Source of the DNA: an uncultured Acetobacteraceae bacterium
GTDB taxonomy: Bacteria > Pseudomonadota > Alphaproteobacteria > Acetobacterales > Acetobacteraceae
Reading direction: 5' to 3'
Assembly: GCA_903918195.1 (NCBI GenBank)
Contig: CAIXDS010000217.1
Span: forward strand, 1-64,000
Length of the DNA: 64,000 bases
Positions 1-64,000 of this stretch are shown here, piece after piece (the first letter of the stretch is position 1; each line of letters starts with the position of its first letter). The translations under genes and the position numbers were made by a program. The notes under the pieces were generated by a model. That model was not told the DNA's origin, ran no database searches, and saw only the letters and a list, made by a program, of their open reading frames with translations.

Positions 1-136
1 AGGGGCCGAGAGGCCCCTGGACCCCATTCGGTTAGAGGGTCTTAGGAGAGAGGGGGGTGAGGAGAGGCCGATGCCCCTCCTCACCCCCCTCTCTCCTAAG
101 ACCCTCCAAGTGGCGGGGTCCAGGGCAGAGCCCTGG
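1..136. repeat. composite palindromic intergenic repeat
   Basis: Three nested hairpins are visible. AGGGGCC/GGCCCCT pairs at 1-18. A perfect 30-bp inverted repeat has arms 35-64 and 77-106 with a 12-nt loop. CCAGGGC/GCCCTGG pairs at 120-136. The linker GGACCCCATTC at 19-29 recurs near other intergenic palindromes of this window (about 5.9, 23.1 and 50.0 kb). The outer parts look like one copy of that family, with the long hairpin inserted in its middle. The first ATG of the downstream ABC permease frame (71) sits in the loop. Confidence 0.8.
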
Positions 137-1297
137 CCTTCCTTTACCTTGCCCGCCCGCCTGGCCTGGCGCCAATTGCGTGCCGGCCGCGCCAGGCTGA
201 TCTCGGCGATCGCCGGGGTGATGTTCGCCTGCGTTCTGGTTTTCATGCAGCTCGGCTTCCGCGCCGCCCTGTTCGACAGCGCCACCGGCCTGCCGCAGGC
301 CCTGCGCGGCGAGCTTTTCCTGATCCATCCGCTGACCCAGGCGCTGTTCCGCACCGAGCCGATGCCGCGTAGCCGGGCGTTCCAGGCGCTGGCGGTGCCC
401 GATGTGGCGAGCGCCGTGCCGGTCTATCTGTCGCAGGCCAGTTGGCGGAACCCCGTGACCGGGCGAAAGCGTGCCATCCAGCTGGTGGGGATGGATGCCG
501 AGGCGGGCGCGGTCGATTTCCCCGGCCTCGCCGCCCTGGTGCCGGCCCTGAAGCAGCCCGACACGGTGGCGTTCGACCGCCGCTCCCGCCCCGAATTCGG
601 CGATGTCGCCGGACTGCTGGCACGCGAGGGACCGTTCGAGGGGGAGTTGGGCAGCCGGCGGGTCTTGGTGGTGGGCACGGTGGAGCTGGGGCCGAGCTTC
701 GGCGCGGATGGCAACGTGGTGCTCAGCGAGACCAATTTCCGCCGGGTGATGAAGGACCGCCTGGCCAGCAACGCCGACCTGATCGCCCTGCGGTTGCGCC
801 CGGGGGCCGATGTCGCCTCGGTCAAGGCCCAACTGGCGGCGGTACTGCCCGAGGACGTGCAAGTGGTGACCCAGCCCGAGCTGGTCGCCTGGGAGCGCCA
901 TTACTGGGAAGTCGGGACGCCGATCGGCTTCATCTTTGCGTTCGGCAGCCTGATGGGGCTGATCGTCGGCATGGTGATCGTCTACCAGATCCTGTTTTCC
1001 GACATCTCCACCCACCTGCGCGAATACGCCACGCTGAAGGCGATGGGGTTCTCGCAGGGCTATTTGCGCCAGGTGGTGATGGCGGCGGCGTTTATTCTGG
1101 CGGTGCTGGGCTTCCTGCCGGGCCTGTTGCTGTCCTGGGTGCTGTATGGGGTGGTGGCCGGCGCCACCTTCCTGCCGCTGCACATGGAGGCGCCGCGCGC
1201 CGTGCAGGTTTTCGCGCTGATCTTCGCCATGTGCTCGGCCGCCGGGCTGCTCGCCATGCGCAAGCTGCGCGATGCCGACCCGGCCGACATGTTCTGA
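71..1297 (+). CDS. DevC-type ABC transporter permease (FtsX/MacB-like)
   Basis: Integral membrane subunit of a MacB/DevC-type exporter. These families use an ATPase and a periplasmic adaptor to extrude lipids or other substrates. The protein has one N-terminal membrane segment (about residues 43-63, ending VFMQLGF as in DevC proteins), a long periplasmic domain, and three C-terminal segments (about 286-306, 336-362, 378-395). Its stop overlaps the start of the ATPase gene (TGATG at 1295-1299), so the two are translationally coupled. The start is uncertain. ATG 71 lies in the loop of a repeat hairpin, and the first 26 codons are repeat sequence. TTG at 149 would give an N-terminus (LPARLAWRQL) that fits the family better. 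A DevB-like adaptor gene would be expected left of the window. Confidence 0.85.
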   Translation: MPLLTPLSPKTLQVAGSRAEPWPSFTLPARLAWRQLRAGRARLISAIAGVMFACVLVFMQLGFRAALFDSATGLPQALRGELFLIHPLTQALFRTEPMPRSRAFQALAVPDVASAVPVYLSQASWRNPVTGRKRAIQLVGMDAEAGAVDFPGLAALVPALKQPDTVAFDRRSRPEFGDVAGLLAREGPFEGELGSRRVLVVGTVELGPSFGADGNVVLSETNFRRVMKDRLASNADLIALRLRPGADVASVKAQLAAVLPEDVQVVTQPELVAWERHYWEVGTPIGFIFAFGSLMGLIVGMVIVYQILFSDISTHLREYATLKAMGFSQGYLRQVVMAAAFILAVLGFLPGLLLSWVLYGVVAGATFLPLHMEAPRAVQVFALIFAMCSAAGLLAMRKLRDADPADMF

Positions 1298-1968
1298 TGC
1301 GCGCGCCGATCGAACTGGAGGGCGTGTGCTACGCCTTTGGCACCGGCGAACTGGCGCGCCCGGTTCTGCGCGATGTGCACCTGTCGGTGGGTCCGGGCGA
1401 GATCGTGCTGCTGACCGGCCCCTCCGGCAGCGGCAAGACCACGCTGCTGACCCTGATCGGCGCGCTGCGGGCCATGCAGACCGGGCGCTGCACGGTGCTC
1501 GGGCAGGAGCTGATGGGGGCGAGCGAAGCGGCGCGGGTTCGCCTGCGCCGGCGCATCGGTTTCATCTTCCAGCACAACAACCTGCTGGGCTTCCTGACCG
1601 CGCGGCAGAACGTGGCGATGACGCTGGAACTGGTGCCCGCCAGCGGCGAGGCCGAGCGGCTGGCGCATGCCGGGGCGATGCTGGAGGCCGTGGGGCTGGG
1701 CGATCGTGCCGATGTGCTGCCCTCCAAGCTCTCCGGCGGGCAGCGCCAGCGCGTGGCGGTGGCGCGGGCGCTGGTCGGCGGCCCCGGTCTGGTGCTGGCC
1801 GACGAGCCGACGGCGGCGCTGGACCGGCAGACCGGGCACGAGGTGATGGAGCTGTTGCGCGACCTGGCGAAGCAGCGCGGCGTGCCGATCCTGATGGTGA
1901 CGCACGATCCGCGTATCGTGGACCTTGCCGACCGGGTGGTGGCGATCGAGGACGGGCGGGTGGTGTAA
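1297..1968 (+). CDS. DevA-type ABC transporter ATP-binding protein
   Basis: Cytoplasmic ATPase of the exporter, 223 residues, normal for the LolD/DevA/MacB family. Visible motifs in order are Walker A GPSGSGKTT (41-49), a Q-loop in FIFQHNNLL (about 88-96), the ABC signature LSGGQRQR (about 144-151), Walker B with LVLADEPT (about 166) and the switch His in VTHD (about 201). The start ATG overlaps the stop of the permease gene, which supports a two-gene operon. The C-terminus ends shortly after the switch region, as in short LolD-like ATPases. The substrate cannot be told from sequence. The DevC-type partner points to the DevBCA group rather than lipoprotein-releasing LolCDE. Confidence 0.92.
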   Translation: MRAPIELEGVCYAFGTGELARPVLRDVHLSVGPGEIVLLTGPSGSGKTTLLTLIGALRAMQTGRCTVLGQELMGASEAARVRLRRRIGFIFQHNNLLGFLTARQNVAMTLELVPASGEAERLAHAGAMLEAVGLGDRADVLPSKLSGGQRQRVAVARALVGGPGLVLADEPTAALDRQTGHEVMELLRDLAKQRGVPILMVTHDPRIVDLADRVVAIEDGRVV

Positions 1969-2002
1969 AGGCAAGCCAGACCGCCGCCTCAATCTCCCTG
2001 GA

Positions 2003-3157
2003 TTATCCCGCCGCTGGTCGCCGTCGCGCGGGTTCAGCCCGGCGGACAACCGGCGGCGTGGCCGGCACCGTCTTTGTCGCTGTCGCGACGGCTTTCCGCG
2101 CGGGTGCCTTGGCTGGCGCTTTCGGGGCGGCGGCCTTCTTCGGTTTCACCGCGACCGGCCGGGGCAAAGTCTTGCGCGATGCGGTCGCCTTGGCGGCTGC
2201 CGGCCGGGTCGGCTTGGATGGCGCCGTCTTTGTCGTTGTCGCGACGGCGTTCCGCGCCGGTGCCTTGGCTGGCGCTTTCGGGGCGGCTACCTGCTTCGGC
2301 TTTGCCGCGACCGGCCGGGGCAGGGGTTTGAGCGCTGCGGTCGCTTTCGGAGCTTCCGACGCCGCTGCCGCACGAAAGCCGCCGCGTGGCTTGGCTTTCC
2401 CGGCCGGCTGCGCTGCCGCCGGTGCGTCGCCCTCGGCCATATCCAGGCCGAACAGGGCCGAAACATCGTCGGATTGCAGCACGCGGCCGGTGGCGGGACC
2501 CTGCTTCGTCATCGGCAGCGTCGTGTCGATCCGCGTCACCAGCTCGGCCTCATCCACCGCGCGCAGCCGGAACAGCAATTCCGGCTTATGGTCGAGCCGC
2601 GCGCCGACACCATACAGCACCGCCGCCACATGCTTGCACATCGATGCATGGTCCGGACAACTGCACGAAAAGCGGATGTCGGAGGGCCGGGGAAACAACC
2701 CGTTCTCCTGCCGGCACAGCCGTTCCATGACGCCCTTGGAGAACCGGCCCTGCAGCAGCTCGACGAGGGAGTCGATGCCGCCCGCGCAATCCTTGCAGAT
2801 CGCCTGCCACTTTGCTGGAGGTTCTTCCTTGATGCTGATGGCGACGCGGTAGATTTCCGATCCGCTGACCAACGCCGTCACCTCGCCCGGCGCGATCTGC
2901 AGATCGAGCACCGAGCCGTTGCGCACATAGGTGCGCCCGCGCGGCAGCCGGTTCTCGTAATCCTGGTAGGATTCCATATTGTCGCACCACGCCTTTCCCC
3001 AGAACGTGGTGGCGATGGCCCGCCCCGAAATCGTTACCGGCGCCAGGGTCTGGCCCTTCTTGCGCAACTTCTCCACCGCGCGCGCGGCGTTGACGCGGCG
3101 CTGTGCGACCGGGACGTAGGGTGCCCATCCTCCATAATAGCGTGACACCGTCTTCAC
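2003..3157 (-). CDS. SWIM zinc-finger protein with histone H1-like tail
   Basis: 384 residues. A SWIM zinc finger, C-x-C-x(n)-C-x-H, is visible as CSCPDHASMCKH around residues 160-172. SWIM domains bind nucleic acid or protein and often accompany SNF2 ATPases. The last third (about 265-384) is a low-complexity Lys/Ala/Pro tail with two copies of a segment built on AAPKAPAKAPAR. It resembles the C-terminal tails of histone H1-like bacterial proteins and probably binds DNA by charge. The start ATG overlaps the end of the SNF2 helicase gene by 4 nt (3154-3157), so the two are co-translated, helicase first. The pairing suggests a joint role in chromatin remodelling, repair or transcription, but no substrate can be inferred. 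Confidence 0.85.
   Translation of the reverse strand: MKTVSRYYGGWAPYVPVAQRRVNAARAVEKLRKKGQTLAPVTISGRAIATTFWGKAWCDNMESYQDYENRLPRGRTYVRNGSVLDLQIAPGEVTALVSGSEIYRVAISIKEEPPAKWQAICKDCAGGIDSLVELLQGRFSKGVMERLCRQENGLFPRPSDIRFSCSCPDHASMCKHVAAVLYGVGARLDHKPELLFRLRAVDEAELVTRIDTTLPMTKQGPATGRVLQSDDVSALFGLDMAEGDAPAAAQPAGKAKPRGGFRAAAASEAPKATAALKPLPRPVAAKPKQVAAPKAPAKAPARNAVATTTKTAPSKPTRPAAAKATASRKTLPRPVAVKPKKAAAPKAPAKAPARKAVATATKTVPATPPVVRRAEPARRRPAAG
2070..2322. repeat. 97-bp near-identical repeat pair inside the SWIM gene
   Basis: The stretch 2070-2166 recurs at 2226-2322, an exact 156-nt (52-codon) offset, with only scattered mismatches. It encodes the duplicated Lys/Ala/Pro segment of the SWIM protein tail. 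The offset is a multiple of three, so copy-number change would keep the frame. Confidence 0.8.
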
Positions 3158-5841
3158 TCCTTCACCGCGGTGTTCAGATCGAGCGCGACGAGCCGCAGCA
3201 GCGCCTCATCCGTCATCTCCGTCAGGTTCATCTCGCCGCCGCCGGCCAGCAGGCTATCAGACAGGACCTGCTTCGATTCGATCAAGCTGTCGATCTTTTC
3301 CTCGACGGTGCCGCGGCAGACGAATTTGTGCACCAGCACGTTCTTTTTCTGGCCGATGCGGAAAGCGCGGTCGGTCGCCTGGTTCTCCACCGCCGGGTTC
3401 CACCAGCGATCGAAATGCACGACATGCGAGGCCGCGGTCAGCGTCAGCCCGGTGCCGCCCGCCTTCAGCGACAGCACGAAGAACGGCACCGTCTCGTCTT
3501 CCTGGAAGGTCCGCACCAGGTCACGCCGCTGCTTCACCGCGGTCCCGCCGTGCAGCACCAGCCCGGTGCGACCGAATATCTCCCCCAGAAACGCCGCCAG
3601 CGGGGCGGTGACCTCGCGGAACTGGGTGAATACCAGCATCTTCTCCTGCCGCGCCGCTATCACTTCGGCGATTTCGCGTAAGCGCGCCAGCTTGCCGCTA
3701 TCCGCCTCGGCCCAACTGCCGTCGTTCAGCCATTGCGAGGGATGGTTGCAGATCTGCTTGAGCCGCATCAGAAAGGCCAGCACCATCCCCTTGCGCTGGA
3801 TGCCGTCGGCTTCCTCCAGGCTGCGCGCAAAATCCTCGACCGCCTGTGCATACAGCGCCGCCTGCTTGCGGCTGAGATGGCAATGGGCGCGGAGTTCGGT
3901 CTTGTCGGGCAGATCGGCGATGATCGCGCGGTCGGTTTTCATCCGCCGCAGGATGTAGGGACGCACCAGTTCGCGCAGCGGCCCGTACGGGTTTTCTGTC
4001 CGCTCGGCCAGCGCCTTGGTGTATTTGGTGAACTGCTTGGCCCCGCCCAGCAGCCCCGGATTGACGACATCGAAAATCGACCACAGATCGCCGAGACTGT
4101 TCTCGACCGGCGTGCCGGTCAGCGCGATGCGGGCCTGCGCCTTGAGCGCCCGGGCCGCCTTGGTCTGCTTGGCGCCCGGGTTTTTCAGCGCCTGCGCCTC
4201 GTCGAAAATCACCAGCCGCCACGCGGTGTCGCCCAGCGCCGGCAGGCGCAGCAGCGTGCCGTAACTGGTGATCGCCAGATCGAGCCCGGCCGGCGAGAAT
4301 GTCCTGATCTCGTCAGCTTGCATCGCCGAGGGATGGACGATTTTGGTGGCGAGGCCGGGGGCGAAGCGCTCGATCTCCGCCGCCCAGTTGGCCAGCAGCG
4401 AGGCCGGCGCGACCAATAAGCAGGGCGGCAGTTTCCCGCCGCCGCCGCGCTGGCGTTGCACCAGCAGCAGCGCCAGCACCTGGATGGTTTTGCCCAACCC
4501 CATGTCGTCGGCCAGGCACGCGCCCAGCCCGAGCCCGGACAGTAGATGCAGCCATTGCACACCGGCTTTCTGGTACGGCCGCAGCGTGCCGTGCAGCGCC
4601 GGGCCGGGATCGACGCCGGTGCCATCCGGCGCCCGCAGCGCCTTCAGCGTTTCCGCCAGCCACGGCCCGGCGGCCACGCGCGACCAGTCGGCGACCGCGG
4701 CGTCGGCGGCATCCTCGGTGAGCGCGGCCCCCGCCAGCATCCGCATCGCCTCGGCGAAGCTTATGCCCTCCGCATGCGCACGCTCCTCCGCCGCGCGGAA
4801 CTGCCGCAGCGCGCGTTCCAGCCGCTCGCGGTCCACTTCGACCCATTGGCCGCGCAGCAGCACCAGCCCCTCGGTGCCGGCGAGCAGCGTGTCGATCTCG
4901 GCGTCGCTCAGGGTCTCGCCGTCCAGTGTCATATCCACGGCGAAATTCAGCAGCCCGTCCAGCCCGAGCTTCGAGGGCGCGCGGGTGCCGACCGTCGCCG
5001 TGACCACCGGGCGCGCCGGGCGGCCGGTGCGCCAGGAGGCGGGCATACGCACCACCACGCCCGCGTGTTCCAGCTCGGCCGCACTCGCCAGGAACCGCGA
5101 CGCTTCCTGCGCGCTCCAGCGCAGCGGGTGATAGATCTCGCCGGCATCGACCATCGGTCGCAGCCAGGCGCAGGTCTCGGCCGCCCGCTGCACCGGCACC
5201 AGCAGCGACAGCAGCTTGCTGCGGTTCGCCGCGCCGGCGTATTCGCGCAGCGCCTGGCCCAGCGGCAGGTGTTGCGCGCGGGCCTGCGCCGAGAGTTGCG
5301 TGGTGTAGGTGGCCATGAAGGCGAACGGCGCCTCCGGATCGCGGCGATTCTCGGCCAGATTGAAATGCACGCGGCCGACGAGGTTCCAGGCCGGGTTCAG
5401 CTTCTTGAGGAAGCTTTGCAGATCGGTTTTGGCCGCGGCGAGGGCGGCCGAGGAAGCCGCCGCCAGCCCGGCCCACAGGGCGCGCAAAACGTCCGCGGTC
5501 AGGTATTCGGCGCCGGTCATCATCGGCGCCGTCAGCACCAGCGAGGCGAGGTCCGCCTCGGTTGGCGCCGGAACGTCTGGCAGGACCGCGGTTTCCGTGC
5601 CGGGTTCGTGCATGCACAGCGCCGCCACGTAGCGGGCGGCAAAGCCGCGCCACCAGACAAAAACCGGCGGCAGCGCCTGACCAACCTCGCCGGCGCCCAA
5701 CTGCAGGAGCCCGGGGCCACTGCCCCGGGCGAATGCCCCGGCCAGACGCGCCGCCACGGCCTCGTCCAGGCCGGGCGCGTCTCCGGTGGTTTCGCAGACC
5801 AGATGGCCGTGCGGCGTCAGTCGCAGAGCGAGATGGATCAT
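3154..5841 (-). CDS. SNF2-family DEAD/DEAH-box helicase
   Basis: 895-residue Swi2/Snf2 ATPase. The N-terminal 400 residues are a bacterial SNF2-associated region. The helicase core follows: Walker A DDMGLGKT (about 443-450), DEAQ box (about 544-547), motif III LTGTPVENS (about 576), then in lobe 2 the strand-tracking motifs LKAGGTGLTLTAA and VENQATDRAFRIGQ near the C-terminus. Such enzymes translocate on double-stranded DNA and remodel protein-DNA complexes without classical unwinding. The gene is upstream of, and overlaps by 4 nt, the SWIM zinc-finger gene. The same partnership exists as fused or adjacent genes in other bacteria. Housekeeping repair/transcription recycling and a defence role are both possible. 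No methylase or nuclease partner is nearby, so I do not assign it to a defence system. Confidence 0.93.
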   Translation of the reverse strand: MIHLALRLTPHGHLVCETTGDAPGLDEAVAARLAGAFARGSGPGLLQLGAGEVGQALPPVFVWWRGFAARYVAALCMHEPGTETAVLPDVPAPTEADLASLVLTAPMMTGAEYLTADVLRALWAGLAAASSAALAAAKTDLQSFLKKLNPAWNLVGRVHFNLAENRRDPEAPFAFMATYTTQLSAQARAQHLPLGQALREYAGAANRSKLLSLLVPVQRAAETCAWLRPMVDAGEIYHPLRWSAQEASRFLASAAELEHAGVVVRMPASWRTGRPARPVVTATVGTRAPSKLGLDGLLNFAVDMTLDGETLSDAEIDTLLAGTEGLVLLRGQWVEVDRERLERALRQFRAAEERAHAEGISFAEAMRMLAGAALTEDAADAAVADWSRVAAGPWLAETLKALRAPDGTGVDPGPALHGTLRPYQKAGVQWLHLLSGLGLGACLADDMGLGKTIQVLALLLVQRQRGGGGKLPPCLLVAPASLLANWAAEIERFAPGLATKIVHPSAMQADEIRTFSPAGLDLAITSYGTLLRLPALGDTAWRLVIFDEAQALKNPGAKQTKAARALKAQARIALTGTPVENSLGDLWSIFDVVNPGLLGGAKQFTKYTKALAERTENPYGPLRELVRPYILRRMKTDRAIIADLPDKTELRAHCHLSRKQAALYAQAVEDFARSLEEADGIQRKGMVLAFLMRLKQICNHPSQWLNDGSWAEADSGKLARLREIAEVIAARQEKMLVFTQFREVTAPLAAFLGEIFGRTGLVLHGGTAVKQRRDLVRTFQEDETVPFFVLSLKAGGTGLTLTAASHVVHFDRWWNPAVENQATDRAFRIGQKKNVLVHKFVCRGTVEEKIDSLIESKQVLSDSLLAGGGEMNLTEMTDEALLRLVALDLNTAVKE

Positions 5842-5875
5842 GCAGGAGTATTAGGCGATCCGTACCGCCAACAAA

Positions 5876-5913
5876 AAGGGGACCAGGGACCAGGCCCCTG
5901 GACCCCATTCTGG
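5876..5913. repeat. palindromic intergenic repeat copy
   Basis: AGGGGACCAGGGACCAGGCC followed by CCTGGACCCCATTC lies between the SNF2 and aldolase genes. It shares the CCCCTGGACCCCATTC core with the repeats at the left end and near 50.0 kb. Confidence 0.65.
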
Positions 5914-5914
5914 T

Positions 5915-6691
5915 TCAGGCCAGGCCGCCGGCCTCTCGGCGCACTTCCGCCACCGCGGCCTTGGCCGCTTTCGCCATCAGGCTGCTGTCGCTCATGATCG
6001 TGGTCAGCCGGAACCCCATGCCGATTGCCCGCGCGGCATAGGCGGCACTGCCGGTGTGGATGCCGGCATACAGCCCGCGCTCGCCGCAGGCCGCGATCAG
6101 TTTCGCGTAAATCTCCAGGAAAAACGCGTCCTCGTGGTCGAACTTCGGCGTGCGGCCATAGGAAAACGCCAGATCGGTCGGCCCGACATACACCCCGGCA
6201 ATGCCGGGCACGTCGAGAATCTCCTCCATGTTCTCGACCGCCTCGCGCGTCTCGATCATCGGCAGCACGAGCGTTTCGTCATTGGCGGTCACCTGATAAC
6301 CGGAGGCCTCGCCATACAGACCGGCGCGGATCGGACCGTTGGAGCGGGCGCCGCGCGGCGGATACTTGGCAGAGCGGACCAGCGCCTCCGCCTCGCCCCG
6401 ATTATTCACCATCGGGCAGATCACGCCCATCGCACCGCCATCCAGCACTTTGCCGATAATGCCCGGCTCGTTCCACGGCACCCGCACCAGCGGTGTCACC
6501 GGATGCGCCTGCATGGCCTGAAAACACTGCACCATGGACAAATAGTCCTGCACCCCGTGCTGCAAATCCACGGTGATGCTGTCGAAGCCGCACTGCGCCA
6601 TCACCTCGGCCGAAAAGCCGGACGGAATGGCAAGCCACCCATTCACGGCGGCTTTGCCGGCGGCCCAGAGTTGCTTGAGCCTGTTGGCCAT
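5915..6691 (-). CDS. HpcH/HpaI aldolase family protein
   Basis: 258-residue class II pyruvate aldolase of the HpcH/HpaI/GarL type, which splits 2-keto-3-deoxy acids into pyruvate and an aldehyde. Family landmarks are FDSITVDLQHG near residue 40, the acidic metal ligand in MIETREAVENMEEI, and GPTDLAFSYG near 170. ATG 6691 was chosen because the protein then starts MANRLKQLW as family members do and has a GGGGAAA ribosome-binding site. The longer frame adds 20 unlikely residues. The gene stands alone. The substrate could be 2-keto-3-deoxyrhamnonate, 4-hydroxy-2-oxoheptanedioate or another; sequence does not decide. A FAH/SDR pair of deoxysugar type lies 54 kb away. Confidence 0.88.
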   Translation of the reverse strand: MANRLKQLWAAGKAAVNGWLAIPSGFSAEVMAQCGFDSITVDLQHGVQDYLSMVQCFQAMQAHPVTPLVRVPWNEPGIIGKVLDGGAMGVICPMVNNRGEAEALVRSAKYPPRGARSNGPIRAGLYGEASGYQVTANDETLVLPMIETREAVENMEEILDVPGIAGVYVGPTDLAFSYGRTPKFDHEDAFFLEIYAKLIAACGERGLYAGIHTGSAAYAARAIGMGFRLTTIMSDSSLMAKAAKAAVAEVRREAGGLA

Positions 6692-7285
6692 GCGCCGCTT
6701 TTTCCCCGCCGGACGGTGGATAACGCTAGGCCCGGGGGCGGATCGGGTCAATTCGCGGGGGAGGGGACTGCAGCGGATGGGTTGCGCGGTCGCGTTCCGG
6801 TTTGAACGTCGGCAAAGGGCGGGTAACCGGGATGCAGCATCGGTCAGGCCGGAACCGGAGCACCCGATCGACCGCTCCGGACGGGGGTCTGGACAGATTT
6901 CAAATTAAGTATATCAAAAAAAGACAGTCACCGCTTTGAACGTTCGCCTCCTGTTCACGGCTCAGAGGCGGCGGGAGCGGCGACCAACCCCGAGGCGGAC
7001 GCCCTGCGTATCGCCCGCGCCTCCGGCGGCAGGATGTGGCGGAGGCGCTCGCATGCCGGCGCCGGATGCCGGCGAGCCGTGGCCAGACCTTGCTCGCGCT
7101 GAAGGACACGTTTCCGCCCGCCCGCCGGAAGGCAATTGCAAATCATGCGCAGGCTTCTTATCATGACACAAAGGTGACAAAGCCGATAAACTCGTTCGGC
7201 TGCGGGACTCCGATCGGGCATGGTGTCGCGGGTCAGGTTCTGTCGGCAGCCGTATCCGGGGAGCGGCGGTAAAAAGGGGACGGTG
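6692..7285. other. 594-bp intergenic region
   Basis: No convincing gene. Short open frames here overlap on both strands and lack ribosome sites or recognisable domains. A short AT-rich patch at 6898-6926 contrasts with the GC-rich surroundings and could carry a promoter. The last 30 nt contain AAAAGGGGACGG, the ribosome-binding site of the hemerythrin gene. No tRNA or riboswitch fold was recognised. Confidence 0.5.
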
Positions 7286-7684
7286 ATGACGAACGACGCG
7301 TTTCAATCCATCGGTGGAAAGTCGATCAAGGAAGAACACGACGCGCTTATTGAACAGATCAATGTGATAGACCGGCTACTGCACGTGAATTCTCGCGATG
7401 CAGAACGGATAATACTGTCTGTAAGGAATTTGCTCGAAACTTCCAGAATTCACTTCCAGAATGAAGAGCTTATTATGGCAGAGACGAATTATGGTGCATT
7501 GTTAATGCATAAGCGCGATCACGATTATCTTAGAACGAGTCTAATTATATTTCTCGAGTCTATCGAGCATAACGCCGGTGCAGCAGTGGATGACATCGGA
7601 ATTAATCTAAGAAGCTGGCTGGAATTTCATATAAACAAGTTTGACAATGCTTATGTTGAATTCCTAACAAGGCAGGAGCAATAG
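7286..7684 (+). CDS. bacteriohemerythrin (hemerythrin-like O2-binding protein)
   Basis: 132-residue four-helix hemerythrin-domain protein binding a di-iron centre. The ligand pattern is complete: His in EEHDAL, H-x3-E in HFQNEE, H-x3-H in HKRDH, and H-x4-D in HINKFD. Such proteins store or deliver oxygen (for example to methane or alkane oxygenases), sense oxygen or buffer iron. ATG 7286 follows AAGGGGA at a good distance; a GTG codon directly precedes it. Codon use is AT-rich, with many A/T third positions. This is sharply different from the flanking genes and suggests recent acquisition. No partner gene is adjacent, so its precise role is open. Confidence 0.88.
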   Translation: MTNDAFQSIGGKSIKEEHDALIEQINVIDRLLHVNSRDAERIILSVRNLLETSRIHFQNEELIMAETNYGALLMHKRDHDYLRTSLIIFLESIEHNAGAAVDDIGINLRSWLEFHINKFDNAYVEFLTRQEQ

Positions 7685-7965
7685 GTTCAACGCACAACGC
7701 CCGCACGAAACTGACGAGCGCTGACGCCAACCGCGGGCGAACACAATCGCCCGACCGCGGACGTCGGTTTGCACCGAACCGCGGGGGATCGCTGGCGGGT
7801 TTCGTCTTGCGCGAAAAAAAGCGGGTCGCGGGGCCTCGGCCCACGCGCGGTCAGAACGCGGACCGCCGTTGCCATCCGGCAACCAAAGGGTCACTTGTCG
7901 TGGCTAACTCCAGGCCGCCAGGGCCAAACGCCCGAAATCGAGATTAGCGCACCAACAGCGGGCCA
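7685..7965. other. intergenic region upstream of the nucleotidyltransferase
   Basis: About 280 bp without a credible gene. The short frames on both strands are GC-rich shadows. No repeat of the palindromic family was seen. Confidence 0.45.
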
Positions 7966-8000
7966 TTGAAAACAAAAAAGCTTTTTGGTTCATAAACCAA
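7966..8000 (+). promoter_or_regulatory. putative promoter with palindromic operator
   Basis: TTGAAA (7966-7971) could be a -35 element. About 17-19 nt downstream the -10 region is covered by the dyad TTGGTT-cata-AACCAA (7985-8000). A second palindrome AAAAAGCTTTTT (7975-7986) partly overlaps it. A TATAAT also lies just downstream (8003-8008) but lacks a well-spaced -35. A dyad over a promoter is the usual layout for autoregulated toxin/antitoxin-type operons. That it works this way here is inference. Confidence 0.4.
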
Positions 8001-8705
8001 GTGTATAATGCGAGGGTGATTCAGGACTTTACGCCCCGCCTCGATATCCTCCCGACGCCGCAGCGCCGGTTGTGGGACGAGCTTGCCGCCGTGCCCCCGG
8101 AATTCGTGCTCTACGGCGGGACGGCGATCGCCTTGCAGCTTGGGCACCGGCAATCCGTGGACTTCGACTTTTTCGCCAATCGTCCGCTCGATCCCAACCA
8201 TCTGGTTCCCGCCATTCCCTTCCTTGCCGCCGCGACGGTCACGCAGCGCGAACCGAATACGTTCAGTTGCCTTGTTGACCGAGGCGGCACGGTAAAGCTG
8301 TCCTTCTTCGGGTTGCCGGGCATCCCGCGCTTATTGCCTCCGCTGATCGCGCCGGACACCGGTTTGCAGGTGGCCTCGCTTCTTGATCTGGCAGGTATGA
8401 AGGCGTCCGTGGTGCAGATGCGCGCCGAGGCCAAGGACTATCTCGATATCGACGCCATCCTGACAGATGGCCGCATCGACCTGCCGACAGCTCTTGCGAG
8501 CGCGCGGGCGATCTATGGCCAGGCGTTCAATCCTCTCGCCACCCTGAAAGCCCTCGCCTACTTCGAGGACGGCACCGTGTGGCGCTTGCCGCAGGCCGTC
8601 AAAGACCGGCTCGTGCAAGCAGCCCGCGCCGTCGATCTCGACCGCCTGCCGGTCATCGCCGCGCCGGGGCGCCCACCCGACCACCATCCGGGGTCAGCCC
8701 GATGA
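8001..8705 (+). CDS. AbiEii/AbiGii-family nucleotidyltransferase
   Basis: 234-residue protein of the AbiEii nucleotidyltransferase family, the toxin component of type IV toxin-antitoxin/abortive infection pairs. Diagnostic parts are GGTAIALQLGHR followed by the metal-binding DFD in SVDFDFF (about residues 40-60), and the later KDYLDIDAIL segment. The start could be GTG 8001 or GTG 8016, depending on which promoter is used; ATG codons at the start are absent. The stop overlaps the next gene (ATGA at 8702-8705), so the downstream small protein is probably its partner. The usual AbiEi antitoxin normally precedes the toxin and is not present. This makes the pair atypical. Confidence 0.82.
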   Translation: MYNARVIQDFTPRLDILPTPQRRLWDELAAVPPEFVLYGGTAIALQLGHRQSVDFDFFANRPLDPNHLVPAIPFLAAATVTQREPNTFSCLVDRGGTVKLSFFGLPGIPRLLPPLIAPDTGLQVASLLDLAGMKASVVQMRAEAKDYLDIDAILTDGRIDLPTALASARAIYGQAFNPLATLKALAYFEDGTVWRLPQAVKDRLVQAARAVDLDRLPVIAAPGRPPDHHPGSAR

Positions 8706-8992
8706 AGCCGATCCCACAAACGCCCGAGACGGAGCAATTGGCCCGCCGGCTGGTCTGGTTTGAAGAGCCGCGCGATGCTTTGGCCGACCCGGTTCGGTTT
8801 ATCGCCTATGCGCTGGAGTCGGCGACGCATGAGGACATGAAGCTGCTGCGCCAATACGTGACCGAGGCCGACATCCTGGAAACGCTGACCACTCCGCCAC
8901 CCGGCATCATCAGGGCGCGCTCCTGGGCCTATTGGAATGCCCGGATGGGAAATTATCCGGCCCCGCCTTTGCCGACGCGGAATTTAGGGTAA
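8702..8992 (+). CDS. small conserved-looking partner of the nucleotidyltransferase
   Basis: 96 residues, not assigned to a named family. It starts by ATGA overlap with the AbiEii-like gene and ends 4 nt before the recombinase gene, so the three form one transcription unit. It is probably cytosolic, with a predicted helical core (PVRFIAYALESATHEDMKLLRQYV) and a Pro-rich C-terminus ending near RMGNYPAPPLP. Translational coupling to a putative toxin suggests an antitoxin or substrate-presenting role. This is inference from position only. Confidence 0.65.
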   Translation: MKPIPQTPETEQLARRLVWFEEPRDALADPVRFIAYALESATHEDMKLLRQYVTEADILETLTTPPPGIIRARSWAYWNARMGNYPAPPLPTRNLG

Positions 8993-8996
8993 TCGC

Positions 8997-9544
8997 GTGA
9001 TCTACGGCTATGCCCGGGTCTCGACCGACGGCCAGAGCGTTGACGCCCAGCTGCGCCAACTGATCAAGGCCGGATGCAAGAAGGTGTTCCGCGAGGTGGC
9101 GGGCGGAGCCAGGACCGACCGCGCCCAGTTTCGCCGAGCGCTCGACCAACTCGCCCCCGGCGACGTGCTCATGGTGACGCGGCTTGACCGGTTGGCGCGC
9201 TCGACCCGCGAGCTGTTGAACACCCTGGCCGCGATTACCGCCAAGGAGGCCGGATTCCGGTCCCTCGGCGACACCTGGGCCGACATCACGACGCCGCACG
9301 GCCGCCTGATGCTCGCCGTGGTCGGCGGGCTGGCTGAGTTCGAGCGCGACCTTATCCACGCTCGCGCTGGCGAAGGCCGCAGCCGGACGAAATCGCGCGA
9401 GCAACACATGGGGGGCGACCGCCGAAGCTAGCCCAGCAGCAGCAGACGGAAGTACGGGCCGAGGTCGCGTGTAGCGCGACCCTCAAGGAGTTGGTGCGGG
9501 GCCACAATGAAGGCAGGGCGACGATTTTACGACTGGCGACATAA
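8997..9544 (+). pseudogene. serine recombinase (resolvase/invertase), frameshifted
   Basis: Resolvase-family site-specific recombinase. The N-terminal catalytic domain is intact, with the active Ser in YARVSTDGQS near residue 10 and the conserved DVLMVTRLDRLARS near 56-69. The frame stops at 9431 after 144 codons. The missing C-terminal helix-turn-helix is fully readable in the +2 frame from 9410: GGRPPKLAQQQQ, then ATLKELVRGHNEGRATI, ending TAA 9542-9544. The switch point is the GGGGGG run 9410-9415. One additional G would restore a normal recombinase of about 180 residues. It is either a decayed gene, a phase-variable tract, or a sequencing error. It belongs with the AbiEii-like pair and marks the region as mobile. 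Confidence 0.85.
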
Positions 9545-9564
9545 CGCCAATATGGTATAGAAAG

Positions 9565-10416
9565 ATGAAAAAACAATCAAATCGCTCGAAGAGGGGCGCA
9601 CCACGGCGGTCAGGTAAAGTGCAACCTAAGCCGCCATTGTCACCGCAACAAGGGCGGCTGCTAAGTTGCCTGCGCAATCACGTTTTGAAGACGGCATTTA
9701 GCCTTGTTGCGGGAATCTCTGCAATAGTCGGGATTGTCTCATGGGCTGAACCGCATTTGGGTGTGAACCTTTGGCCGTGGCCGACCGAGCCGGAGATCAC
9801 TGCCCAAAATTCCAACAACGGATCATCGGAGACTCTCCCATTCTCTATAACCCATCGCAGCGTATTTTTCCCGATTGGGCGAGCCGAACTTAGTTGTAAC
9901 CTGAACCTTCTGTATTTCATGGATGCCGACCAAAAAACCGGAATAATTAGAGACCAGACCTTCAGTGAAGGAGCCGCAGCTATCGACCCCAATACTAGCT
10001 ACCAATGCGACTCCAAATTTGTGCGCATTCTGCCTAATGGGTCACTTGAATTGGGTTTCCATTCGGGTATATCGATGGCAACTAAACTGGGGGTTTTTCG
10101 CCCACCGATGACCGTTTTGAAAATGTGCGTTGAAATCAAAGGAGACTACGAAATTCTGGGATCAAAAAAATCCTTTAATTCGGCCATGTTCCAGTGGCCG
10201 ACAAAGCCAACCGTGAATCAGTGGATCAAGGGGCCTATTGCTTTCGATAGCGACCAATCTATGTGGGTTCCAGCTGGAAGTAAACTTGCAGGAGCTTGGG
10301 CGCTTAGGGGATTGACAACGCCAAATGCAAACGGCGGCTTCGATCTTCGTCCTAATGCCCTCCGCTGTGATTGGGATAATGTCAGCGCGCCTTCTGCGTA
10401 TTACTTAGGCCATTGA
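9565..10416 (+). CDS. orphan membrane-anchored protein
   Basis: 283 residues, no family recognised. A basic N-terminus (MKKQSNRSKRGAPRRS) precedes one hydrophobic segment (about 43-62, FSLVAGISAIVGIVSWA). A large C-terminal domain rich in Asn, Ser and aromatic residues, with several Cys (for example ELSCNLN and YQCDSK), is predicted to be outside the membrane. Codon use is more AT-rich than core genes. The start ATG has a weak AGAAAG site upstream. The layout of one anchor plus an exported domain, next to a recombinase and a nucleotidyltransferase, suggests cargo of the same island. Confidence 0.7.
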   Translation: MKKQSNRSKRGAPRRSGKVQPKPPLSPQQGRLLSCLRNHVLKTAFSLVAGISAIVGIVSWAEPHLGVNLWPWPTEPEITAQNSNNGSSETLPFSITHRSVFFPIGRAELSCNLNLLYFMDADQKTGIIRDQTFSEGAAAIDPNTSYQCDSKFVRILPNGSLELGFHSGISMATKLGVFRPPMTVLKMCVEIKGDYEILGSKKSFNSAMFQWPTKPTVNQWIKGPIAFDSDQSMWVPAGSKLAGAWALRGLTTPNANGGFDLRPNALRCDWDNVSAPSAYYLGH

Positions 10417-10599
10417 GCCACGCCGCTCGGATTTGATCCGCGAGCCGCTGACTTAAGATAAAACGGCCTTCTACGACACGCGTGGGCGCCCAGAGACGAG
10501 CTACCCGGGGTCACGCCAGAACATAGCGCAACCCCAGGCAGCCCCTGATCTACCAAGAATCAGCTGGAATAGTGGAGCAACGGGTCACTCAAACAGGCT

Positions 10600-10879
10600 T
10601 TAGTCGTCATGCTCTATGCCGACAATATTGCCGTTCGTCGGGTCAAGGTAAAAGATCGACCTCGCGCCCGTCCTTGTCGAAGGCATCGACATCGGCGCAG
10701 CTCCTCTCGATCTCGACGCTCTTGACCCGATAGCCTTGCGCCTCGGCTTTTTTCCAGAGTTCTGGCCCCGAAAGATACTCGCTCGCCGGGGCCGACGTGC
10801 ATGTGCGGCTCCAGCTCTTTGCCTGCCCCGCTGTGGGGGCAAGGGCCAGGAGAGCGGCAGCGATAATGATCGACTTCAT
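10600..10879 (-). pseudogene. secreted PepSY-like protein, frameshifted
   Basis: A signal peptide (MKSIIIAAALLALAPTAGQA) is followed by a short PepSY-like domain: KAEAQGYRVKSVEIERSC, then FDKDGREVD. The frame then hits a stop after LLP (10643). The expected end of the domain, YLDPTNGNIVGIEHDD, is present one base out of frame and ends at TAA 10600. One extra base in the AAAA run 10650-10653 (TTTT on the coding strand) explains the break. Small PepSY proteins are periplasmic and of uncertain function. It lies alone between the accessory island and the D-lactate dehydrogenase gene. Confidence 0.75.
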
Positions 10880-11107
10880 GGCGTTCCTTCCCTGGTGGTG
10901 TCTGGCAACACAGCACGGCGCTTATCCTCGCTCGCCCACCATCGAGTCGTGCGCCGCATCGGCGGTATCTTGCAGGCTGTCCGGAACAAGCGAAAGTGTC
11001 TGTTGGTACGAATTTGCGAAGGGCGGACGCCTTGCCAGCGCGCCCAACCGTCCTCCAAGCTTCACCCCGGAAGCATCCAATTCCGCCACCCGTCACAAGG
11101 ACCCACC

Positions 11108-12499
11108 ATGTCCGCACCAGCCGAAGTCGTGATCGCCGCCGCCCGCGCCTTCCTCGGCGAGCGCCTGACGACCAATGCCGGCCTGCGCGAGCACCACAGC
11201 CATGGCCAGGACACCCAGACGCCGGTGATGCCGGATGCGGTCGCCTTCGTCGAAACCACGCAGGAAGCCGCCAGCCTGCTCGCCCTCTGCAACGCCCATG
11301 GCGTGCCGGTGGTGCCCTACGGCACCGGTACCTCGCTGGAGGGCCATGTCACGCCCGTGCGCGGCGGCATCAGCCTCGATCTCTCGCGCATGACGCGCAT
11401 CCTGCAGGTGAACGCCGCCGACCTCGATTGCCGGGTGGAGGCGGGGGTGACGCACCGGGCGCTGAATTTGGAACTGCGCGACAAGGGCCTGTTCTTCCCG
11501 GTCGATCCCGGCGCCGACGCCTCGATCGGCGGCATGTGTGCCACCCGCGCCAGCGGCACCAACGCGGTGCGCTACGGCACCATCCGGGAAAACGCGCTCG
11601 GCCTGACCGTGGCGCTGGCCGACGGGCGGATCATCCGCACCGGCGGGCGCGTGCGCAAATCCGCCACCGGCTACGACCTGACGCATTTGTTCGTCGGCTC
11701 GGAAGGCACGCTCGGCGTCATCACCGAAATCCAGTTGCGCCTGCATGGTATTCCGGAGGCTGTCAGCGCCGCGGTGTGCCAGTTTGCCTCGCTCGCGGGG
11801 GCGGTGGAGACGGTCATCGCCATCATGCAGGCCGGCATTCCGGTGGCCCGCATCGAACTGCTTGACGAGGTGCAGATGGCGGCCAGCATCGCCTATTCAA
11901 AGCTGCACGAATTCAACCCCCTGCCCACCCTGTTCTTCGAGTTCCACGGCAGCCCCGCCGGCGTGGCCGAGCAGGCCCAGGCCGCCGAGGCGCTGGCCGC
12001 GGGGTTCCACGCCAAGGGGTTCCGCTGGGCCACCAGCCCGGAAGACCGCAGCCGGTTATGGAAGGCGCGCCACGATGCCTACTGGGCGGGGCTGGCCTCC
12101 CGCCCGGGGCACCGCGGCATCGCGACTGACGCCGTGGTGCCGATCTCCCGCCTGGCCGAAGCCATTCTCGGCGCCAAGCAGGACATCGCCGCCTCCGGCC
12201 TGTCGGCGCCGATCGTCGGCCATGTCGGCGACGGCAATTTCCACACCGTCATCCTGGTGCCGCCCGAGCCCGATGCGCTGGAGCGTGCCTGGGCGCTCGA
12301 CCGCAAAATCGTCGCCCGGGCGCTGGGCCTCGGCGGCTCGTGCAGCGGCGAGCACGGGGTGGGCCTGGGCAAGCGCGAATTCCTGGAGCGCGAGCATGGG
12401 GCGGAGGCGCTGGCGGTCATGCGCAGCGTGAAAGCGGCGCTGGACCCGCGCGGTATTCTCAATCCGGGCAAGATTTTCCTGGACCCCGCAGGGGCCTAA
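11108..12499 (+). CDS. FAD-linked D-lactate dehydrogenase (GlcD/LDHD family)
   Basis: 463 residues, typical for FAD-dependent D-2-hydroxyacid dehydrogenases of the Dld/GlcD type that pass electrons to cytochrome or quinone. The FAD-binding PP-loop is PYGTGTSLEGHV (70-81), with the second FAD region GGMCATRASGTNAVRYG near 140. The C-terminal substrate domain has GHVGDGNFH (about 370) and SGEHGVGLGKREFL (about 412) with the metal/active-site His residues. The start is ATG 11108, preceded by AAGGA. Longer upstream frame is non-coding. It is monocistronic, and its stop codon lies in the loop of a strong hairpin. Glycolate oxidase GlcD is the alternative, but glcEF are absent. Confidence 0.9.
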   Translation: MSAPAEVVIAAARAFLGERLTTNAGLREHHSHGQDTQTPVMPDAVAFVETTQEAASLLALCNAHGVPVVPYGTGTSLEGHVTPVRGGISLDLSRMTRILQVNAADLDCRVEAGVTHRALNLELRDKGLFFPVDPGADASIGGMCATRASGTNAVRYGTIRENALGLTVALADGRIIRTGGRVRKSATGYDLTHLFVGSEGTLGVITEIQLRLHGIPEAVSAAVCQFASLAGAVETVIAIMQAGIPVARIELLDEVQMAASIAYSKLHEFNPLPTLFFEFHGSPAGVAEQAQAAEALAAGFHAKGFRWATSPEDRSRLWKARHDAYWAGLASRPGHRGIATDAVVPISRLAEAILGAKQDIAASGLSAPIVGHVGDGNFHTVILVPPEPDALERAWALDRKIVARALGLGGSCSGEHGVGLGKREFLEREHGAEALAVMRSVKAALDPRGILNPGKIFLDPAGA

Positions 12500-12600
12500 A
12501 GCCCCTGCACCCTCGTTATGGGTTCCAAGGGCGGAGCCCTTGGTGGAGGTCCAGGAGGCAAAGCCTCCTGGCGGGGTCCGGGGCTGCGCCCCGGCGCCGA
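12488..12600. repeat. cluster of four GC-rich palindromes after the dehydrogenase gene
   Basis: Four consecutive perfect stems are present: GCAGGGGC/GCCCCTGC (12488-12508, with the TAA stop in its loop), CCAAGGGC/GCCCTTGG (12525-12543), CCAGGAGGC/GCCTCCTGG (12551-12571) and CCGGGGC/GCCCCGG (12578-12594). This is the same type of intergenic repeat as at 1, 23138 and 49994. There is no T-run, so it is not a classical terminator, though it may end or protect transcripts. Confidence 0.75.
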
Positions 12601-12604
12601 GGAT

Positions 12605-12880
12605 TTACTTCGGCGTCACTTTTTCCAACTGCTTCTCGCCAGGCATTTGTCCGCTCTCATGCTCGGCACCGGCCGCGCCTTTCTCTGCCGTGCCCGGTGA
12701 TGCAGTAACCCCGTGCATCGCCCCCGACGTGGTTGCGCGTTCCGTCGCCTGTCCCTTCGCCGCGCCGTCGGCACAGGCCGGCCCATTGGCACCGCCGCAC
12801 GGAGTTTGGGCGTTGACTGCGGGTCCGCCGAGCAACACGAATACTGACACAGCGGCAAACAGGGGAATCATTTTGGACAT
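12605..12880 (-). CDS. small secreted protein, unknown function
   Basis: 91 residues. It has an N-terminal signal peptide (MSKMIPLFAAVSVFVLLGG, cleavage probably after VNA) followed by a mature chain rich in Gly, Ala, Thr and Glu with two Cys (TPCGGANGPACADG). No domain was recognised. It may be a periplasmic or surface peptide. It is convergent with the dehydrogenase, with the palindrome cluster between them. Confidence 0.55.
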   Translation of the reverse strand: MSKMIPLFAAVSVFVLLGGPAVNAQTPCGGANGPACADGAAKGQATERATTSGAMHGVTASPGTAEKGAAGAEHESGQMPGEKQLEKVTPK

Positions 12881-13217
12881 TGCGGTCTCCCTTGACCCGA
12901 TATTCTTTTCTGAACGCTTGCTGGACTGGCAGAACAGGAGGCCCGTCGCATCGACGGGGTGCCCTCCATTTCCTTGACGGTCATCGCCGTCCCCGGCTGT
13001 ACCGTGGGCGCCCTATAGCACAACCGGCATGTCCGCTGGAAATCCCCCGCCCGTCCGGCGGATCGCCGCCCATCTTCCGGAAAGTCTATGCCGCGCTTAC
13101 CGATCGGTCCCGCTGCCGACCCGGCCACCTCGCGGACATCGCGATGATGTGGTTCACGTTCGGGTGTGGGGCCTGCTCAGCCTATTCCGGCATGCGAGTG
13201 CCCTGATTGCACTCCGT
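12881..13217. other. 337-bp intergenic region
   Basis: Nothing identifiable. Frames on both strands lack ribosome sites and homology, and no repeat-family hairpin or RNA fold was recognised. It would hold the promoter of the small secreted protein and the end of the flbT transcript. Confidence 0.45.
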
Positions 13218-13619
13218 TCAGTCGACGCCTCGCCCGAGCACCGCATCCTCGTGGCGAATCACCCGGCGCACCAGCTTCAGCGCTGTGTAGCAGTCGTCCG
13301 CGCGGGCCGAAGCCAGGGCGCGTTCCAGGATTTCCCGCGCCAGTGCCGAGGTCGTGACCTCCTGGAATTCGCGGATCAGACGAAGCGCATCCTGCAGGCC
13401 ATCGACACGCTCCGCGTCGGTACCAATGTAGGCCGTCTGAAGGGCAAAATAGATCCGCCGCGCCGGACTGTCGGCGGCGGCCGGCGACATGATCTGCTTG
13501 CCGAACAGGAACCTTGCCTTGGCGGCCAGCTCGATTCGCGCCTTGTTGCGAAATCGGATACAGGCGCCATTGACGATCATCATGTCGCCCTGGCGCAGCT
13601 CAAGAACGAGGTTTGACAT
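13218..13619 (-). CDS. flbT: flagellar biosynthesis regulator FlbT
   Basis: 133 residues starting MSNLVLELRQGDMMIVNG, the conserved FlbT N-terminus. The body contains the family pattern RIYFALQTAYIG and HEDAVLGRGVD. In Caulobacter FlbT binds the 5' leader of flagellin mRNA and represses it until the hook is finished. In Brucella and relatives it acts as an activator. The start ATG 13619 was chosen over an upstream in-frame ATG because it fits the family exactly. The gene follows flgL on the same strand with a 97-bp gap. The partner gene flaF is not seen in this window. Confidence 0.92.
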   Translation of the reverse strand: MSNLVLELRQGDMMIVNGACIRFRNKARIELAAKARFLFGKQIMSPAAADSPARRIYFALQTAYIGTDAERVDGLQDALRLIREFQEVTTSALAREILERALASARADDCYTALKLVRRVIRHEDAVLGRGVD

Positions 13620-13716
13620 CGGCTTTTTCCCGGTTGCGTCCGTTTGGCGGCCATCCTGGCAGCCACCCCCGTTCTCCCAGATGTCGCTTAACATCGGATG
13701 AACCCAGCCGGTCTGC

Positions 13717-14781
13717 CTACAGATAGGAGGTCAGTGACAATTGCTTCAGCCCGGCAATAAGCTGGAAGGAGGCCTGCAGCTGCGTCTGCACCTGCGACAG
13801 CGCGGTCGCGGTCGCCGCCAGGTCGACGTTCTCCGCGCCGGAGACCTGCGTGGTCAGGCCGGTCAGCGTGTCCGACAGGCTGGTGCTCTGGGTGGTGAGC
13901 TGCGACTGCACCTGGCCGAAACCGGCCTCCTCAGTGGTGATCGCCGTGCCAGCCCCTTGCAGCAGTTGCGAGATGGCGACACCGTACGACTCCAGAGCCG
14001 CCGGGCTGGCACTGGGGGTGCCGAGGGCGGCCAGCCCCGCAAGGCCGGCCACCAGGTCGCGGACATACGAGCCGGTGCCGCCGGCGGCCGACGGTGCGAA
14101 CTGGTTCTGGCCGGCAACGAAAGCCATCGGCACGCTCTGCCCCTCCCCCGTCTGCGCCTGCACCGCCGTGGGCAGCGGCCCGACAGCGGCCGGCGACCCA
14201 GGGCTGGCGAGGTTCCAGGTTGAAACCTGTGCCACCAGGCTGGCAACCGTGGCCGTTGCATTGGTGCTGTTCAGCCCGCCCACCACACCGCCAGCGGCGG
14301 CAGCGGACGTGGACCAGGCAACCAGAGTGCTGCCGATCGGGGGATTGGCGGAATCGGTGCCAGCAAATGCGTATTGGCCGTTCGTCTGCGTGTTGAGCAA
14401 CGAAACGACCTGCTGCAACGCCGACTTCGCCTCCACCGCCACCGACGCGGCCCCGGAGGCCGATTGCATCGACACGCTGAGCGTCTGGCTGGAAAAATTG
14501 GTGGCGATGCTCTCAAGCTGGCCAAGCACGTTCTGCGTCGTGTCCAGATTGCCGTTGGCCACGGAGATGCTTTGCTGCCAGGCCTGCACCTGCGTCATTT
14601 GCGGCCGCAGGTCGATCGACACGGACGCCGCATTCCCCAGGCCGCCATAGGTCTCGGCGACCAGCCCGCTGGCGGATTGCTGGGTCAGCTTGTCCAGCTG
14701 TGTCTGCGTCGCGGTGCTATCGTTGACCAGCTCCGCCAGCAGCCCGTTCCGGACCATGCCGCTCACGGCCCCGATACTCAT
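13717..14781 (-). CDS. flgL: flagellar hook-associated protein 3 FlgL
   Basis: 354-residue hook-filament junction protein secreted through the flagellar type III apparatus. The flagellin-like N-terminal coiled-coil segment carries TQLDKLTQQSASGLVAETYGG (about 25-45). The C-terminal helix has DTLTGLTTQVSGAENVDLA and the terminal LTSYL. The start overlaps the flgK stop (ATGA at 14778-14781), giving a flgK-flgL operon. Many Ser/Thr/Ala residues in the middle are usual for the variable domain. Confidence 0.9.
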   Translation of the reverse strand: MSIGAVSGMVRNGLLAELVNDSTATQTQLDKLTQQSASGLVAETYGGLGNAASVSIDLRPQMTQVQAWQQSISVANGNLDTTQNVLGQLESIATNFSSQTLSVSMQSASGAASVAVEAKSALQQVVSLLNTQTNGQYAFAGTDSANPPIGSTLVAWSTSAAAAGGVVGGLNSTNATATVASLVAQVSTWNLASPGSPAAVGPLPTAVQAQTGEGQSVPMAFVAGQNQFAPSAAGGTGSYVRDLVAGLAGLAALGTPSASPAALESYGVAISQLLQGAGTAITTEEAGFGQVQSQLTTQSTSLSDTLTGLTTQVSGAENVDLAATATALSQVQTQLQASFQLIAGLKQLSLTSYL

Positions 14782-16250
14782 GCGGAGGTGCCAATATTGA
14801 GCAGCGAGGTCCACATGCTCTGTACCGCAGTCATGATGCGTGCATTGGCGGCATAGGCGTTCTGTAGTCCGATCATGGTGGACATCTCCGTATCGACCGA
14901 TACGCCGGAAACGGCAGCGACGCTTTTGTTCAGGGTGGTCTGCGCGGCCTGCGCGTTCGACAGGCTGGCGCTGGCCTCGGTGCTGGCGCCGGTCTGCACC
15001 GAAACCACGTCGGACGCGAAGGCGGCCAGCGTCTGCGGCGCAGTGAACGGGGCCGACAACGTGCCGGACAGGCCCAGACCCTGCGTCTGCACCTGCACCT
15101 GCGGCTGTACCGCCGCGCTGAAGGCGGAGATCGGACCGAATGTTTCGCCCAGCACGTTGTCGATGACACTCTGGTCGCTGGCACCGATGGCGGTTCCGCC
15201 GGTGCCCTGCTGCACCAGCGCCGGGTTGCTGGAGACGGCTGTGTTCACCTGGATGCGGTTGGCCAGGCCCAGATAGGGGGCCTGCACCGGCGGCGACACG
15301 GCCGCCGGCGGGCTGGGGTCGGTGAACAGCTGCAGACCGGCCGCGCTGAACCGCTGGGTGAGATTGTTCGAGAACTCGTCGAGTTCGGCCTGGAAGGTCG
15401 GCAGCTCGGTATCGCGCAGGGCGAGGTTGGCGCCGATCTGCCCGCCGGTGAGCTTCGCGGTGATGTCCTGGCCGTTGAGCATCACCGGCGAGGCGGCATG
15501 CGCCGTATTCACCAGCGAATCGTCGATCTGCAGCGGCGTGGAACCATCGGTGGGCAATGTCATGCCGGAGGGCAGGATCACCTGCACCCCGCCATTCGCC
15601 TGGTTCACGAAGGTCGCGCCGGTCAGCTGTGCCACGGTGCTCATGGCGGTGTCGCGCTGATCCTCCAGCGCTGCCGTGCTGGTACCCTGGCGCGACAATG
15701 TGGTGATCTGGTTGCTCAACGTGCCGATGCTGGCGAGCGACGTGTTGAGCTGCGCAACTTCCTGGCCGACCGAATCCTGTGCCGCCTGGCGCTGCGTACC
15801 CACGGCCTGGGCCACATTGTTGATGCCGCGGGCGAGGTTGCCCGCCGCGGCCACCACCGCGCTCTGCCCGGCGGTGGAGGACGGATTGGCCGACAGCGTG
15901 GTGAAAGCGTCGCTCAGCGCCCCGGTCAGGCTGGCGAGGTCGTCGCCCTGGCCCGGCGAGCCATGCGCCGCATCGATTGCCGCCAGCGCGTTCGAGCGCA
16001 CGGTCATCGCGGCCACCGTGGCGTTCTGCTGCCAGGCTTCGGCCTGCAACATGGTGTTGACGCTGCGCACGGTGGTGCCGGTGCGCACGCCCAGTTCCAG
16101 GCCGTTCGAGCTCAATGCGCTCTGCTGGCCGATCTCGCGCGTGTAGCCCGCCGTATTGGCGTTGCTGACGTTCTGCGACACCACCGCGAGTTGGCTGGTG
16201 ACGTTGGCCAGCCCGCTGGAGGCGATGGAAAGGGCGGAGTCGAGGCTCAT
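14778..16250 (-). CDS. flgK: flagellar hook-associated protein 1 FlgK
   Basis: 490-residue first hook-filament junction protein. The N-terminal rod/hook signature SQNVSNANTAGYTR lies near residue 28 after the MSLDSALSIASSGLANV start. The C-terminal D0 helix reads DTEMSTMIGLQNAYAANARI. It precedes flgL with a 4-nt overlap and follows flgE with a 73-bp gap holding a GC hairpin (GCGGCT/AGCCGC near 16290). It is probably read from the flgE promoter or its own weak one. Confidence 0.93.
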   Translation of the reverse strand: MSLDSALSIASSGLANVTSQLAVVSQNVSNANTAGYTREIGQQSALSSNGLELGVRTGTTVRSVNTMLQAEAWQQNATVAAMTVRSNALAAIDAAHGSPGQGDDLASLTGALSDAFTTLSANPSSTAGQSAVVAAAGNLARGINNVAQAVGTQRQAAQDSVGQEVAQLNTSLASIGTLSNQITTLSRQGTSTAALEDQRDTAMSTVAQLTGATFVNQANGGVQVILPSGMTLPTDGSTPLQIDDSLVNTAHAASPVMLNGQDITAKLTGGQIGANLALRDTELPTFQAELDEFSNNLTQRFSAAGLQLFTDPSPPAAVSPPVQAPYLGLANRIQVNTAVSSNPALVQQGTGGTAIGASDQSVIDNVLGETFGPISAFSAAVQPQVQVQTQGLGLSGTLSAPFTAPQTLAAFASDVVSVQTGASTEASASLSNAQAAQTTLNKSVAAVSGVSVDTEMSTMIGLQNAYAANARIMTAVQSMWTSLLNIGTSA

Positions 16251-16323
16251 CTCGGCGTTTCCCTGGGCAGCCTGCCCGGCGGCTCAGCCGCGCCGGATGC
16301 CCGCCACATCTTCATGTTGCCTG

Positions 16324-18165
16324 CTAGGTCTTCATGTTAATGGTCGACTGCATCAGCTGATCCGCCGTGGTTACGACTTTTGTATTGGCCGTATAGGCCT
16401 GCTGCGCGATGATCAGCTTGCTGAATTCCGCGGCGATATCGACGTTGGAGGATTCCACCGAGCTGGTAACCAGGCTGCCGGCGCCGTTACTGCCGGCGTC
16501 CTGCAGCGACGGATTGCCGGACGCGTTGGTCACGGTGTAGGCGCTGCCGTTCTGCGACTGCAGCGCATCGGCATTGCCGAAGGTCGCCAACGGTACCTGT
16601 CCGATCAGGCGGGTCTGGCCGTTGTCATAGTTCGCGAAAATGTCGCCGGTGGTGTTGGTGGTGATGTTGCTGAAGCTGCCGGGCGGCACACCGTCCTGGC
16701 TCAGGCTTCGCAGCGTGTAGCTGCTGGCGGCGAACTGGGTCACGCCGTTGGTCTTGCCGATATTGCCGAGGTTCAGCGAGATCGACTGCTTGCCGGTGGG
16801 GGTAGGGTATTGCGTCTGCAGGTTCAGGTCCGCGAGTGGATTGGCGTTGGCGGCGGTAGCGGCAATGGTCACCGCTTTCCCGGTCGGGTCGGTGTAGGCG
16901 ACGCTTTGCAAGGTGCCATCAGCGCCGAAGGTCACCATCGCCGCACCCGGTGCGGTACCTGCCGCAATGGTGGCGTTGTCGGCGGCGAGGGCGTACGTGT
17001 CGCCGGTAGGAGGAGTGGTAGCGGTTGGTGTCGGAGTGGTAGGGCCGTAGGTCGTGTTCCAGACGTTCGTCAGGGTCGTTAGAGCCGTGGTTGGAGGGGT
17101 CGGGAGGGCATTGACAGCCACCGTCAGTGCGGCCAACGGAGCGGTCAAATTACCCATGTCGGTGCCCACCTTGCCCAGCAGGGTGGCGTCGGTGGGATTG
17201 GCCGCGAGGGCGGCCTGATCCTGACCCAGTTGGTCGTAGACGGTCTGCACCTTGCCGATGGCGGTCTGCACGCCGGGGTCCGTCAGCGTGGGATCAGCCT
17301 TGGCGGTGGCCAAGTTCGCCTGATCTTGTGTCAGGGTCTTCTGGTCGGCGGCGCCCTTCGTGGTCGCCGCGGCAGCGGCAGCGGCCTGCGCCGCAGTCGG
17401 AGTCCCCCCCAGGATCGGCGTGTCGCCGCCATTGGTGGTGTCGGCAATCGACAGGGCCCAGGGCGCGCTCTGGGTCGCCGTGAGGGCGGTTGGTGTCCAG
17501 GTCAGGGTGAGTTGGTGCAGATTGCCCTGGCTGTCGTAGACGCTAACCTGCGAGGTTGGCGTCTGCACCTGGGTGTTGGTGGAATCCAGCACCTCCGTCT
17601 GGTTGTTGGCATTGACGCCGAGGTGGTAGCCGGTCGGCAGATTGGCGTTCATCGTCATATTCTGGGTCGCCACCGGGGCGTAGACGGTCTGCGCCACCTG
17701 GATCTGCTTGATGTTGCTTTTGTCGAGCACGCCGGTGGTGGGATCGGCGAGCCAGCCGTTCAGGTACATGCCCGACTCGTTGGTCAGGTAGCCGCTGGCG
17801 TTGAGCTGGAAGTCGCCGTCGCGGGTGTAGTACTGCTGGGTGGCAAACAGGGTCTGGCCGTTGGTGCCGGTGCCGGCGGCCTTGCTCACGTCGAAGAAAC
17901 CCTGACCGCTGACCGCCAGGGCGAGCGCGTTCTGGGATTGCGAGATCGTTCCCTGCACCGTGTTAAGGTATTGCGGCGCCGCCACCACCGTCCCGGGGTC
18001 GTTCACCGTGGCGGTGCTGGTGGTCAGGTAGTCGGAGAACGTGGTGTCGACGCCTTTGAAGCCGACGGTCTGGCTGTTCGCCACGTTGTTGCTGATATTG
18101 CCGAACGCGGCCGACTGCGCTGCAAGACCGCTGACGGCGGTGTTCATGGCGCCTAGGATGGACAT
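16324..18165 (-). CDS. flgE: flagellar hook protein FlgE with large internal insertion
   Basis: 613-residue hook subunit. The N-terminus MSILGAMNTAVSGLAAQS with ISNNVANSQTVGFKG (23-37) and the C-terminal VESSNVDIAAEFSKLIIAQQ with AYTANTKVVTTADQLMQ are classical. Between about residues 250 and 410 there is extra sequence: an Ala/Gln/Asp-rich, probably helical stretch (AAQAAAAAAATTKGAADQK), then a Pro/Thr-rich linker (YGPTTPTPTATTPPTGD). Many FlgE proteins are near 400 residues, though long alphaproteobacterial forms exist. The insertion lies in the variable D2/D3 region exposed on the hook surface. A sigma-54 type promoter is 67-82 nt upstream. Confidence 0.92.
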   Translation of the reverse strand: MSILGAMNTAVSGLAAQSAAFGNISNNVANSQTVGFKGVDTTFSDYLTTSTATVNDPGTVVAAPQYLNTVQGTISQSQNALALAVSGQGFFDVSKAAGTGTNGQTLFATQQYYTRDGDFQLNASGYLTNESGMYLNGWLADPTTGVLDKSNIKQIQVAQTVYAPVATQNMTMNANLPTGYHLGVNANNQTEVLDSTNTQVQTPTSQVSVYDSQGNLHQLTLTWTPTALTATQSAPWALSIADTTNGGDTPILGGTPTAAQAAAAAAATTKGAADQKTLTQDQANLATAKADPTLTDPGVQTAIGKVQTVYDQLGQDQAALAANPTDATLLGKVGTDMGNLTAPLAALTVAVNALPTPPTTALTTLTNVWNTTYGPTTPTPTATTPPTGDTYALAADNATIAAGTAPGAAMVTFGADGTLQSVAYTDPTGKAVTIAATAANANPLADLNLQTQYPTPTGKQSISLNLGNIGKTNGVTQFAASSYTLRSLSQDGVPPGSFSNITTNTTGDIFANYDNGQTRLIGQVPLATFGNADALQSQNGSAYTVTNASGNPSLQDAGSNGAGSLVTSSVESSNVDIAAEFSKLIIAQQAYTANTKVVTTADQLMQSTINMKT

Positions 18166-18231
18166 GCGGGTCTCCTAACAGGGGAACAAGCGCGGTGCGC
18201 CGCGTGGTTCAATGCGCGGTAGACCGTATTC

Positions 18232-18247
18232 CGCAGGAACCGTGCCA
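18232..18247 (-). promoter_or_regulatory. sigma-54 type promoter for flgE
   Basis: On the minus strand TGGCACG-GTTC-CTGCG is read. It has a perfect -24 TGGCACG and a -12 GC at the exact 12-nt GG-to-GC spacing. Transcription would start near 18222, leaving a leader of about 57 nt to the flgE ATG. It matches the RpoN/FlbD-controlled late flagellar class known in Caulobacter. Confidence 0.65.
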
Positions 18248-18399
18248 GACGGCGAACCATGCCGCGCCTTGATTTTGCGGCGGCGGCACGGCGGCACCCG
18301 GCACGTCGGACCCGGCAGGATTTGCCGCGCGGCGGCCACCGCCGGCCGGCCACCGCCCATGATCCCTGCCACGCCGCCACCAGAGGACCTGCCGCGTTC

Positions 18400-18415
18400 T
18401 GGCACGGAGCGTGCT
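18400..18415 (+). promoter_or_regulatory. sigma-54 type promoter for fliK-flgD
   Basis: TGGCACG-GAGC-GTGCT on the plus strand has a perfect -24 element and a -12 GC at the required spacing. The start would be near 18425, about 110 nt before the fliK ATG. It is divergent from the flgE promoter, about 153 bp away. The rest of the 369-bp flgE-fliK gap (18166-18534) shows no gene. Confidence 0.65.
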
Positions 18416-18534
18416 TAGAGAAAGTCTGGGCAAGGCTTGGGCGGGCAGCGCGTGCGCCGGTGGCGCATCTGCTGGCCGGGCACGCACCGGCCGGGACACG
18501 CCGCCCCCGCTTCCCGCCCCAGCGAGGACTCCCG

Positions 18535-20757
18535 ATGCACTCTCTCGCCGTTTCAGCCCAGGCTGCCGCCCCCGGCCCGACCGCCGCACCGCAAACCATG
18601 ACGGCCGTTCTCGCCGCGCCGTTCGCGAAACAACTCGCCGACCTGCTCGGCGCCGCATCAGGGGCGTCCGCTCGTACGACCGCGCCGGCAATGCCGTCGT
18701 GCGGGCTGCATTCGGCTGGCATACGATCCGACCCGGCCATCCAGACCGGCGTCACCCAGACCGGTGCCCTGCAGACCGGTGCCCTGCAGACCGGTGCCCT
18801 GCAGACCGGTGCCCTGCAGACCGGTGCCCTGCAGACCGACGCCCTCCAGCCCGACGCCATCCAGACTGGCGTCATCCAGACTGGCGCCACCATGCCGGCG
18901 GCAACGTCCGGCTTACCCGCGGCCACACCCTACGTCCGCGCGGCGCGCACGGCCTCAACCGAGGCTTCGGGCAAACCCGATCGGCCGGTACGGACTGGCG
19001 CGCCGCTGCGGCGGCGGTCGGACCCGTCGGCGGACGCCGGCACCACATCAGCCGCCGGCGGCGGGACCTGGCCGGCCGGGATACCGATCGTGAGTACGGT
19101 TACCCCGGTCACTGCCGCCCAGGTCACCGCACCGACACAAACCGTCGCAGCCACGCCCCTTTCCGGGGGGCAGGGCCTTGCCGCCCGCAGCCCCCTTCTA
19201 CCCGACGCAGGGCCGGGCAGCCTAGCCCCGCAAGCTGGCGTCGCGATCGAAGCGGGAAATACGGCCGGAACGCCCCAGACGGCACCCGTGGTCGCCAGCG
19301 ACATCCCAACCGCCGCTACCTCGCCGACGTCACCCGCGGTGACAAACACGGCGCAGGCGATACCGGCAGCGACGCCATCGCCCCTGGCGGCCAAGCCAGA
19401 TCAGGCGGCGACATCCGCCGGGGCGGCCGGCACCACGCGCGCGAATGGCCAGGATAACGCCTTGCCACCGGCGCGGACCGCCAAGCCCGCCCTGCCGGCA
19501 CAAACAGCCAGCCCCGCTCCACCGGCGCAGGCCATGCCATCCGGCGCGGTTGACGGCAACACCGACGGCACCAGCAGCGCAGCGACAAGCCAGACCGGCA
19601 CCGACATACCCCAGCCCCCCGCCGCTCTGCTGGCCGCGATGCCGCCGCCGGCGGGGGCATCGACAACCCGCAATGGTGGGACCGCAAGCAAAGCCCCCAC
19701 CGACACGCAGACAACCGAAGCGCGCTCGCCCGCCCCGGCGACGGCCCAGGACGCCCCGCCGGCCAGTCCGTCCCTCACGGCCCGGACAGCACCGGCATTT
19801 GCGGTCGTGGCCAAGCCGCAAGCAACGAACCACGCATCGCCCGGCGCCGGCAACGCGGCACCGGCACCACAAGCGGCCGCCGCCACACCGTTCATCGCCA
19901 CCGCTGCTTCGGCAGCAAGCGTCCAGGCCGATCCGGCCGCACCAGCCGCCGAAGCGGGGCACGCCCAGGTGGACCCGGCCGCGCGGCGCGCCGATGCCGC
20001 ACCGCCCGACCAACGCCGAAGCACCGCGGACACCGTCTTATCAACGCCAGCCTCGCCCGCCCTGGCCCCCGGCATCAACCCGTCCGACGCTGCGGCGCAG
20101 GCGTCGGCTGGCCCGGGGCAGCCGGAAGCGGCCGCCCCGGCGTCCCTCCCCACGGTCCCGCTTACCCCAGCCGCCGGCTCCCCCGATGTCGCGACGACGA
20201 CCTCCGCTGCGCCGGTCGTCGCGAACCCGCGGTCCGATCCGCCCACGCCCGCCCAGCAGGTCCTTCCCGCGCTGGTCTCGCTCGGCCACAGCCAGGGCGT
20301 GCGGCATGTGACCGTCCGGCTCGACCCGCAGGAACTCGGCCGTCTGCAGATCCGGGTCGAGCAGCCGAAGGACGGGCCGGCACGGGTCACGCTCACGGCC
20401 GAGCGGCCGCAGACGCTCGATCTGCTGATGCGCGACCAGGCCCAGCTTCACCGCGCGCTCGACCAGGCCGGGGTGCCGGCCGAAGGGCGCTCCATAAGCT
20501 TCCACCTGGCCGCCACCCACCCCGCCGCAATCACGCCCGACCCCGTTGCCGACCCATCTCGCGCCGCCCTGCCCACGGTCGCCTCGGGCGGCTCGGCCGC
20601 CCCGGGAAGCGGCGACGGGGGCGGCGCCCAGCGCGGACCGCAGCGCGACAGCTTTCCGGCCGGCTTCCAGCGCAAGGCCGCCGACACCATCGATCTGGAA
20701 GACGCCCCCCCCCGCACGGCGCGCTGGCTGCGCACCGGTATTGACATCACTGCCTGA
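18535..20757 (+). CDS. fliK: flagellar hook-length control protein FliK
   Basis: 740 residues. The long Ala/Pro/Thr-rich N-terminal part is the molecular ruler. The C-terminal Flg_hook domain (about 585-665) contains VRLDPQELGRLQIRVEQP and LTAERPQTLDLL, the region that contacts FlhB to switch export from hook to filament proteins. ATG 18535 follows GAGGA; the longer frame upstream overlaps the promoter region. Residues 68-117 are ten pentapeptide repeats around ALQTG. Secreted ruler proteins set hook length by their size, so repeat-number change could alter hook length. FlgD follows 13 bp downstream. Confidence 0.88.
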   Translation: MHSLAVSAQAAAPGPTAAPQTMTAVLAAPFAKQLADLLGAASGASARTTAPAMPSCGLHSAGIRSDPAIQTGVTQTGALQTGALQTGALQTGALQTGALQTDALQPDAIQTGVIQTGATMPAATSGLPAATPYVRAARTASTEASGKPDRPVRTGAPLRRRSDPSADAGTTSAAGGGTWPAGIPIVSTVTPVTAAQVTAPTQTVAATPLSGGQGLAARSPLLPDAGPGSLAPQAGVAIEAGNTAGTPQTAPVVASDIPTAATSPTSPAVTNTAQAIPAATPSPLAAKPDQAATSAGAAGTTRANGQDNALPPARTAKPALPAQTASPAPPAQAMPSGAVDGNTDGTSSAATSQTGTDIPQPPAALLAAMPPPAGASTTRNGGTASKAPTDTQTTEARSPAPATAQDAPPASPSLTARTAPAFAVVAKPQATNHASPGAGNAAPAPQAAAATPFIATAASAASVQADPAAPAAEAGHAQVDPAARRADAAPPDQRRSTADTVLSTPASPALAPGINPSDAAAQASAGPGQPEAAAPASLPTVPLTPAAGSPDVATTTSAAPVVANPRSDPPTPAQQVLPALVSLGHSQGVRHVTVRLDPQELGRLQIRVEQPKDGPARVTLTAERPQTLDLLMRDQAQLHRALDQAGVPAEGRSISFHLAATHPAAITPDPVADPSRAALPTVASGGSAAPGSGDGGGAQRGPQRDSFPAGFQRKAADTIDLEDAPPRTARWLRTGIDITA
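18736..18885 (+). repeat. 15-bp tandem repeats in fliK
   Basis: Ten in-frame 15-bp units encode pentapeptides AIQTG, VTQTG, four ALQTG, ALQTD, ALQPD, AIQTG and VIQTG. The four central units are identical at DNA level (GCCCTGCAGACCGGT). This is a minisatellite likely to vary by slippage. Confidence 0.9.
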
Positions 20758-20770
20758 AGGAGACGCCACC

Positions 20771-21469
20771 ATGAGCATCGCCACCGTCGCCGCCCAGCAG
20801 AGCGCCGCCCAAACCAGCGGCAGCACCAGCAGCACCAGCAGCACCAGCAGTACCTCCAGCAGCCAGAACGCGCTCAGCTCGCTGTCCGGCAACTTCCAGG
20901 ACTTCCTGGGGATGCTGATGACCCAGTTGCAGAACCAGGACCCGACCAGCCCGATGGACAGCAACAGCTTCACCAGCGAGCTGGTGCAGTTCTCCAGCGT
21001 CGAGCAGCAGATCAACACCAACAGCAGCCTGACCCAGCTCATTTCGCTGACCCAGTCCGGTGAGATGCTGCAGTCCTCGTCGATGGTGGGGCGCACGGTG
21101 CAGGTCACGTCCGACCACATGCCGGTGCAGGGCGGCAGCGGTTCGCTCAACTTCACCGCCACCACCGCCGGCACCGCGGAGATCACCATCTCGACCGACG
21201 CGGGTACCAAGCTGGCGGACACCACCATCAGCACCACGGCGGGCAGCAATACCTGGACGTGGAATGGCAAGGACACGGCCGGCAACACGGTGCCCGACGG
21301 CTCCTACAAGGTGGTCGTGACCGGCGCCTCGGCGACCGGTGCCGCCGCGGCGCTGCCGTTCACCGTGTCCGGCAAGGTCACCGGCGTGCTCAAGAACGGC
21401 ACCACGCTGGACCTGCAGCTTGGCGCCCAGACCGCCGACTTCTCGACGGTGCAATCGGTGTCGAATTAG
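20771..21469 (+). CDS. flgD: flagellar hook assembly (capping) protein FlgD
   Basis: 232 residues. The N-terminal FlgD signature FLGMLMTQLQNQDPTSPMD (45-63) and LVQFSSVEQQ (71-80) precede a C-terminal FlgD Ig-like/tudor domain (NTWTWNGKDTAGNTVPDGSY). FlgD caps the growing hook and is shed before the junction proteins add. A Ser/Thr-rich linker (residues 18-31) repeats SST. ATG 20771 lies 13 bp after the fliK stop in the same operon. Confidence 0.93.
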   Translation: MSIATVAAQQSAAQTSGSTSSTSSTSSTSSSQNALSSLSGNFQDFLGMLMTQLQNQDPTSPMDSNSFTSELVQFSSVEQQINTNSSLTQLISLTQSGEMLQSSSMVGRTVQVTSDHMPVQGGSGSLNFTATTAGTAEITISTDAGTKLADTTISTTAGSNTWTWNGKDTAGNTVPDGSYKVVVTGASATGAAAALPFTVSGKVTGVLKNGTTLDLQLGAQTADFSTVQSVSN

Positions 21470-21487
21470 CCCCGCCGGCCGCGCCGC

Positions 21488-22471
21488 TCAGGCGGGCAGC
21501 AGCCCCCAGAAGCGGGCGATCGCGCCGGTCGCGTCAATGCCGGATGAGAGCACGAACGGCTCCGCCGAAGCGAGTGCCACCGGGTAGCCATGCGCCATGC
21601 CGTCGATGGTCCAGAGCTCGACGGCATCCCGCCAGACACGGCGGCGCAGCCCGGGGCGCGGCGACAGGTCCTGCGTGGGCGCGCTGCCGAGCCCATGCAG
21701 CGCCACCCATTGCGCCTCCAGGTTCACCGCGTTGGCAGGATCGACCACCCGGTCCGCCCCGCCCTGCCAGATCGAAATACGCGGCCAGCGCCCCGCATAG
21801 CCGGACGGTGCGACCGCACGCGAGCGCGCCGCCCAGTCCGGCCCGGAGAGATCGGCACCGGCCGCGCGCATCCGGGTCATGGCCGAGCCGACATCGGTCG
21901 CGCAGCCCACCGGCAGCCCGGCCACCACCGCCCCGGCGGCGAACGCGTCCGGATAGGCCGCCATGACCGCGGCCGCCATGGCACCGCCCGCCGACAGGCC
22001 GGCGACGAACACCCGCCGCCGGTCGCAGCCGAAGCGGTCTATGGCCGCCTCGGTCATCTGCAGGATCGACCGCACCTCGCCGCCATCGCGGGCGATATCG
22101 CCGGGCTCGAACCAGTTGAAACAGCGGCCGGGGTTGTTGCGGGAGGCCTGCTCGGGCAGCAGCAGCGGCGCGCCCAGCCGGTCGGCCAGCGCCGTCCAGC
22201 CCGCAGCGACGGCAAAGCGCACCGCGTCCTGGCCACACCCGTGCAGCAGCACCAGCAGCGGGGCACCGGCGCGGGGCAGCGATTCGGGCGCGTGCAGCTT
22301 CATGGTCAGGCCGCCGGGATTGGCGCCGAACGCGGCCACCTCCTCCACTCGCACGCCCCCCGGCGCGTCCGGTGGCGGCGCGCCTGGCGGTGTCGGGGCC
22401 GGCGTCAGGCCAACGGTATCGAGCGCACGGCGGAGGGGCCCGGGCAGATGGGCAAGCAGGCTTTCGAGCAT
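21488..22471 (-). CDS. PHB depolymerase-family esterase
   Basis: 327-residue alpha/beta hydrolase of the esterase/PHB depolymerase family (LpqC-like). The oxyanion motif HGCGQDA is near residue 78, the nucleophile elbow GLSAGG near 158-163, and the catalytic His in DGMAHGYP near the C-terminus. It cleaves short- to medium-chain esters, feruloyl/acetyl esters or polyhydroxyalkanoate oligomers; sequence does not separate these. ATG 22471 is chosen because the upstream frame overlaps the isomerase gene. No obvious signal peptide, so probably cytoplasmic. It is convergent with flgD (18-bp gap) and shares the strand with maiA. Confidence 0.88.
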   Translation of the reverse strand: MLESLLAHLPGPLRRALDTVGLTPAPTPPGAPPPDAPGGVRVEEVAAFGANPGGLTMKLHAPESLPRAGAPLLVLLHGCGQDAVRFAVAAGWTALADRLGAPLLLPEQASRNNPGRCFNWFEPGDIARDGGEVRSILQMTEAAIDRFGCDRRRVFVAGLSAGGAMAAAVMAAYPDAFAAGAVVAGLPVGCATDVGSAMTRMRAAGADLSGPDWAARSRAVAPSGYAGRWPRISIWQGGADRVVDPANAVNLEAQWVALHGLGSAPTQDLSPRPGLRRRVWRDAVELWTIDGMAHGYPVALASAEPFVLSSGIDATGAIARFWGLLPA

Positions 22472-22481
22472 GGGAGTCCGA

Positions 22482-23129
22482 TCAGTTGGCGTCGGGCTGG
22501 GCCGACGGAGCGGCAGCAGCAAAGGCGGGAAGGTCGCGCGCGGCCGCATCGGCGCGCAGCAGCAGCGGATAGGCGTCAAGCCGGCGGTCAACCCGCCGCG
22601 CATTGGCCAGTTGCGGCACCAGCACCAGCTCAGCCAGCCCGGGCGACGCACCGAAGCAGAACGGACCATCGCCGCCGTGCCGCGCCAGCATGGCCTCCAG
22701 CGCCGGCAAGCCCTCGATGAGCCAGTGGCGGTACCAGTCGTCGATGGCCGGCTGCTTCTGGCCCATCTGCCGTTTGAGGTAGCGCAGCACCCGCAAATTG
22801 TCGATCGGGTGGATGTCGCAGGCGATGGTCAGCGCGAAGGCCCGCACCTGCGCCCGCAGCAGCGGTTCGCGCGGCAGCAGCGGCGGCTCGGGGTGCGTCT
22901 CCTCCAGCCATTCGATGATGGCGAGCGACTGGGTGAGCACCGCACCGTCATCGGTCTGCAGCGCCGGCACCAGCCCGAGCGGGTTGGCGGCACGGAATTC
23001 CTTGCCGTGCTGCTGGCCGCCATCCTTCAGCAGGTGCACCGGCACCGCTTCATAGGGGATACCCTTGAGGTTCAGGCCGATGCGGACCCGCCAGGCGGCG
23101 GAGGAGCGGAAATAGGTGAAAAGTTTCAT
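22482..23129 (-). CDS. maiA: maleylacetoacetate/maleylpyruvate isomerase
   Basis: 215-residue zeta-class glutathione transferase that isomerises maleylacetoacetate (homogentisate route) or maleylpyruvate (gentisate route) with glutathione. The catalytic SSAAWRVRI motif is at residues 9-17, followed by NPLGLVPAL, QSLAIIEWLEE and the C-terminal family segment GLAELVLVPQLANARR. Neighbouring genes on the same strand (DUF2783, FAD monooxygenase) place it in aromatic-acid breakdown. The ring-cleaving dioxygenase is not in the window. Confidence 0.9.
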   Translation of the reverse strand: MKLFTYFRSSAAWRVRIGLNLKGIPYEAVPVHLLKDGGQQHGKEFRAANPLGLVPALQTDDGAVLTQSLAIIEWLEETHPEPPLLPREPLLRAQVRAFALTIACDIHPIDNLRVLRYLKRQMGQKQPAIDDWYRHWLIEGLPALEAMLARHGGDGPFCFGASPGLAELVLVPQLANARRVDRRLDAYPLLLRADAAARDLPAFAAAAPSAQPDAN

Positions 23130-23137
23130 AGGAAGGC

Positions 23138-23218
23138 CAAGGCTCTGCCATTGACCCCATTCCGTAAGGGGTCCCAGGGGCTAGGACCCTGGCGGGGTCC
23201 GCGGCTGCGCCCCGGCTG
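23138..23218. repeat. palindromic intergenic repeat copy
   Basis: Contains TTGACCCCATTCCG and CCAGGG/CCCTGG, then GCGGGGTCC and a CTGCGCCCCGG tail. These are the same building blocks as the clusters at 12488 and 49994. The last 12 codons of the DUF2783 gene run into it. Confidence 0.65.
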
Positions 23219-23396
23219 CCGTGGCGATCGCCTGCTTCACCACCTCCACATCACCGATATGGTTGGCCAGCAGCAGCACCAGCCGCGCGTCCAGCCGGCG
23301 CGACGCATCCGGTGCGAGCCCGTGATGCGCCTCGACCAGGGCCTCGAACAGCCCGTCCGGGTCGGACAGGCGGGGGGATAGATCGAACGTGCTCAT
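23181..23396 (-). CDS. DUF2783 family protein
   Basis: 71 residues matching the DUF2783 pattern (LSDPDGLFEALVEAHHGL and RLVLLLANHIGD). This family is usually encoded next to FAD-dependent aromatic hydroxylases. Its ATG overlaps the monooxygenase stop (23393-23396), so it is co-translated and may be an accessory subunit; the exact role is unknown. The C-terminal tail AGAQPRTPPGS and the TAG stop are contributed by the adjacent repeat element. The repeat has therefore replaced or extended the natural end. Confidence 0.82.
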   Translation of the reverse strand: MSTFDLSPRLSDPDGLFEALVEAHHGLAPDASRRLDARLVLLLANHIGDVEVVKQAIATAAGAQPRTPPGS

Positions 23397-25066
23397 GCCG
23401 GTATGCGCTGCCTTTCCTCGCCCACGATTCCCAGGGCGCGGCGCCGTGCCGCCGCCACCGCGACCGGATCAAAACTGCGCCAACGCGCCGCCACATGCTG
23501 GTCCGGACGCAGCAGCACCGCCGTGCCGGGCTGCGCGTCATAGCGGGCGGCTGCCAGACCCTCGCGGTCCCACAGCACGCCGTCGGCCTCCACCGGGCTG
23601 ACGAACACCGACCGTACCGGCCAGGCGCCCGGGCGTGTGCGCCCGGCGGGGGCGGTCACCGCACCGGCCGGCACCTCGTCGGGGACACCGAACAGCAGCA
23701 GGGTGAAGCCATCGCCGGCCAGATGGCGCAGCAGCCAATCCTCGCGTCCGTCACACAGCACCGGTGCGTCGGCGGCCGGCGCGCCGGGCGGCAGGCCCTC
23801 GGCCCAGGTGCCGCCGTCCGGCGTGTTCAGGCAGCCGCCTGGCAGCACAACCGGGCTGGAAAGCCGGCCGGTATTGACCAGGGGACGGGCAAACTCATGG
23901 TGTTCGGCCAGTTCCAGCACGGCATCGCGATAGGCCCGCGCCGCCTCGTCCTTGGGGGTGATGAAATCGGCGGTGCGGGTCGAGGCGAGGATGTCTTGAT
24001 CGGCGGCCGTGATGCGTTCCGCGTCGTAGCTGTCCAGCAGCGCCTCCGGCGCATCGCCGCGCAGCACCGCGAGCAGCTTCCAGCCCAGGTTGTCGGCGTC
24101 CTGCACGCCGGCATTGCCGCCGCGCGCGCCGAACGGGCTCACCTGGTGGGCAGCATCGCCCAGGAACAGCGTGCGACCATGGCGGAACTTTTCCAGCCGC
24201 CGGCAGCGGAACGTGTAGACGCTCACCCACTCCAGCTCGAACGGAACGTCCGGGCCAAGCATGGCGCGCACCCGGTCGCGCACCCGATCGGGCGCCTTTT
24301 CAACCTCGGGGTCGCAGTCCCAGCCGAGCTGGAAATCGATCCGCCAGACATCGTCGGCCTGCCGGTGCAGCCGCACCGCGCCACCGCGATGGAACGGCGG
24401 GTCGAACCAGAACCAGCGTTCGGCAGGAAAGCTGGGCCGCATCACCACGTCGGCAATCAGGAAGTGGTCACGGAACTCTTTTCCCACGAAGGGCAGGCTC
24501 AGGCTCTCGCGCACGAAGCTGTGCGCCCCGTCGCAGGCCAGCAGCCAGTCGGCGGTCAGGTGATAGAGTCCGCCCGGCACCTCGATGGTCAGCGCCACCG
24601 CATCGGGCCGGTTCTCCGCCCCGACTACCCGGCTGCCCCAGCGCAAATCCACCAGCCCGGTGGCCTGGCACGCCTCCACCAGCCATTGCTCCAGGTAGTA
24701 TTGCTGCAGGTTCACGAAGGGCGGGTATTCGTGGCCGGGTTCCGCGGGAAGGTCGAATTCGTAGACTTTGCGGTCGCCGAGAAACACCCGGCTGACACTC
24801 CAGGTGACGCCCTTGGCCAGCAGCCGCCGGCCGAGCCCGAGCCGGCCATAGATCTCCAGCGTGCGCTGGGCGAAGCAGATGGCACGAGACCCGAGGCTCA
24901 CGGTGTCGTCATTGTCCAGCAGCACCACCCGCTGGCCCCTGGTCGCCAGATCGAGCGCCGCGCTCAGCCCCACCATGCCGCCGCCCACCACCACCACAGG
25001 GTGGCGGGCGCCGTCATCGGTCGGCGGCACGTGGTCGTAATGTGGATACACAAACGTGCTCTGCAT
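23393..25066 (-). CDS. FAD-dependent aromatic monooxygenase (PheA/TfdB/MhpA type)
   Basis: 557 residues. The Rossmann FAD motif VVVVGGGMVGLSAALDL (about 24-40), the DG motif LLACDGAHSFVRESL and the second FAD motif LFLGDAAHQVSPFGARGGN (about 300) define a class A flavoprotein hydroxylase. The last 150 residues form the thioredoxin-like C-terminal domain of the phenol hydroxylase group. It should hydroxylate a phenolic acid using NAD(P)H and O2. With a zeta-class isomerase downstream, 3-hydroxybenzoate to gentisate, or a similar step feeding homogentisate, is likely. MarR lies divergently upstream. Confidence 0.9.
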   Translation of the reverse strand: MQSTFVYPHYDHVPPTDDGARHPVVVVGGGMVGLSAALDLATRGQRVVLLDNDDTVSLGSRAICFAQRTLEIYGRLGLGRRLLAKGVTWSVSRVFLGDRKVYEFDLPAEPGHEYPPFVNLQQYYLEQWLVEACQATGLVDLRWGSRVVGAENRPDAVALTIEVPGGLYHLTADWLLACDGAHSFVRESLSLPFVGKEFRDHFLIADVVMRPSFPAERWFWFDPPFHRGGAVRLHRQADDVWRIDFQLGWDCDPEVEKAPDRVRDRVRAMLGPDVPFELEWVSVYTFRCRRLEKFRHGRTLFLGDAAHQVSPFGARGGNAGVQDADNLGWKLLAVLRGDAPEALLDSYDAERITAADQDILASTRTADFITPKDEAARAYRDAVLELAEHHEFARPLVNTGRLSSPVVLPGGCLNTPDGGTWAEGLPPGAPAADAPVLCDGREDWLLRHLAGDGFTLLLFGVPDEVPAGAVTAPAGRTRPGAWPVRSVFVSPVEADGVLWDREGLAAARYDAQPGTAVLLRPDQHVAARWRSFDPVAVAAARRRALGIVGEERQRIPA

Positions 25067-25081
25067 CGCCTGCCCCGCCCG

Positions 25082-25621
25082 TTACCGGGCGATCTCCCCG
25101 CTCTGCGCGCCTTTGTCGTCCATTGCGCGCCACATCGCCAGATCGCGCTCGGCGGCCCAGATGCGCGGACGGTCATGCCCCTTGGCCTGGTCGAAGGCGC
25201 GGCTGACGTTGAAGGGCATGCTGTGGAGGAAGATAGACCAATGGGCGAAACGCGGGCGCAGTTTTTCGACCGTCCCGCTGTCCATGTCCTGCCGGACGCA
25301 CCCGGCGAGGCGGTCGCGAATCGCGTCGGAACAAAAAATTGAATGGGACGGATCGCCGGCAGCCCCGTGCACCTGCCCGGCACAGCAGGGCGAAAGCGCC
25401 ATCCGGCGCAGCTTGCGGTCGGTGACGGCGGCGATGTGCGCCCACCCCGCCCGCGCCATCGCCGGGGTGGCCCGGGCAGCGCCGGCAAGCCCGCCGCGCG
25501 GCCCAGGAATCACGCCGGAATTGGGATCATTTTCAGCGGTATAGGCGCACAAGCCGGCCCCAGACCCGGCGCACCAGAGCGCCTTGGCGGCCAGGTCTTT
25601 GGTCGAGACGAATCCGGCCAT
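25082..25621 (-). CDS. hypothetical protein of the aromatic cluster
   Basis: 179 residues, not recognised. The second half (QDMDSGTVEKLRPRFAHWSI, DRPRIWAAERDLAMWRAMDD) has good codon statistics for a real protein. The N-terminal half is richer in Ala/Gly and several Cys and is less convincing. A GGGAGCG ribosome-binding site precedes ATG 25621. It ends 15 bp before the monooxygenase start, so it is probably the first gene of that operon. A further frame begins at 25755 behind GAAAGGA; its start could indicate that the gene has suffered a frameshift and once began there. Confidence 0.5.
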   Translation of the reverse strand: MAGFVSTKDLAAKALWCAGSGAGLCAYTAENDPNSGVIPGPRGGLAGAARATPAMARAGWAHIAAVTDRKLRRMALSPCCAGQVHGAAGDPSHSIFCSDAIRDRLAGCVRQDMDSGTVEKLRPRFAHWSIFLHSMPFNVSRAFDQAKGHDRPRIWAAERDLAMWRAMDDKGAQSGEIAR

Positions 25622-25819
25622 CCGCTCGCTCCCTTCCGCGTCCGTTCCGGTTTTTTGCCCGGTTTCGGACCGGGGCTTGGGAGCTGGTGTAGCAGACCTC
25701 GCCAGTGCGCGCCTGCCCCGCCGCCGGGCTGCGAATGATTATTGTTGCGCGCCATCGTGTTTTCCTTTCAACCGTTCCCACTTGCTATGCTAGACACTGC
25801 CAACCAATGGTGATCGCAA

Positions 25820-26383
25820 ATGAAAACAATCGGGGACACCTACGCCGACGTGGCCGCCTTCGAAGGCGGCGATGTCTCTCGCAACGCGGACGCTTTCCTG
25901 CTTGAGGAGTTCCTTCCTTACGAGCTGTCGGTCACGGCCGGCCGCACCTCCCGCCTGTTCGCCCGCCGCTTCGAGTCGACGTTCGGACTGAGCATCGCGG
26001 AATGGCGGGTGCTGGCCGTGGTCGGCCGGTTCGGCACCATCACGCCCAGCGCGGTCGCGGAACGCACCGACATGGACAAGGTGAAGGTCAGCCGTGCCAC
26101 CGCCAGCCTAGTGGCGACCAACCTGCTGGAGCAGGGGCCGGCACCGCATGACGGCCGCGCCCGCCTGCTGCGCCTGACCCGCAAGGGCCGGACCGTGCAT
26201 GACAGCATCGTGCCGCTGGCGCTGGCGATGGAGGCGCAACTGGCCGCCGGGTTGAGCGACGAGGAATGGACCATGCTGCGCACCTGTCTGCGCCGCCTGC
26301 AGGAGCATGTGCGCACGCTGGAGAACACAGCGCTCGCGGAGGCCACACAACGACGCATGACTGGCGGTCCGCGGGCGGCCTAG
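25820..26383 (+). CDS. MarR-family transcriptional regulator
   Basis: 187 residues. Winged helix-turn-helix with ITPSAVAERTDMDKVKVSRA (recognition helix about 82-95) and the wing GPAPHDGRARLLRLTRKG (about 108-125). It is divergently placed from the aromatic-degradation operon, so it is the likely ligand-controlled repressor of that operon. The 199-bp intergenic gap should contain its operator; I could not fix a clear palindrome. Confidence 0.88.
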   Translation: MKTIGDTYADVAAFEGGDVSRNADAFLLEEFLPYELSVTAGRTSRLFARRFESTFGLSIAEWRVLAVVGRFGTITPSAVAERTDMDKVKVSRATASLVATNLLEQGPAPHDGRARLLRLTRKGRTVHDSIVPLALAMEAQLAAGLSDEEWTMLRTCLRRLQEHVRTLENTALAEATQRRMTGGPRAA

Positions 26384-26387
26384 GCGT

Positions 26388-26408
26388 TGACCCCGTTGCG
26401 TGGGGTCA
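26388..26408. terminator. hairpin after the marR gene
   Basis: TGACCCC-gttgcgt-GGGGTCA forms a 7-bp perfect stem directly after the MarR stop. There is no T-run, so it may be a rho-aided terminator or a repeat-family fragment (the arm resembles the TTGACCCC core). Confidence 0.45.
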
Positions 26409-26488
26409 GCCTTACGGTCGGAGCACAGGCAGGGCCTGGGCTCGCGAAATCTTGATACGTGTCCCCCGGAGGGGGGCATAATGGCTGC

Positions 26489-27406
26489 GTGACCGAATCG
26501 AGTCGTCGTCTGTCCCGCCGCTTCCCGGCTCTCTGTCTGGCCGCCGCTGTCCTATGGCCGGCGTCGGCCGGACAGGCCGCCTGCCCAGCTGTCCGCCGGG
26601 CCGAACTGTCGTTCACGGTGTTGCGCAACTTCCTGCTGGTGCCGGTCGCCCTGGACGGCAGCAAGGTGACGATGGTGCTGGACACCGGCGCCGAGGCAAC
26701 CACCGTGACCCCCGGAGTGGTGAAAACGCTCGGCCTGGCCCGGACGCACTCCCAAACGATGCTGCTGGGCGTGGGCGGCGCGGTGCGTTCCGGCGGCGCC
26801 GTGCGGCCGCATCGCCTCGAACTCGGCGGGCTGGTGCGCAATGGGCTCGCCCTCGAGGTGGGCGCGCTGCCGCGCCTGCATGGCACAGAGCGGCCCGTGG
26901 CGGGTCTGCTCGGGGTCGACGTGCTGGGCGCTTACGACATCTCGCTCGACCTGCCCCGTCACACCATGACGCTGTATGCGGTACCAGCCTGCCCCGGGTT
27001 CGTCCCGCCGGGCTACGAGGCGGCGGACGGCCATGACCTGCAACGGGTTACGGGCGGCCTGCTGTTTCTGGCCGCCCGGATCGATGGCCACACGGTGCGC
27101 GCCCTGCTCGACACCGGCGCGCGGCAAAGCCTGGTTGCCCGCCGGGTGGCGACACGGCTCGGCGCGACCAGTCACGATCTCTCCACCGACCCGGTCGTCC
27201 GCGGCCGCGGCGTCGGGGCGCGAGCGCTGGCATTCCGGCGCCACCGCTTCGACGAAGTGCGGGTGGGTGACATCGTCGTGCGGGACATGGAGGTCAACGT
27301 CGCCGCCCTGCCGATCCCCGGCGTCGATATGCTGCTGGGGGCCGACTGGCTGACGGGCCACCGGGTGTGGATCAGCCGGGCGGCCGGGCGGCTGTTCCAG
27401 CGCTGA
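26489..27406 (+). CDS. two-domain retropepsin-like aspartic protease, exported
   Basis: 305 residues from GTG 26489. A signal peptide (about the first 30 residues, ending ASAGQA) precedes two copies of a retropepsin fold. The first active site is VLDTGAEATTV (about 62-72), the second LLDTGARQS (about 206-214). Each is followed by the hydrophobic flap/psi-loop pattern (LLGVDVLGAYDI, LLGADWLTGHRV). One chain thus carries both DTG halves that viral retropepsins bring together by dimerisation. Related bacterial proteins are periplasmic and of unclear substrate. An upstream GTG at 26459 is in frame but adds an unlikely leader. Confidence 0.82.
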   Translation: MTESSRRLSRRFPALCLAAAVLWPASAGQAACPAVRRAELSFTVLRNFLLVPVALDGSKVTMVLDTGAEATTVTPGVVKTLGLARTHSQTMLLGVGGAVRSGGAVRPHRLELGGLVRNGLALEVGALPRLHGTERPVAGLLGVDVLGAYDISLDLPRHTMTLYAVPACPGFVPPGYEAADGHDLQRVTGGLLFLAARIDGHTVRALLDTGARQSLVARRVATRLGATSHDLSTDPVVRGRGVGARALAFRRHRFDEVRVGDIVVRDMEVNVAALPIPGVDMLLGADWLTGHRVWISRAAGRLFQR

Positions 27407-27429
27407 GACGGCAAAGCCACAGGGGCACT

Positions 27430-27891
27430 TCAGAGCCCCGCCGCCGCGGCGACGTCCTTGGCATGGCCATCGACCTTCACCTTTCGCCAGGCGCGCGCAA
27501 TCCGGCCCTTGGCGTCCACCAGGAAGGTCGAACGTTCGATGCCCATGTATTTTCTCCCATACATCGCCTTCTCGACCCAGACTCCGTACGCCTGGGCGGT
27601 TTCCTTGGTCTCGTCCGAGGCGAGCGGGAATGTGAGATTGTATTTGGCGGCGAACTTCTCGATCGGCTTGATCGGGTCAGGCGACACGCCGATCACCTCC
27701 AGGCCGAGTTTGCCGAGTTGCGGCAAAGCCTCCTGGAAGGCGCAGGCTTCCTTCGTGCAGCCTGAGGTGTCGGCCTTCGGATAGAAATACAGCACGTAGG
27801 GCCTGCCCTGCAGCGCCGTGCTGCTGACCATGCGTCCGCCGCTGGCCGGCAGCGAGAATGCCGGCGCCGCATCGCCCTCCTGAATGCTCAT
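27430..27891 (-). CDS. bcp: thioredoxin-dependent thiol peroxidase Bcp
   Basis: 153-residue peroxiredoxin of the Bcp/PrxQ class reducing hydrogen and organic peroxides. The peroxidatic and resolving cysteines are Cys45 and Cys50 in TSGCTKEAC, the helical spacing of atypical two-Cys PrxQ. GVSPDPIKPIEKFAAKYNL and STFLVDAKGRI are also typical. The start overlaps the glnE stop by 4 nt. Confidence 0.95.
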   Translation of the reverse strand: MSIQEGDAAPAFSLPASGGRMVSSTALQGRPYVLYFYPKADTSGCTKEACAFQEALPQLGKLGLEVIGVSPDPIKPIEKFAAKYNLTFPLASDETKETAQAYGVWVEKAMYGRKYMGIERSTFLVDAKGRIARAWRKVKVDGHAKDVAAAAGL

Positions 27892-30881
27892 GACCCGATC
27901 TCCCCCACATGCCGCACAAACACCGCGCGGACATCCCGCGCCAGCGCCTCCAAGGTGGCGCGCAGCCCCGCCAAGTCAACCGGGGCCGGATCGATCCCGG
28001 CCGCGGCCACCGCCCGCAGCAGGGCCGCCTCGGCCGCCTCGGATAGTTTCTCCTCGGCCGGCGCACGGCCATAGGTGATGCGCAGCAGCCCCTGCACGCT
28101 GCGCCAGACCAGGTCGGCGCGGATCAGCAGGTCGGCATCGCCGGGCGGCAGCAGCAAGGCGTCGCGCAGCCCGGCCAGGGCGCGGCGGATGGTGGGGCGC
28201 ATGACATCAGGATGAGCCGCGGCGTGGACGAGTTGCAGGGCCTGGGCGACGAACTCCACCTCGATCTGCCCGCCCGGACGCAATTTCACGTCCCACACCC
28301 CGCCCGGCGGCAGCTCGCGCAGCAGCCGGGCGCGCATCGCAGCGGCATCGGCGCGGATGCGGGCCGGCAGCCCGGCATTGGTGATGGCGGTGCGGATGGC
28401 CTGCTCGACACGGGCGCGCAGCTCCGGCGGCCCGGCGACCACGCGGGCGCGGGTGAGCGCCATGCGCTCCCAGGTCCAGGCGCCGCCATGCTCGTCCCCG
28501 GCGGCATGGTAGCGCTCGAAGGCCCCGAGCGAGACCGCCACCGGCCCCTTGTTGCCGGACGGGCGCAACCGCATGTCGATGGCGAACATCGGCCCCACCG
28601 CATCCGGCGCGGTGGCTGCGGCGACATAGGCGTGCACCGCGCGGATGAACCACTGGCTGGCCGGCAGGCAGCGCGCGCCGCCACTGCTTTCGGTCACGCT
28701 ATCGGGATGGTCATACACAATCATCATGTCGAGATCGGAACCGGCCATCATCTCGCGCGAGCCGGCCTTGCCCAGCAGCACCACCACCATGGCACCGCCG
28801 CGCACCCGGCCGAAGCGCTCGGCAAAGTCATCGAGCACACGCGGCAACAGAGCGGCGAGCGCCGCCTCGGCCATCGTCGCGCGCGCCTTGCCGGCGGCAT
28901 CCGCATCGATGCGCCCCTCCAGGGTGGCGACCGAAATGGAAAAATCCTCGGCGCGCACGGTGGAGCGGATGATGCGAATGGCCTCTTCCAGGCTGCGCGC
29001 ATCGGCCAACCGGTTCCGCAACGTCCCGGCGACGTCGTCCGATTCGGTGGGACGCAGCAGCCCCTCCAGCGCCTCCGGCGTGCGCGCCAGGTAGTCGGCG
29101 AGCGAGGGGGCTGCCCCGAGCACGCCGGCAACGCGGTCGAGCAGCGCCGGGTTGCGCTGGAATAGCGACAACAGTTGCACGCCGGCCGGCACGAGGGCGA
29201 GCAACGTGTCCAGGCGGGCGAAGGCGGCGTCGGGCTGGGCCTGGCGGGCGAAGGCCGCCAGCAGGCCGGGCAGCACGCTGCTCATCAGATCGCGGGCGCG
29301 CTGCGAGCGCAGCGCCCGCACCCGGCCGGCCGCCCAGCCGCGCACCGCCTCCACCACGCGAGAGGGGTCGGTGTAGCCCATGTCGGTCAGCGTCGCCTGC
29401 GTAGCCGGCGGCGGCTCGCCGGTGCCGCTGAAGTCGAGCGGCGGCGGTGTGCCGTTTTCGGCGAGGTCGGGCACGTCCTGGAAAACCGTCCGGTAGCGCT
29501 TCTGCACCCGGGTCATGTGGCGCAGCAGCACCGCGGCGAAGCCGGCGGCGTCGGAAAACCCCATGAAACCGGCAAACGCTTCGATCTGCGGGCGCTTCTC
29601 CGGCAGCGAGTGGGTCTGCCGGTCCGCCACCATCTGCAACCGGTGCTCGACCCGGCGCAGAAAGCGATAGGCGGCGCCGAGCTCGCCGGCGGTCCGCGGC
29701 GTCAGGTGGCCGGCACGGGCGAGCAGCGCCAGCGCGTCCAGCGTGCGCGCGGTGCGCAGCGACGGGTCGCGGCCGCCCCAGACCAGCTGCAGGGTCTGCG
29801 CCATGAACTCGATCTCGCGGATGCCGCCCTGGCCGAGCTTCACGTTGTGCCCGGCAATGCGGGCGACCGGGTCCTCGTGCTTGCCGAGTTCGGTGCCCTT
29901 GTGGGCATCGATGCGCCGCTTCATGGCGTGGATGTCGGCCAGCGCGGCGAAGTCAAGGTGGCGGCGCCAGATGAACGGGCGAATGGCGGCGAGGAACCCG
30001 GCGCCGAGGGCGAGGTCGCCGGCCACCGGGCGCGCCTTCAGCATGGCGGCGCGTTCCCAATTCTGGCCCATGCTCTCGTAATAGGCGATGGCGGCCGGCA
30101 GGGCGATGCTGGGCGGCGTGGCGGCCGGGTCCGGGCGTAGCCGCAGATCGGTGCGGAACACATAGCCGTCAGCGTCGCGTGCCTCCATCAGGGACACTAG
30201 ACCGCGCGCCATGCGGGAGTAGAAGGCAGCGGAGGCGTCACCGTGACAAACAGGTGAATCCGGGTCATGCAGCAGCACGAGGTCGATATCGCTGGAATAG
30301 TTCAGTTCACGGGCGCCCAGCTTGCCCATGCCCAGGACGGTGAAGCCGCAGGCAAACGCGGGATCGTCGGGACGCGGCAGGCGGATCGCACCGGACTCAT
30401 GCGCGGCCCGCAGCAGATGGGCGACCGCGGCGCGCAAGGCCGCCTCGGCGAGGTCGGACAGTGTTTCGGTGACGTGCGTCAGGTCCCACAACCCGCCGAT
30501 ATCGGCGATGGCGGTGACCAGGGCGATGACACGCTTGGCCGCGCGCAGCGTGGCGGCGAGCTGCGCGCGCGGCGCCGTGACGGGACACGCCGCAATCGCT
30601 TCCATGGCGAACTGCACCGGCCGCTCCGGACCGGATTGGATAAAGTCGCCCAGTGCTGCTGCCTCACGCATCGCCAGATCGGCCAGAAACGGGCTGTTGC
30701 CGCCCAGGCAGCGCAGCATGGCGCCAGCGTGCGGGTCGCCGGCAAGCCGCGCCCCGGCCTCGCCGAGGGCCGCGAAGCGTTCCACCAGCCGGCCAGCGGC
30801 AGCGGCATCGGACGGTGCCGGCCAATCCGCCGGGAGATTGAGTGGCAAACGAAACCGGGGCGTGGGGGGCGGTGCGCTCAT
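27888..30881 (-). CDS. glnE: glutamine synthetase adenylyltransferase/adenylyl-removing enzyme
   Basis: 997 residues, close to the family length. GlnE adenylylates glutamine synthetase when nitrogen is ample and removes AMP when it is scarce, under PII control. The two nucleotidyltransferase domains are visible. The N-terminal adenylyl-removing domain has GMGKLGARELNYSSDIDL (184-201). The C-terminal adenylyltransferase domain has GKAGSREMMAGSDLDMMIVY near 705-725. The C-terminal WDVKLRPGGQIEVEFVAQ is also conserved. bcp follows with a 4-nt overlap. The first 40 nt overlap the divergent AsmA-like frame if that gene starts at its earliest codon. Confidence 0.95.
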   Translation of the reverse strand: MSAPPPTPRFRLPLNLPADWPAPSDAAAAGRLVERFAALGEAGARLAGDPHAGAMLRCLGGNSPFLADLAMREAAALGDFIQSGPERPVQFAMEAIAACPVTAPRAQLAATLRAAKRVIALVTAIADIGGLWDLTHVTETLSDLAEAALRAAVAHLLRAAHESGAIRLPRPDDPAFACGFTVLGMGKLGARELNYSSDIDLVLLHDPDSPVCHGDASAAFYSRMARGLVSLMEARDADGYVFRTDLRLRPDPAATPPSIALPAAIAYYESMGQNWERAAMLKARPVAGDLALGAGFLAAIRPFIWRRHLDFAALADIHAMKRRIDAHKGTELGKHEDPVARIAGHNVKLGQGGIREIEFMAQTLQLVWGGRDPSLRTARTLDALALLARAGHLTPRTAGELGAAYRFLRRVEHRLQMVADRQTHSLPEKRPQIEAFAGFMGFSDAAGFAAVLLRHMTRVQKRYRTVFQDVPDLAENGTPPPLDFSGTGEPPPATQATLTDMGYTDPSRVVEAVRGWAAGRVRALRSQRARDLMSSVLPGLLAAFARQAQPDAAFARLDTLLALVPAGVQLLSLFQRNPALLDRVAGVLGAAPSLADYLARTPEALEGLLRPTESDDVAGTLRNRLADARSLEEAIRIIRSTVRAEDFSISVATLEGRIDADAAGKARATMAEAALAALLPRVLDDFAERFGRVRGGAMVVVLLGKAGSREMMAGSDLDMMIVYDHPDSVTESSGGARCLPASQWFIRAVHAYVAAATAPDAVGPMFAIDMRLRPSGNKGPVAVSLGAFERYHAAGDEHGGAWTWERMALTRARVVAGPPELRARVEQAIRTAITNAGLPARIRADAAAMRARLLRELPPGGVWDVKLRPGGQIEVEFVAQALQLVHAAAHPDVMRPTIRRALAGLRDALLLPPGDADLLIRADLVWRSVQGLLRITYGRAPAEEKLSEAAEAALLRAVAAAGIDPAPVDLAGLRATLEALARDVRAVFVRHVGEIGS

Positions 30882-33800
30882 GCGCCCGCAGGCTGGCCGT
30901 GAGCAGCCGGTTCGGTCAAGTGCTGCGCCGCGCCCTGAGTCAGGCGTTGCATCGCGGGCTGCGTCCGGCCGTCCAGCGCACCGGCCGCATGGTGCATCGC
31001 CTGCTGCGGGTGCTGGTGGCGCTGGCCTTCATCGTGGTGCTGGCCGGTGGCGCGTTCGCCTGGCGGCTTGCGCAGGGACCGCTGGAAATCGGCTGGCTGA
31101 CCCGCCGGGTGCAGGCGGAGGCCAACGCCGCCGGCGGGCCGCCGACCCTGGTGATCGGCAGTGCGGCGCTGGCCTGGGAAGGGTTCACGCACGGGGTCGA
31201 TTCGCCACTGGACATCCAGTTGACCGGGGTGGCGTTGCTGGATGCGGCCGGCGCGCGCATCGCCGAGGTGCCGCGGGCGGAAGTGTCGCTGTCGGCCGGC
31301 TGGCTGGTGCTGGGGCGCGTGGTGCCCCGCGCGGTGGAGCTGGACGGCGTCAGGGTCCGCGCCAGGCGCAGCGAGGACGGACGCGTCAGCATCGATCTGG
31401 GCCACGATGCCGGGAACGCGACGGAACCACCAAGCCGCGATGCGGCGGCCGCCGCGGTAAGCGGCGATGCGGCCGCAGCCGCGGAAGGCAGCAATGCGAC
31501 CACAGCCGCGGTAAATGGCGATGCGGCCGCAGCCGCGGCCAGTGGCGAAGGGCTGGTGGCGGCGCTGCTGCACCAACTGGCGCAACCGGCCGAGACCGAC
31601 CGCAGCACGGAAGCCGCGCGCTTTGCGCAGATTCGCCAGGTGCGTGTTCGCGACGCCGAACTGTCGGTGGATGATCGCCAGCTTGGCGCGACCTGGCGGG
31701 CAAGCGATGTCGGACTCGACCTGGTTCGGCTTGACCAGGGCGGCGCCGAAGCGACCGCCGACCTGACGCTGGCGCTGGGTATCCAGCGCCTGCATGTCAC
31801 CTTGCAGGCCGCGCTGCCGGCCGGGGGAGGCAGCACCGAGGTGCAGGCGCATCTGACCCCGATCGTCCCGGCGCGCTTGGCCGGGCTGGCCCCCGGGCTG
31901 GCGGCGCTGCAGGCGCTGGACGCCCCGGTGGCGGTGTCCGCCACCGCCACGGTGGGCGCCGATCTGGTTCCGGCGCAGGTGAAAGTGCAGGTGCGGGTCG
32001 GCGCGGGATATCTGCGCATCGCGGCGGGCAGCGTGCCGCTCATCGGCGCCCTGGCCGAGGCGGAAGGATCGCTCACCGCCGCGGAGCTGCGGATACAGCG
32101 GGTGGAACTGGTGCCGCAGCCGGACCACGCCAGGACGGTGCTGCGCGGCAAAGTGGTGGCCACCCGCACCGGCGGGCGCCTGAACGCCAGCATTTCCGGC
32201 GAGCTGGACCGCGTCGACTTCGCCGACCTTGCCGCCCTGTGGCCGGCCGGGGTCGGCGGCCCCGGCACCCGCCCCTGGATCACCGAGAACATCACCGAGG
32301 GGCTCGCCCATGACGGCCGCTTCGACCTGCAACTGACGGCGCGCGACGACCTGTCGGACCCGACGGTCACCAGCCTGTCCGGCGGCATCGACGGCCAGGA
32401 CCTGACCGTGCATTGGCTGCGGCCGGTACCGCCGATCGAGCACGTCAACGGCCGGCTTTCGTTCGTCTCTCCGGACGAAGCGGAAATCACCGCGACAAGC
32501 GGGCGGCAGACCGGGGGCGGCCCGGTGGGGCTCACCTTGCAGTCCGGCCGGGTGCGGCTCACCGGGCTGTCGGTGAAACACCAGTTCCTTACCATCGAGG
32601 CCGACCTCGCCGGTCCGGCGGCCGACCTTCTGACCGTGCTGAAGCATCCGCGGCTGCACCTGCTCGACCGCCGCCCTTTGGAGATTCATGACCCGTCCGG
32701 CGCGGTGACCGGCCGGCTGACGGTCACCAGGCTGCCGCTGGAAAACAACCTGACGGTGGATGATGTCCATATCCAGGCCACCGGCAAGCTGACCCGCCTG
32801 CATCTCGGCGGCATCGCCGGCGGGCACGACATCGACCAGGGCACGCTGGAGTTCGACGCCAGCAATACCGGGCTCAAGATGCGCGGCACCGCCCTGCTCG
32901 CCGGCATTGCGTCGCAAGTGCAGGGCGAGCTCGATTTCCGCGACGGCGGCCCCGCGCAGGTGCTGCAGAAAGTGAACGTGACCGGCACCGCCACCGGACG
33001 CCAACTGGCCACCGCCGGGTTCGATAGCGGTGGCATGCTGGAAGGTCCGGTGGCGCTGCAGGCGACCTGGCTGACCCGGCGCGACGACCGCGGCGAGGTT
33101 CTGGTGCGGGGCGATCTCGGCCGCGCCGTGCTGCAGGTGCCGCGGCTGAACTTCCGCAAGCCGGCCGGCCAGCCGGCCAGCGCCGAACTGCATCTGACGC
33201 TGGAACAGGACCGGATCACCGGCTTCGACCGGCTGCGCCTGGACGGCGACGGCATTGCGCTGGCGGGGCGCGTCCTGTTCGCCGGCGGCAGCGCGCAGAC
33301 GATCCAGTTCGACCGCATCCGGATCGGCGATGCGACCGACGCGAGCGGCGAGGTGCGCATCCCCCACCAGCCAGGCGCGCCCTGGGATGCCACGTTGAAC
33401 GGCCGCAGCATCGATGCCTCGGCCGAGTTCGGCCGCGGCGACTCGGCGCCAAAACCGGCCCCGGAACCGCAGGACGACCGGCCCGGAACACCCTGGCGCG
33501 TCGACGCGCATTTCGACCGGGTGGTGCTGGGCGCGGAAGGACGCGAGCTGATGGCGGTGGCCGGCACCGCCGAAAGCGACGGAAGGGTCATCCGCCAGGG
33601 CAAGCTGACCGGGCGCACCGGCGCCGGCGCCGGCTTCCGACTGGAGATCACGCCGGGCCGGTCCACCCGCACGCTGACCGGCACCGCCGAGGATGCCGGC
33701 GGCCTGTTGCGGGCGCTCGACCTGATCGACGCCATGCGCGGCGGCCGGCTGAGCATCCGCGGCACCTACGACGATCGCGTGCCCGGCCATCCGCTGCAGG

Positions 33801-34306
33801 GCACCGCCGAGATCGCCGATTTCCGTATGCAGAACGCCCCGGCGCTGGCCAAGCTGCTGCAGGTGATGACGCTGTACGGGCTGGTGGAAGCGCTGGAGGG
33901 CTCGGGACTCGGGTTCAACCGCCTGATCGCCCCGTTCCAGCTCTCGCGCGACACCCTGGAGCTGACCGACGCCCGGGCGTTCAGTGCCTCGCTGGGCATG
34001 ACAGCGAAGGGACGGATCGACCTTGCCCATAACACCATAGCGCTCGAGGGCACGATCGTGCCGGCCTATTTCTTCAACACGATGCTCAGCGAAATCCCGC
34101 TGATCGGCCGGCTGTTCAGCCCGGAGCGCGGCGGCGGGGTGTTCGCCGCCACCTACGCGATGAGCGGCCCGCTCGGCGACCCGGCAGTATCGGTGAACCC
34201 GCTGGCGGCCCTGACACCGGGTTTCCTGCGCGGGCTGTTCGGCATTTTCGACGGGCTGTCCGGCAGCAACCCCACCGTGTCGCCGGGCGGCGGCGCCCAA
34301 AACTGA
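30842..34306 (+). CDS. AsmA/YhdP-like envelope protein
   Basis: Up to 1154 residues. It has one N-terminal membrane anchor (about 52-74, VLVALAFIVVLAGGAFAWRLA), a very long periplasmic chain of repeated beta-strand (taurine catabolism-like/groove) modules, and a C-terminal AsmA-2/DUF3971-type region with MTLYGLVEALEGSGLGFNRL. TamB/YhdP-type proteins bridge the envelope and carry phospholipids to the outer membrane. Residues 195-240 are an Ala-rich insertion with near-repeats of GDAAAAA. The start is uncertain: GTG 30842 behind GGGAG overlaps glnE divergently, while ATG 30989 directly precedes the membrane segment. An antisense frame of similar length is a GC-skew shadow. Confidence 0.85.
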   Translation: MANETGAWGAVRSCARRLAVSSRFGQVLRRALSQALHRGLRPAVQRTGRMVHRLLRVLVALAFIVVLAGGAFAWRLAQGPLEIGWLTRRVQAEANAAGGPPTLVIGSAALAWEGFTHGVDSPLDIQLTGVALLDAAGARIAEVPRAEVSLSAGWLVLGRVVPRAVELDGVRVRARRSEDGRVSIDLGHDAGNATEPPSRDAAAAAVSGDAAAAAEGSNATTAAVNGDAAAAAASGEGLVAALLHQLAQPAETDRSTEAARFAQIRQVRVRDAELSVDDRQLGATWRASDVGLDLVRLDQGGAEATADLTLALGIQRLHVTLQAALPAGGGSTEVQAHLTPIVPARLAGLAPGLAALQALDAPVAVSATATVGADLVPAQVKVQVRVGAGYLRIAAGSVPLIGALAEAEGSLTAAELRIQRVELVPQPDHARTVLRGKVVATRTGGRLNASISGELDRVDFADLAALWPAGVGGPGTRPWITENITEGLAHDGRFDLQLTARDDLSDPTVTSLSGGIDGQDLTVHWLRPVPPIEHVNGRLSFVSPDEAEITATSGRQTGGGPVGLTLQSGRVRLTGLSVKHQFLTIEADLAGPAADLLTVLKHPRLHLLDRRPLEIHDPSGAVTGRLTVTRLPLENNLTVDDVHIQATGKLTRLHLGGIAGGHDIDQGTLEFDASNTGLKMRGTALLAGIASQVQGELDFRDGGPAQVLQKVNVTGTATGRQLATAGFDSGGMLEGPVALQATWLTRRDDRGEVLVRGDLGRAVLQVPRLNFRKPAGQPASAELHLTLEQDRITGFDRLRLDGDGIALAGRVLFAGGSAQTIQFDRIRIGDATDASGEVRIPHQPGAPWDATLNGRSIDASAEFGRGDSAPKPAPEPQDDRPGTPWRVDAHFDRVVLGAEGRELMAVAGTAESDGRVIRQGKLTGRTGAGAGFRLEITPGRSTRTLTGTAEDAGGLLRALDLIDAMRGGRLSIRGTYDDRVPGHPLQGTAEIADFRMQNAPALAKLLQVMTLYGLVEALEGSGLGFNRLIAPFQLSRDTLELTDARAFSASLGMTAKGRIDLAHNTIALEGTIVPAYFFNTMLSEIPLIGRLFSPERGGGVFAATYAMSGPLGDPAVSVNPLAALTPGFLRGLFGIFDGLSGSNPTVSPGGGAQN

Positions 34307-34346
34307 GCTGGCTACAACTGAGCTGGCTACAACTGAGCTTGCCTAC
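34301..34346. repeat. 15-bp tandem repeat over a stop codon
   Basis: AACTGAGCTGGCTAC is repeated exactly at 34301 and 34316, with a third diverged copy from 34331. The stop TGA of the AsmA-like gene lies in the first unit, and every unit repeats the same in-frame TGA. Confidence 0.85.
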
Positions 34347-34394
34347 AACCGGCCGTCCTGGGAATATCGTCCGCGGCCAAAGGGCAGCTTCTGC

Positions 34395-35102
34395 ATGCAC
34401 GGCGTGAAAGCCATCCTGTTCGACACCTTCGGCACCGTTGTGGACTGGCGCGCCAGCCTGATCGACGCGCTGACCGGGTTCGGCGCGGCGCGGGGTATTG
34501 CCGCGGATTGGACCGGGCTGGTCGATGCCTGGCGGGGCGCCTACGTGCCCTCGATGGACCGGGTGCGCCGGGGCGAGCTGCCCTGGACCATCCTGGACGA
34601 TTTGCACCGCGCCTCGCTGGAACGGCTGGTGGCGGAATTCGGCATCGCCGGCCTGAGTGCCGCGGATCTGGACCACCTCACCCTCGGCTGGCACCGGCTG
34701 CGCCCCTGGCCCGATTCGGTGCCCGGGCTGACCCGGCTGAAGGCGCGCTATGTTATTGCGCCGCTGTCCAACGGCAACGTGGCGCTGCTGGTGAATCTGG
34801 CGAAGCAAGCCAGCCTGCCATGGGACATGGTGTGCGGCGCCGATCTGTTCCGCCACTACAAGCCCGACCCCGAAACCTACCTGTGCGCCGCCCGCCTGCT
34901 TGGGCTCGCGCCGGGCGAGGTCACGATGGCAGCGGCACATAACGGCGACCTGCAGGCCGCCCGAACCTGCGGCCTGCAGGTCGCGTTCTTTCCGCGCCCG
35001 ACCGAATATGGCCCGCACCAGGCGCGGGATGTCGCCGCCGACAGCGACTGGACGGTGGTGGCCGCCGACATCGAGGATCTGGCCACCCGGATGGGCGCCT
35101 GA
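34395..35102 (+). CDS. (S)-2-haloacid dehalogenase-like HAD hydrolase
   Basis: 235 residues. HAD-superfamily type II dehalogenase pattern: nucleophile Asp10 in LFDTFGTVVDW, the Arg/Ser region LSNGN (about 130), Lys in YKPDPETY (about 156) and the acidic motif AAHNGDLQAA (about 180). Members hydrolyse 2-halocarboxylic acids such as haloacetate, and some act on other substrates. It is followed after 2 nt by the SGNH-like gene in the same direction, so the two are likely co-transcribed. Confidence 0.88.
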   Translation: MHGVKAILFDTFGTVVDWRASLIDALTGFGAARGIAADWTGLVDAWRGAYVPSMDRVRRGELPWTILDDLHRASLERLVAEFGIAGLSAADLDHLTLGWHRLRPWPDSVPGLTRLKARYVIAPLSNGNVALLVNLAKQASLPWDMVCGADLFRHYKPDPETYLCAARLLGLAPGEVTMAAAHNGDLQAARTCGLQVAFFPRPTEYGPHQARDVAADSDWTVVAADIEDLATRMGA

Positions 35103-35104
35103 TC

Positions 35105-36448
35105 ATGGCGGGCCGGACGCCGCACGGGCTGCGTCTGGCGCAGCCGGTCGCGGGTTTGAACCACGTCATCGCCTACGGGCAATCGCTGGCCACCGGCTGG
35201 GAGGGGTGGCCGGCCCTGTCACTGCCGCCGCGCGGCGATTCGCTCATGCTGGGGCGTAGCGTGCGGCCGGTCAGCGAGAATGCGCCGCAGTTCGTGCCGG
35301 TGGGTGGCCCGTCGCTGCATCCGCTCGCCGCCACCGTGCAGGACATCCCCACCGGGGTGCTGCTGAGCGAGGCGCAGGTGGCGGAGCTGCCCCCGGGCAG
35401 CGTCGCGCTGGGCGAGACGGTGCTGGAAGGCGCGGTGCATGCCTACCGCACCGGCCTGCTGGCGGCGCGCGGCGCGGCGGCGTCGCCGGCCCTGGTGCTG
35501 GCCAGCGCCTGCGGTGTCGGCGGGCGGACGCTGGAGGCGCTCTCGCGCGGCGCGCAGCCGGAACTGTTCAACCGGCTGCGCGACTGCGCGGCGCTGGCGA
35601 AGCAGGCCGCGGTCGCCGGCGGCCAGCCCTACCAGGTGCTGGCTCTGCTGCTGCTGCAGGGTGAGCACAATGCCTGGGCGCTGAACGGCGGCACCGCCGA
35701 CCGCGCCGGCTACCGCGCATTGCTGGCGCGGCTGTACCACGACGCGATGGCCGAGCTGGCGCACGGCATCGCCGGGCAGGACGCGCCGCCGGCGCTGTTC
35801 ACCTACCAGACCGGCGGCGCCTATGCCTCCGACGAGCTGGGGGTGGCGATGGCGCAGCTGGACGCTGCCCTCGGCCTGCCCGGCTGCTTCATGGCTGGCC
35901 CGGTCTACCCTGTCACCGACAAAGGCGGCCATCTGGATGCCAACGGCTATCGCTGGCTGGGTGCGCAGTTCGGCAAGGTGATGCACCGCGTGCTGACGCT
36001 GGGCGAGGCATGGCGGCCACTGCACCCGATCGCAGCCACGCTGCGCGGCCCGGTGGTGCTGGCGCGCTTCGCCGTGCCGGTGCCGCCGCTGGCCTGGGGC
36101 CGGCCGTTTGCCGGGCACCTTGCGGTGGCGGTGGCCGATCGCGGCTTCACACTCACCGATGCGGACGGGATCGTGCCGGTGCAGGACGTGGCCTTGGCCG
36201 GTGCCGACCTGGTTGCGGTCACGCTGGCCCACCCGCCACGCGGCGCGGCGACGCTCCGCTACGCCGACCGCCGCCATGGCGGGCTGGGCGCCCTGCACGA
36301 CAGCGATGCCACGGTGGCGGAGGATTGCTACGTGTTCGACCCGCGCACCGGCCACGCCGCCTCGGCGGCGGTGCCGGACCTGGTCGGCCGTCCCTATCCG
36401 CTGATGAACTGGTGCGTGGCGTTCAATATTCCCGTCAACCTGGGCTGA
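35105..36448 (+). CDS. SGNH/GDSL-hydrolase-like protein, unknown substrate
   Basis: 447 residues without a signal peptide. The pattern resembles sialate-O-acetylesterase-like SGNH hydrolases: a nucleophile block [13 protein letters not shown] (Ser27), the block [11 protein letters not shown] (about 184-194) where family members have an oxyanion residue, and a C-terminal Asp-x2-x-His-like block, here HLDANGYRW (about 276-284). The last 120 residues are an additional beta-rich domain. It overlaps the convergent tyrS gene by 14 nt. I infer an esterase or a carbohydrate-binding accessory protein. The exact reaction is unknown. Confidence 0.6.
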
Positions 36449-37682
36449 CCCGCACCAGCCGGTGATGCTTGCGGCCGGATGACACCTTCACCCCGGCCCG
36501 CAGCGCCGCCTCGGTCACCACCTGACCTTCGTCGGTCACCGGTGCATCATCCAGCCGCGCGCCGCCGCCGCGCACCAGCCGGCGCGCCTCGGCGTTGCTG
36601 GCCACGAGCCCGGCGAGGACAAACAGGCGGAACGCCGGCACGCCCTCGGCCAGACCCTCGGCCGGGATGGTCACCAGCGGCAGCGTGTCGGCGGCGGTGC
36701 CTTCCTCGAAGGTGCGGCGGGCGGCCTCGGCCGCCGTCTCGGCCGCCTGGCGTCCGTGCAGCAGGGCGGTGGCCTCGGTCGCCAGCACCTTCTTGGCCTC
36801 GTTGATCTCCGCCCCGCTCAGCGCGTCCAGCCGGGCGATGTCGGTGAGGGGAAGATCGGTGAACAGGCGCAGGAAACGGCCGACATCAGCATCCTCGGTG
36901 TTGCGCCAGAACTGCCAGTAGTCGAACGGCGGCAGCCGGTCGGCGGTGAGCCACACCGCGCCCTGCGCGGTCTTGCCCATCTTGGCCCCCGAGGCGGTGG
37001 TGATCAGCGGTGTCGTCAGGCCGAATACGGCAGCGCCATCGGTGCGGCGCACCAGATCGACGCCGGAGACGATGTTGCCCCACTGGTCCGAGCCGCCCAT
37101 CTGCAGCGTCACCCCGTGGCGGCGGAACAGCTCGCGGAAATCGTAGCTCTGCAGGATCATGTAGTTGAATTCAAGGAAGGTCAGCGGCTGTTCGCGGTCC
37201 AGCCGCAGCCGCACCGAATCGAAGGTGAGCATGCGATTGACCGTGAAGTGCACGCCCACGTCGCGCAGCAGCGGAATGTAGCCGAGCGCGCCGAGCCAGT
37301 CGTTGTTGTTGGGCATAATGGCGTCGGCGGGGCCGTCGCCGAACGACAAAAAAGGCGTGAAGCAGCGGCGGATGCCATCCATGTTCGCCGCGATCTGCGC
37401 GTCGGTCAGCATCTGCCGCGTTTCGTCTTTTCCCGAAGGATCACCGATGCGCGTCGTGCCGCCGCCCATCAGCACCACCGGCCGGTGACCATGGCGCTGC
37501 AACAGGCGCAGCAGCATGATCTGCACCAGGCTGCCCACGTGCAGGCTGTCGGCGGTGCAGTCGAAGCCGATATAGCCCGGCACGATGCCCGCCTGCAGCG
37601 CGGCCTGCAGGCCGTCGGTGTCGGTGCACTGGTGGACGAAGCCGCGCGCGGTGGCGTCGTGCAGGAAGTCGGCGCTAGGCAT
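36435..37682 (-). CDS. tyrS: tyrosyl-tRNA synthetase
   Basis: 415-residue class I aminoacyl-tRNA synthetase of the bacterial TyrRS type. The HIGH-equivalent HVGS is at 48-51 and the KMSKS-equivalent KMGKT is near 233. Tyrosine-binding residues lie in [12 protein letters not shown] and [10 protein letters not shown], and a C-terminal S4 RNA-binding domain has [22 protein letters not shown] 37682 gives the standard length. The long upstream extension of the frame is antisense to anmK and is not coding. It is divergent from anmK with a 55-bp gap. Confidence 0.96.
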
Positions 37683-37737
37683 GATGGACGGGTCCGGGAT
37701 GCTCGGGAGCGGTCGGGCTAGCACAGGAGGCAAACGG

Positions 37738-38808
37738 ATGGAAATGCTGCGGGCGATCGGGCTGATGAGCGGCACGTCGCTCGACGGGGTGGATGCGGCG
37801 TGGCTGGAAACCGACGGGGAACGTATCGGCCGGCTCGGCCCCGCGCTCACCCTTCCGTACGACCCCGCGCTGCGCGCCGACCTGCGCGCGCTGCTGGACC
37901 GCGCCCCGTCGCTTTCACGCGACGATGCCGGGGTGGCGGCGGTCGCGGCGCGGCTGACGGCGCGGCATGTCGAGGCAGTGCAGGCCATTGGCCAGCCCGC
38001 CGACATCGTGGGGTTCCATGGCCAGACCATCCTGCACCAACCGCAGCAGCGCCTGACCTGGCAGATCGGCGATGCTGCGCTGCTGGCGCGCGAAACCGGG
38101 CTGAAAGTGGCCTGGGATTTCCGCAGTGCGGACGTGGCTGCCGGCGGCGAGGGCGCGCCGCTGGCGCCGGTGTATCACGCCGCCCTGGCAGATCCTCTGC
38201 CCCGCCCGGTGGCCGTGCTCAACATCGGCGGGGTGGCCAATGTCACCTGTATCGGCGCCGACGGCGCGCTGCTGGCCGGCGATACCGGACCGGGCAACGG
38301 CCCGCTGGATGACTGGGCGTCCCGCCACGCCAATCAGGATTGCGACCGCGATGGCCTGCTGTCGGCACGCGGACGGGTGGATCTGGGTGTGCTCGGGCGG
38401 CTGCTGGCCGATCCGTATTTCGCGCGCGTCCTGCCCAAATCGCTGGACCGGCTGGAGTTCGGTGCAACGCTGGCGGCCAGCGGCCTGCCGGCGCTATCGC
38501 CCGAGGATGGGGCCGCGACGCTGGTGGCGTTCACGGCGGAAGCGGTGGCGCGCTGCCACCTGCCGCAGGCGCCGCTCCGCTGGCTGGTCTGCGGCGGCGG
38601 CCGGCACAACCCGAGCCTCATGGCGGCGCTGCGCGATCGCCTCGGGGCGGTCGCGCCGGTGGAAACCGCCGGTTGGGACGGCGACGCGCTGGAGGCGCAG
38701 TGCTTCGGCTTCCTGGCCGTGCGGGTGCTGCGCAACCTGCCATTGAGTTTTCCGGGCACGACCGGCGCGCCGCGTCCCTTGCCCGGCGGCCGGATCGCCG
38801 GTCCGTAG
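37738..38808 (+). CDS. anmK: anhydro-N-acetylmuramic acid kinase
   Basis: 356 residues. AnmK phosphorylates 1,6-anhydro-MurNAc while opening the anhydro ring, allowing peptidoglycan fragments to be recycled. ATP-binding and catalytic motifs are [14 protein letters not shown] (8-21), [22 protein letters not shown] (about 181-193) and [17 protein letters not shown] 37738 follows a strong AGGAGG. Adjacent divergent tyrS is a common arrangement in alphaproteobacteria. Confidence 0.95.
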
Positions 38809-38821
38809 AACGCTGCCGGCT

Positions 38822-40198
38822 TCAGGAGAAGCTGGATTTGGTGACGTCGCTGTGCAGGAAGTTGATCGTGCTGCCGTCGGAGAGGGTTGCCTGGGTGCCG
38901 TCCGTGCCGAACGGGCTGGTGCTGCCCGGCGCATAGTACTGCAGGCCGGTGACCGTGACAGCGGCGACGTTCTCGGCACTGGCCGTGAGAGTGAGCGAGA
39001 ACACGTCCGTTCCCGGCAGGAAGTCGCCGATGTTGTCCACACCGCCGGCGGCTGCCTGGTAGTACAGGTTGCCGGAATAACCGAGCGTGGCGGTGCCATG
39101 CTGGCCGTAGGCAAGGGTGCTGTCGGCGCCAAAACCGATCGTGTTGTTGCCGGTGGCCGAGCCCCAGATGGTGTCGGCCCCGCTGCCGCTGATGAAGTCG
39201 TTGCCGGTGCCGCTCGTGTTCGCCCCGATCAGAACCTCGTTGCCCAAACCACCGAAGAGTGTGTTGTCGGAAGCGAACGAGGCCAGGATATCGTTGTTGC
39301 CGCCACCAATCAAAGTGGTCGCACCGGACACCGTGCTGGACAGCAGGAAGTTGTTGCCGGCCGATCCGCCCTGGTAATAGCCGGTGCCGCCCATCACGGT
39401 CGCCGAGCCGGTGAAGTCTGCGGCGCTGATGGTTGCGCCACCGAAGCTGCCCGTGCCACCGAACAGCGTCGCACTGCCGGTGCTGCCGGGCATAATCAGG
39501 ATGTTGCCGGCGCCTGGTTCGATGAAGGCACTGGCCTGGTTGACAAGCCACAGGGTGGAGTCGGCGCTGCCGGTGATGGTGACCGGAACGTCGGGCGAAC
39601 CGGTGAGCGCCAGCAATTCCGTTCCGCTCTGCGCATTGATCAGGATGTTGCCGCCGCCTTCGATGGCGTTGGCGGAATTGTTGAAGAGGTTCACCGTCGT
39701 CGAACCCTGGTGGGCATCGATGACGGCGCCGCCGACACCGAACGTGTCGCTGCCATCAACGTTGATGACGGCTCCGGAGGTGGACACGTTCTCGGCGATG
39801 TAGTTTTCGCCCCCACCGAGGAAGATTTGTGCGTCCGCCGAGTTGTTGTAATAAACCAACGTGCTGCCGTCGCCGGATACAACTGTCGGATCGGTGCTGC
39901 CGATCGCGGCGACGGTGTTATTGCCGCCAGTAACATACAGGAACTTGTTGTTGCCGGGCAGCGTGTCCATGAACGTAACGCCGGGAACGGTGACTTCCAC
40001 ACCGCTGACACTGCCGGACCCCGCCGGGATCGTTATGGCACCCGTGATGGTCGCGTTGAAGAGACTCAGTTCGCCAGTGGAAATCAGTTGATTGAGAGGC
40101 CCCAGCGCCTGCTGGGCCAGCTGGGCATTGACGTCTGAGCTGATCGGAATGGAGATCGTGCTTCCATCGGACCCAAGTACCGTTACGTCAGTAGCCAT
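38822..40198 (-). CDS. RTX-like beta-repeat protein, putative type I secretion substrate
   Basis: 458 residues. Repeats of the kind GGxGNxxL and GGGNNDIL (for example TLIGGGNNDILASF, FGGLGNEVLIG, GNDFISGSGADTIWG) are spread over the C-terminal two thirds. They form Ca2+-binding parallel beta rolls. The protein is acidic, lacks Cys and has no N-terminal signal peptide, as for proteins exported through ABC/HlyD/TolC channels with a C-terminal signal. The N-terminus starts TDVTVLGSDGSTISIPI. ATG 40198 is preferred over 40213 for its downstream composition. No secretion genes lie adjacent. The repeats are degenerate, so adhesin- or matrix-type function is more likely than toxin. Confidence 0.7.
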   Translation of the reverse strand: MATDVTVLGSDGSTISIPISSDVNAQLAQQALGPLNQLISTGELSLFNATITGAITIPAGSGSVSGVEVTVPGVTFMDTLPGNNKFLYVTGGNNTVAAIGSTDPTVVSGDGSTLVYYNNSADAQIFLGGGENYIAENVSTSGAVINVDGSDTFGVGGAVIDAHQGSTTVNLFNNSANAIEGGGNILINAQSGTELLALTGSPDVPVTITGSADSTLWLVNQASAFIEPGAGNILIMPGSTGSATLFGGTGSFGGATISAADFTGSATVMGGTGYYQGGSAGNNFLLSSTVSGATTLIGGGNNDILASFASDNTLFGGLGNEVLIGANTSGTGNDFISGSGADTIWGSATGNNTIGFGADSTLAYGQHGTATLGYSGNLYYQAAAGGVDNIGDFLPGTDVFSLTLTASAENVAAVTVTGLQYYAPGSTSPFGTDGTQATLSDGSTINFLHSDVTKSSFS

Positions 40199-40495
40199 GC
40201 GACATCCCTCCAAACGGAGATCGAGTGAGACGGATCATGTGCGGGGTGCAGGCGCGGGGGCGCAGGTCGTGCCACAGCGATCGACGTGGACGTCGATGCG
40301 GCCGTCTGCCGGCCCGTCGCGCCCGGGGAGGGAATTGCGCGGGCTGAGTTGGGAAGCGTGGAGGCGTATCGTCTGCAAGACCGGCGACCATTGCGTTGTG
40401 CGTTGGACATTCGCCGGTGAGGTTAGCGGTTACTTGGCTAACGATTCCCTAACAGAACATTGGCACGCTTCCTGGCGCCGGGCTCTGGCCTTGCT

Positions 40496-41464
40496 TCAGC
40501 CCGCCTGCCGCCGGAGCAGCCGCTTCCCCTCGGACCACTGCCACGCCACCAGCCCGGGCAGCCCGACCGCCAGTTCGCGGGCGCGCTTGACCATCGACAG
40601 CGCGATCGCCGTATCCGGATGGATGCCGAACAGGCCGCCCACCAGGATGAACCCGGCTTCCTGCACCCCCAGCGCCCCCGGCACGGCGAAGCCGGCGCTG
40701 CGGGCGGCCTGTCCGAGGCTCTCGATGACGAAGGCCTGTTCCCAGCCGACCGGAACGCCCATGGCATAGAGGGCGAGCCAGGTCTCGACCGTACCGAGCA
40801 CCCAGGACAGCAGGTGCAGGGCGGTGGCCGCGCCGATTGCCACCGGCTTGCGCTGCAGCCGCATCAGTTCGGCGTGCAGCCCCTGCACGACGTCGACCGG
40901 CAGGTTCGGAAACCAGCGCTGCAGCAGCCCTGCGGCCCCCTCCACCAGCCGCATCAGCCCGACCCGCTGCGCCACGATGAAGCCGCCGATGCCCAGCACG
41001 CCGGTGATGATGGCGCCCTGCACCCAGGCCATCCAACGGTCGTCGGGGCTGATCCTGGCCAGCACGGCGAAGCCGGCGATGGTGAACAGCAACTGCGTCA
41101 CCGCTTCGATGGTCAGGTCCAGCGTGGTGCCGGCGCCGGCCAGCGGCCCCGGCACGCCACGGTGCACCAGCAGCCGGATGCCGACAATGTTACCGCCGAG
41201 CTGCGCCACCGGCAGCATCGAGTTCACCGCCTCGCGGATCCAGCGGATGCGGAACCAGCGCCCGAGTCGTGGCCGCCCCCCGCCGACCGACAGCCGCCAG
41301 GCGACGGCCGAGAGCCAGAGCTGCAGGAACAGCAGCGCGGTGGTGAGTGGCACCGCCCAGCCCGCCTGCAGCACCTCGGCGCCGATCGTCTGCGCGCCGA
41401 AATAGGCGACCAGGGCGATGACTGCGAAGCCACCGAGGGCGATCGCAATCATGCCCAATCGCAC
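40496..41464 (-). CDS. HpnL-like/lysylphosphatidylglycerol synthase-fold membrane protein
   Basis: 322 residues with about seven to eight hydrophobic segments. The conserved flippase-type motifs are FRIRWIREAVNSMLPVAQLG, GNIVGIRLL, and GFAVPGALGVQEAGFILVGG near 240-260. Such proteins (UPF0104/HpnL) occur in hopanoid biosynthesis loci and are thought to move lipids across the inner membrane. The start is GTG 41464 or ATG 41452. It lies between the RTX-like gene and feoB without hopanoid genes nearby, so the assignment to hopanoids is tentative. Confidence 0.75.
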   Translation of the reverse strand: MRLGMIAIALGGFAVIALVAYFGAQTIGAEVLQAGWAVPLTTALLFLQLWLSAVAWRLSVGGGRPRLGRWFRIRWIREAVNSMLPVAQLGGNIVGIRLLVHRGVPGPLAGAGTTLDLTIEAVTQLLFTIAGFAVLARISPDDRWMAWVQGAIITGVLGIGGFIVAQRVGLMRLVEGAAGLLQRWFPNLPVDVVQGLHAELMRLQRKPVAIGAATALHLLSWVLGTVETWLALYAMGVPVGWEQAFVIESLGQAARSAGFAVPGALGVQEAGFILVGGLFGIHPDTAIALSMVKRARELAVGLPGLVAWQWSEGKRLLRRQAG

Positions 41465-41537
41465 GGGAAAATCAGGAAAGGAATCATTGGGCGGGGCAGA
41501 GACGACCGAATACCGCCAGTGTCAACCTGGCCGCGCT

Positions 41538-43484
41538 TTACCCCGCTCCCAGCGCGACCGCCGTCTGATAGGTCACGAAGGCGGCCGCGTAGGCCAGCGC
41601 CAGCATGTAGCCGAACAGCACCCCCATCCACGCCCAGGACCCGGTCTCCCGCCGCACGGTGGCGAGCGTGGAGGCGCATTGCGGCGCGAACACGTACCAC
41701 GCGAGCAGCGCCAGCGCCGTCGCCAGGCTCCATTTGCCCGCCAGAGACCGGCCGAGCTTGTCCGCGCCTTTCTCGTCCTCGGCGCCGATGGAATAGACGG
41801 TGCCCAGCGAGGCCACCGCCACCTCGCGGGCCGCCATGCCGGGCAGCAGGGCGACGTTGATCTGCCAGTTGAACCCGATCGGTGCTAGTACCGGCTCCAT
41901 GGCGTGGCCGATCATGGCGGCGAAGCTGTAGGTGATGGCCGGCTGGTCGGCATTGGCGGGCGGGCGCGGCACCGAGGCGAGGAACCAGATGACCATCATC
42001 ATCGCCAGGATGGTCGTGCCTGCGCGGCGCAGGAAGATGCGGGCGCGCTGGGTCAGGCCGAAAAAAATGCTGCGCGGGCTGGGCCGCTTGTAGTCGGGCA
42101 GTTCCAGCATGAAGGGCTCGGCCGGGCTGTTGCGCCACACCAGCCGCTTGAAGATGAACGACACGCCGAGCGCGCTGCCGATGCCCACGGCATACAGCCC
42201 GAACATCACCAGCCCCTGCATCTCCAGCCCGCCCCACACCTGGCGTTGCGGGATGAAGGCGGCGATGATGAGGGTGTACACTGGAATGCGCGCCGAGCAG
42301 GTCATCAGCGGCGCCACCATGATGGTGGCCAGCCGGTCGCGCCGGCTGTCGATGACGCGGGCGGCCATGATGCCGGGGATGGCGCAGGCGAAGCTGGACA
42401 GCAGCGGGATGAAGGCGCGCCCGTGCAGCCCGGCGCCGCCCATGATGCGGTCCATCAGGAACGCCGCCCGCGCCATGTAGCCGAAATCTTCCAGCAGCAG
42501 GATGAACAGGAACAGAACCAGAATCTGCGGCAGGAACACCAGCACGGCGCCGACGCCGCCGATCAGCCCGTCGCGCACGAAGCTGCGCAGCAGCCCGTCC
42601 GGCAGCACGGTCCCGGCCAGTGCGCCCAGCCAGTCGAAGCCGGCCTTGATCGCGTCCATCGGCGGCTGCGCCCAGGAGAACACCGCCTGGAACATCAGGA
42701 ACAGCACGGCGAGCAGGATCGCCAGCCCGAACACGGGGTGCAGCAGCACGGTGTCGATCCGGCTGGTGACGGTGTCGGGCCTGGCGGGCAGGGTGACGCA
42801 GGCGGCGATGATGCGGTCGGCCTCGCGCTGCAGGGCGCGGGTGCCGGCCCGTCCGCTCGGGGCCCAGTCGTCCGCGGTGGCGGCGGGCACGGCCTCGGCC
42901 AGCACGTCCAGCCGCTCCAGCAGCGCCTGCGTGCCGCCGCGGCGCACCGCGATCGAGGGCACCACCGGCACGCCCAATTCTGCCGAAAGCCGGTCGAGGT
43001 CGAAGCCGTAGCCACGGTGGCGGGCGATGTCGAACATGTTCAGCGCCAGCAGCATCGGCCGGCCGACGCGGCGCAGTTCCAGCACCAGCCGGATGCCGAG
43101 CCGCAAATTGGTGGCATCGGCCACGCACAGCAGCACCTCCGGCCGCTGCTCGCCGGCGAGGTGGCCGAGCACCACGTCGCGCGTCACCTCCTCATCGGGG
43201 CTGCGGGCACGTAGCGAGTAGGTGCCGGGCAGGTCGAGCAGGCGCACCGGCCGGCCGGCCGGGGTTACGAAGCTGCCTTCCTTCCGCTCCACCGTCACGC
43301 CGGGGTAGTTGGCGACTTTCTGGCGGCTGCCGGTCAGGGCGTTGAACAGCGCCGTCTTGCCGCAATTCGGGTTGCCAACCAGCGCGACATGCACCGCTTG
43401 CGCTGCCAGGCTGGCAGGGGCGGCGGTCTGGGCCGGCGAGGCGGCGAGCAGCGGGGCGGCGAGTTCATTCACCTGGAGGGGCAC
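41538..43484 (-). CDS. feoB: ferrous iron transporter FeoB
   Basis: 648 residues. An N-terminal G domain with G1 GNPNCGKT (37-44), G2/G3 region LLDLPGTYSL (about 81-90) and G4 LNMFD (about 149-153) is followed by a GDI domain. Two Gate/Nramp-like membrane units follow, with MTCSARIPVYTLIIAAF and LLPGMAAREVAVASLGTVYS. FeoB imports Fe2+ in low-oxygen or acidic conditions, coupled to nucleotide hydrolysis. It overlaps feoA by 16 nt and ends 73 bp from the next gene; no FeoC is seen. Confidence 0.95.
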   Translation of the reverse strand: MPLQVNELAAPLLAASPAQTAAPASLAAQAVHVALVGNPNCGKTALFNALTGSRQKVANYPGVTVERKEGSFVTPAGRPVRLLDLPGTYSLRARSPDEEVTRDVVLGHLAGEQRPEVLLCVADATNLRLGIRLVLELRRVGRPMLLALNMFDIARHRGYGFDLDRLSAELGVPVVPSIAVRRGGTQALLERLDVLAEAVPAATADDWAPSGRAGTRALQREADRIIAACVTLPARPDTVTSRIDTVLLHPVFGLAILLAVLFLMFQAVFSWAQPPMDAIKAGFDWLGALAGTVLPDGLLRSFVRDGLIGGVGAVLVFLPQILVLFLFILLLEDFGYMARAAFLMDRIMGGAGLHGRAFIPLLSSFACAIPGIMAARVIDSRRDRLATIMVAPLMTCSARIPVYTLIIAAFIPQRQVWGGLEMQGLVMFGLYAVGIGSALGVSFIFKRLVWRNSPAEPFMLELPDYKRPSPRSIFFGLTQRARIFLRRAGTTILAMMMVIWFLASVPRPPANADQPAITYSFAAMIGHAMEPVLAPIGFNWQINVALLPGMAAREVAVASLGTVYSIGAEDEKGADKLGRSLAGKWSLATALALLAWYVFAPQCASTLATVRRETGSWAWMGVLFGYMLALAYAAAFVTYQTAVALGAG

Positions 43485-43756
43485 ACTGCTTCGACCCGGA
43501 TGGCGTTCGCCTCGGCCCGCCGCAGGGCCACGGTGGCGTTGTCCACCCGGATCGCGATCGGGTCGCGGCCGAACAGGCCCTGGTTGCGGATTTCCACCAT
43601 GGCGCCTTCGACGAAGCCCATTTCCAGCAACCGCCGCTCAAGTTCGGCCGGCGGCAGGGCGGGTCCGCAGCCGGTAGCATCAACCGCACGGATGCGGCCA
43701 CGGAAGCCAAGCGGGGCGGTGCCGAGCGGGCTGGGAGCCTCGACGGTTACGGACAT
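43469..43756 (-). CDS. feoA: ferrous iron transport accessory protein FeoA
   Basis: 95-residue SH3-like protein of the FeoA family, with RRLLEMGFVEGAMVEIRNQG and GRDPIAIRVDNATVALRRAEA, the conserved pattern. It aids FeoB in the cytoplasm. It is first in a feoA-feoB operon with 16-nt overlap. The AT-rich stretch 43780-43793 just upstream (TGTTAATAAGAAT) is where a Fur- or Irr-type site would be expected, but it does not match either consensus well enough to call. Confidence 0.93.
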   Translation of the reverse strand: MSVTVEAPSPLGTAPLGFRGRIRAVDATGCGPALPPAELERRLLEMGFVEGAMVEIRNQGLFGRDPIAIRVDNATVALRRAEANAIRVEAVCPSR

Positions 43757-44050
43757 GGCATCTCCTGGGACGGCTTCACTTGTTAATAAGAATCCCTCTC
43801 ACTTGCAAGCCAGATCATCCATGGATGGCAGGACGGGCGCGGCGGGGCCGGCCGAACAGGCTGGGAAGGGCAGCGTGCATCGGCCTGAGCCTCCGGACGA
43901 TTTTTGCAAGTCAGTCGCAATTGACCGGCTTGCACCGGCTCCGCATTGACGTGGATCAACGGCCCTGCGCCCATCATTGATTTGCTGACCGCGCTGGCGG
44001 AGAAACAGGACCCCAGCCGGTCCCATGCCGGCCCCGTCGGAGCGGCACCC

Positions 44051-45394
44051 ATGCCAGAGCTGCGCCTGCACAACAGCCTCACCCGCCAGAAGGAGCGGTT
44101 CGTCCCGCTCGATCCGGCGAATGTGCGAATGTACGTGTGCGGCCCGACGGTCTACGACCTGGCGCATCTTGGCAATGCGCGCCCGGTGGTCGTGTTCGAC
44201 GTGCTGTTCCGGCTGCTGCGTCGGCTCTATCCGCGCGTCACCTATGTCCGCAACGTCACCGACGTGGACGACAAAATCAACGCCCGCGCGACCGAGAGCG
44301 GCGAGCCGATCGGCGCCATCACCGCCCGCACCCTGGCCGACTACCACGCCGACATGGCCGCCCTCGGCGCCCTGCCGCCCGACGTGGAGCCGCGCGCCAC
44401 CGCCCACATCGCCGAGATGATCGCCATCATCGAGCGGCTGGTCGCCGGCGGCCACGCCTATGTCGCCGAGGGCCATGTGCTGTTCGCGGTCGGCAGCTTT
44501 CCCCAGTACGGCCGGCTGTCCGGCCGCGCGCCCGACGAATTGCTGGCCGGCGCGCGTGTCGATGTGGCCCCGTACAAGCGTGACGCGGGCGATTTCGTCC
44601 TCTGGAAGCCGTCTTCCGCCGATCTGCCCGGCTGGGACAGCCCCTGGGGCCGCGGCCGCCCGGGCTGGCACATCGAGTGCAGCGCGATGTCCTGGCGCTA
44701 CCTGGGCGAGACCTTCGACATCCACGGCGGCGGTACCGACCTGATTTTCCCGCACCATGAGAACGAGATCGCCCAGTCCGTCTGCGCCTTTCCCGGCAGC
44801 CGTTTCGCCCGCGTCTGGATGCACAACGGCATGCTGCTGGTGAACGGCGAGAAGATGTCGAAAAGCCTCGGCAATTTCTTCACCGTCCGCGACGTGCTGG
44901 CGCGCGCCCCGGCCGAAGCGGTGCGGCTGCTGCTGCTGAGCGCCCAGTACCGCGCCGCCCTGGATTTTTCCGATTCCGCCCTGGCGGAAACGCGCCGCCA
45001 GCTCGACCGGTTCTACCGCGCGCTGGCGCGCACCCCGGCGCCGCCCGCGGATGCGGTGCCCGAGCCGGTGCTGGACGCGTTGTGCGACGACCTCAACACG
45101 CCGCTCGCCATTGCCCGCCTGCACGAGCTGGCTGATGCGGCGCTGACCGGCGATGTGCCGGCCGCCGCCGGGTTGCGCGCCGCCGGCACCGTGCTTGGCA
45201 TTCTCCAGCAGGACCCTGCCGCCTGGTTCCGCGGCGGGCTCGACCCGGCGACCATCGAGGCGCGCCTCGCCGAGCGCCAGGCGGCCCGCCGTGCCCGCGA
45301 CTTCGCCCGCGCCGATGCCATCCGCAAGGACCTCGAACAAGACGGCATCGTGCTGGAGGACGGCCCCCAGGGTACCACCTGGCGCCGCGCCTGA
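44051..45394 (+). CDS. cysS: cysteinyl-tRNA synthetase
   Basis: 447-residue class I synthetase. Zn ligands include Cys30 in [17 protein letters not shown] and Cys in WHIECSAM (about 208). The HIGH variant is HLGN (39-42), and KMSKS occurs near 266. HHENEIAQS supplies the His/Glu ligands. The start ATG 44051 ([10 protein letters not shown]) matches the family; the upstream in-frame ATG 43946 adds no conserved sequence. It is followed by a ribosome-binding site AAGGAGAG and the trmJ gene. Confidence 0.95.
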
Positions 45395-45415
45395 CCCCAA
45401 GGAGAGACAACGAGT

Positions 45416-45506
45416 ATGCGACACAAGTCCTGCTGCTCGCTGGCGGCCTGCCCGTCGCCGCCTGCGACGCGGCGCTGCGGCAGGGGCAGGCGGGGTATCC
45501 GCAATG
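45416..45506 (+). pseudogene. possible entericidin-like mini-lipoprotein, frameshifted
   Basis: Behind AAGGAGAG an ATG (45416) opens a frame (MRHKSCCSLAA) with poor composition. One base further on, the same stretch reads VLLLAGGLPVAACDAALRQG and ends QAGYPQ at TGA 45505-45507. This gives a hydrophobic core, a VAAC lipobox and an ATGA overlap with trmJ. A single missing base after codon 3 would join the ribosome site and ATG to this lipoprotein frame. Small lipoproteins of this form are entericidin-like. The interpretation is tentative. Confidence 0.35.
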
Positions 45507-46295
45507 ACCGGACGTGATGGCGGCGCCGATATCGGGCCGATCGGCAACAGCCCCGTTGTGGTGCTGGTCCGCCCGCAACTGGCCGACAATATCGGCGCGG
45601 TCGCCCGTGCCATGGCCAATGGCGGCCTGTTCCACCTGCGTCTGGTCGCCCCGCGCGACGGCTGGCCGCAGGAGAAGGCATGGCGCAACGCCTCCGGCGC
45701 CGATCGCATCCTGGATGCGCTGACCGTCCATGAAACGGTCGCCGAGGCCGTCGCCGATCTGCACCGGGTGTTCGCCACCTGCCCGCGGCCGCGCCATATC
45801 GTCAAGCCGGTGCTCAGCGCCCGCGGCGCCGCCGCCGAGCTGCGCGCCATCTGCGCCCGCGACCTGCGGACCGGCCTTCTGTTCGGTCCCGAACGCGCCG
45901 GGCTCGACAACGACGACATGGCGCAGGCCGACGCGCTGGTGCGCTATTCGCTCAACCCGGCCTTCATGTCGCTCAACCTCGCCCAGGCGGTGATGGTGAT
46001 GGCGTACGAGTGGTGGACGGCCGAGGACTGCACCGCGCCGCGCCGGCTGATGACCAATGAGACTCGCATCGCCACCAAGGCCGAACTGGAAAGCTTTTTT
46101 GTCCATCTGATCGACGAACTGGATGCGTGCGGCTTCCTGCGAAACCTGCCGAAGCGGCCTGGCATGGTGCGCAACATCCGTCATTTCTTCGGGCGCGGCG
46201 AGGTCACCGAGCAGGAACTGCGCACGTTGCACGGCGTCGTCACCGAGCTGGCCCTCGGCCGCCGCCTGCGCGGGCGGGACGAACGCGAGGGATGA
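45504..46295 (+). CDS. TrmJ-type tRNA/rRNA (2'-O) methyltransferase
   Basis: 263 residues of the SpoU/TrmH (SPOUT) family, class TrmJ, which methylates the 2'-O of tRNA position 32. Motif 1 is RPQLADNIGAVARAMANGGL (26-45), motif 2 GPERAGLDNDD (about 127-137), motif 3 LNPAFMSLNLAQAVMVM (about 150-166). The C-terminal extension with LPKRPGMVRNIRHFFGR matches TrmJ. ATG 45504 overlaps a preceding TGA. Confidence 0.88.
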   Translation: MTGRDGGADIGPIGNSPVVVLVRPQLADNIGAVARAMANGGLFHLRLVAPRDGWPQEKAWRNASGADRILDALTVHETVAEAVADLHRVFATCPRPRHIVKPVLSARGAAAELRAICARDLRTGLLFGPERAGLDNDDMAQADALVRYSLNPAFMSLNLAQAVMVMAYEWWTAEDCTAPRRLMTNETRIATKAELESFFVHLIDELDACGFLRNLPKRPGMVRNIRHFFGRGEVTEQELRTLHGVVTELALGRRLRGRDEREG

Positions 46296-46423
46296 CGTCC
46301 CGCCATTGCTGGCCGGGCATTGCTGGCCGGAATGGCTGAAAAACCCGCCATTGCCCCTGCGTTAACGCATCCGCAATCGGCAAACCCAAGATTCGGTCCC
46401 GCCAGTCTCTTGGGGACCTACCA

Positions 46424-48143
46424 ATGACAATCGCCCGCCCGTTCCATTTTTCATCGATCCGGTTTTCATCGATCCGGGCTAGGATCATCACGGCATTCGC
46501 GGCATTGCTGCTGGTCATCGCCTTTCTCGGCGGCACCGCGCTGGACCGCATCTCGGCGCTGAACGCCAACGTTTCGGATGTGACGCAGAACGACATGCTC
46601 GCGGTGATGTACCTCGGCGACATGCGCGCGGCGGTGCAGCAATACCGCGGCGAGATGTTGCGGGCACTGGTCGATCCCGCCGGCGAACTCGACGCGCGCG
46701 GCGGCCTGGAGGTCCGGCTGGCGGCGGCGCTGCGCCGGCACGACGGGTTCGCGGACAAATACGCGCCGACCATCGCGACCGATCAGGAACGGGAGATCTA
46801 TGCCGGCTACCTCGCCGCGCAGAAAGCCTACCGGCCGCTGGTCGAGAACACGGTGGCGCTGCTGCGGGCGGGCAAGGTCGAGGAAGCACGCACAACCTAT
46901 CTGCACGACGGCACGGCGCTGCTGCGCGCCGTCGAGGACGGGCTCGACCGTGACATGACGTTCAACGCCGATACGGTGATCGCCTTCAGCGACCGCATGG
47001 CGGCGCAGTTATGGTACCATCCGCTTCGTGGTGATCGCCACCCTGCTGAGCGCGCTGGCGATCGCCCTCACGGCCGCGCTGGTGCTGGTGCGCAGCATCG
47101 CCGACCCGGTGCGCGGCATGACCGCGGCGATGCGCCACCTCGCCGCACGCGACCTGTCGGTGGCCATCGTCGGCGAGGGTCGCCGCGACGAGATCGGCGA
47201 GATGGCCGCGGCGGTGGCGGTGTTCCGCGACGGCATGCGCGAGGCCGACCGGCTGGCCGCGGCGCAGCGCCAGGAGCAGGCCGCCAAGGAGGCGCGCGCA
47301 ACCCGGCTCGGCCAATTGGTGACCGGGTTCGAGTCCTCGGTGGGCGCGCTGGCGGCGCCGCTGGCGGCCGCTTCCAGCCAGTTGGAGGCGAGCGCCCGGT
47401 CGCTGTCCGCCGACGCCGCCGGTGCCGGCTCCAGGCTCGTCCAGGTGGCCGGGGCCGCGACCGATGCCAGCAGCGGCGTGCAGGCGATCGCCGCCGTGGC
47501 CGAGGAACTCGCGGCCTCGATCAGCGAGATCAGCCGCCAGGTCGGCCAGTCCACCAGCATCACCGGCCGCGCCGTGGCCGACGCGCAGCGGACCGACGAC
47601 ATCGTCCGGACCCTGGCCGACGGGGCCCAGCGAATCGGCCAGGTGGTCGAGCTGATCGCCTCGATCGCCGCGCAGACCAACCTGCTGGCGCTGAACGCCA
47701 CCATCGAGGCGGCCCGCGCCGGCGAGGCCGGCAAGGGGTTCGCCGTGGTCGCCGCCGAGGTGAAGAACCTGGCGGCGCAGACGGCGCGCGCCACCGGCGA
47801 CATCGGCACGCAGATTACCCAGATTCAGACCACCACCGGCGAGGCGGTGGCGGCGATTCAGGGCATCGCCGCCACCATCCGTGAGGTCAGCGGCATTTCC
47901 ACCGCGATCGCCGCCGCGGTCGAGCAGCAAGGGGCGGCGACGCAGGAGATCGCCCGCAACGTGCAGCAGACCGCCCGGCGCACCGTCGAGGTCACCGGCG
48001 ATATCGGCGAGGTCAGCCGCTCGGCAAACCGGTCGGTCGTCAGCGCCGGCGAGATGCTGGACTCCGCCGGGCAGGTGACCCGTTCCATTGCCGCCATGAC
48101 CCGCGAGATCGACGGTTTCGTGCGCGCCGTCCGGACCGCCTGA
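46424..48143 (+). pseudogene. methyl-accepting chemotaxis protein, frameshifted
   Basis: Frame 1 (46424-47030) encodes TM1 (about 22-41, FAALLLVIAFLGGTALD) and a four-helix-bundle sensor domain. Frame 2, opening before 47028 and ending 48143, encodes TM2 ([20 protein letters not shown]), HAMP ([18 protein letters not shown]), and the signalling domain with the hairpin tip [20 protein letters not shown]. Deleting one T of TT 47009-47010 turns TTA TGG into TAT GGT and joins the frames as [12 protein letters not shown]. It is either a real disruption of the receptor or a one-base assembly error. If functional, it would be a chemoreceptor with an unknown ligand feeding the flagellar machinery of this organism. 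Confidence 0.85.
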
Positions 48144-48161
48144 TCCCCCCTGACCGGGATC

Positions 48162-48410
48162 TCAGCCGTCCGGCCCGGGGATCCCGAGCCGGTCGGCGAG
48201 GCGGTTCGCCAGCCGCATCCCCGCCGCCAGCGCCGTCAGCGCTGCCCCCAGCGCCGCTACATTCTGCGACAGCTCCAGCACGTCGCAGACCCAGGCCAGC
48301 AGCAGCCCGGTGGCGAGCCCCAGCGGCAGCACGACCGCCAGTTTGATCAGCAGCCGCGCGGTCAGCGGGTTGCCCCGCAGCCAGGTCAGCATATCGGTGT
48401 GGATCGGCAT
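48162..48410 (-). CDS. small inner-membrane protein, unknown
   Basis: 82 residues with a long hydrophobic region (about 23-44, KLAVVLPLGLATGLLLAWVC) and a second weaker one (about 50-66). A basic C-terminus, RLANRLADRLG, follows. No family recognised. It is convergent with the chemoreceptor, 18 bp apart. Confidence 0.5.
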   Translation of the reverse strand: MPIHTDMLTWLRGNPLTARLLIKLAVVLPLGLATGLLLAWVCDVLELSQNVAALGAALTALAAGMRLANRLADRLGIPGPDG

Positions 48411-48576
48411 GACAGCCCCGCCTGCGTCACGGTCCGGCGCACCGCCTTACCGGGTTGCCGCACATCGATTGTTACCGGCAAGCACGCAATCAGGGATTGC
48501 GTTTCGGTCATTCGGGGTTCCCTCTTTCGTCTCCGTGCTTATGCTGCGCGCGAGTCCCGGTCCCTGGATAGAGAGC

Positions 48577-49980
48577 ATGACAGCCACCGATCCCGCCCTG
48601 ATGTCGGCCGAGGAACTCCTCGCCCACTATGCCCGCCGCTCTCTCAGCCCCGTCGAGGTGTTGAAGGCGGTGACCGAACGCATCGCCCGCCTCAACCCCG
48701 AGATCAACGCCTTCGCGGTGATGAACCCGCGCAGCCTGGAGGCGGCCGGCGAAAGCGAGGCGCGCTGGGCGGCCGGGCGGCCGCGCGGCACGCTCGACGG
48801 CGTGCCGGTGACGGTGAAGGACCTGATTGATCTGGCCGGCTTTCCCACCCGCCGCGGCTCGCGCGTGACCGATCCCGCGCCGGTGGAAAACGACGCCCCC
48901 GCCGTGCTCGGCCTCAAGGAGCAGGGCGCGGTGGTGATCGGTAAAACCACCACCACCGAGTTCGGCTGGAAGGCACAGGGCGACTGCCCGCTGCACGGCA
49001 TCACCCGCAACCCGTGGAACAAGCTGCACACCCCGGGCGGCTCGTCCGCCGGTGCCGGCGCCGCCGCTGCGGCCGGGTTCGGGCCGCTGCATGTCGGCAC
49101 CGATGGCGGCGGCTCCATCCGCATCCCGGCGGCCTGGTCCGGCGTGGTCGGGCTGAAGCCCAGCTTCGGGCGGGTGCCGCAATGGCCGCTCGGCGTCCTC
49201 GCCCCGGTGGCGGTGGCGGGGCCGATCACCCGCACCGTGCGCGACGCCGCCCTGTTGCTGTCCGCCATCGGCCGCCACGACCTGCGCGACCCGTTCTGCC
49301 TGCCACCCGAATCGCTCGGCGACCGCGACTGGCGCGCCGGCATTGAGGACGGGGTCGCCGAGATGCGGGTGGCGGTGCTGCGCCGCCCCGGCTTCGAGGC
49401 GCCGGTGGACTGGGAAGGCATCGCCGCCGTCGAGGAGGCCGCCCAACTGCTCGGCGAGGCTGGTGCCGAGGTCGAGGAGGTTGATCCCGAACTGCCCGAC
49501 ACGCGCGAAATCGCCTCCCGGTACTGGGGGGTGGCGCTCGCCCGGCTGGTGAACAGCTTCCCCGAGACACGCCGCCACATGCTCGACCCTGGCCTGCTGC
49601 AGGCGGCGGCGGCAAGCGAGGGCGTGCCGGGCACGGCCCTTATCGAGGCGGAGGCGCTGCGCATCGAAGCCGCGCATACCATGGCCCGGCTGCACCAGCG
49701 CTACGACCTGGTGCTGTCGCCCACCGTGCCCGGCCTGGCACCGCTGACCGACGCGCCGATCAGCGACCCGGCCGAGGCGCTATGGACGAACTGGGCGCCG
49801 TGGACCTTCCTGTTCAGTCTGACCCGCCAGCCCGCCATCACGGTGCCCATGGGCTTTGCCGCCAACGGCCTGCCGCGCTCGGTGCAGATCGCCGCGGCGC
49901 TCTACCGCGAGGATCTGGTGCTGCGGGCGGCCCGGACGCTGGAGGTGGCGGAACCATTCGTGCTGCCCGATCTGGACTGA
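48577..49980 (+). CDS. amidase signature family hydrolase
   Basis: 467 residues. The Ser-cisSer-Lys triad is visible: Lys81 in VPVTVKDLIDL, cis-Ser about 155 in TPGGSSAGAGAA, and the nucleophile Ser about 180 in GTDGGGSIRIPA. The fold suits AtzF/GatA-like amidases that split carboxamides. Because gatBC are absent and the sequence lacks the GatA C-terminal pattern, I call it a stand-alone amidase (aryl acylamidase, nitrile-derived amide or similar). ATG 48577 has a weak ribosome site (GATAGAGAG). A palindromic repeat follows the stop directly. Confidence 0.87.
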   Translation: MTATDPALMSAEELLAHYARRSLSPVEVLKAVTERIARLNPEINAFAVMNPRSLEAAGESEARWAAGRPRGTLDGVPVTVKDLIDLAGFPTRRGSRVTDPAPVENDAPAVLGLKEQGAVVIGKTTTTEFGWKAQGDCPLHGITRNPWNKLHTPGGSSAGAGAAAAAGFGPLHVGTDGGGSIRIPAAWSGVVGLKPSFGRVPQWPLGVLAPVAVAGPITRTVRDAALLLSAIGRHDLRDPFCLPPESLGDRDWRAGIEDGVAEMRVAVLRRPGFEAPVDWEGIAAVEEAAQLLGEAGAEVEEVDPELPDTREIASRYWGVALARLVNSFPETRRHMLDPGLLQAAAASEGVPGTALIEAEALRIEAAHTMARLHQRYDLVLSPTVPGLAPLTDAPISDPAEALWTNWAPWTFLFSLTRQPAITVPMGFAANGLPRSVQIAAALYREDLVLRAARTLEVAEPFVLPDLD

Positions 49981-49993
49981 ACGTGCTGGAAGG

Positions 49994-50037
49994 CCAGGGC
50001 TCTGCCCTGGACCCGCAAGGGGCCGGGAGGCCCCTTG
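49994..50037. repeat. palindromic intergenic repeat copy
   Basis: Two stems, CCAGGGC/GCCCTGG (49994-50010) and CAAGGGGCC/GGCCCCTTG (50016-50037), are followed by ACCCCATTCCG. It is the cleanest copy of the family and an inverted relative of the one at 1-136. Confidence 0.8.
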
Positions 50038-50057
50038 ACCCCATTCCGTCTTGGGTC

Positions 50058-50834
50058 TTGGGGTCATGTCCCGCGCTGGCCGTGGTGCTTGTTCTGCTGG
50101 CGTCGTCGTCGGCCAGGGCCGACTACGGTGTGGTCTCGCCGGACGCGATCGATTTCGGCCAGTTGGTGATCCAGCACGACGGCGATACCCTCTACGATCG
50201 CCGGTCCTCCACCGGCGGCGCCCAGGGCTACACCGTTTCGGTCGGCACCGGCCTGACCCGGTGGTGGGACTTCGTGGTCGAACTCGGTTACGATCACGGG
50301 CCGGGCAACGAGCAGCCATCGCAGCTGACCCAGGCGGTGGCGGAAAGCACCTTCGAACTGGTCGAGCCGGGCTCGACCTTCGTCGATACCAGCATTTACG
50401 TCGAGTACGGCCAGACCGTCATGCGCAGCCATACTGCCGGCGCCAACGAGGTCACTCTCGGCCCGGCGATCGGCAAGGATATCGGCCCCACGACGCACAC
50501 GCTGAACCTGTTCGTCACCCGGCTGCTGGGACCGGACCAGGGCAGCCCCGGCCTGGATTTCAGCTATGCTTGGCAGAGCCGCTGGAACGTCTGGGGACCG
50601 CTGTCGCCGGCGATCGAGATGTACGGCGACGCCGGCACGCTGGGCCACATGCCCCGCTTCTCCGAGCAGCAACTGCTGATCGGGCCGGTGGCGCTCGGCT
50701 CGGTCGGTCTCGATGAATTGGGCCTTGGTTCAGCCGGGCGGCTGAAATACGAAATCGGCTGGCTGTTCGGCGCCACCCGGGCCACCGCCGCCGGCACGTT
50801 GCGCTGGCACCTGGAGCTGGAAATCCCTTTCTGA
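50058..50834 (+). CDS. exported outer-membrane beta-barrel-like protein
   Basis: About 258 residues from TTG 50058. A signal-peptide-like segment (ALAVVLVLLASSSARA, cleavage before DYG) is followed by alternating amphipathic strands (TVSVGTGLTRWWDFVVELGY and others), ending with a terminal Phe (LELEIPF), as in outer-membrane barrels. No ATG in frame is available; the frame upstream is antisense-free repeat and amidase sequence. The repeat copy seems to sit where the natural start region should be, so a displaced start is likely. Function unknown. Confidence 0.6.
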   Translation: MGSCPALAVVLVLLASSSARADYGVVSPDAIDFGQLVIQHDGDTLYDRRSSTGGAQGYTVSVGTGLTRWWDFVVELGYDHGPGNEQPSQLTQAVAESTFELVEPGSTFVDTSIYVEYGQTVMRSHTAGANEVTLGPAIGKDIGPTTHTLNLFVTRLLGPDQGSPGLDFSYAWQSRWNVWGPLSPAIEMYGDAGTLGHMPRFSEQQLLIGPVALGSVGLDELGLGSAGRLKYEIGWLFGATRATAAGTLRWHLELEIPF

Positions 50835-50862
50835 GCCGCGTAGCGACCCGCCGGAGCCCGCC

Positions 50863-51456
50863 ATGCATCTGCGCCCCGCCTTTACCGAGACCGACCCCGC
50901 CCGGATCGGCGGCCTGATCGCCGCCAACCCGTTCGGGCTGCTGGTGACGCAGGGACCACGCGGGATGGACGCCTCGCACCTGCCGTTTGTTATGAACAAT
51001 GACAATGATGTCCTGATGCTCACCGGCCACCTCGCCGCCGGCAGCGCGCAGTGCGAGGCACTCGATGGCGGCGCGGCGCTGGCGGTGTTCAGCGGACCGC
51101 ACGCCTATATCTCGCCGGGCTGGTACCGCACCCAGCCGGCGGTGCCGACCTGGGACTATGCCGCGGTGCACGTGCACGGGCACCTGGAGCGCCTGGAAGG
51201 CGAGGCGCTGGTCGAGACGATGCGGGCGTTGTCGCGCGATGATCCCGGCGGGTTCGACATGGACGCGCTGGAGGCGCGCTATCGCGACGGCATGATGAAC
51301 GGGGTGCGCGGTTTCCGGCTGCGGGCGGAACGGATTGAGGCACAGTGGAAAATGAGCCAGAACCGCAGCGCCGCCGACCGCGAAGCCGTCATCGCCGCCC
51401 TGCGGGCCCGCGGCGAGCATGCGGTGGCGGACCTGGTGGCGGCGACGTTGTCCTGA
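50863..51456 (+). CDS. FMN-binding PaiB-family protein
   Basis: 197 residues. The PaiB/FMN-binding split barrel is recognised by FGLLVTQGPRGMDASHLPF (about 26-44) and FSGPHAYISPGWY with VPTWDYAAVHVHG (about 78-110). The Bacillus PaiB is annotated as a negative regulator of sporulation/protease genes. In other bacteria members bind flavin or haem and are of unclear role. It follows the barrel gene by 28 bp and may share its transcript. Confidence 0.88.
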   Translation: MHLRPAFTETDPARIGGLIAANPFGLLVTQGPRGMDASHLPFVMNNDNDVLMLTGHLAAGSAQCEALDGGAALAVFSGPHAYISPGWYRTQPAVPTWDYAAVHVHGHLERLEGEALVETMRALSRDDPGGFDMDALEARYRDGMMNGVRGFRLRAERIEAQWKMSQNRSAADREAVIAALRARGEHAVADLVAATLS

Positions 51457-51534
51457 CGTTGCAACGCGGCGGGGATTGCACAGCCGGTGGTCGTGTCCGA
51501 TAGTCGGGAAATCGTTGTTGGTTTGCACTGAGTG

Positions 51535-52800
51535 ATGTCCGACGAACACAGGCAGGGGCCCATCCCGCCCGACTCGCCTTCGCGCCGCAGCCTCCTCCGC
51601 ATCGCCGGCATCGCCGGTGCCGCCGGCCTGGTCGGGATTGCCGGCGCGGCCGGGACTGTCGCTCTGATGCTGGGATACGCCGCCCCCCAGCGCGGACCCG
51701 GAGTACCGTTGCAGCGGACGCGGCAGGCCAGCGTGCTGGGCCTGCCGAACGAGCGCTTCTTTCCGTTCTACGGACTCGATCGTCTTGAGGCGGAGTGCCG
51801 GGCGGCGGTGGACCGCCAGCGCCGGGCGCTTGCGCCGGGCGCGCCGTTGCCGCCGGTGCAACTGCTGGCGATGTCCGGCGGCGGCGAGAGCGGCGCGTTC
51901 GGTGCGGGTCTGTTATGTGGCTGGTCCGAGTACGGAACGCGGCCGGTATTTGAGCTGGTCACCGGCGTCAGTACCGGCGCGCTCGCCGCCCCGCTCGCCT
52001 TTCTCGGCCGGGCCTACGATCCGCAGTTGCGGGCCATGTTCAATGAACTGAAGGCGTCCGATGTGATGGCGTCGCGCGGCTATAGCGCCGCGCTGTTCGA
52101 CGACGCGCTGAATGACAATCAACCGCTGTTCCGGACGATCTCGCGCGTCGTGGACGAGGCGATGCTGACGGCGCTGGCGAAAGCCTATGGCGAGGGACGG
52201 CTGCTGTTCATTGGCACCACCGATCTCGATGCGCAGCAACCGGTGATCTGGAACATCGGCGCCATTGCCGCGAGCGGCCATCCGCGCGCGCTGGACACGA
52301 TCCGCCGTCTTCTGCTGGCGTCCGCGGCCATACCGGGAGTTTTCCCGCCGACCATGATCGACGTGACGCTGGACGGAAAACGTTACCAGGAGATGCACGT
52401 GGATGGCGGCGCCTTCATGCAGGTGTTTCTCTATCCTGACGGCATGTCCGCGGAGCGGCAGGAACGGATGCAGAATGGCGAGGCCGTGGTACCCGCCATC
52501 GCCTATGTCATCCGCAACGCCTGGCTGGGCCCTGACTGGTCGGTGGTGGAGCGCAGCACGCTGGGCATCACCCAGCGCGCCGTTTCCACCCTGATCGCGT
52601 CCAGCGGCTACAACGACATCCTGCGCCTGTTCGGCATTACCCAGCAGGACAACATCGACTTCCGGCTGGCCTATATCGGCGCTGATTTCGACCGGGAGAT
52701 GACCGAGCCGTTCGATCATCGCTGGATGCAGGCGCTGTTCGACTACGGCTACCAGCGCGCCCGCAACGGCTACGCCTGGGCGGCCAGGCCGCCGGTCTGA
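51535..52800 (+). CDS. patatin-like phospholipase
   Basis: About 421 residues. A twin-arginine-like N-terminus (PSRRSLLRIAG, then a hydrophobic stretch to about residue 46) suggests Tat or Sec export with membrane anchoring. The patatin domain has the oxyanion loop SGGGESGAFGAG, the nucleophile GVSTG (Ser about 145) and the dyad Asp in VDGGAF (about 289). It hydrolyses lipid acyl esters. ATG 51535 was used; GTG 51532 immediately precedes it. Convergent with the carbonic anhydrase gene. Confidence 0.87.
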   Translation: MSDEHRQGPIPPDSPSRRSLLRIAGIAGAAGLVGIAGAAGTVALMLGYAAPQRGPGVPLQRTRQASVLGLPNERFFPFYGLDRLEAECRAAVDRQRRALAPGAPLPPVQLLAMSGGGESGAFGAGLLCGWSEYGTRPVFELVTGVSTGALAAPLAFLGRAYDPQLRAMFNELKASDVMASRGYSAALFDDALNDNQPLFRTISRVVDEAMLTALAKAYGEGRLLFIGTTDLDAQQPVIWNIGAIAASGHPRALDTIRRLLLASAAIPGVFPPTMIDVTLDGKRYQEMHVDGGAFMQVFLYPDGMSAERQERMQNGEAVVPAIAYVIRNAWLGPDWSVVERSTLGITQRAVSTLIASSGYNDILRLFGITQQDNIDFRLAYIGADFDREMTEPFDHRWMQALFDYGYQRARNGYAWAARPPV

Positions 52801-52862
52801 CCGGACGCGGAAACGGGCAAATTTTCCGGACGGAGTTGCGGCACCCAGACGGCGCGCCCGAA

Positions 52863-53468
52863 TCAGACGGGCACGAAGCTGCCGTCAGGCTGGCGCAGCG
52901 CGAGTGCGCCGCTGCCCACGTCGAAATGCGCCCCGTGCAGGCGCAGCCGCCCGTCGGCCACCCGCTCGGCAATCCAGGGGAAGGTGAGAAGGTTCGCCAG
53001 CGACAATTCGATGCCGGCATGCTCGCCCGCCAGTTGCGGGTTGGCGGTCGCACAGGCCATCGCCCGCGCGCGCGCCGGCGCAGCGACGGCAATCCAGGGG
53101 CCGAGAAAGTCGCCGGCCGGCGCCGGGCCACCTTCCAGCAGGGCGCGGATGCCGCCGCACAGCCCGTGGCCGAGCACGATCAGGTGGCGCACCTGCAGCA
53201 CGAGCACGCCAAATTCCAACGCTGCACCGGTTCCGTGGCAGCCGCCATCGGGCGCGTAGGGCGGCACCAGGTTGGCGACGTTGCGGACGACGAACATTTC
53301 GCCCGGTCCGGCATCGAATATCATCGCCGGGTCCACCCGGCTATCGGCGCAGGCGATCACCATGGCCTGCGGGCGCTGGCCGCGTTCGGCCAGACGCTCG
53401 AACAACCGACGCCGCTCGGGCCAGGCGGTGGTACGGAAACGGCGGTAGCCGGCGATCAGGTCGTCCAT
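52863..53468 (-). CDS. beta-class carbonic anhydrase
   Basis: 201 residues. Zinc ligands are Cys40, His101 and Cys104 in CADSRVDP and LGHGLCGG, with the Asp42-Arg44 dyad intact. It interconverts CO2 and bicarbonate in the cytoplasm. It lies just downstream of rpsU on the same strand (31-bp gap) and may be co-transcribed. Confidence 0.92.
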   Translation of the reverse strand: MDDLIAGYRRFRTTAWPERRRLFERLAERGQRPQAMVIACADSRVDPAMIFDAGPGEMFVVRNVANLVPPYAPDGGCHGTGAALEFGVLVLQVRHLIVLGHGLCGGIRALLEGGPAPAGDFLGPWIAVAAPARARAMACATANPQLAGEHAGIELSLANLLTFPWIAERVADGRLRLHGAHFDVGSGALALRQPDGSFVPV

Positions 53469-53499
53469 GCGACGCGCGAGGCCGCTGCTGTCGAGGGTT

Positions 53500-53703
53500 T
53501 CAGAAACCCTCGCGCTCGAGCCGCTTGCGCTCCATCTTGCGGGCGCGGCGGACAGCCTCGGCCGCCTCGCGGGCGCGGCGCTCGGAGGGCTTCTCGTAGT
53601 GGCGGCGCAGCTTCATTTCCCGGAAGATGCCTTCACGCTGCATCTTCTTCTTGAGCGCCTTGAGCGCCTGGTCGACATTGTTGTCGCGAACGAGAACCTG
53701 CAC
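53500..53703 (-). CDS. rpsU: 30S ribosomal protein S21
   Basis: 67 residues starting [20 protein letters not shown] and ending in the basic [16 protein letters not shown], the full alphaproteobacterial S21. It helps mRNA base-pair with the 16S 3' end. Divergent from def, with a 172-bp gap likely holding both promoters. Confidence 0.96.
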
Positions 53704-53875
53704 TTGGCCGCCTACTCCTCTTGCACACGCGCCCCGCCCATCGGGGAACGAAAAAGCGGCCGGGACGACTGCCCCGACCGGAAGGCGGGCGCTATATCAC
53801 GGTCGCCGCCCCTCGCCAACGCGCATCTGCACCCAATCTGCGGTTGATCCTGGTCCCGCCGGAGGAGCCTGTCGC

Positions 53876-54424
53876 ATGGCCATCCTGAAAATCGCCCGCA
53901 TGGGCCACCCCGTGCTTTTGCAACGCGCCCAGCCGGTCGCCGATCCCACCGCGGCGGAAATCCGCCGTCTGGTGCGGGATATGCTCGAAACCATGGAGGA
54001 CGCGTCCGCGGCGGGGCTGGCGGCTCCGCAGGTGCACGTGCCGTTGCGGCTGTTCGTGTTCCGGGTGGGCGAGGGCCGCACCAGCGGCGATGCGGATGAC
54101 CGGCCCGTGGATAAAACTGTTGTGATCAACCCCGAAATCGCGGCGGTGGATGACGATGTGCGGCTGCACTGGGAGGGCTGCCTGTCGATTCCCGGGCTGC
54201 GCGCCGCGGTGCCGCGCCACTGGCGCATCCGCTACCACGGGGTGGACATCGAGGGCGCTGCGGTGGGCGGCGAGGTCACCGGCTTTCATGCCGGCGTGGT
54301 GCAGCACGAATACGACCATCTGAACGGGATACTCTACCCCATGCGCATGAACGATTTCCGGCTGTTCGGGTTCAACGAGGAACTGGCACGCGCCGAGCAG
54401 CAGGGCGCGGGAGGCCGGTCGTGA
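53876..54424 (+). CDS. def: peptide deformylase
   Basis: 182-residue metallopeptidase removing the formyl group from nascent proteins. Motif 1 GLAAPQ (47-52) is a variant of GxGLAAxQ, motif 2 is WEGCLSIPG (about 98-106), motif 3 HEYDHLNG (about 143-150) with two His ligands and catalytic Glu. GGAGGAG precedes ATG 53876. It overlaps the COQ9-like gene by 4 nt. The normal fmt partner is not beside it. An additional def elsewhere is possible, since the divergence suggests type-III-like features. Confidence 0.93.
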   Translation: MAILKIARMGHPVLLQRAQPVADPTAAEIRRLVRDMLETMEDASAAGLAAPQVHVPLRLFVFRVGEGRTSGDADDRPVDKTVVINPEIAAVDDDVRLHWEGCLSIPGLRAAVPRHWRIRYHGVDIEGAAVGGEVTGFHAGVVQHEYDHLNGILYPMRMNDFRLFGFNEELARAEQQGAGGRS

Positions 54425-55053
54425 GCGTGCCACCGGAACGCTCGCCCGAGCGTGACGCGGCGCTGGTGGCCATGCTGCCGCACGTCGCCCGGCTGGGCTG
54501 GACTCTGGCGGCGTTGCGCCGAGGGCTGCGCGATGCCGGTGCCGACCCGCAGGACGCCGGGTTGCTGTTCCCGGGCGGCACGCCGTCCCTGGTGGAAGCC
54601 TGGATCGACCTTGAAGACCGCCAGATGACAGCGGCGCTGGCGGCGCGCGACCTGTCCGGGTTGCGCCTGCCCGCGCGGGTGCGGCTGGCGGTGGCGCTGC
54701 GGCTGGAACTGGCGCGCCCGCATCGCGCCGCGGTGCGCCGGGCGGTGTCCGTGCTGGCATTGCCGCGCAATGCCGGGCTGGCGGCGCGGTCGCTGGCGCG
54801 CACGGTCGATGCGATCTGGCACGCGGCGGGCGACCGTTCCGCCGATTTTGCCTGGTACACCAAGCGGTTCATTCTCGCGGCCATCTATACGTCCACGCTG
54901 CTGTTCTGGCTGCGCGACGACAGCCCGGACGATGCGGCGACGCTGGCGTTTCTCGATCGGCGGCTGGCCGACCATGCGCGCTTCCACAAGGCGCAGCGGC
55001 GCTGCAGCGAACGTTTCTCGCGCTGCCTGCCCGGGGAGGCGGCGGCAGCGTGA
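54421..55053 (+). CDS. COQ9 family protein
   Basis: 210 residues. Helical COQ9/TetR-like fold recognisable by MLPHVARLGWTLAALRRGL near the N-terminus, LFPGGTPSLVEAWIDLEDR, and DFAWYTKRFILAAIYTSTLLFWLRD with the conserved lipid-binding amphipathic C-terminus. COQ9 binds lipids and helps the COQ7-type hydroxylase in ubiquinone synthesis. GTG 54421 overlaps the def stop. Confidence 0.9.
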   Translation: MSVPPERSPERDAALVAMLPHVARLGWTLAALRRGLRDAGADPQDAGLLFPGGTPSLVEAWIDLEDRQMTAALAARDLSGLRLPARVRLAVALRLELARPHRAAVRRAVSVLALPRNAGLAARSLARTVDAIWHAAGDRSADFAWYTKRFILAAIYTSTLLFWLRDDSPDDAATLAFLDRRLADHARFHKAQRRCSERFSRCLPGEAAAA

Positions 55054-55113
55054 GGCAGAGGGGTATCGCTCCACGGATTCCCATCCCTGCCTTGCTTCTG
55101 CTAAACTGGGATC

Positions 55114-56019
55114 ATGCCACAGGTCCGCATTACCCACACCACCGAGTACCGCTATGCGCGGCCGGTGCAGCTGACCACGCACCGGCTGATGCTGCGGCCG
55201 CGTGATTCGCACGATCTGCGGGTGCTGAGCGCCACGATAGGGGTGACTCCCCCGCCGGCGACGACACGCTGGGCGCATGACGTGTTCGGCAATTCGGTGT
55301 GCACGCTGGACTGGGACGCAACCCAGATGGCGGATACGCTGCGCCTGGTGTCGATCCTCGACCTGGAGCATTTCCCGGCGGCGGCCGAGCTGCCGCACGA
55401 TTCGCTCGATCCGGTGGCCGCAACCTATCCGTTCAGCTACGCCGCCGAGGAGTTTCCCGACCTCGCGCGCCTGCTGGAGCGCCACCACCCCGATCCGGAA
55501 CGGCACGTGGATGCCTGGGCGCGACGCTTCCTGCGACGCGGGGTGACGACCTCGACGCTCGACCTGCTGGCGGCGATGACGCGGGCCATCAAGTCCGACT
55601 TCCAATATGCGGCGCGGGAGGCCGAGGGCACCAACCCGCCGGTCGCCACGCTGGAGACGCGGCAGGGCGCGTGCCGCGACTTCGCCCTGCTGATGATGGA
55701 GGCGTGCCGATCGCTCGGCCTCGCGGCGCGGTTCGTCAGCGGATATCTGTACGACGAGGCGCTGGTGGACAGCGCCGTACCGGTGGTGGGCGGTGGCACG
55801 ACGCATGCCTGGTGCGCCATCTACCTGCCTGGGGCCGGTTGGGTCGAATTCGATCCGACCAACGGGCTGGTGGCAGGGCGCAACCTGATCCGGGTGTGCA
55901 TGGCGCGCACGCCGGAGCAGGCGGTGCCGGTGGCCGGCGGCTATATCGGCCGGGCCGGCGACTTCATCGGCCTGTCCGTCGATGTGCAGGCGGCGGTGGG
56001 ACAGGCAGCCTCCTGCTGA
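55114..56019 (+). CDS. transglutaminase-like cysteine protease family protein
   Basis: 301 residues. The N-terminal bacterial transglutaminase-like region (ITHTTEYRYARPVQLTTHRL) is followed by a catalytic triad: Cys in QGACRDFALLMMEACR (about 187), His in THAWCAIYLPGAGWVEFD (about 229) and Asp in FDPTNGLV (about 246). Such proteins act as peptidases/amide ligases or as processing enzymes of unknown substrate. ATG 55114 lies 60 bp after COQ9 in the same orientation. Confidence 0.88.
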   Translation: MPQVRITHTTEYRYARPVQLTTHRLMLRPRDSHDLRVLSATIGVTPPPATTRWAHDVFGNSVCTLDWDATQMADTLRLVSILDLEHFPAAAELPHDSLDPVAATYPFSYAAEEFPDLARLLERHHPDPERHVDAWARRFLRRGVTTSTLDLLAAMTRAIKSDFQYAAREAEGTNPPVATLETRQGACRDFALLMMEACRSLGLAARFVSGYLYDEALVDSAVPVVGGGTTHAWCAIYLPGAGWVEFDPTNGLVAGRNLIRVCMARTPEQAVPVAGGYIGRAGDFIGLSVDVQAAVGQAASC

Positions 56020-56050
56020 ACGCACCGCCAGGGCGGGTAGCAGTTTTCGC

Positions 56051-56066
56051 TGTCGGGAATCCGACC
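56051..56066 (+). promoter_or_regulatory. candidate NifA-type upstream activator site (near consensus)
   Basis: TGTCGGGAATCCGACC is TGT-N10-ACC, one base off the NifA consensus TGT-N10-ACA. Within it GTCGG-gaat-CCGAC is a perfect dyad. Its centre is about 92 bp upstream of the -24 element at 56150, inside the usual 80-150 bp range for NifA sites. Because of the mismatch it is a candidate only. Confidence 0.4.
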
Positions 56067-56149
56067 GGGATGTCATCGACACAACGATAACGCTGTCGGT
56101 CGCCATCGCCACGTCCCATCACCGCCTTGATCCGTCGCCCTTCCGGGCC

Positions 56150-56165
56150 TGGCCCGCGGCTTGCT
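56150..56165 (+). promoter_or_regulatory. sigma-54 type promoter of the ferredoxin/ferritin-like gene
   Basis: TGGCCCG-CGGC-TTGCT matches the RpoN consensus TGGCACG-N4-TTGCW with one change in the -24 box. GG-to-GC spacing is exactly 12 nt. Transcription would start near 56175, leaving a leader of about 90 nt before GTG 56265. Confidence 0.55.
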
Positions 56166-56264
56166 TTGCACTGTTGCGAACAAAAAGCCGCACGGACCGG
56201 AGCGCCCCGATGAGCGGTCCGGCGCGACCGCGCATCGGCCAGGCGCAACGACAGGAGCACGCAA

Positions 56265-57161
56265 GTGAGCAATGTGACGTTTTCATCCCCCGTGATGGCG
56301 AAGGACGTGACCGTTTATGCGGTTGCCGGCGATCGCGGGACCATCCTCGCCGTTGCCAAGGCCCACAAGATTCCGATCCCGTTCGACTGCCAGGACGGCG
56401 AGTGCGGGTCGTGTCTGGTGGAGGTCAAACATCTCTCGCCGGCGCAGAAATGCGGCATCTCCCTGACCGAGAAGGAAAAGGAAGTCCTCCGCCAGCTCGG
56501 CAAGATCACCAAGCAGGAAATCGAGGACGCCGAAGTCAACGACATGCCGCCGCGCTACCGGCTGGCGTGCCAGTGTTTCATCCGCAACGAGGACATTCTC
56601 GTCTCCTTCGAAGGCGATCAGGTGCTGCCGGCCAAGCCGCCGTACCTGTCCAAGGCCGCCAGGATCTTCAAGGGCGGCCTGGAAATCACCTCGGTCGATG
56701 AGTTCCTCGGCTACGCCGTCAAGGTCGAGGAGGACGCGGCGATCCATTTCGATGAACTGGCCAGCGCGATGGAGCAGGTCGGCAACAAGGAAGTGGCAAA
56801 GCTGTTCGCGCAGCTCGCCGGCTTCTCGCGCCTGCACCTCGCCGAGGCGCTGAAGCGGGCGGCCTCGATCGACGTGTCCAAGCATGTGCCGCCCGATTAT
56901 GTCTGGCCCGACCACGTGACCCCCGAGCGGACCGCGCTCTGGGCCGGCGATCCGGCATTGTCGCGGCTGGACGCGCTGCGGGCTGCCTTGCAGGGCGAGA
57001 AGCGGGGGTATGAGTTCTACTATTCCGTCGCCGGCACCTCGACCAACCCCGAGATCGTGGCACTGGCGAAGGAGTTCGTCGGCGAGGAAGCGGAGCATGT
57101 GAAGGTGCTTGAGGCGTGGATTACCCGGGAGGAGTGGCAGCGGAAGACCGCGGCGGAGTAG
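56265..57161 (+). CDS. fusion of [2Fe-2S] ferredoxin and ferritin-like/rubrerythrin domains
   Basis: 298 residues. The N-terminal plant-type ferredoxin domain carries Cys42, Cys47 and Cys50 (DCQDGECGSC) and Cys102/104 (YRLACQC). The C-terminal ferritin-like domain holds di-iron ligands in EEDAAIHFDEL (about 155-165), RLHLAEAL (about 190-197) and EEAEHVKVL (about 275-283). The chain has no membrane segment. Electron delivery to a di-iron centre in one polypeptide suits peroxide reduction (rubrerythrin type) or iron oxidation. Related fusions are reported near nitrogen-fixation genes in some diazotrophs. The RpoN/NifA-like elements upstream fit that. It starts at GTG 56265, behind AGGAG. The exact reaction is unknown. 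Confidence 0.8.
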   Translation: MSNVTFSSPVMAKDVTVYAVAGDRGTILAVAKAHKIPIPFDCQDGECGSCLVEVKHLSPAQKCGISLTEKEKEVLRQLGKITKQEIEDAEVNDMPPRYRLACQCFIRNEDILVSFEGDQVLPAKPPYLSKAARIFKGGLEITSVDEFLGYAVKVEEDAAIHFDELASAMEQVGNKEVAKLFAQLAGFSRLHLAEALKRAASIDVSKHVPPDYVWPDHVTPERTALWAGDPALSRLDALRAALQGEKRGYEFYYSVAGTSTNPEIVALAKEFVGEEAEHVKVLEAWITREEWQRKTAAE

Positions 57162-57263
57162 AGCAGGCGGTCAATTACCCGACACAGAGGCTACCATTGT
57201 GTTTCAATCGCGACAGATGCGTCCGCCCCGTCGCGTGAATCGGAACACAAAATCAAGAGCTGG

Positions 57264-57302
57264 TGTTGCGGCCCGACGGCACTATCCGTCGGAGCCGCAA
57301 CA
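57264..57302. terminator. strong 16-bp stem-loop after the ferredoxin fusion gene
   Basis: TGTTGCGGC/GCCGCAACA and CCGACGG/CCGTCGG stack into one stem with a single A bulge and a 6-nt loop (57280-57285). It lacks a T-run, so it may be a rho-assisted or bidirectional terminator between the convergent genes, or a structured RNA. Upstream (57162-57263) nothing was found. Just downstream (57314-57323) a GGGGC/GCCCC fragment of the repeat family follows. Confidence 0.5.
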
Positions 57303-57337
57303 TCAGTGCCTATGGGGCAGAGCCCCGGCATTCCTTT

Positions 57338-58405
57338 TTACGCAGTTGCCCCCTCAAGCTCCGGATAATCGACATACCCGCGAGCCCCGCCGCCAAAGAA
57401 CGTGGAAAAATCGGGCGTATTCAAGGCCGCCCCCTCGGCGAAGCGCCGGGGCAGGTCGGGGTTAGCGATGAACAGTTTTCCCCAGGCGGCCGCGTCGGCC
57501 TCGCCGTTGGCCAGCACCTGTTCCGCTGTTTCCTGGGTGAGGTCTTCGTTGGCGATCACCGGACCGCCGAAGATCGCCTTGATCTGCGGGGTCAGGCGCG
57601 GGTCGGCCAGCCGTTCGCGGGTGAACAGGAAGGCGAGGTTGCGGCGGCCGAGTTCGTTGGCGACGTAGCTGAAGGTGGCGGGGGGGTTGCTGTCGCCCAT
57701 GCTCTGGGCGTCGCAGCGCGGGGCCAGGTGCATGCCGACGCGGCCGGCGCCCCACACGTCGATGCAGGCATCGGTGACTTCCAGCATCAGCCGCGCGCGG
57801 TTCTCGATCGGGCCGCCATAGGCGTCGGTGCGGTGGTTGCTGCCGTCCTGCAGGAACTGGTCGAGCAGGTAGCCGTTGGCGCCATGGATTTCGACGCCGT
57901 CGAAGCCAGCCTTTTGGGCGTTCTCGGCGCCGAGGCGGTAGGCGGCGACGATGCCGGGGAGTTCCTCGATGTCCAGCGCGCGCGGGGTGACGAAGGGTTT
58001 TTTGCCGCCCAGCAGGTTGACATGGCCGCCGGCCGCGATGGCACTGGGGGCGACCGGCAGGGCGCCGTCGAGATAGGACGGGTCGGAAATGCGTCCGACA
58101 TGCCAGAGTTGCAGCACGATGCGCCCGCCGGCTTCGTGCACCGCGTCAGTCACCAACCGCCAGCCGGCGATTTGTGCGTCCGACCAGATGCCGGGCGTAT
58201 CCGGGTAGCCGACGCCCATCGGGGTGACCGAGGTGGCCTCGCTGATGATCAGGCCGGCGGAGGCGCGCTGGACGTAATATTCGGCCATCAGCGCGTTCGG
58301 CACGCGGCCGTCGCTGTTGGCGCGGCAGCGCGTCAGGGGGGACATGATGATGCGGTTGGGCAACTGGAGTTCGCCGAGGGCGAGCGGATCGAAAAGACCG
58401 GGCAT
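57338..58405 (-). CDS. old yellow enzyme family alkene reductase
   Basis: 355 residues. FMN-dependent OYE: LPNRIIMSPLTRCRAN near residue 16, SEATSVTPMGVGYPDTPGIW (about 55-74), QLWHVGRIS (about 98-106) and HGANGYLLDQFLQDGSNHRT (about 173-192), with the substrate-binding His/Asn pair. Such enzymes reduce activated C=C bonds, nitro esters and N-ethylmaleimide (NemA-like). ATG 58405 was used. No regulator is adjacent. Confidence 0.92.
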   Translation of the reverse strand: MPGLFDPLALGELQLPNRIIMSPLTRCRANSDGRVPNALMAEYYVQRASAGLIISEATSVTPMGVGYPDTPGIWSDAQIAGWRLVTDAVHEAGGRIVLQLWHVGRISDPSYLDGALPVAPSAIAAGGHVNLLGGKKPFVTPRALDIEELPGIVAAYRLGAENAQKAGFDGVEIHGANGYLLDQFLQDGSNHRTDAYGGPIENRARLMLEVTDACIDVWGAGRVGMHLAPRCDAQSMGDSNPPATFSYVANELGRRNLAFLFTRERLADPRLTPQIKAIFGGPVIANEDLTQETAEQVLANGEADAAAWGKLFIANPDLPRRFAEGAALNTPDFSTFFGGGARGYVDYPELEGATA

Positions 58406-58458
58406 GATGGCGTCCTGTGACTGACTGGCGCTGTTGTGCAGTGCGGGGGGGAACGAAT

Positions 58459-59946
58459 TCAAGGCCAGGTACGCAGGTGGTGCCCCAGGAACACAGGAAT
58501 CGACGCCGCCGGCCGGCCGGGGAAGCGGAGCAGGGCCGGGGGCAACGCGTCGATCGAATCGAACAGGCGGCCATAGGCTTCCTGCACCCGCGCGAGGTCG
58601 AGCGTCGGGCCGAACAGCAGAACATCCTGGCCCAGATGGGCTTCCGGGCCAGGAGAAAAGCCGTATTCGCGGGCGTCGGTGTTGAGACAGAGCACCGGCG
58701 GGTCGCCGCCGAGGGCGTAATCGACCTTGCCGGTGACCCACCAGGAATTGCCGGCGATGATGGTGCCGGGGCGGCGTAACAGGCCGCGCCCGTCCAGTTC
58801 GTCGCGCAGCGGCGTCCAGTCCAGCGCCTGCAGCCCCGGATCGAGGCCCGGGGCGAGGACGCCCAGCCAGTGCCAGCGCAGTTCGGCGGAAGTCACCAGC
58901 AGCAGGGACGCCAGCAGGGCCGCGGTGCCGACGGTCGCGCGGCGCAGCAGCACCGGGCGGGCCTGACCGAGCCGCACCAGGGCGGCGCCGAGCAGCGGGA
59001 ACAGGAACAGGTAGCCGGGCATCGCCCAGTGGAACAGCACGTGGCGCGACCACAGCGCCACCACGGCGAACAGCACGATCGGCGGTAGCGCCAGCCAGCA
59101 GAGCAGCCAGCTTCGCCAGGCACGCGGTCCGGCACGCAGGCCACGCAGCAGCCCGGCCATCAGCCCGGCCCAGATCCAGGGCAGCAGGAACAGCGCGGCG
59201 CCGGCCAGCACCAGCAGCGGGGCGGCGAGGTTCAGCTTGTGGGCCATCGCCCGTCCGCCCTGGAAGGCGAAGCTGGCCCAGCCATGCGAAGCGTTCCAGA
59301 CCAGCACGGGGGAAAACAGCGCCGCCGCCAGGCAAGCCGCGACCCAGGGCTGCGGCCGGGCGAGCCAGCGCCGGTGGATAGGACTGGTCAGCAGATACAA
59401 CGCCGCCCCGGCGAGGGTCAGCACGGCGGAGTATTTCGACAGCAGGGCCAGCCCGGCGCAGGCCCCGGCGCCGAGCCACCAGCCCCAGCCGCGTTCGGCG
59501 GGCAGGGCGCGCATCAGGCAGCAGCCGGCGCCGAGCAGGGCGCAGACCAGCGGGCCATCCGGCAGCACCCAGGAGCCGGTGGTGAGGCCGAACACCGGGG
59601 CGAGATTCAACGCCACCGCCGCCCACAGCCCGGCCGGCGGCGAGTCCGCCATCGCGCCGAGCCGGTAGACCAGGAAGCTGGACAGGGAAAACAGCGCCAC
59701 GAAGGGCAGGCGCACCACAACGGGCTGCTCGCTGCCCAGCAGCAGCGCCGCGCCGCGCGCGATCCACCAGGACAGCGGCGGATGGTCGAAATAGCCGAGG
59801 TGCAGGGTGCGCCCGGACGCCACCATGTAGCTTTCATCGATGCCCAGGCCGAGCGTCGCGGCGGCCAGCAGGCGCAGCAGCGCGGTGCCGAGGATCAGCA
59901 GGACCAGCAATTGCAGGCAACGGGCGGGGGACATCCCGCCCGTCAC
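58459..59946 (-). CDS. ArnT/PMT-like glycosyltransferase family 39 membrane protein
   Basis: 495 residues with about ten to twelve hydrophobic segments. The DES region GIDESYMVASG (about 36-46) has the catalytic Asp-Glu pair after TM1, followed by LGYFDHPPLSWWI (about 50-62), as in GT-C polyprenyl-phosphate-sugar-dependent transferases. It would transfer a sugar from a lipid-linked donor to lipid A, protein or a glycan at the periplasmic face. The acceptor is unknown. Also annotated in relatives as an ArnT-like protein. Confidence 0.83.
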   Translation of the reverse strand: MTGGMSPARCLQLLVLLILGTALLRLLAAATLGLGIDESYMVASGRTLHLGYFDHPPLSWWIARGAALLLGSEQPVVVRLPFVALFSLSSFLVYRLGAMADSPPAGLWAAVALNLAPVFGLTTGSWVLPDGPLVCALLGAGCCLMRALPAERGWGWWLGAGACAGLALLSKYSAVLTLAGAALYLLTSPIHRRWLARPQPWVAACLAAALFSPVLVWNASHGWASFAFQGGRAMAHKLNLAAPLLVLAGAALFLLPWIWAGLMAGLLRGLRAGPRAWRSWLLCWLALPPIVLFAVVALWSRHVLFHWAMPGYLFLFPLLGAALVRLGQARPVLLRRATVGTAALLASLLLVTSAELRWHWLGVLAPGLDPGLQALDWTPLRDELDGRGLLRRPGTIIAGNSWWVTGKVDYALGGDPPVLCLNTDAREYGFSPGPEAHLGQDVLLFGPTLDLARVQEAYGRLFDSIDALPPALLRFPGRPAASIPVFLGHHLRTWP

Positions 59947-59994
59947 TGCCCTCGCTTCACATCTGCGTCAACGCTGTTTCGGCAGCCGCCCGAG

Positions 59995-60840
59995 TCAGGC
60001 CGCCACCAGCTTCTGCTGCTGCTCGCCCAGGCCCTGGATGCCGAGCCGCATCACCTGGCCCGCGCGCAGGAACACCGGCTCGGGTTTGCGGCCCAGGCCG
60101 ACGCCGGCCGGCGTGCCGGTGGCGATGATGTCGCCGGGATGCAGGGTGATGAAATGCGACACGTAGGAGACCAGGGTGCGGACGCCGAAAATCATGTTTT
60201 TGGTGCTGCCGTCCTGCATGCGCTGGCCGTCCACCTCGAGCCACAGGGATAGATTCTGCGGGTCCGGCACTTCTTCTTTCGTGACCAGCCAGGGGCCGGT
60301 GGGGCCGAAAGTGTCGCAGCCCTTGCCCTTGTCCCAGGTGCCGCCGCGCTCGCTTTGGAATTCGCGCTCGCTCACGTCGTTGACGATGCAGTAGCCGGCG
60401 ACGTGGTCCATCGCCTGATCTTCGGAGACGTAGCTGGCGCGGGCGCCGATGACGACGCCCAGTTCCACCTCCCAATCGGTCTTTTTCGAGCCACGCGGGA
60501 TTTTCACGTCGTCGTACGGACCGCTATAGGCGCCGAGCGATTTGAGAAACAGGATCGGCTCCTTCGGCATCCGCCCGCCGGTTTCGGCGGCGTGGTCGGC
60601 GTAGTTCAGGCCGATGCACACGAAGTTCAGCGGCCGGGCGACGCACGGGCCGATGCGGTGCTCGCCGTGCAGGATGGGCAGGGTGTGCGGGTCGATGGCG
60701 AGGAGCTTGGCCAGGCCGTCGGGCGAGATGGCGTGGCCGTCGATGTCGTCCACCACGTCCGACAGGTCGCGGATATGCCCCAGATCGTCCATCAGCCCGG
60801 GCTTCTCGGCGCCCGGGGCGCCCCAGCGCAGCAGCTTCAT
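59995..60840 (-). CDS. fumarylacetoacetate hydrolase family protein (diketo-deoxysugar acid hydrolase type)
   Basis: 281 residues. FAH C-terminal domain metal site: Glu in VELGVVIG (about 126), with PLNFVCIGLNYADHAAETG, ILFLKSLGAYSGPYD, and GTPAGVGLGRKPEP at the end. The N-terminus (MKLLRWGAPGAEKPGLMDD) is typical of 2,4-diketo-3-deoxy-L-fuconate/rhamnonate hydrolases and ureidoglycolate-lyase-like members. With the SDR gene 16 bp upstream on the same strand, an oxidative deoxysugar route producing pyruvate plus lactate/glycolate is likely. Confidence 0.85.
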   Translation of the reverse strand: MKLLRWGAPGAEKPGLMDDLGHIRDLSDVVDDIDGHAISPDGLAKLLAIDPHTLPILHGEHRIGPCVARPLNFVCIGLNYADHAAETGGRMPKEPILFLKSLGAYSGPYDDVKIPRGSKKTDWEVELGVVIGARASYVSEDQAMDHVAGYCIVNDVSEREFQSERGGTWDKGKGCDTFGPTGPWLVTKEEVPDPQNLSLWLEVDGQRMQDGSTKNMIFGVRTLVSYVSHFITLHPGDIIATGTPAGVGLGRKPEPVFLRAGQVMRLGIQGLGEQQQKLVAA

Positions 60841-60856
60841 GGTGTGGTTTTCCTTC

Positions 60857-61606
60857 TCAGAGAGAAATCCCGCCGTCGATGACGACGGCCTGGCCGGTGA
60901 TGAAAATGGCCTCGTCGGAGGCGAGATAAACCGCCAGCGCCGCGATTTCCTCGGGCTGGCCGAGCCTGCCCATCGGCTGGCGTGCCAGGAAGGCGTCACG
61001 CGCCGCTTCCAGCCCGCCGGCGGCGGCGGCGTTGGCGGCGATGCGGTCCTGCAGGCTCGGGGTTTCCACCGTGCCCGGGCAGATCGCGTTGCAGCGTATG
61101 CCCTGTTTCACGAAGTCGGTCGCTACCGATTTGCTCAATCCGATCACCGCCGCCTTGCTGGCGCCGTAGATGGCGCGGTTGGGCAGGGCTTTTACGCTGC
61201 TGGCCACCGAAGCCATGTTCAATACGACGCCATGCCCGCGCGCAATCATGCCAGGGAGAAAAGCCTGGATGGTGCGCAGCATGGAGCGGACGTTGAGGTC
61301 GAAGGCGAAGGTGAATTCCGCCTCGGTCGCGTCCAGCACATTGCCCTGGTGGACGAAGCCGGCCGCGTTGAACAGGATGTCGACCGGGCCGGCGGCGGTG
61401 GCGGCGGTCGTGACGGCGGCGGCATCGAGCACATCCAGCGTGGCCGTGCGCAGGCGGGGGGCGGCGAGGCGGGCGAGCTTTTCGCCGTTCACATCGGTGG
61501 CGATGACGTCGGCGCCCTCGGCGGCAAAGGCGAGCGCGGTCGCCCGCCCGATGCCCTGCGCCGCGGCGGTGACGAAGGCGCGTTTGCCATTCAAGCGGCC
61601 TGCCAT
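60857..61606 (-). CDS. short-chain dehydrogenase/reductase (2-keto-3-deoxy-sugar acid dehydrogenase type)
   Basis: 249 residues. NAD(P) motif TAAAQGIGRA (13-22), NAAG near 84, catalytic Ser/Tyr/Lys in NMASVASS and YGASKAAVIGLSKSVATDF, and the C-terminal TGQAVVIDGGISL. It resembles 2-keto-3-deoxy-L-fuconate dehydrogenases, and its pairing with the FAH-family hydrolase supports that. ATG 61606 fits; the longer frame upstream is unsupported. Other SDR substrates cannot be excluded. Confidence 0.87.
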   Translation of the reverse strand: MAGRLNGKRAFVTAAAQGIGRATALAFAAEGADVIATDVNGEKLARLAAPRLRTATLDVLDAAAVTTAATAAGPVDILFNAAGFVHQGNVLDATEAEFTFAFDLNVRSMLRTIQAFLPGMIARGHGVVLNMASVASSVKALPNRAIYGASKAAVIGLSKSVATDFVKQGIRCNAICPGTVETPSLQDRIAANAAAAGGLEAARDAFLARQPMGRLGQPEEIAALAVYLASDEAIFITGQAVVIDGGISL

Positions 61607-61691
61607 TGCTGGTTTCCTCTCCACGGGAGAAGCCGGCGACCCGAAGGACGGGCGCGGGGCAGGGGAGGGTGGGCGCGGGTGTGGTTGGGTG

Positions 61692-61886
61692 TCAATCGGG
61701 GCTGTATTCTGCCTTCGCTTGCGGCAAGCCCGGATTGGCAGCCCGGATGGCGGCTGCGACCTTGTCGGGGTTGAGGAAAATCGCGTCGGCAAGTTCGGGA
61801 AGCTGGGCGATTGCTTCGGCTGTTGTGGTCTTGCCGGCGCCGTTGATGCCACCGAGGATGACGAGTTGCGGCTGCGGCGCTGTCAC
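61692..61886 (-). pseudogene. truncated zeta-toxin-like kinase
   Basis: 64 residues only. The P-loop LGGINGAGKTTTAE (11-24) and FLNPDKVAAAIRAANPG (37-53) match the N-terminus of zeta-toxin/AAA-type P-loop kinases of about 180-250 residues. The frame stops after AKAEYSPD. No continuation is visible in other frames before the SDR gene. Its ATG overlaps the stop of the upstream small gene (61883-61886). It is probably a remnant that can no longer phosphorylate UDP-sugars. Confidence 0.7.
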
Positions 61887-62119
61887 GTAGTCGCGGCGAC
61901 CCGGGCACGCAGCGCATCGTTGTCGCGCGCGGCCTTGCGTGCGCCCTCAGCCAAACACCGCAGCATGATCGCGCCCAGATCATCCCGCGCCAGGAAAGCC
62001 GCTGCCCGCCCGTCGCCCGATTGCGAGCCGGCCGGTTCGGCCGGTTCCGGCTCGGGCACGACATGTTCGCCCAGGCGTTCCATAACGGCGTCCTCTGTCC
62101 GTTGGCGATGGCTTGACAT
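61883..62119 (-). CDS. putative antitoxin-like partner of the zeta-type kinase
   Basis: 78 residues (MSSHRQRTEDAVMERLGEHV at the start, GAIMLRCLAEGARKAARDND near the end), predicted mainly helical with a Glu/Pro-rich middle. GGGAGAG precedes ATG 62119. It is upstream of, and overlaps by 4 nt, the zeta-like fragment, the order of antitoxin then toxin. No named family recognised. The assignment is by position and the typical orphan-antitoxin situation. Confidence 0.55.
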   Translation of the reverse strand: MSSHRQRTEDAVMERLGEHVVPEPEPAEPAGSQSGDGRAAAFLARDDLGAIMLRCLAEGARKAARDNDALRARVAATT

Positions 62120-62449
62120 AGTCTCTCCCGGCACGGCCTGCCACCCTCGCGGTTGGCCGGCAGGATGCTGCTGGCGGAGATGCGCGGTGCATTTTGGCTT
62201 TGCCCGAGGCTGGTTGGCTGTTTTGTCGCTGGGTGGCAAGTGGGCGGACCCCCGCAACGGGATGGGCGAAGGGGGCAGCGGCAATAGGCGGGAAACGGAC
62301 ACGCGGCGGTGGACCCGGCGGCGCGGCAGGTGTTTCGTTGGTTCGTTATGGTTGCTGGCTGCAGGGGCTACGCCGGGCCTCGGGAACAGGCGGCATGCGC
62401 TACGCTGTTCCGCGCTACGCTTGCTTGACTGCGCCGACGGGAAATTTGC
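62120..62449. other. 330-bp intergenic region
   Basis: Nothing convincing. It contains short direct repeats (CGCTACGCT near 62400-62425) but no ORF with a start signal, no repeat-family stem and no RNA fold that I can support. Confidence 0.45.
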
Positions 62450-63625
62450 TCAACTTGTGGCAGTGCCATCGCAGGTGAGGCGCGGAATGCAAACTTTCGT
62501 TCCATCTAGCACCACATCGAAATGCGCCGCTTCTATCACTGCGATAACGTCACCGTAGTGCATCTGACGATGGTGGTTGGCGCAAAGAGTCATGATATTT
62601 GACGCGGCGAGCGATCCAACTTGCCCGCGGGCAACCGGCATCACGTGATGAGCCTCGACATAAGGTTCGCCATTCGGCTTCCGAAAGCCGATGGCTTGTT
62701 GCCCGTGCGCTTCGCAAAGAAGGCACCTGAAACCGTTCATTTTCTTCGCAAGCGCGCCGACGCGTCCGCGCTCGATCGACCGGCTGACGCGCGACCTCAC
62801 CTCAGGACTGGCCCGCCGATACCGCTCTTCAAGCGCCGCGAGCTGAGCAAAGGTCACGTCACAGTCCGGTGGAGCGGGAAGATCATCGGTCGTCTTACCC
62901 AATAACCGTAGAACGCTGTGAAAATCGCTGCCGCTGATCGGCATTGTGGACGCTTGAAACCCGTCCCTGAGGTAGCGAGACGTCTCAGGCGCCTCTTCCC
63001 GCAGTCGCTCGATCGAAAGCGGTTGATTGATAAGGTTGCATAAGTATCGGATCTGGACTGTCGGCCATCCCGGCTCGCGCTTTTCGCCGTCTGCCCAGAA
63101 TGCGTCGCCCGCGCCTGTAGCGTCGAAGGCCTCGCTTTCAATCTGACAGACAGCGTAGATACCGGACGCAAGCTTGGCTGCGCCAGCAAGCTCTGCGGCG
63201 CTTCGGCGGTCCAAGCCCACCCGAATGACCGCGAGCTGACCCGGCGCAAACTTTTCCCTATCATAAGGTCTGACGCCCCAAGTACCTACATCCGAGCCGG
63301 TTCGAAGAAATCGATCAATCGCCCATTTCTGGGGATTGCAGATCAAGACCCAATATCGATCCTCGAGCTCAGGGGTGATATCTTCGTCCACTACGTCAGA
63401 CCGCCATTTTTTCGGCTCTCGGATTGAATTTGGAGGTTCGGGAAGCTCGTTAGCTAAACCCAGGGCATTTCGAGCATACCAAACCGCAGTCGCGGAGAAC
63501 TCTTCGACATGCTCGACGACAACTTTCTCGTATGACAGGTCGTGACGCCCGGCTTGAAGGAGAGTCTCATAACCGGCTGTGGGCCGAGACCTTAGGTCTC
63601 CCCTCATTTTCGAAAACATGAGCAA
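62450..63625 (-). CDS. EVE-domain HNH endonuclease (type IV restriction-like), 5' end interrupted
   Basis: Current frame 391 residues. Residues about 88-245 form an EVE (PUA-like) modified-base reader: DRYWVLICNPQKWAIDRFL, TWGVRPYDREKFAPGQLAVI, AKLASGIYAVCQIESEAFD. The C-terminus (about 310-375) is an HNH nuclease with a zinc site, MNGFRCLLCEAHG, then EAHHVMPVARG and ASNIMTLCANHHRQMHYGD. EVE-HNH fusions are modification-dependent nucleases that cut DNA with methylated or hydroxymethylated cytosine, a defence against modified phage DNA. The first 14 or so codons come from a 115-bp inserted element. The original 5' part continues at 63707-63810. Whether the restarted protein is active is unknown. 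Confidence 0.83.
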   Translation of the reverse strand: MLMFSKMRGDLRSRPTAGYETLLQAGRHDLSYEKVVVEHVEEFSATAVWYARNALGLANELPEPPNSIREPKKWRSDVVDEDITPELEDRYWVLICNPQKWAIDRFLRTGSDVGTWGVRPYDREKFAPGQLAVIRVGLDRRSAAELAGAAKLASGIYAVCQIESEAFDATGAGDAFWADGEKREPGWPTVQIRYLCNLINQPLSIERLREEAPETSRYLRDGFQASTMPISGSDFHSVLRLLGKTTDDLPAPPDCDVTFAQLAALEERYRRASPEVRSRVSRSIERGRVGALAKKMNGFRCLLCEAHGQQAIGFRKPNGEPYVEAHHVMPVARGQVGSLAASNIMTLCANHHRQMHYGDVIAVIEAAHFDVVLDGTKVCIPRLTCDGTATS

Positions 63626-63706
63626 AATCCGCGGGTTGACTTTATTTGCCGAGTCGGCTTAATACATTGCTATCGTTGAAGAATCTGAAAATGAGGGGAG
63701 ACCTAA
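63592..63706. mobile_element. 115-bp MITE-like element with 20-bp perfect inverted repeats
   Basis: The ends are TTAGGTCTCCCCTCATTTTC (63592-63611) and its exact complement GAAAATGAGGGGAGACCTAA (63687-63706). The element is flanked on both sides by GGGCCGAGACC (63581-63591 and 63707-63717), an 11-bp direct repeat. Because the direct repeat shares CC/GG with the ends, 22-bp arms with a 7-bp duplication are also possible. There is no coding capacity. A palindrome GCCGA-g-TCGGC (63648-63658) lies in the core. Duplications of 10-12 bp are known for IS4-family elements, so an IS4-type transposase could be the mover. Confidence 0.85.
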
Positions 63707-63810
63707 GGGCCGAGACCGCACCACGGCAGCTTCTGCTGCGCCAATCAAGCCCCTTCTTCGGATTTGATCGAGCGTGCGATTCGCGTTACTACCTTCTTCC
63801 GTCTTAGAGC
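63707..63810 (-). pseudogene. 5' remnant of the EVE-HNH gene
   Basis: Reading the minus strand, SNANRTLDQIRRRGLIGAA and EAAVVRSRP are in the same frame as RSRPTAGYETLLQAG on the other side of the element. The joined sequence resembles the N-terminal helical region of HNH-type restriction proteins. The remnant is cut at 63810 by the next element, so the true start is missing. Confidence 0.7.
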
Positions 63811-64000
63811 CTGTTTGAGTCCACGGATTCAATAGCTTGAGCAGAAGGACTTGCAGCGGCGCGTGCGCGGCCCCGTGCGTGCAAGTATGCGGCAAGCACC
63901 GAGCGACAGCTCTCCCGGATCAACGGCTCCTCCGGGCGCGAATGGGGGCCGCGCTGGCGGCTCTAAACACGCAACACATTGAAAATACGGACTCAAACAG
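63811..64000. mobile_element. 190-bp element with IS5-like terminal repeats
   Basis: CTGTTTGAGTCC (63811-63822) and its complement GGACTCAAACAG (63989-64000) are perfect 12-bp ends. TTCAAT matches again further in. GAGC directly precedes the left end (GAGCCTGTTTGA is typical of IS5/IS1031-group ends) and TTA stands before that, fitting a TNA target. No transposase frame fits inside, so it is a non-autonomous derivative or an internally deleted IS. The right boundary coincides with the window end and could extend. Confidence 0.65.

Follow-up and report, generated by a model that had tools for sequence, protein, structure and literature searches.

A probable young IS10-type MITE in a predicted, doubly interrupted EVE-HNH nuclease gene of an Acetobacteraceae genome

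Near one end of the window, the 64,000-nt stretch of Acetobacteraceae DNA analysed here, a minus-strand reading frame (62450-63625, 391 aa) encoding an EVE domain and an HNH motif begins inside a short sequence bounded by inverted repeats. The locus raises the question of whether this sequence is a mobile element that broke a nuclease gene, or one that broke it and also supplies its new start codon, as the initial annotation proposed. The explanation that best accounts for the data, to which we assign a probability of about 90%, is that an IS10-type MITE moved in trans into a modification-dependent nuclease gene that also received a second element, leaving the gene in three pieces and most likely inactive.

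The 117-bp element and its target duplication

The element spans 63591-63707 and is bounded by CTTAGG...CCTAAG, with the full ends CTTAGGTCTCCCC...GGGGAGACCTAAG. Its arms form 21-bp perfect inverted repeats (22 paired bases if one flanking base per side is counted), the left arm (CTTAGGTCTCCCCTCATTTTC, 63591-63611, plus strand) being identical to the right arm (63687-63707) read on the minus strand. The perfect repeats described by the initial annotation are therefore confirmed, with arms of 21 bases rather than 20. With up to 3 mismatches allowed, a 20-mer of the ends matches nothing in the window other than these two arms, and none of 100 shuffled sequences contains it. The element is flanked by an exact 9-bp target duplication, GGCCGAGAC, with copies at 63582-63590 and 63708-63716. 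The 11-bp direct repeat reported initially is rejected, since 9 bp is the length common to 11 of the 12 genomic copies described below; the 11-mer is the 9-mer lengthened by a base from the element's terminus and by another that matches by chance. Element and one duplication copy together measure 126 bp, a multiple of 3, and both sides share one reading frame, in agreement with what had been noted at first.

No transposase gene is present in the 117 bp, each of the six frames reading through at most 39 codons. Short, devoid of a transposase gene, delimited by terminal inverted repeats and represented by dispersed copies with target duplications, the sequence has the features of a MITE. A strong hairpin is predicted from its ends (z -6.7), which would give a 21-bp stem in the transcript. 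A search of 60000-64000 for known structured RNAs at E<=1 returned a sole match, at 60875-60921, below the gathering score. A plus-strand TTGACT/TAATAC pair picked by eye within the element failed the promoter scan.

The nuclease gene and its second insertion

Domain searches of the 391-aa frame identify an EVE domain starting at residue 90 (PF01878, E=2.5e-9, above cut-off) and an HNH motif (PF01844, E=0.0008, slightly short of the curated cut-off). The frame also matches the PADLOC model mREase_IV (E=2e-8), and its HNH region matches PDB entry 6ghc_A (E=1.9e-6). The interrupted gene is accordingly predicted, from these matches, to encode a modification-dependent EVE-HNH nuclease. Its upstream neighbour encodes a REase-ARP/PD-(D/E)XK nuclease, so that the locus looks like a restriction operon.

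The 3' part of the gene that remains beyond the MITE (62450-63590, minus strand) carries the EVE domain and HNH motif. A middle piece in the same frame (63708-63806, minus strand) separates the MITE from a second insertion located 99 bp further up the gene, which the initial annotation had overlooked and which breaks the N-terminal part there too. This second insertion, 198 bp in all, occupies 63807-64000 of the window and extends to 64004 of the contig (L009:808-1005); it has 16-bp perfect inverted ends (GAGCCTGTTTGAGTCC) and a 3-bp repeat, TTA. The first 139 bases of this element are found again at two contig ends, in C232 and C92; the flanks, TTA and TCA, suggest a TNA target of the IS5 type. 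The second element and one repeat copy amount to 201 bp; as both this length and the 126 bp of the MITE are multiples of 3, all three gene pieces share one frame.

When both elements and one repeat copy of each are removed, the joined frame has 488 residues from the start that matches a homologue. Over residues 1-174 it aligns without gaps, at 40% identity, to a Sinorhizobium meliloti plasmid protein, and the alignment also covers the middle piece. The two junctions, after residues 80 and 112, both fall inside this gap-free alignment. The proposal that the MITE splits an EVE-HNH nuclease gene is thus supported by an element-free homologue of the joined frame, and the 115 bp at first taken for the element were not encountered as a conserved part of orthologous genes. 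The Sinorhizobium protein aligned to residues 1-174 has no Pfam match at E<=0.1. The homologue (L071:4665-6589) shares the N-terminal part and the HNH motif; its middle is unlike that of the interrupted gene and its annotation splits it into two overlapping genes, which suggests that sensor domains can be exchanged and that a frameshift may be present. When the homologue was aligned pairwise with the remaining part by MAFFT (28% identity), the differing middles led us to set the result aside.

The 376-aa remaining part has matches in 6 of 100 relatives, namely its own genome and five others over the HNH region only, and in 2 of 72,556 plasmids, neither across 80% of the query. The joined 154-aa N-terminal part matches 2 plasmids and 3 of 385 genomes of the class (its own included, the other two weakly). 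No intact gene combining the N-terminal part, EVE and HNH was found among the relatives, plasmids and class genomes searched.

Each insertion adds one in-frame stop on the minus strand: TGA at 63922-63920 in the second element and TAA at 63661-63659 in the MITE, the latter being the stop for incoming translation already noted in the initial annotation. A 616-residue 'open frame' listed in one results table found no support in this direct reading of the stops. With one in-frame stop per element, the gene is most likely inactive. An IS10-type transposase acting in trans would have moved the MITE, which would have entered the gene by cut-and-paste, the mode general to family IS4, duplicating 9 bp of the target. 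The second small element would have inserted 99 bp away, in an event that could have come before or after the first, and the two stops would cut the 488-codon gene into three same-frame pieces. The locus is most likely a fresh, doubly interrupted pseudogene of an EVE-HNH modification-dependent nuclease, and the 391-codon frame should not be annotated as an intact gene. It documents a restriction gene hit by two different small elements.

Genomic copies and probable relation to the IS10 subgroup

The genome to which the window belongs (6.09 Mb, 410 contigs, 94% complete) contains 29 sites that match the ends at up to 2 mismatches, against none for the pattern read backwards, and 24 of these belong to 12 complete elements, answering the initial suggestion that other copies be sought. 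The elements fall into two subfamilies: subfamily I comprises three 117-bp copies with one variable site (contigs C217, the copy studied here, C87 and C219), and subfamily II nine 116-bp copies with two variable sites (C165, C231 twice, C148 twice, C114, C39, C204 and C339). The subfamilies are about 69% alike over some 120 aligned bases; with the bare 117-bp sequence as query, only its last 41 bases aligned to subfamily II (83%). Exact 9-bp duplications surround 11 of the 12 copies, whereas 10,000 re-pairings scored on unlike flanks gave none. The single copy without one, C148:185-300, could have lost it by recombination between copies or by deletion. Of the other five end sites, three are single ends (at C83, C140 and C271), and the last two bound a 207-bp relative at C203 (L070:1910-2116). 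This relative has perfect ends and flanking 9-mers that agree by eye at 8 of 9 positions without forming an exact repeat, and is apparently an older insertion.

That the twelve copies vary at no more than two sites within either subfamily bears out the early description of the element as MITE-like and young, and the group appears to have spread recently in this genome. The whole-element query matched 3 of 60 relatives, its own genome included and the other two over 25-26 bases only; the 6 further genomes of the genus gave no match. Within the searched data the complete element is restricted to this genome; its kind of ends is spread wider. Three of the six frames of subfamily II lack stops (C114 copy, L016:2961-3076), so that insertions of this subfamily can yield fused frames rather than stops. 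A tRNA-like stretch noticed by eye at the C204 copy received no confirmation from ARAGORN, with or without the element.

A full-length IS with related ends is present in the same genome (C83:38444-39727, 1284 bp), bounded by CTCAGGACTCCCCTCATTTT on one side and CTCACCCATCCCCTCATTT on the other. It has CT ends, is flanked by a 9-bp duplication and encodes a 394-aa transposase that matches PF01609 and, above cut-off, NCBIfam NF033591 ('IS4 family transposase'), with a YREK signature (Y-2-R-3-E-6-K) at residue 275. For the IS10 subgroup, Table 1 of PMC2266710 gives lengths of 1200-1350 bp, CT ends and 9-bp repeats. The MITE shows the CT ends and 9-bp direct repeats, and the related IS the corresponding length and a YREK transposase. 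Judged by size, ends, repeat length and YREK signature, the element fits a young IS10-type MITE (IS10 subgroup, family IS4), which gives a likely affiliation to what the initial annotation could describe only as an element of unfamiliar type.

The MITE and the C83 IS differ over their first 20 bases at 2 positions at the left end and 6 at the right, and a DNA similarity search with the element did not list this IS as similar. Related but non-identical ends occur in the C83 IS, in a transposase fragment of genome G023 and in pieces at the contig ends C140/C271 and C153/C247; these four contig ends seem to stem from another IS of the group, present in several copies and broken by the assembly. 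The full-length IS with the same ends that the initial annotation proposed to look for was thus found only as this 1284-bp relative, none with exactly the MITE's ends being found in the assembly at up to 2 mismatches, and movement of the MITE is ascribed to a transposase acting in trans rather than traced to a particular IS.

Searches beyond this genome returned related ends and no exact parent. The exact 20-mer ends occur in 2 of 397 genomes of the family, its own and G422. The genome_contigs collection, in which G or C was demanded after the 20-mer and from which records of this genome may be absent, gave one stretch, in a Pseudomonadales MAG. The viral_contigs collection gave four contigs, one of which (L100) carries the first 20 bases of subfamily I at one place. 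Genome G422 has, at L093:1265-1330, three tandem copies of a related element's left end (unit of 23 bases) enclosed by a single 9-bp duplication. At L095:474-1520 it has a 1047-bp element, likewise bounded by such ends and a 9-bp duplication, with a 287-codon stop-to-stop frame. Two IMG/VR contigs (L097:3308-3517 and L099:5573-5782) share, between identical flanks, a 210-bp element that has ends of this kind and a 9-bp duplication, indicating that related MITEs also ride on phage-like DNA. No published report of such a MITE, or of the 12-base core of its ends, was found among the papers listed in searches of largely open-access literature; for the core, two papers came up, both on other subjects by their titles. 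The data document a recent burst of an IS10-type MITE and provide a clean example of a young one; the family is new, its kind is already known, and it opens no new mechanism.

Possible starts downstream of the stop and likeness to known systems

The frame remains open to its C-terminal end with EVE and HNH readable, as the initial annotation stated, and start-like codons lie in the element and, better paired, downstream of it, so a shorter product might still be made. Within 63605-63625 on the minus strand, three in-frame candidate restarts (first bases TTG 63625, ATG 63619 and ATG 63607) do exist, as first noted. Their predicted Shine-Dalgarno pairing is average or weak when set against 2430 start-like codons on the minus strand of the window: -3.3 kcal/mol for ATG 63619 (42% of background codons at least as strong), -1.1 kcal/mol for TTG 63625 (82%) and +1.0 kcal/mol for ATG 63607 (96%). 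Re-initiation at ATG 63619, some 40 bases past the stop at 63661-63659, or at TTG 63625, would produce a nuclease without its first 112 residues, and the frame beyond is open through both domains. This outcome is nevertheless very unlikely given the pairing values, the position of ATG 63607 within the 21-bp hairpin stem of the transcript, the lack of any match in a promoter scan of 63400-64000 and the further insertion upstream with its own stop. The claim that the MITE supplies a new start is not supported by these observations. The promoter scan also listed a single terminator-like site, at 63586-63600 on the plus strand, where the left junction lies; with 0.6 such sites expected, this does not exceed the shuffles.

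It is very unlikely that a shorter nuclease arises from the native GTG at 63391, downstream of the MITE, which would yield EVE and HNH without any help from the element. This codon precedes the EVE match and has stronger predicted pairing (-6.0 kcal/mol, a value reached by 16% of the background codons), as does the native in-frame TTG at 63346 (-5.6 kcal/mol); against its use, the Sinorhizobium homologue retains the N-terminal part and no promoter match lies near. That the MITE ends, with an ATG followed by AGGGGAG and open outward, act as a mobile translation start that re-starts truncated genes instead of killing them is highly improbable; were it so, an N-terminally trimmed EVE-HNH nuclease would be made here under altered control. 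A built-in inverted repeat of the gene, be it a hairpin with a regulatory role or a Rickettsia-type palindromic element kept in frame, would agree with the multiple-of-3 length and the strong hairpin and can be practically dismissed, since the Sinorhizobium homologue without it aligns gap-free, the sequence introduces a stop and related elements occupy 11 other sites, at 10 of which the 9-bp duplication is exact.

Insertion of an IS10-type MITE into an already or subsequently broken nuclease gene thus remains the preferred reading, and both partners resemble known systems. Like the VcaM4I-type modification-dependent nucleases as described in PMC7897488, the predicted protein combines an EVE sensor with an HNH nuclease; relative to that description, in the joined frame the EVE domain starts only after some 185 residues, and the gene is interrupted twice. 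The element can be likened, by description, to MITEAba12 (PMC6382973), a non-autonomous, IS-derived mobile element of the MITE kind. With the IS10/Tn10 type it shares CT ends and a 9-bp target duplication, alongside the related 1284-bp YREK IS in the same genome, whereas the MITE itself is reduced to 117 bp without a transposase.
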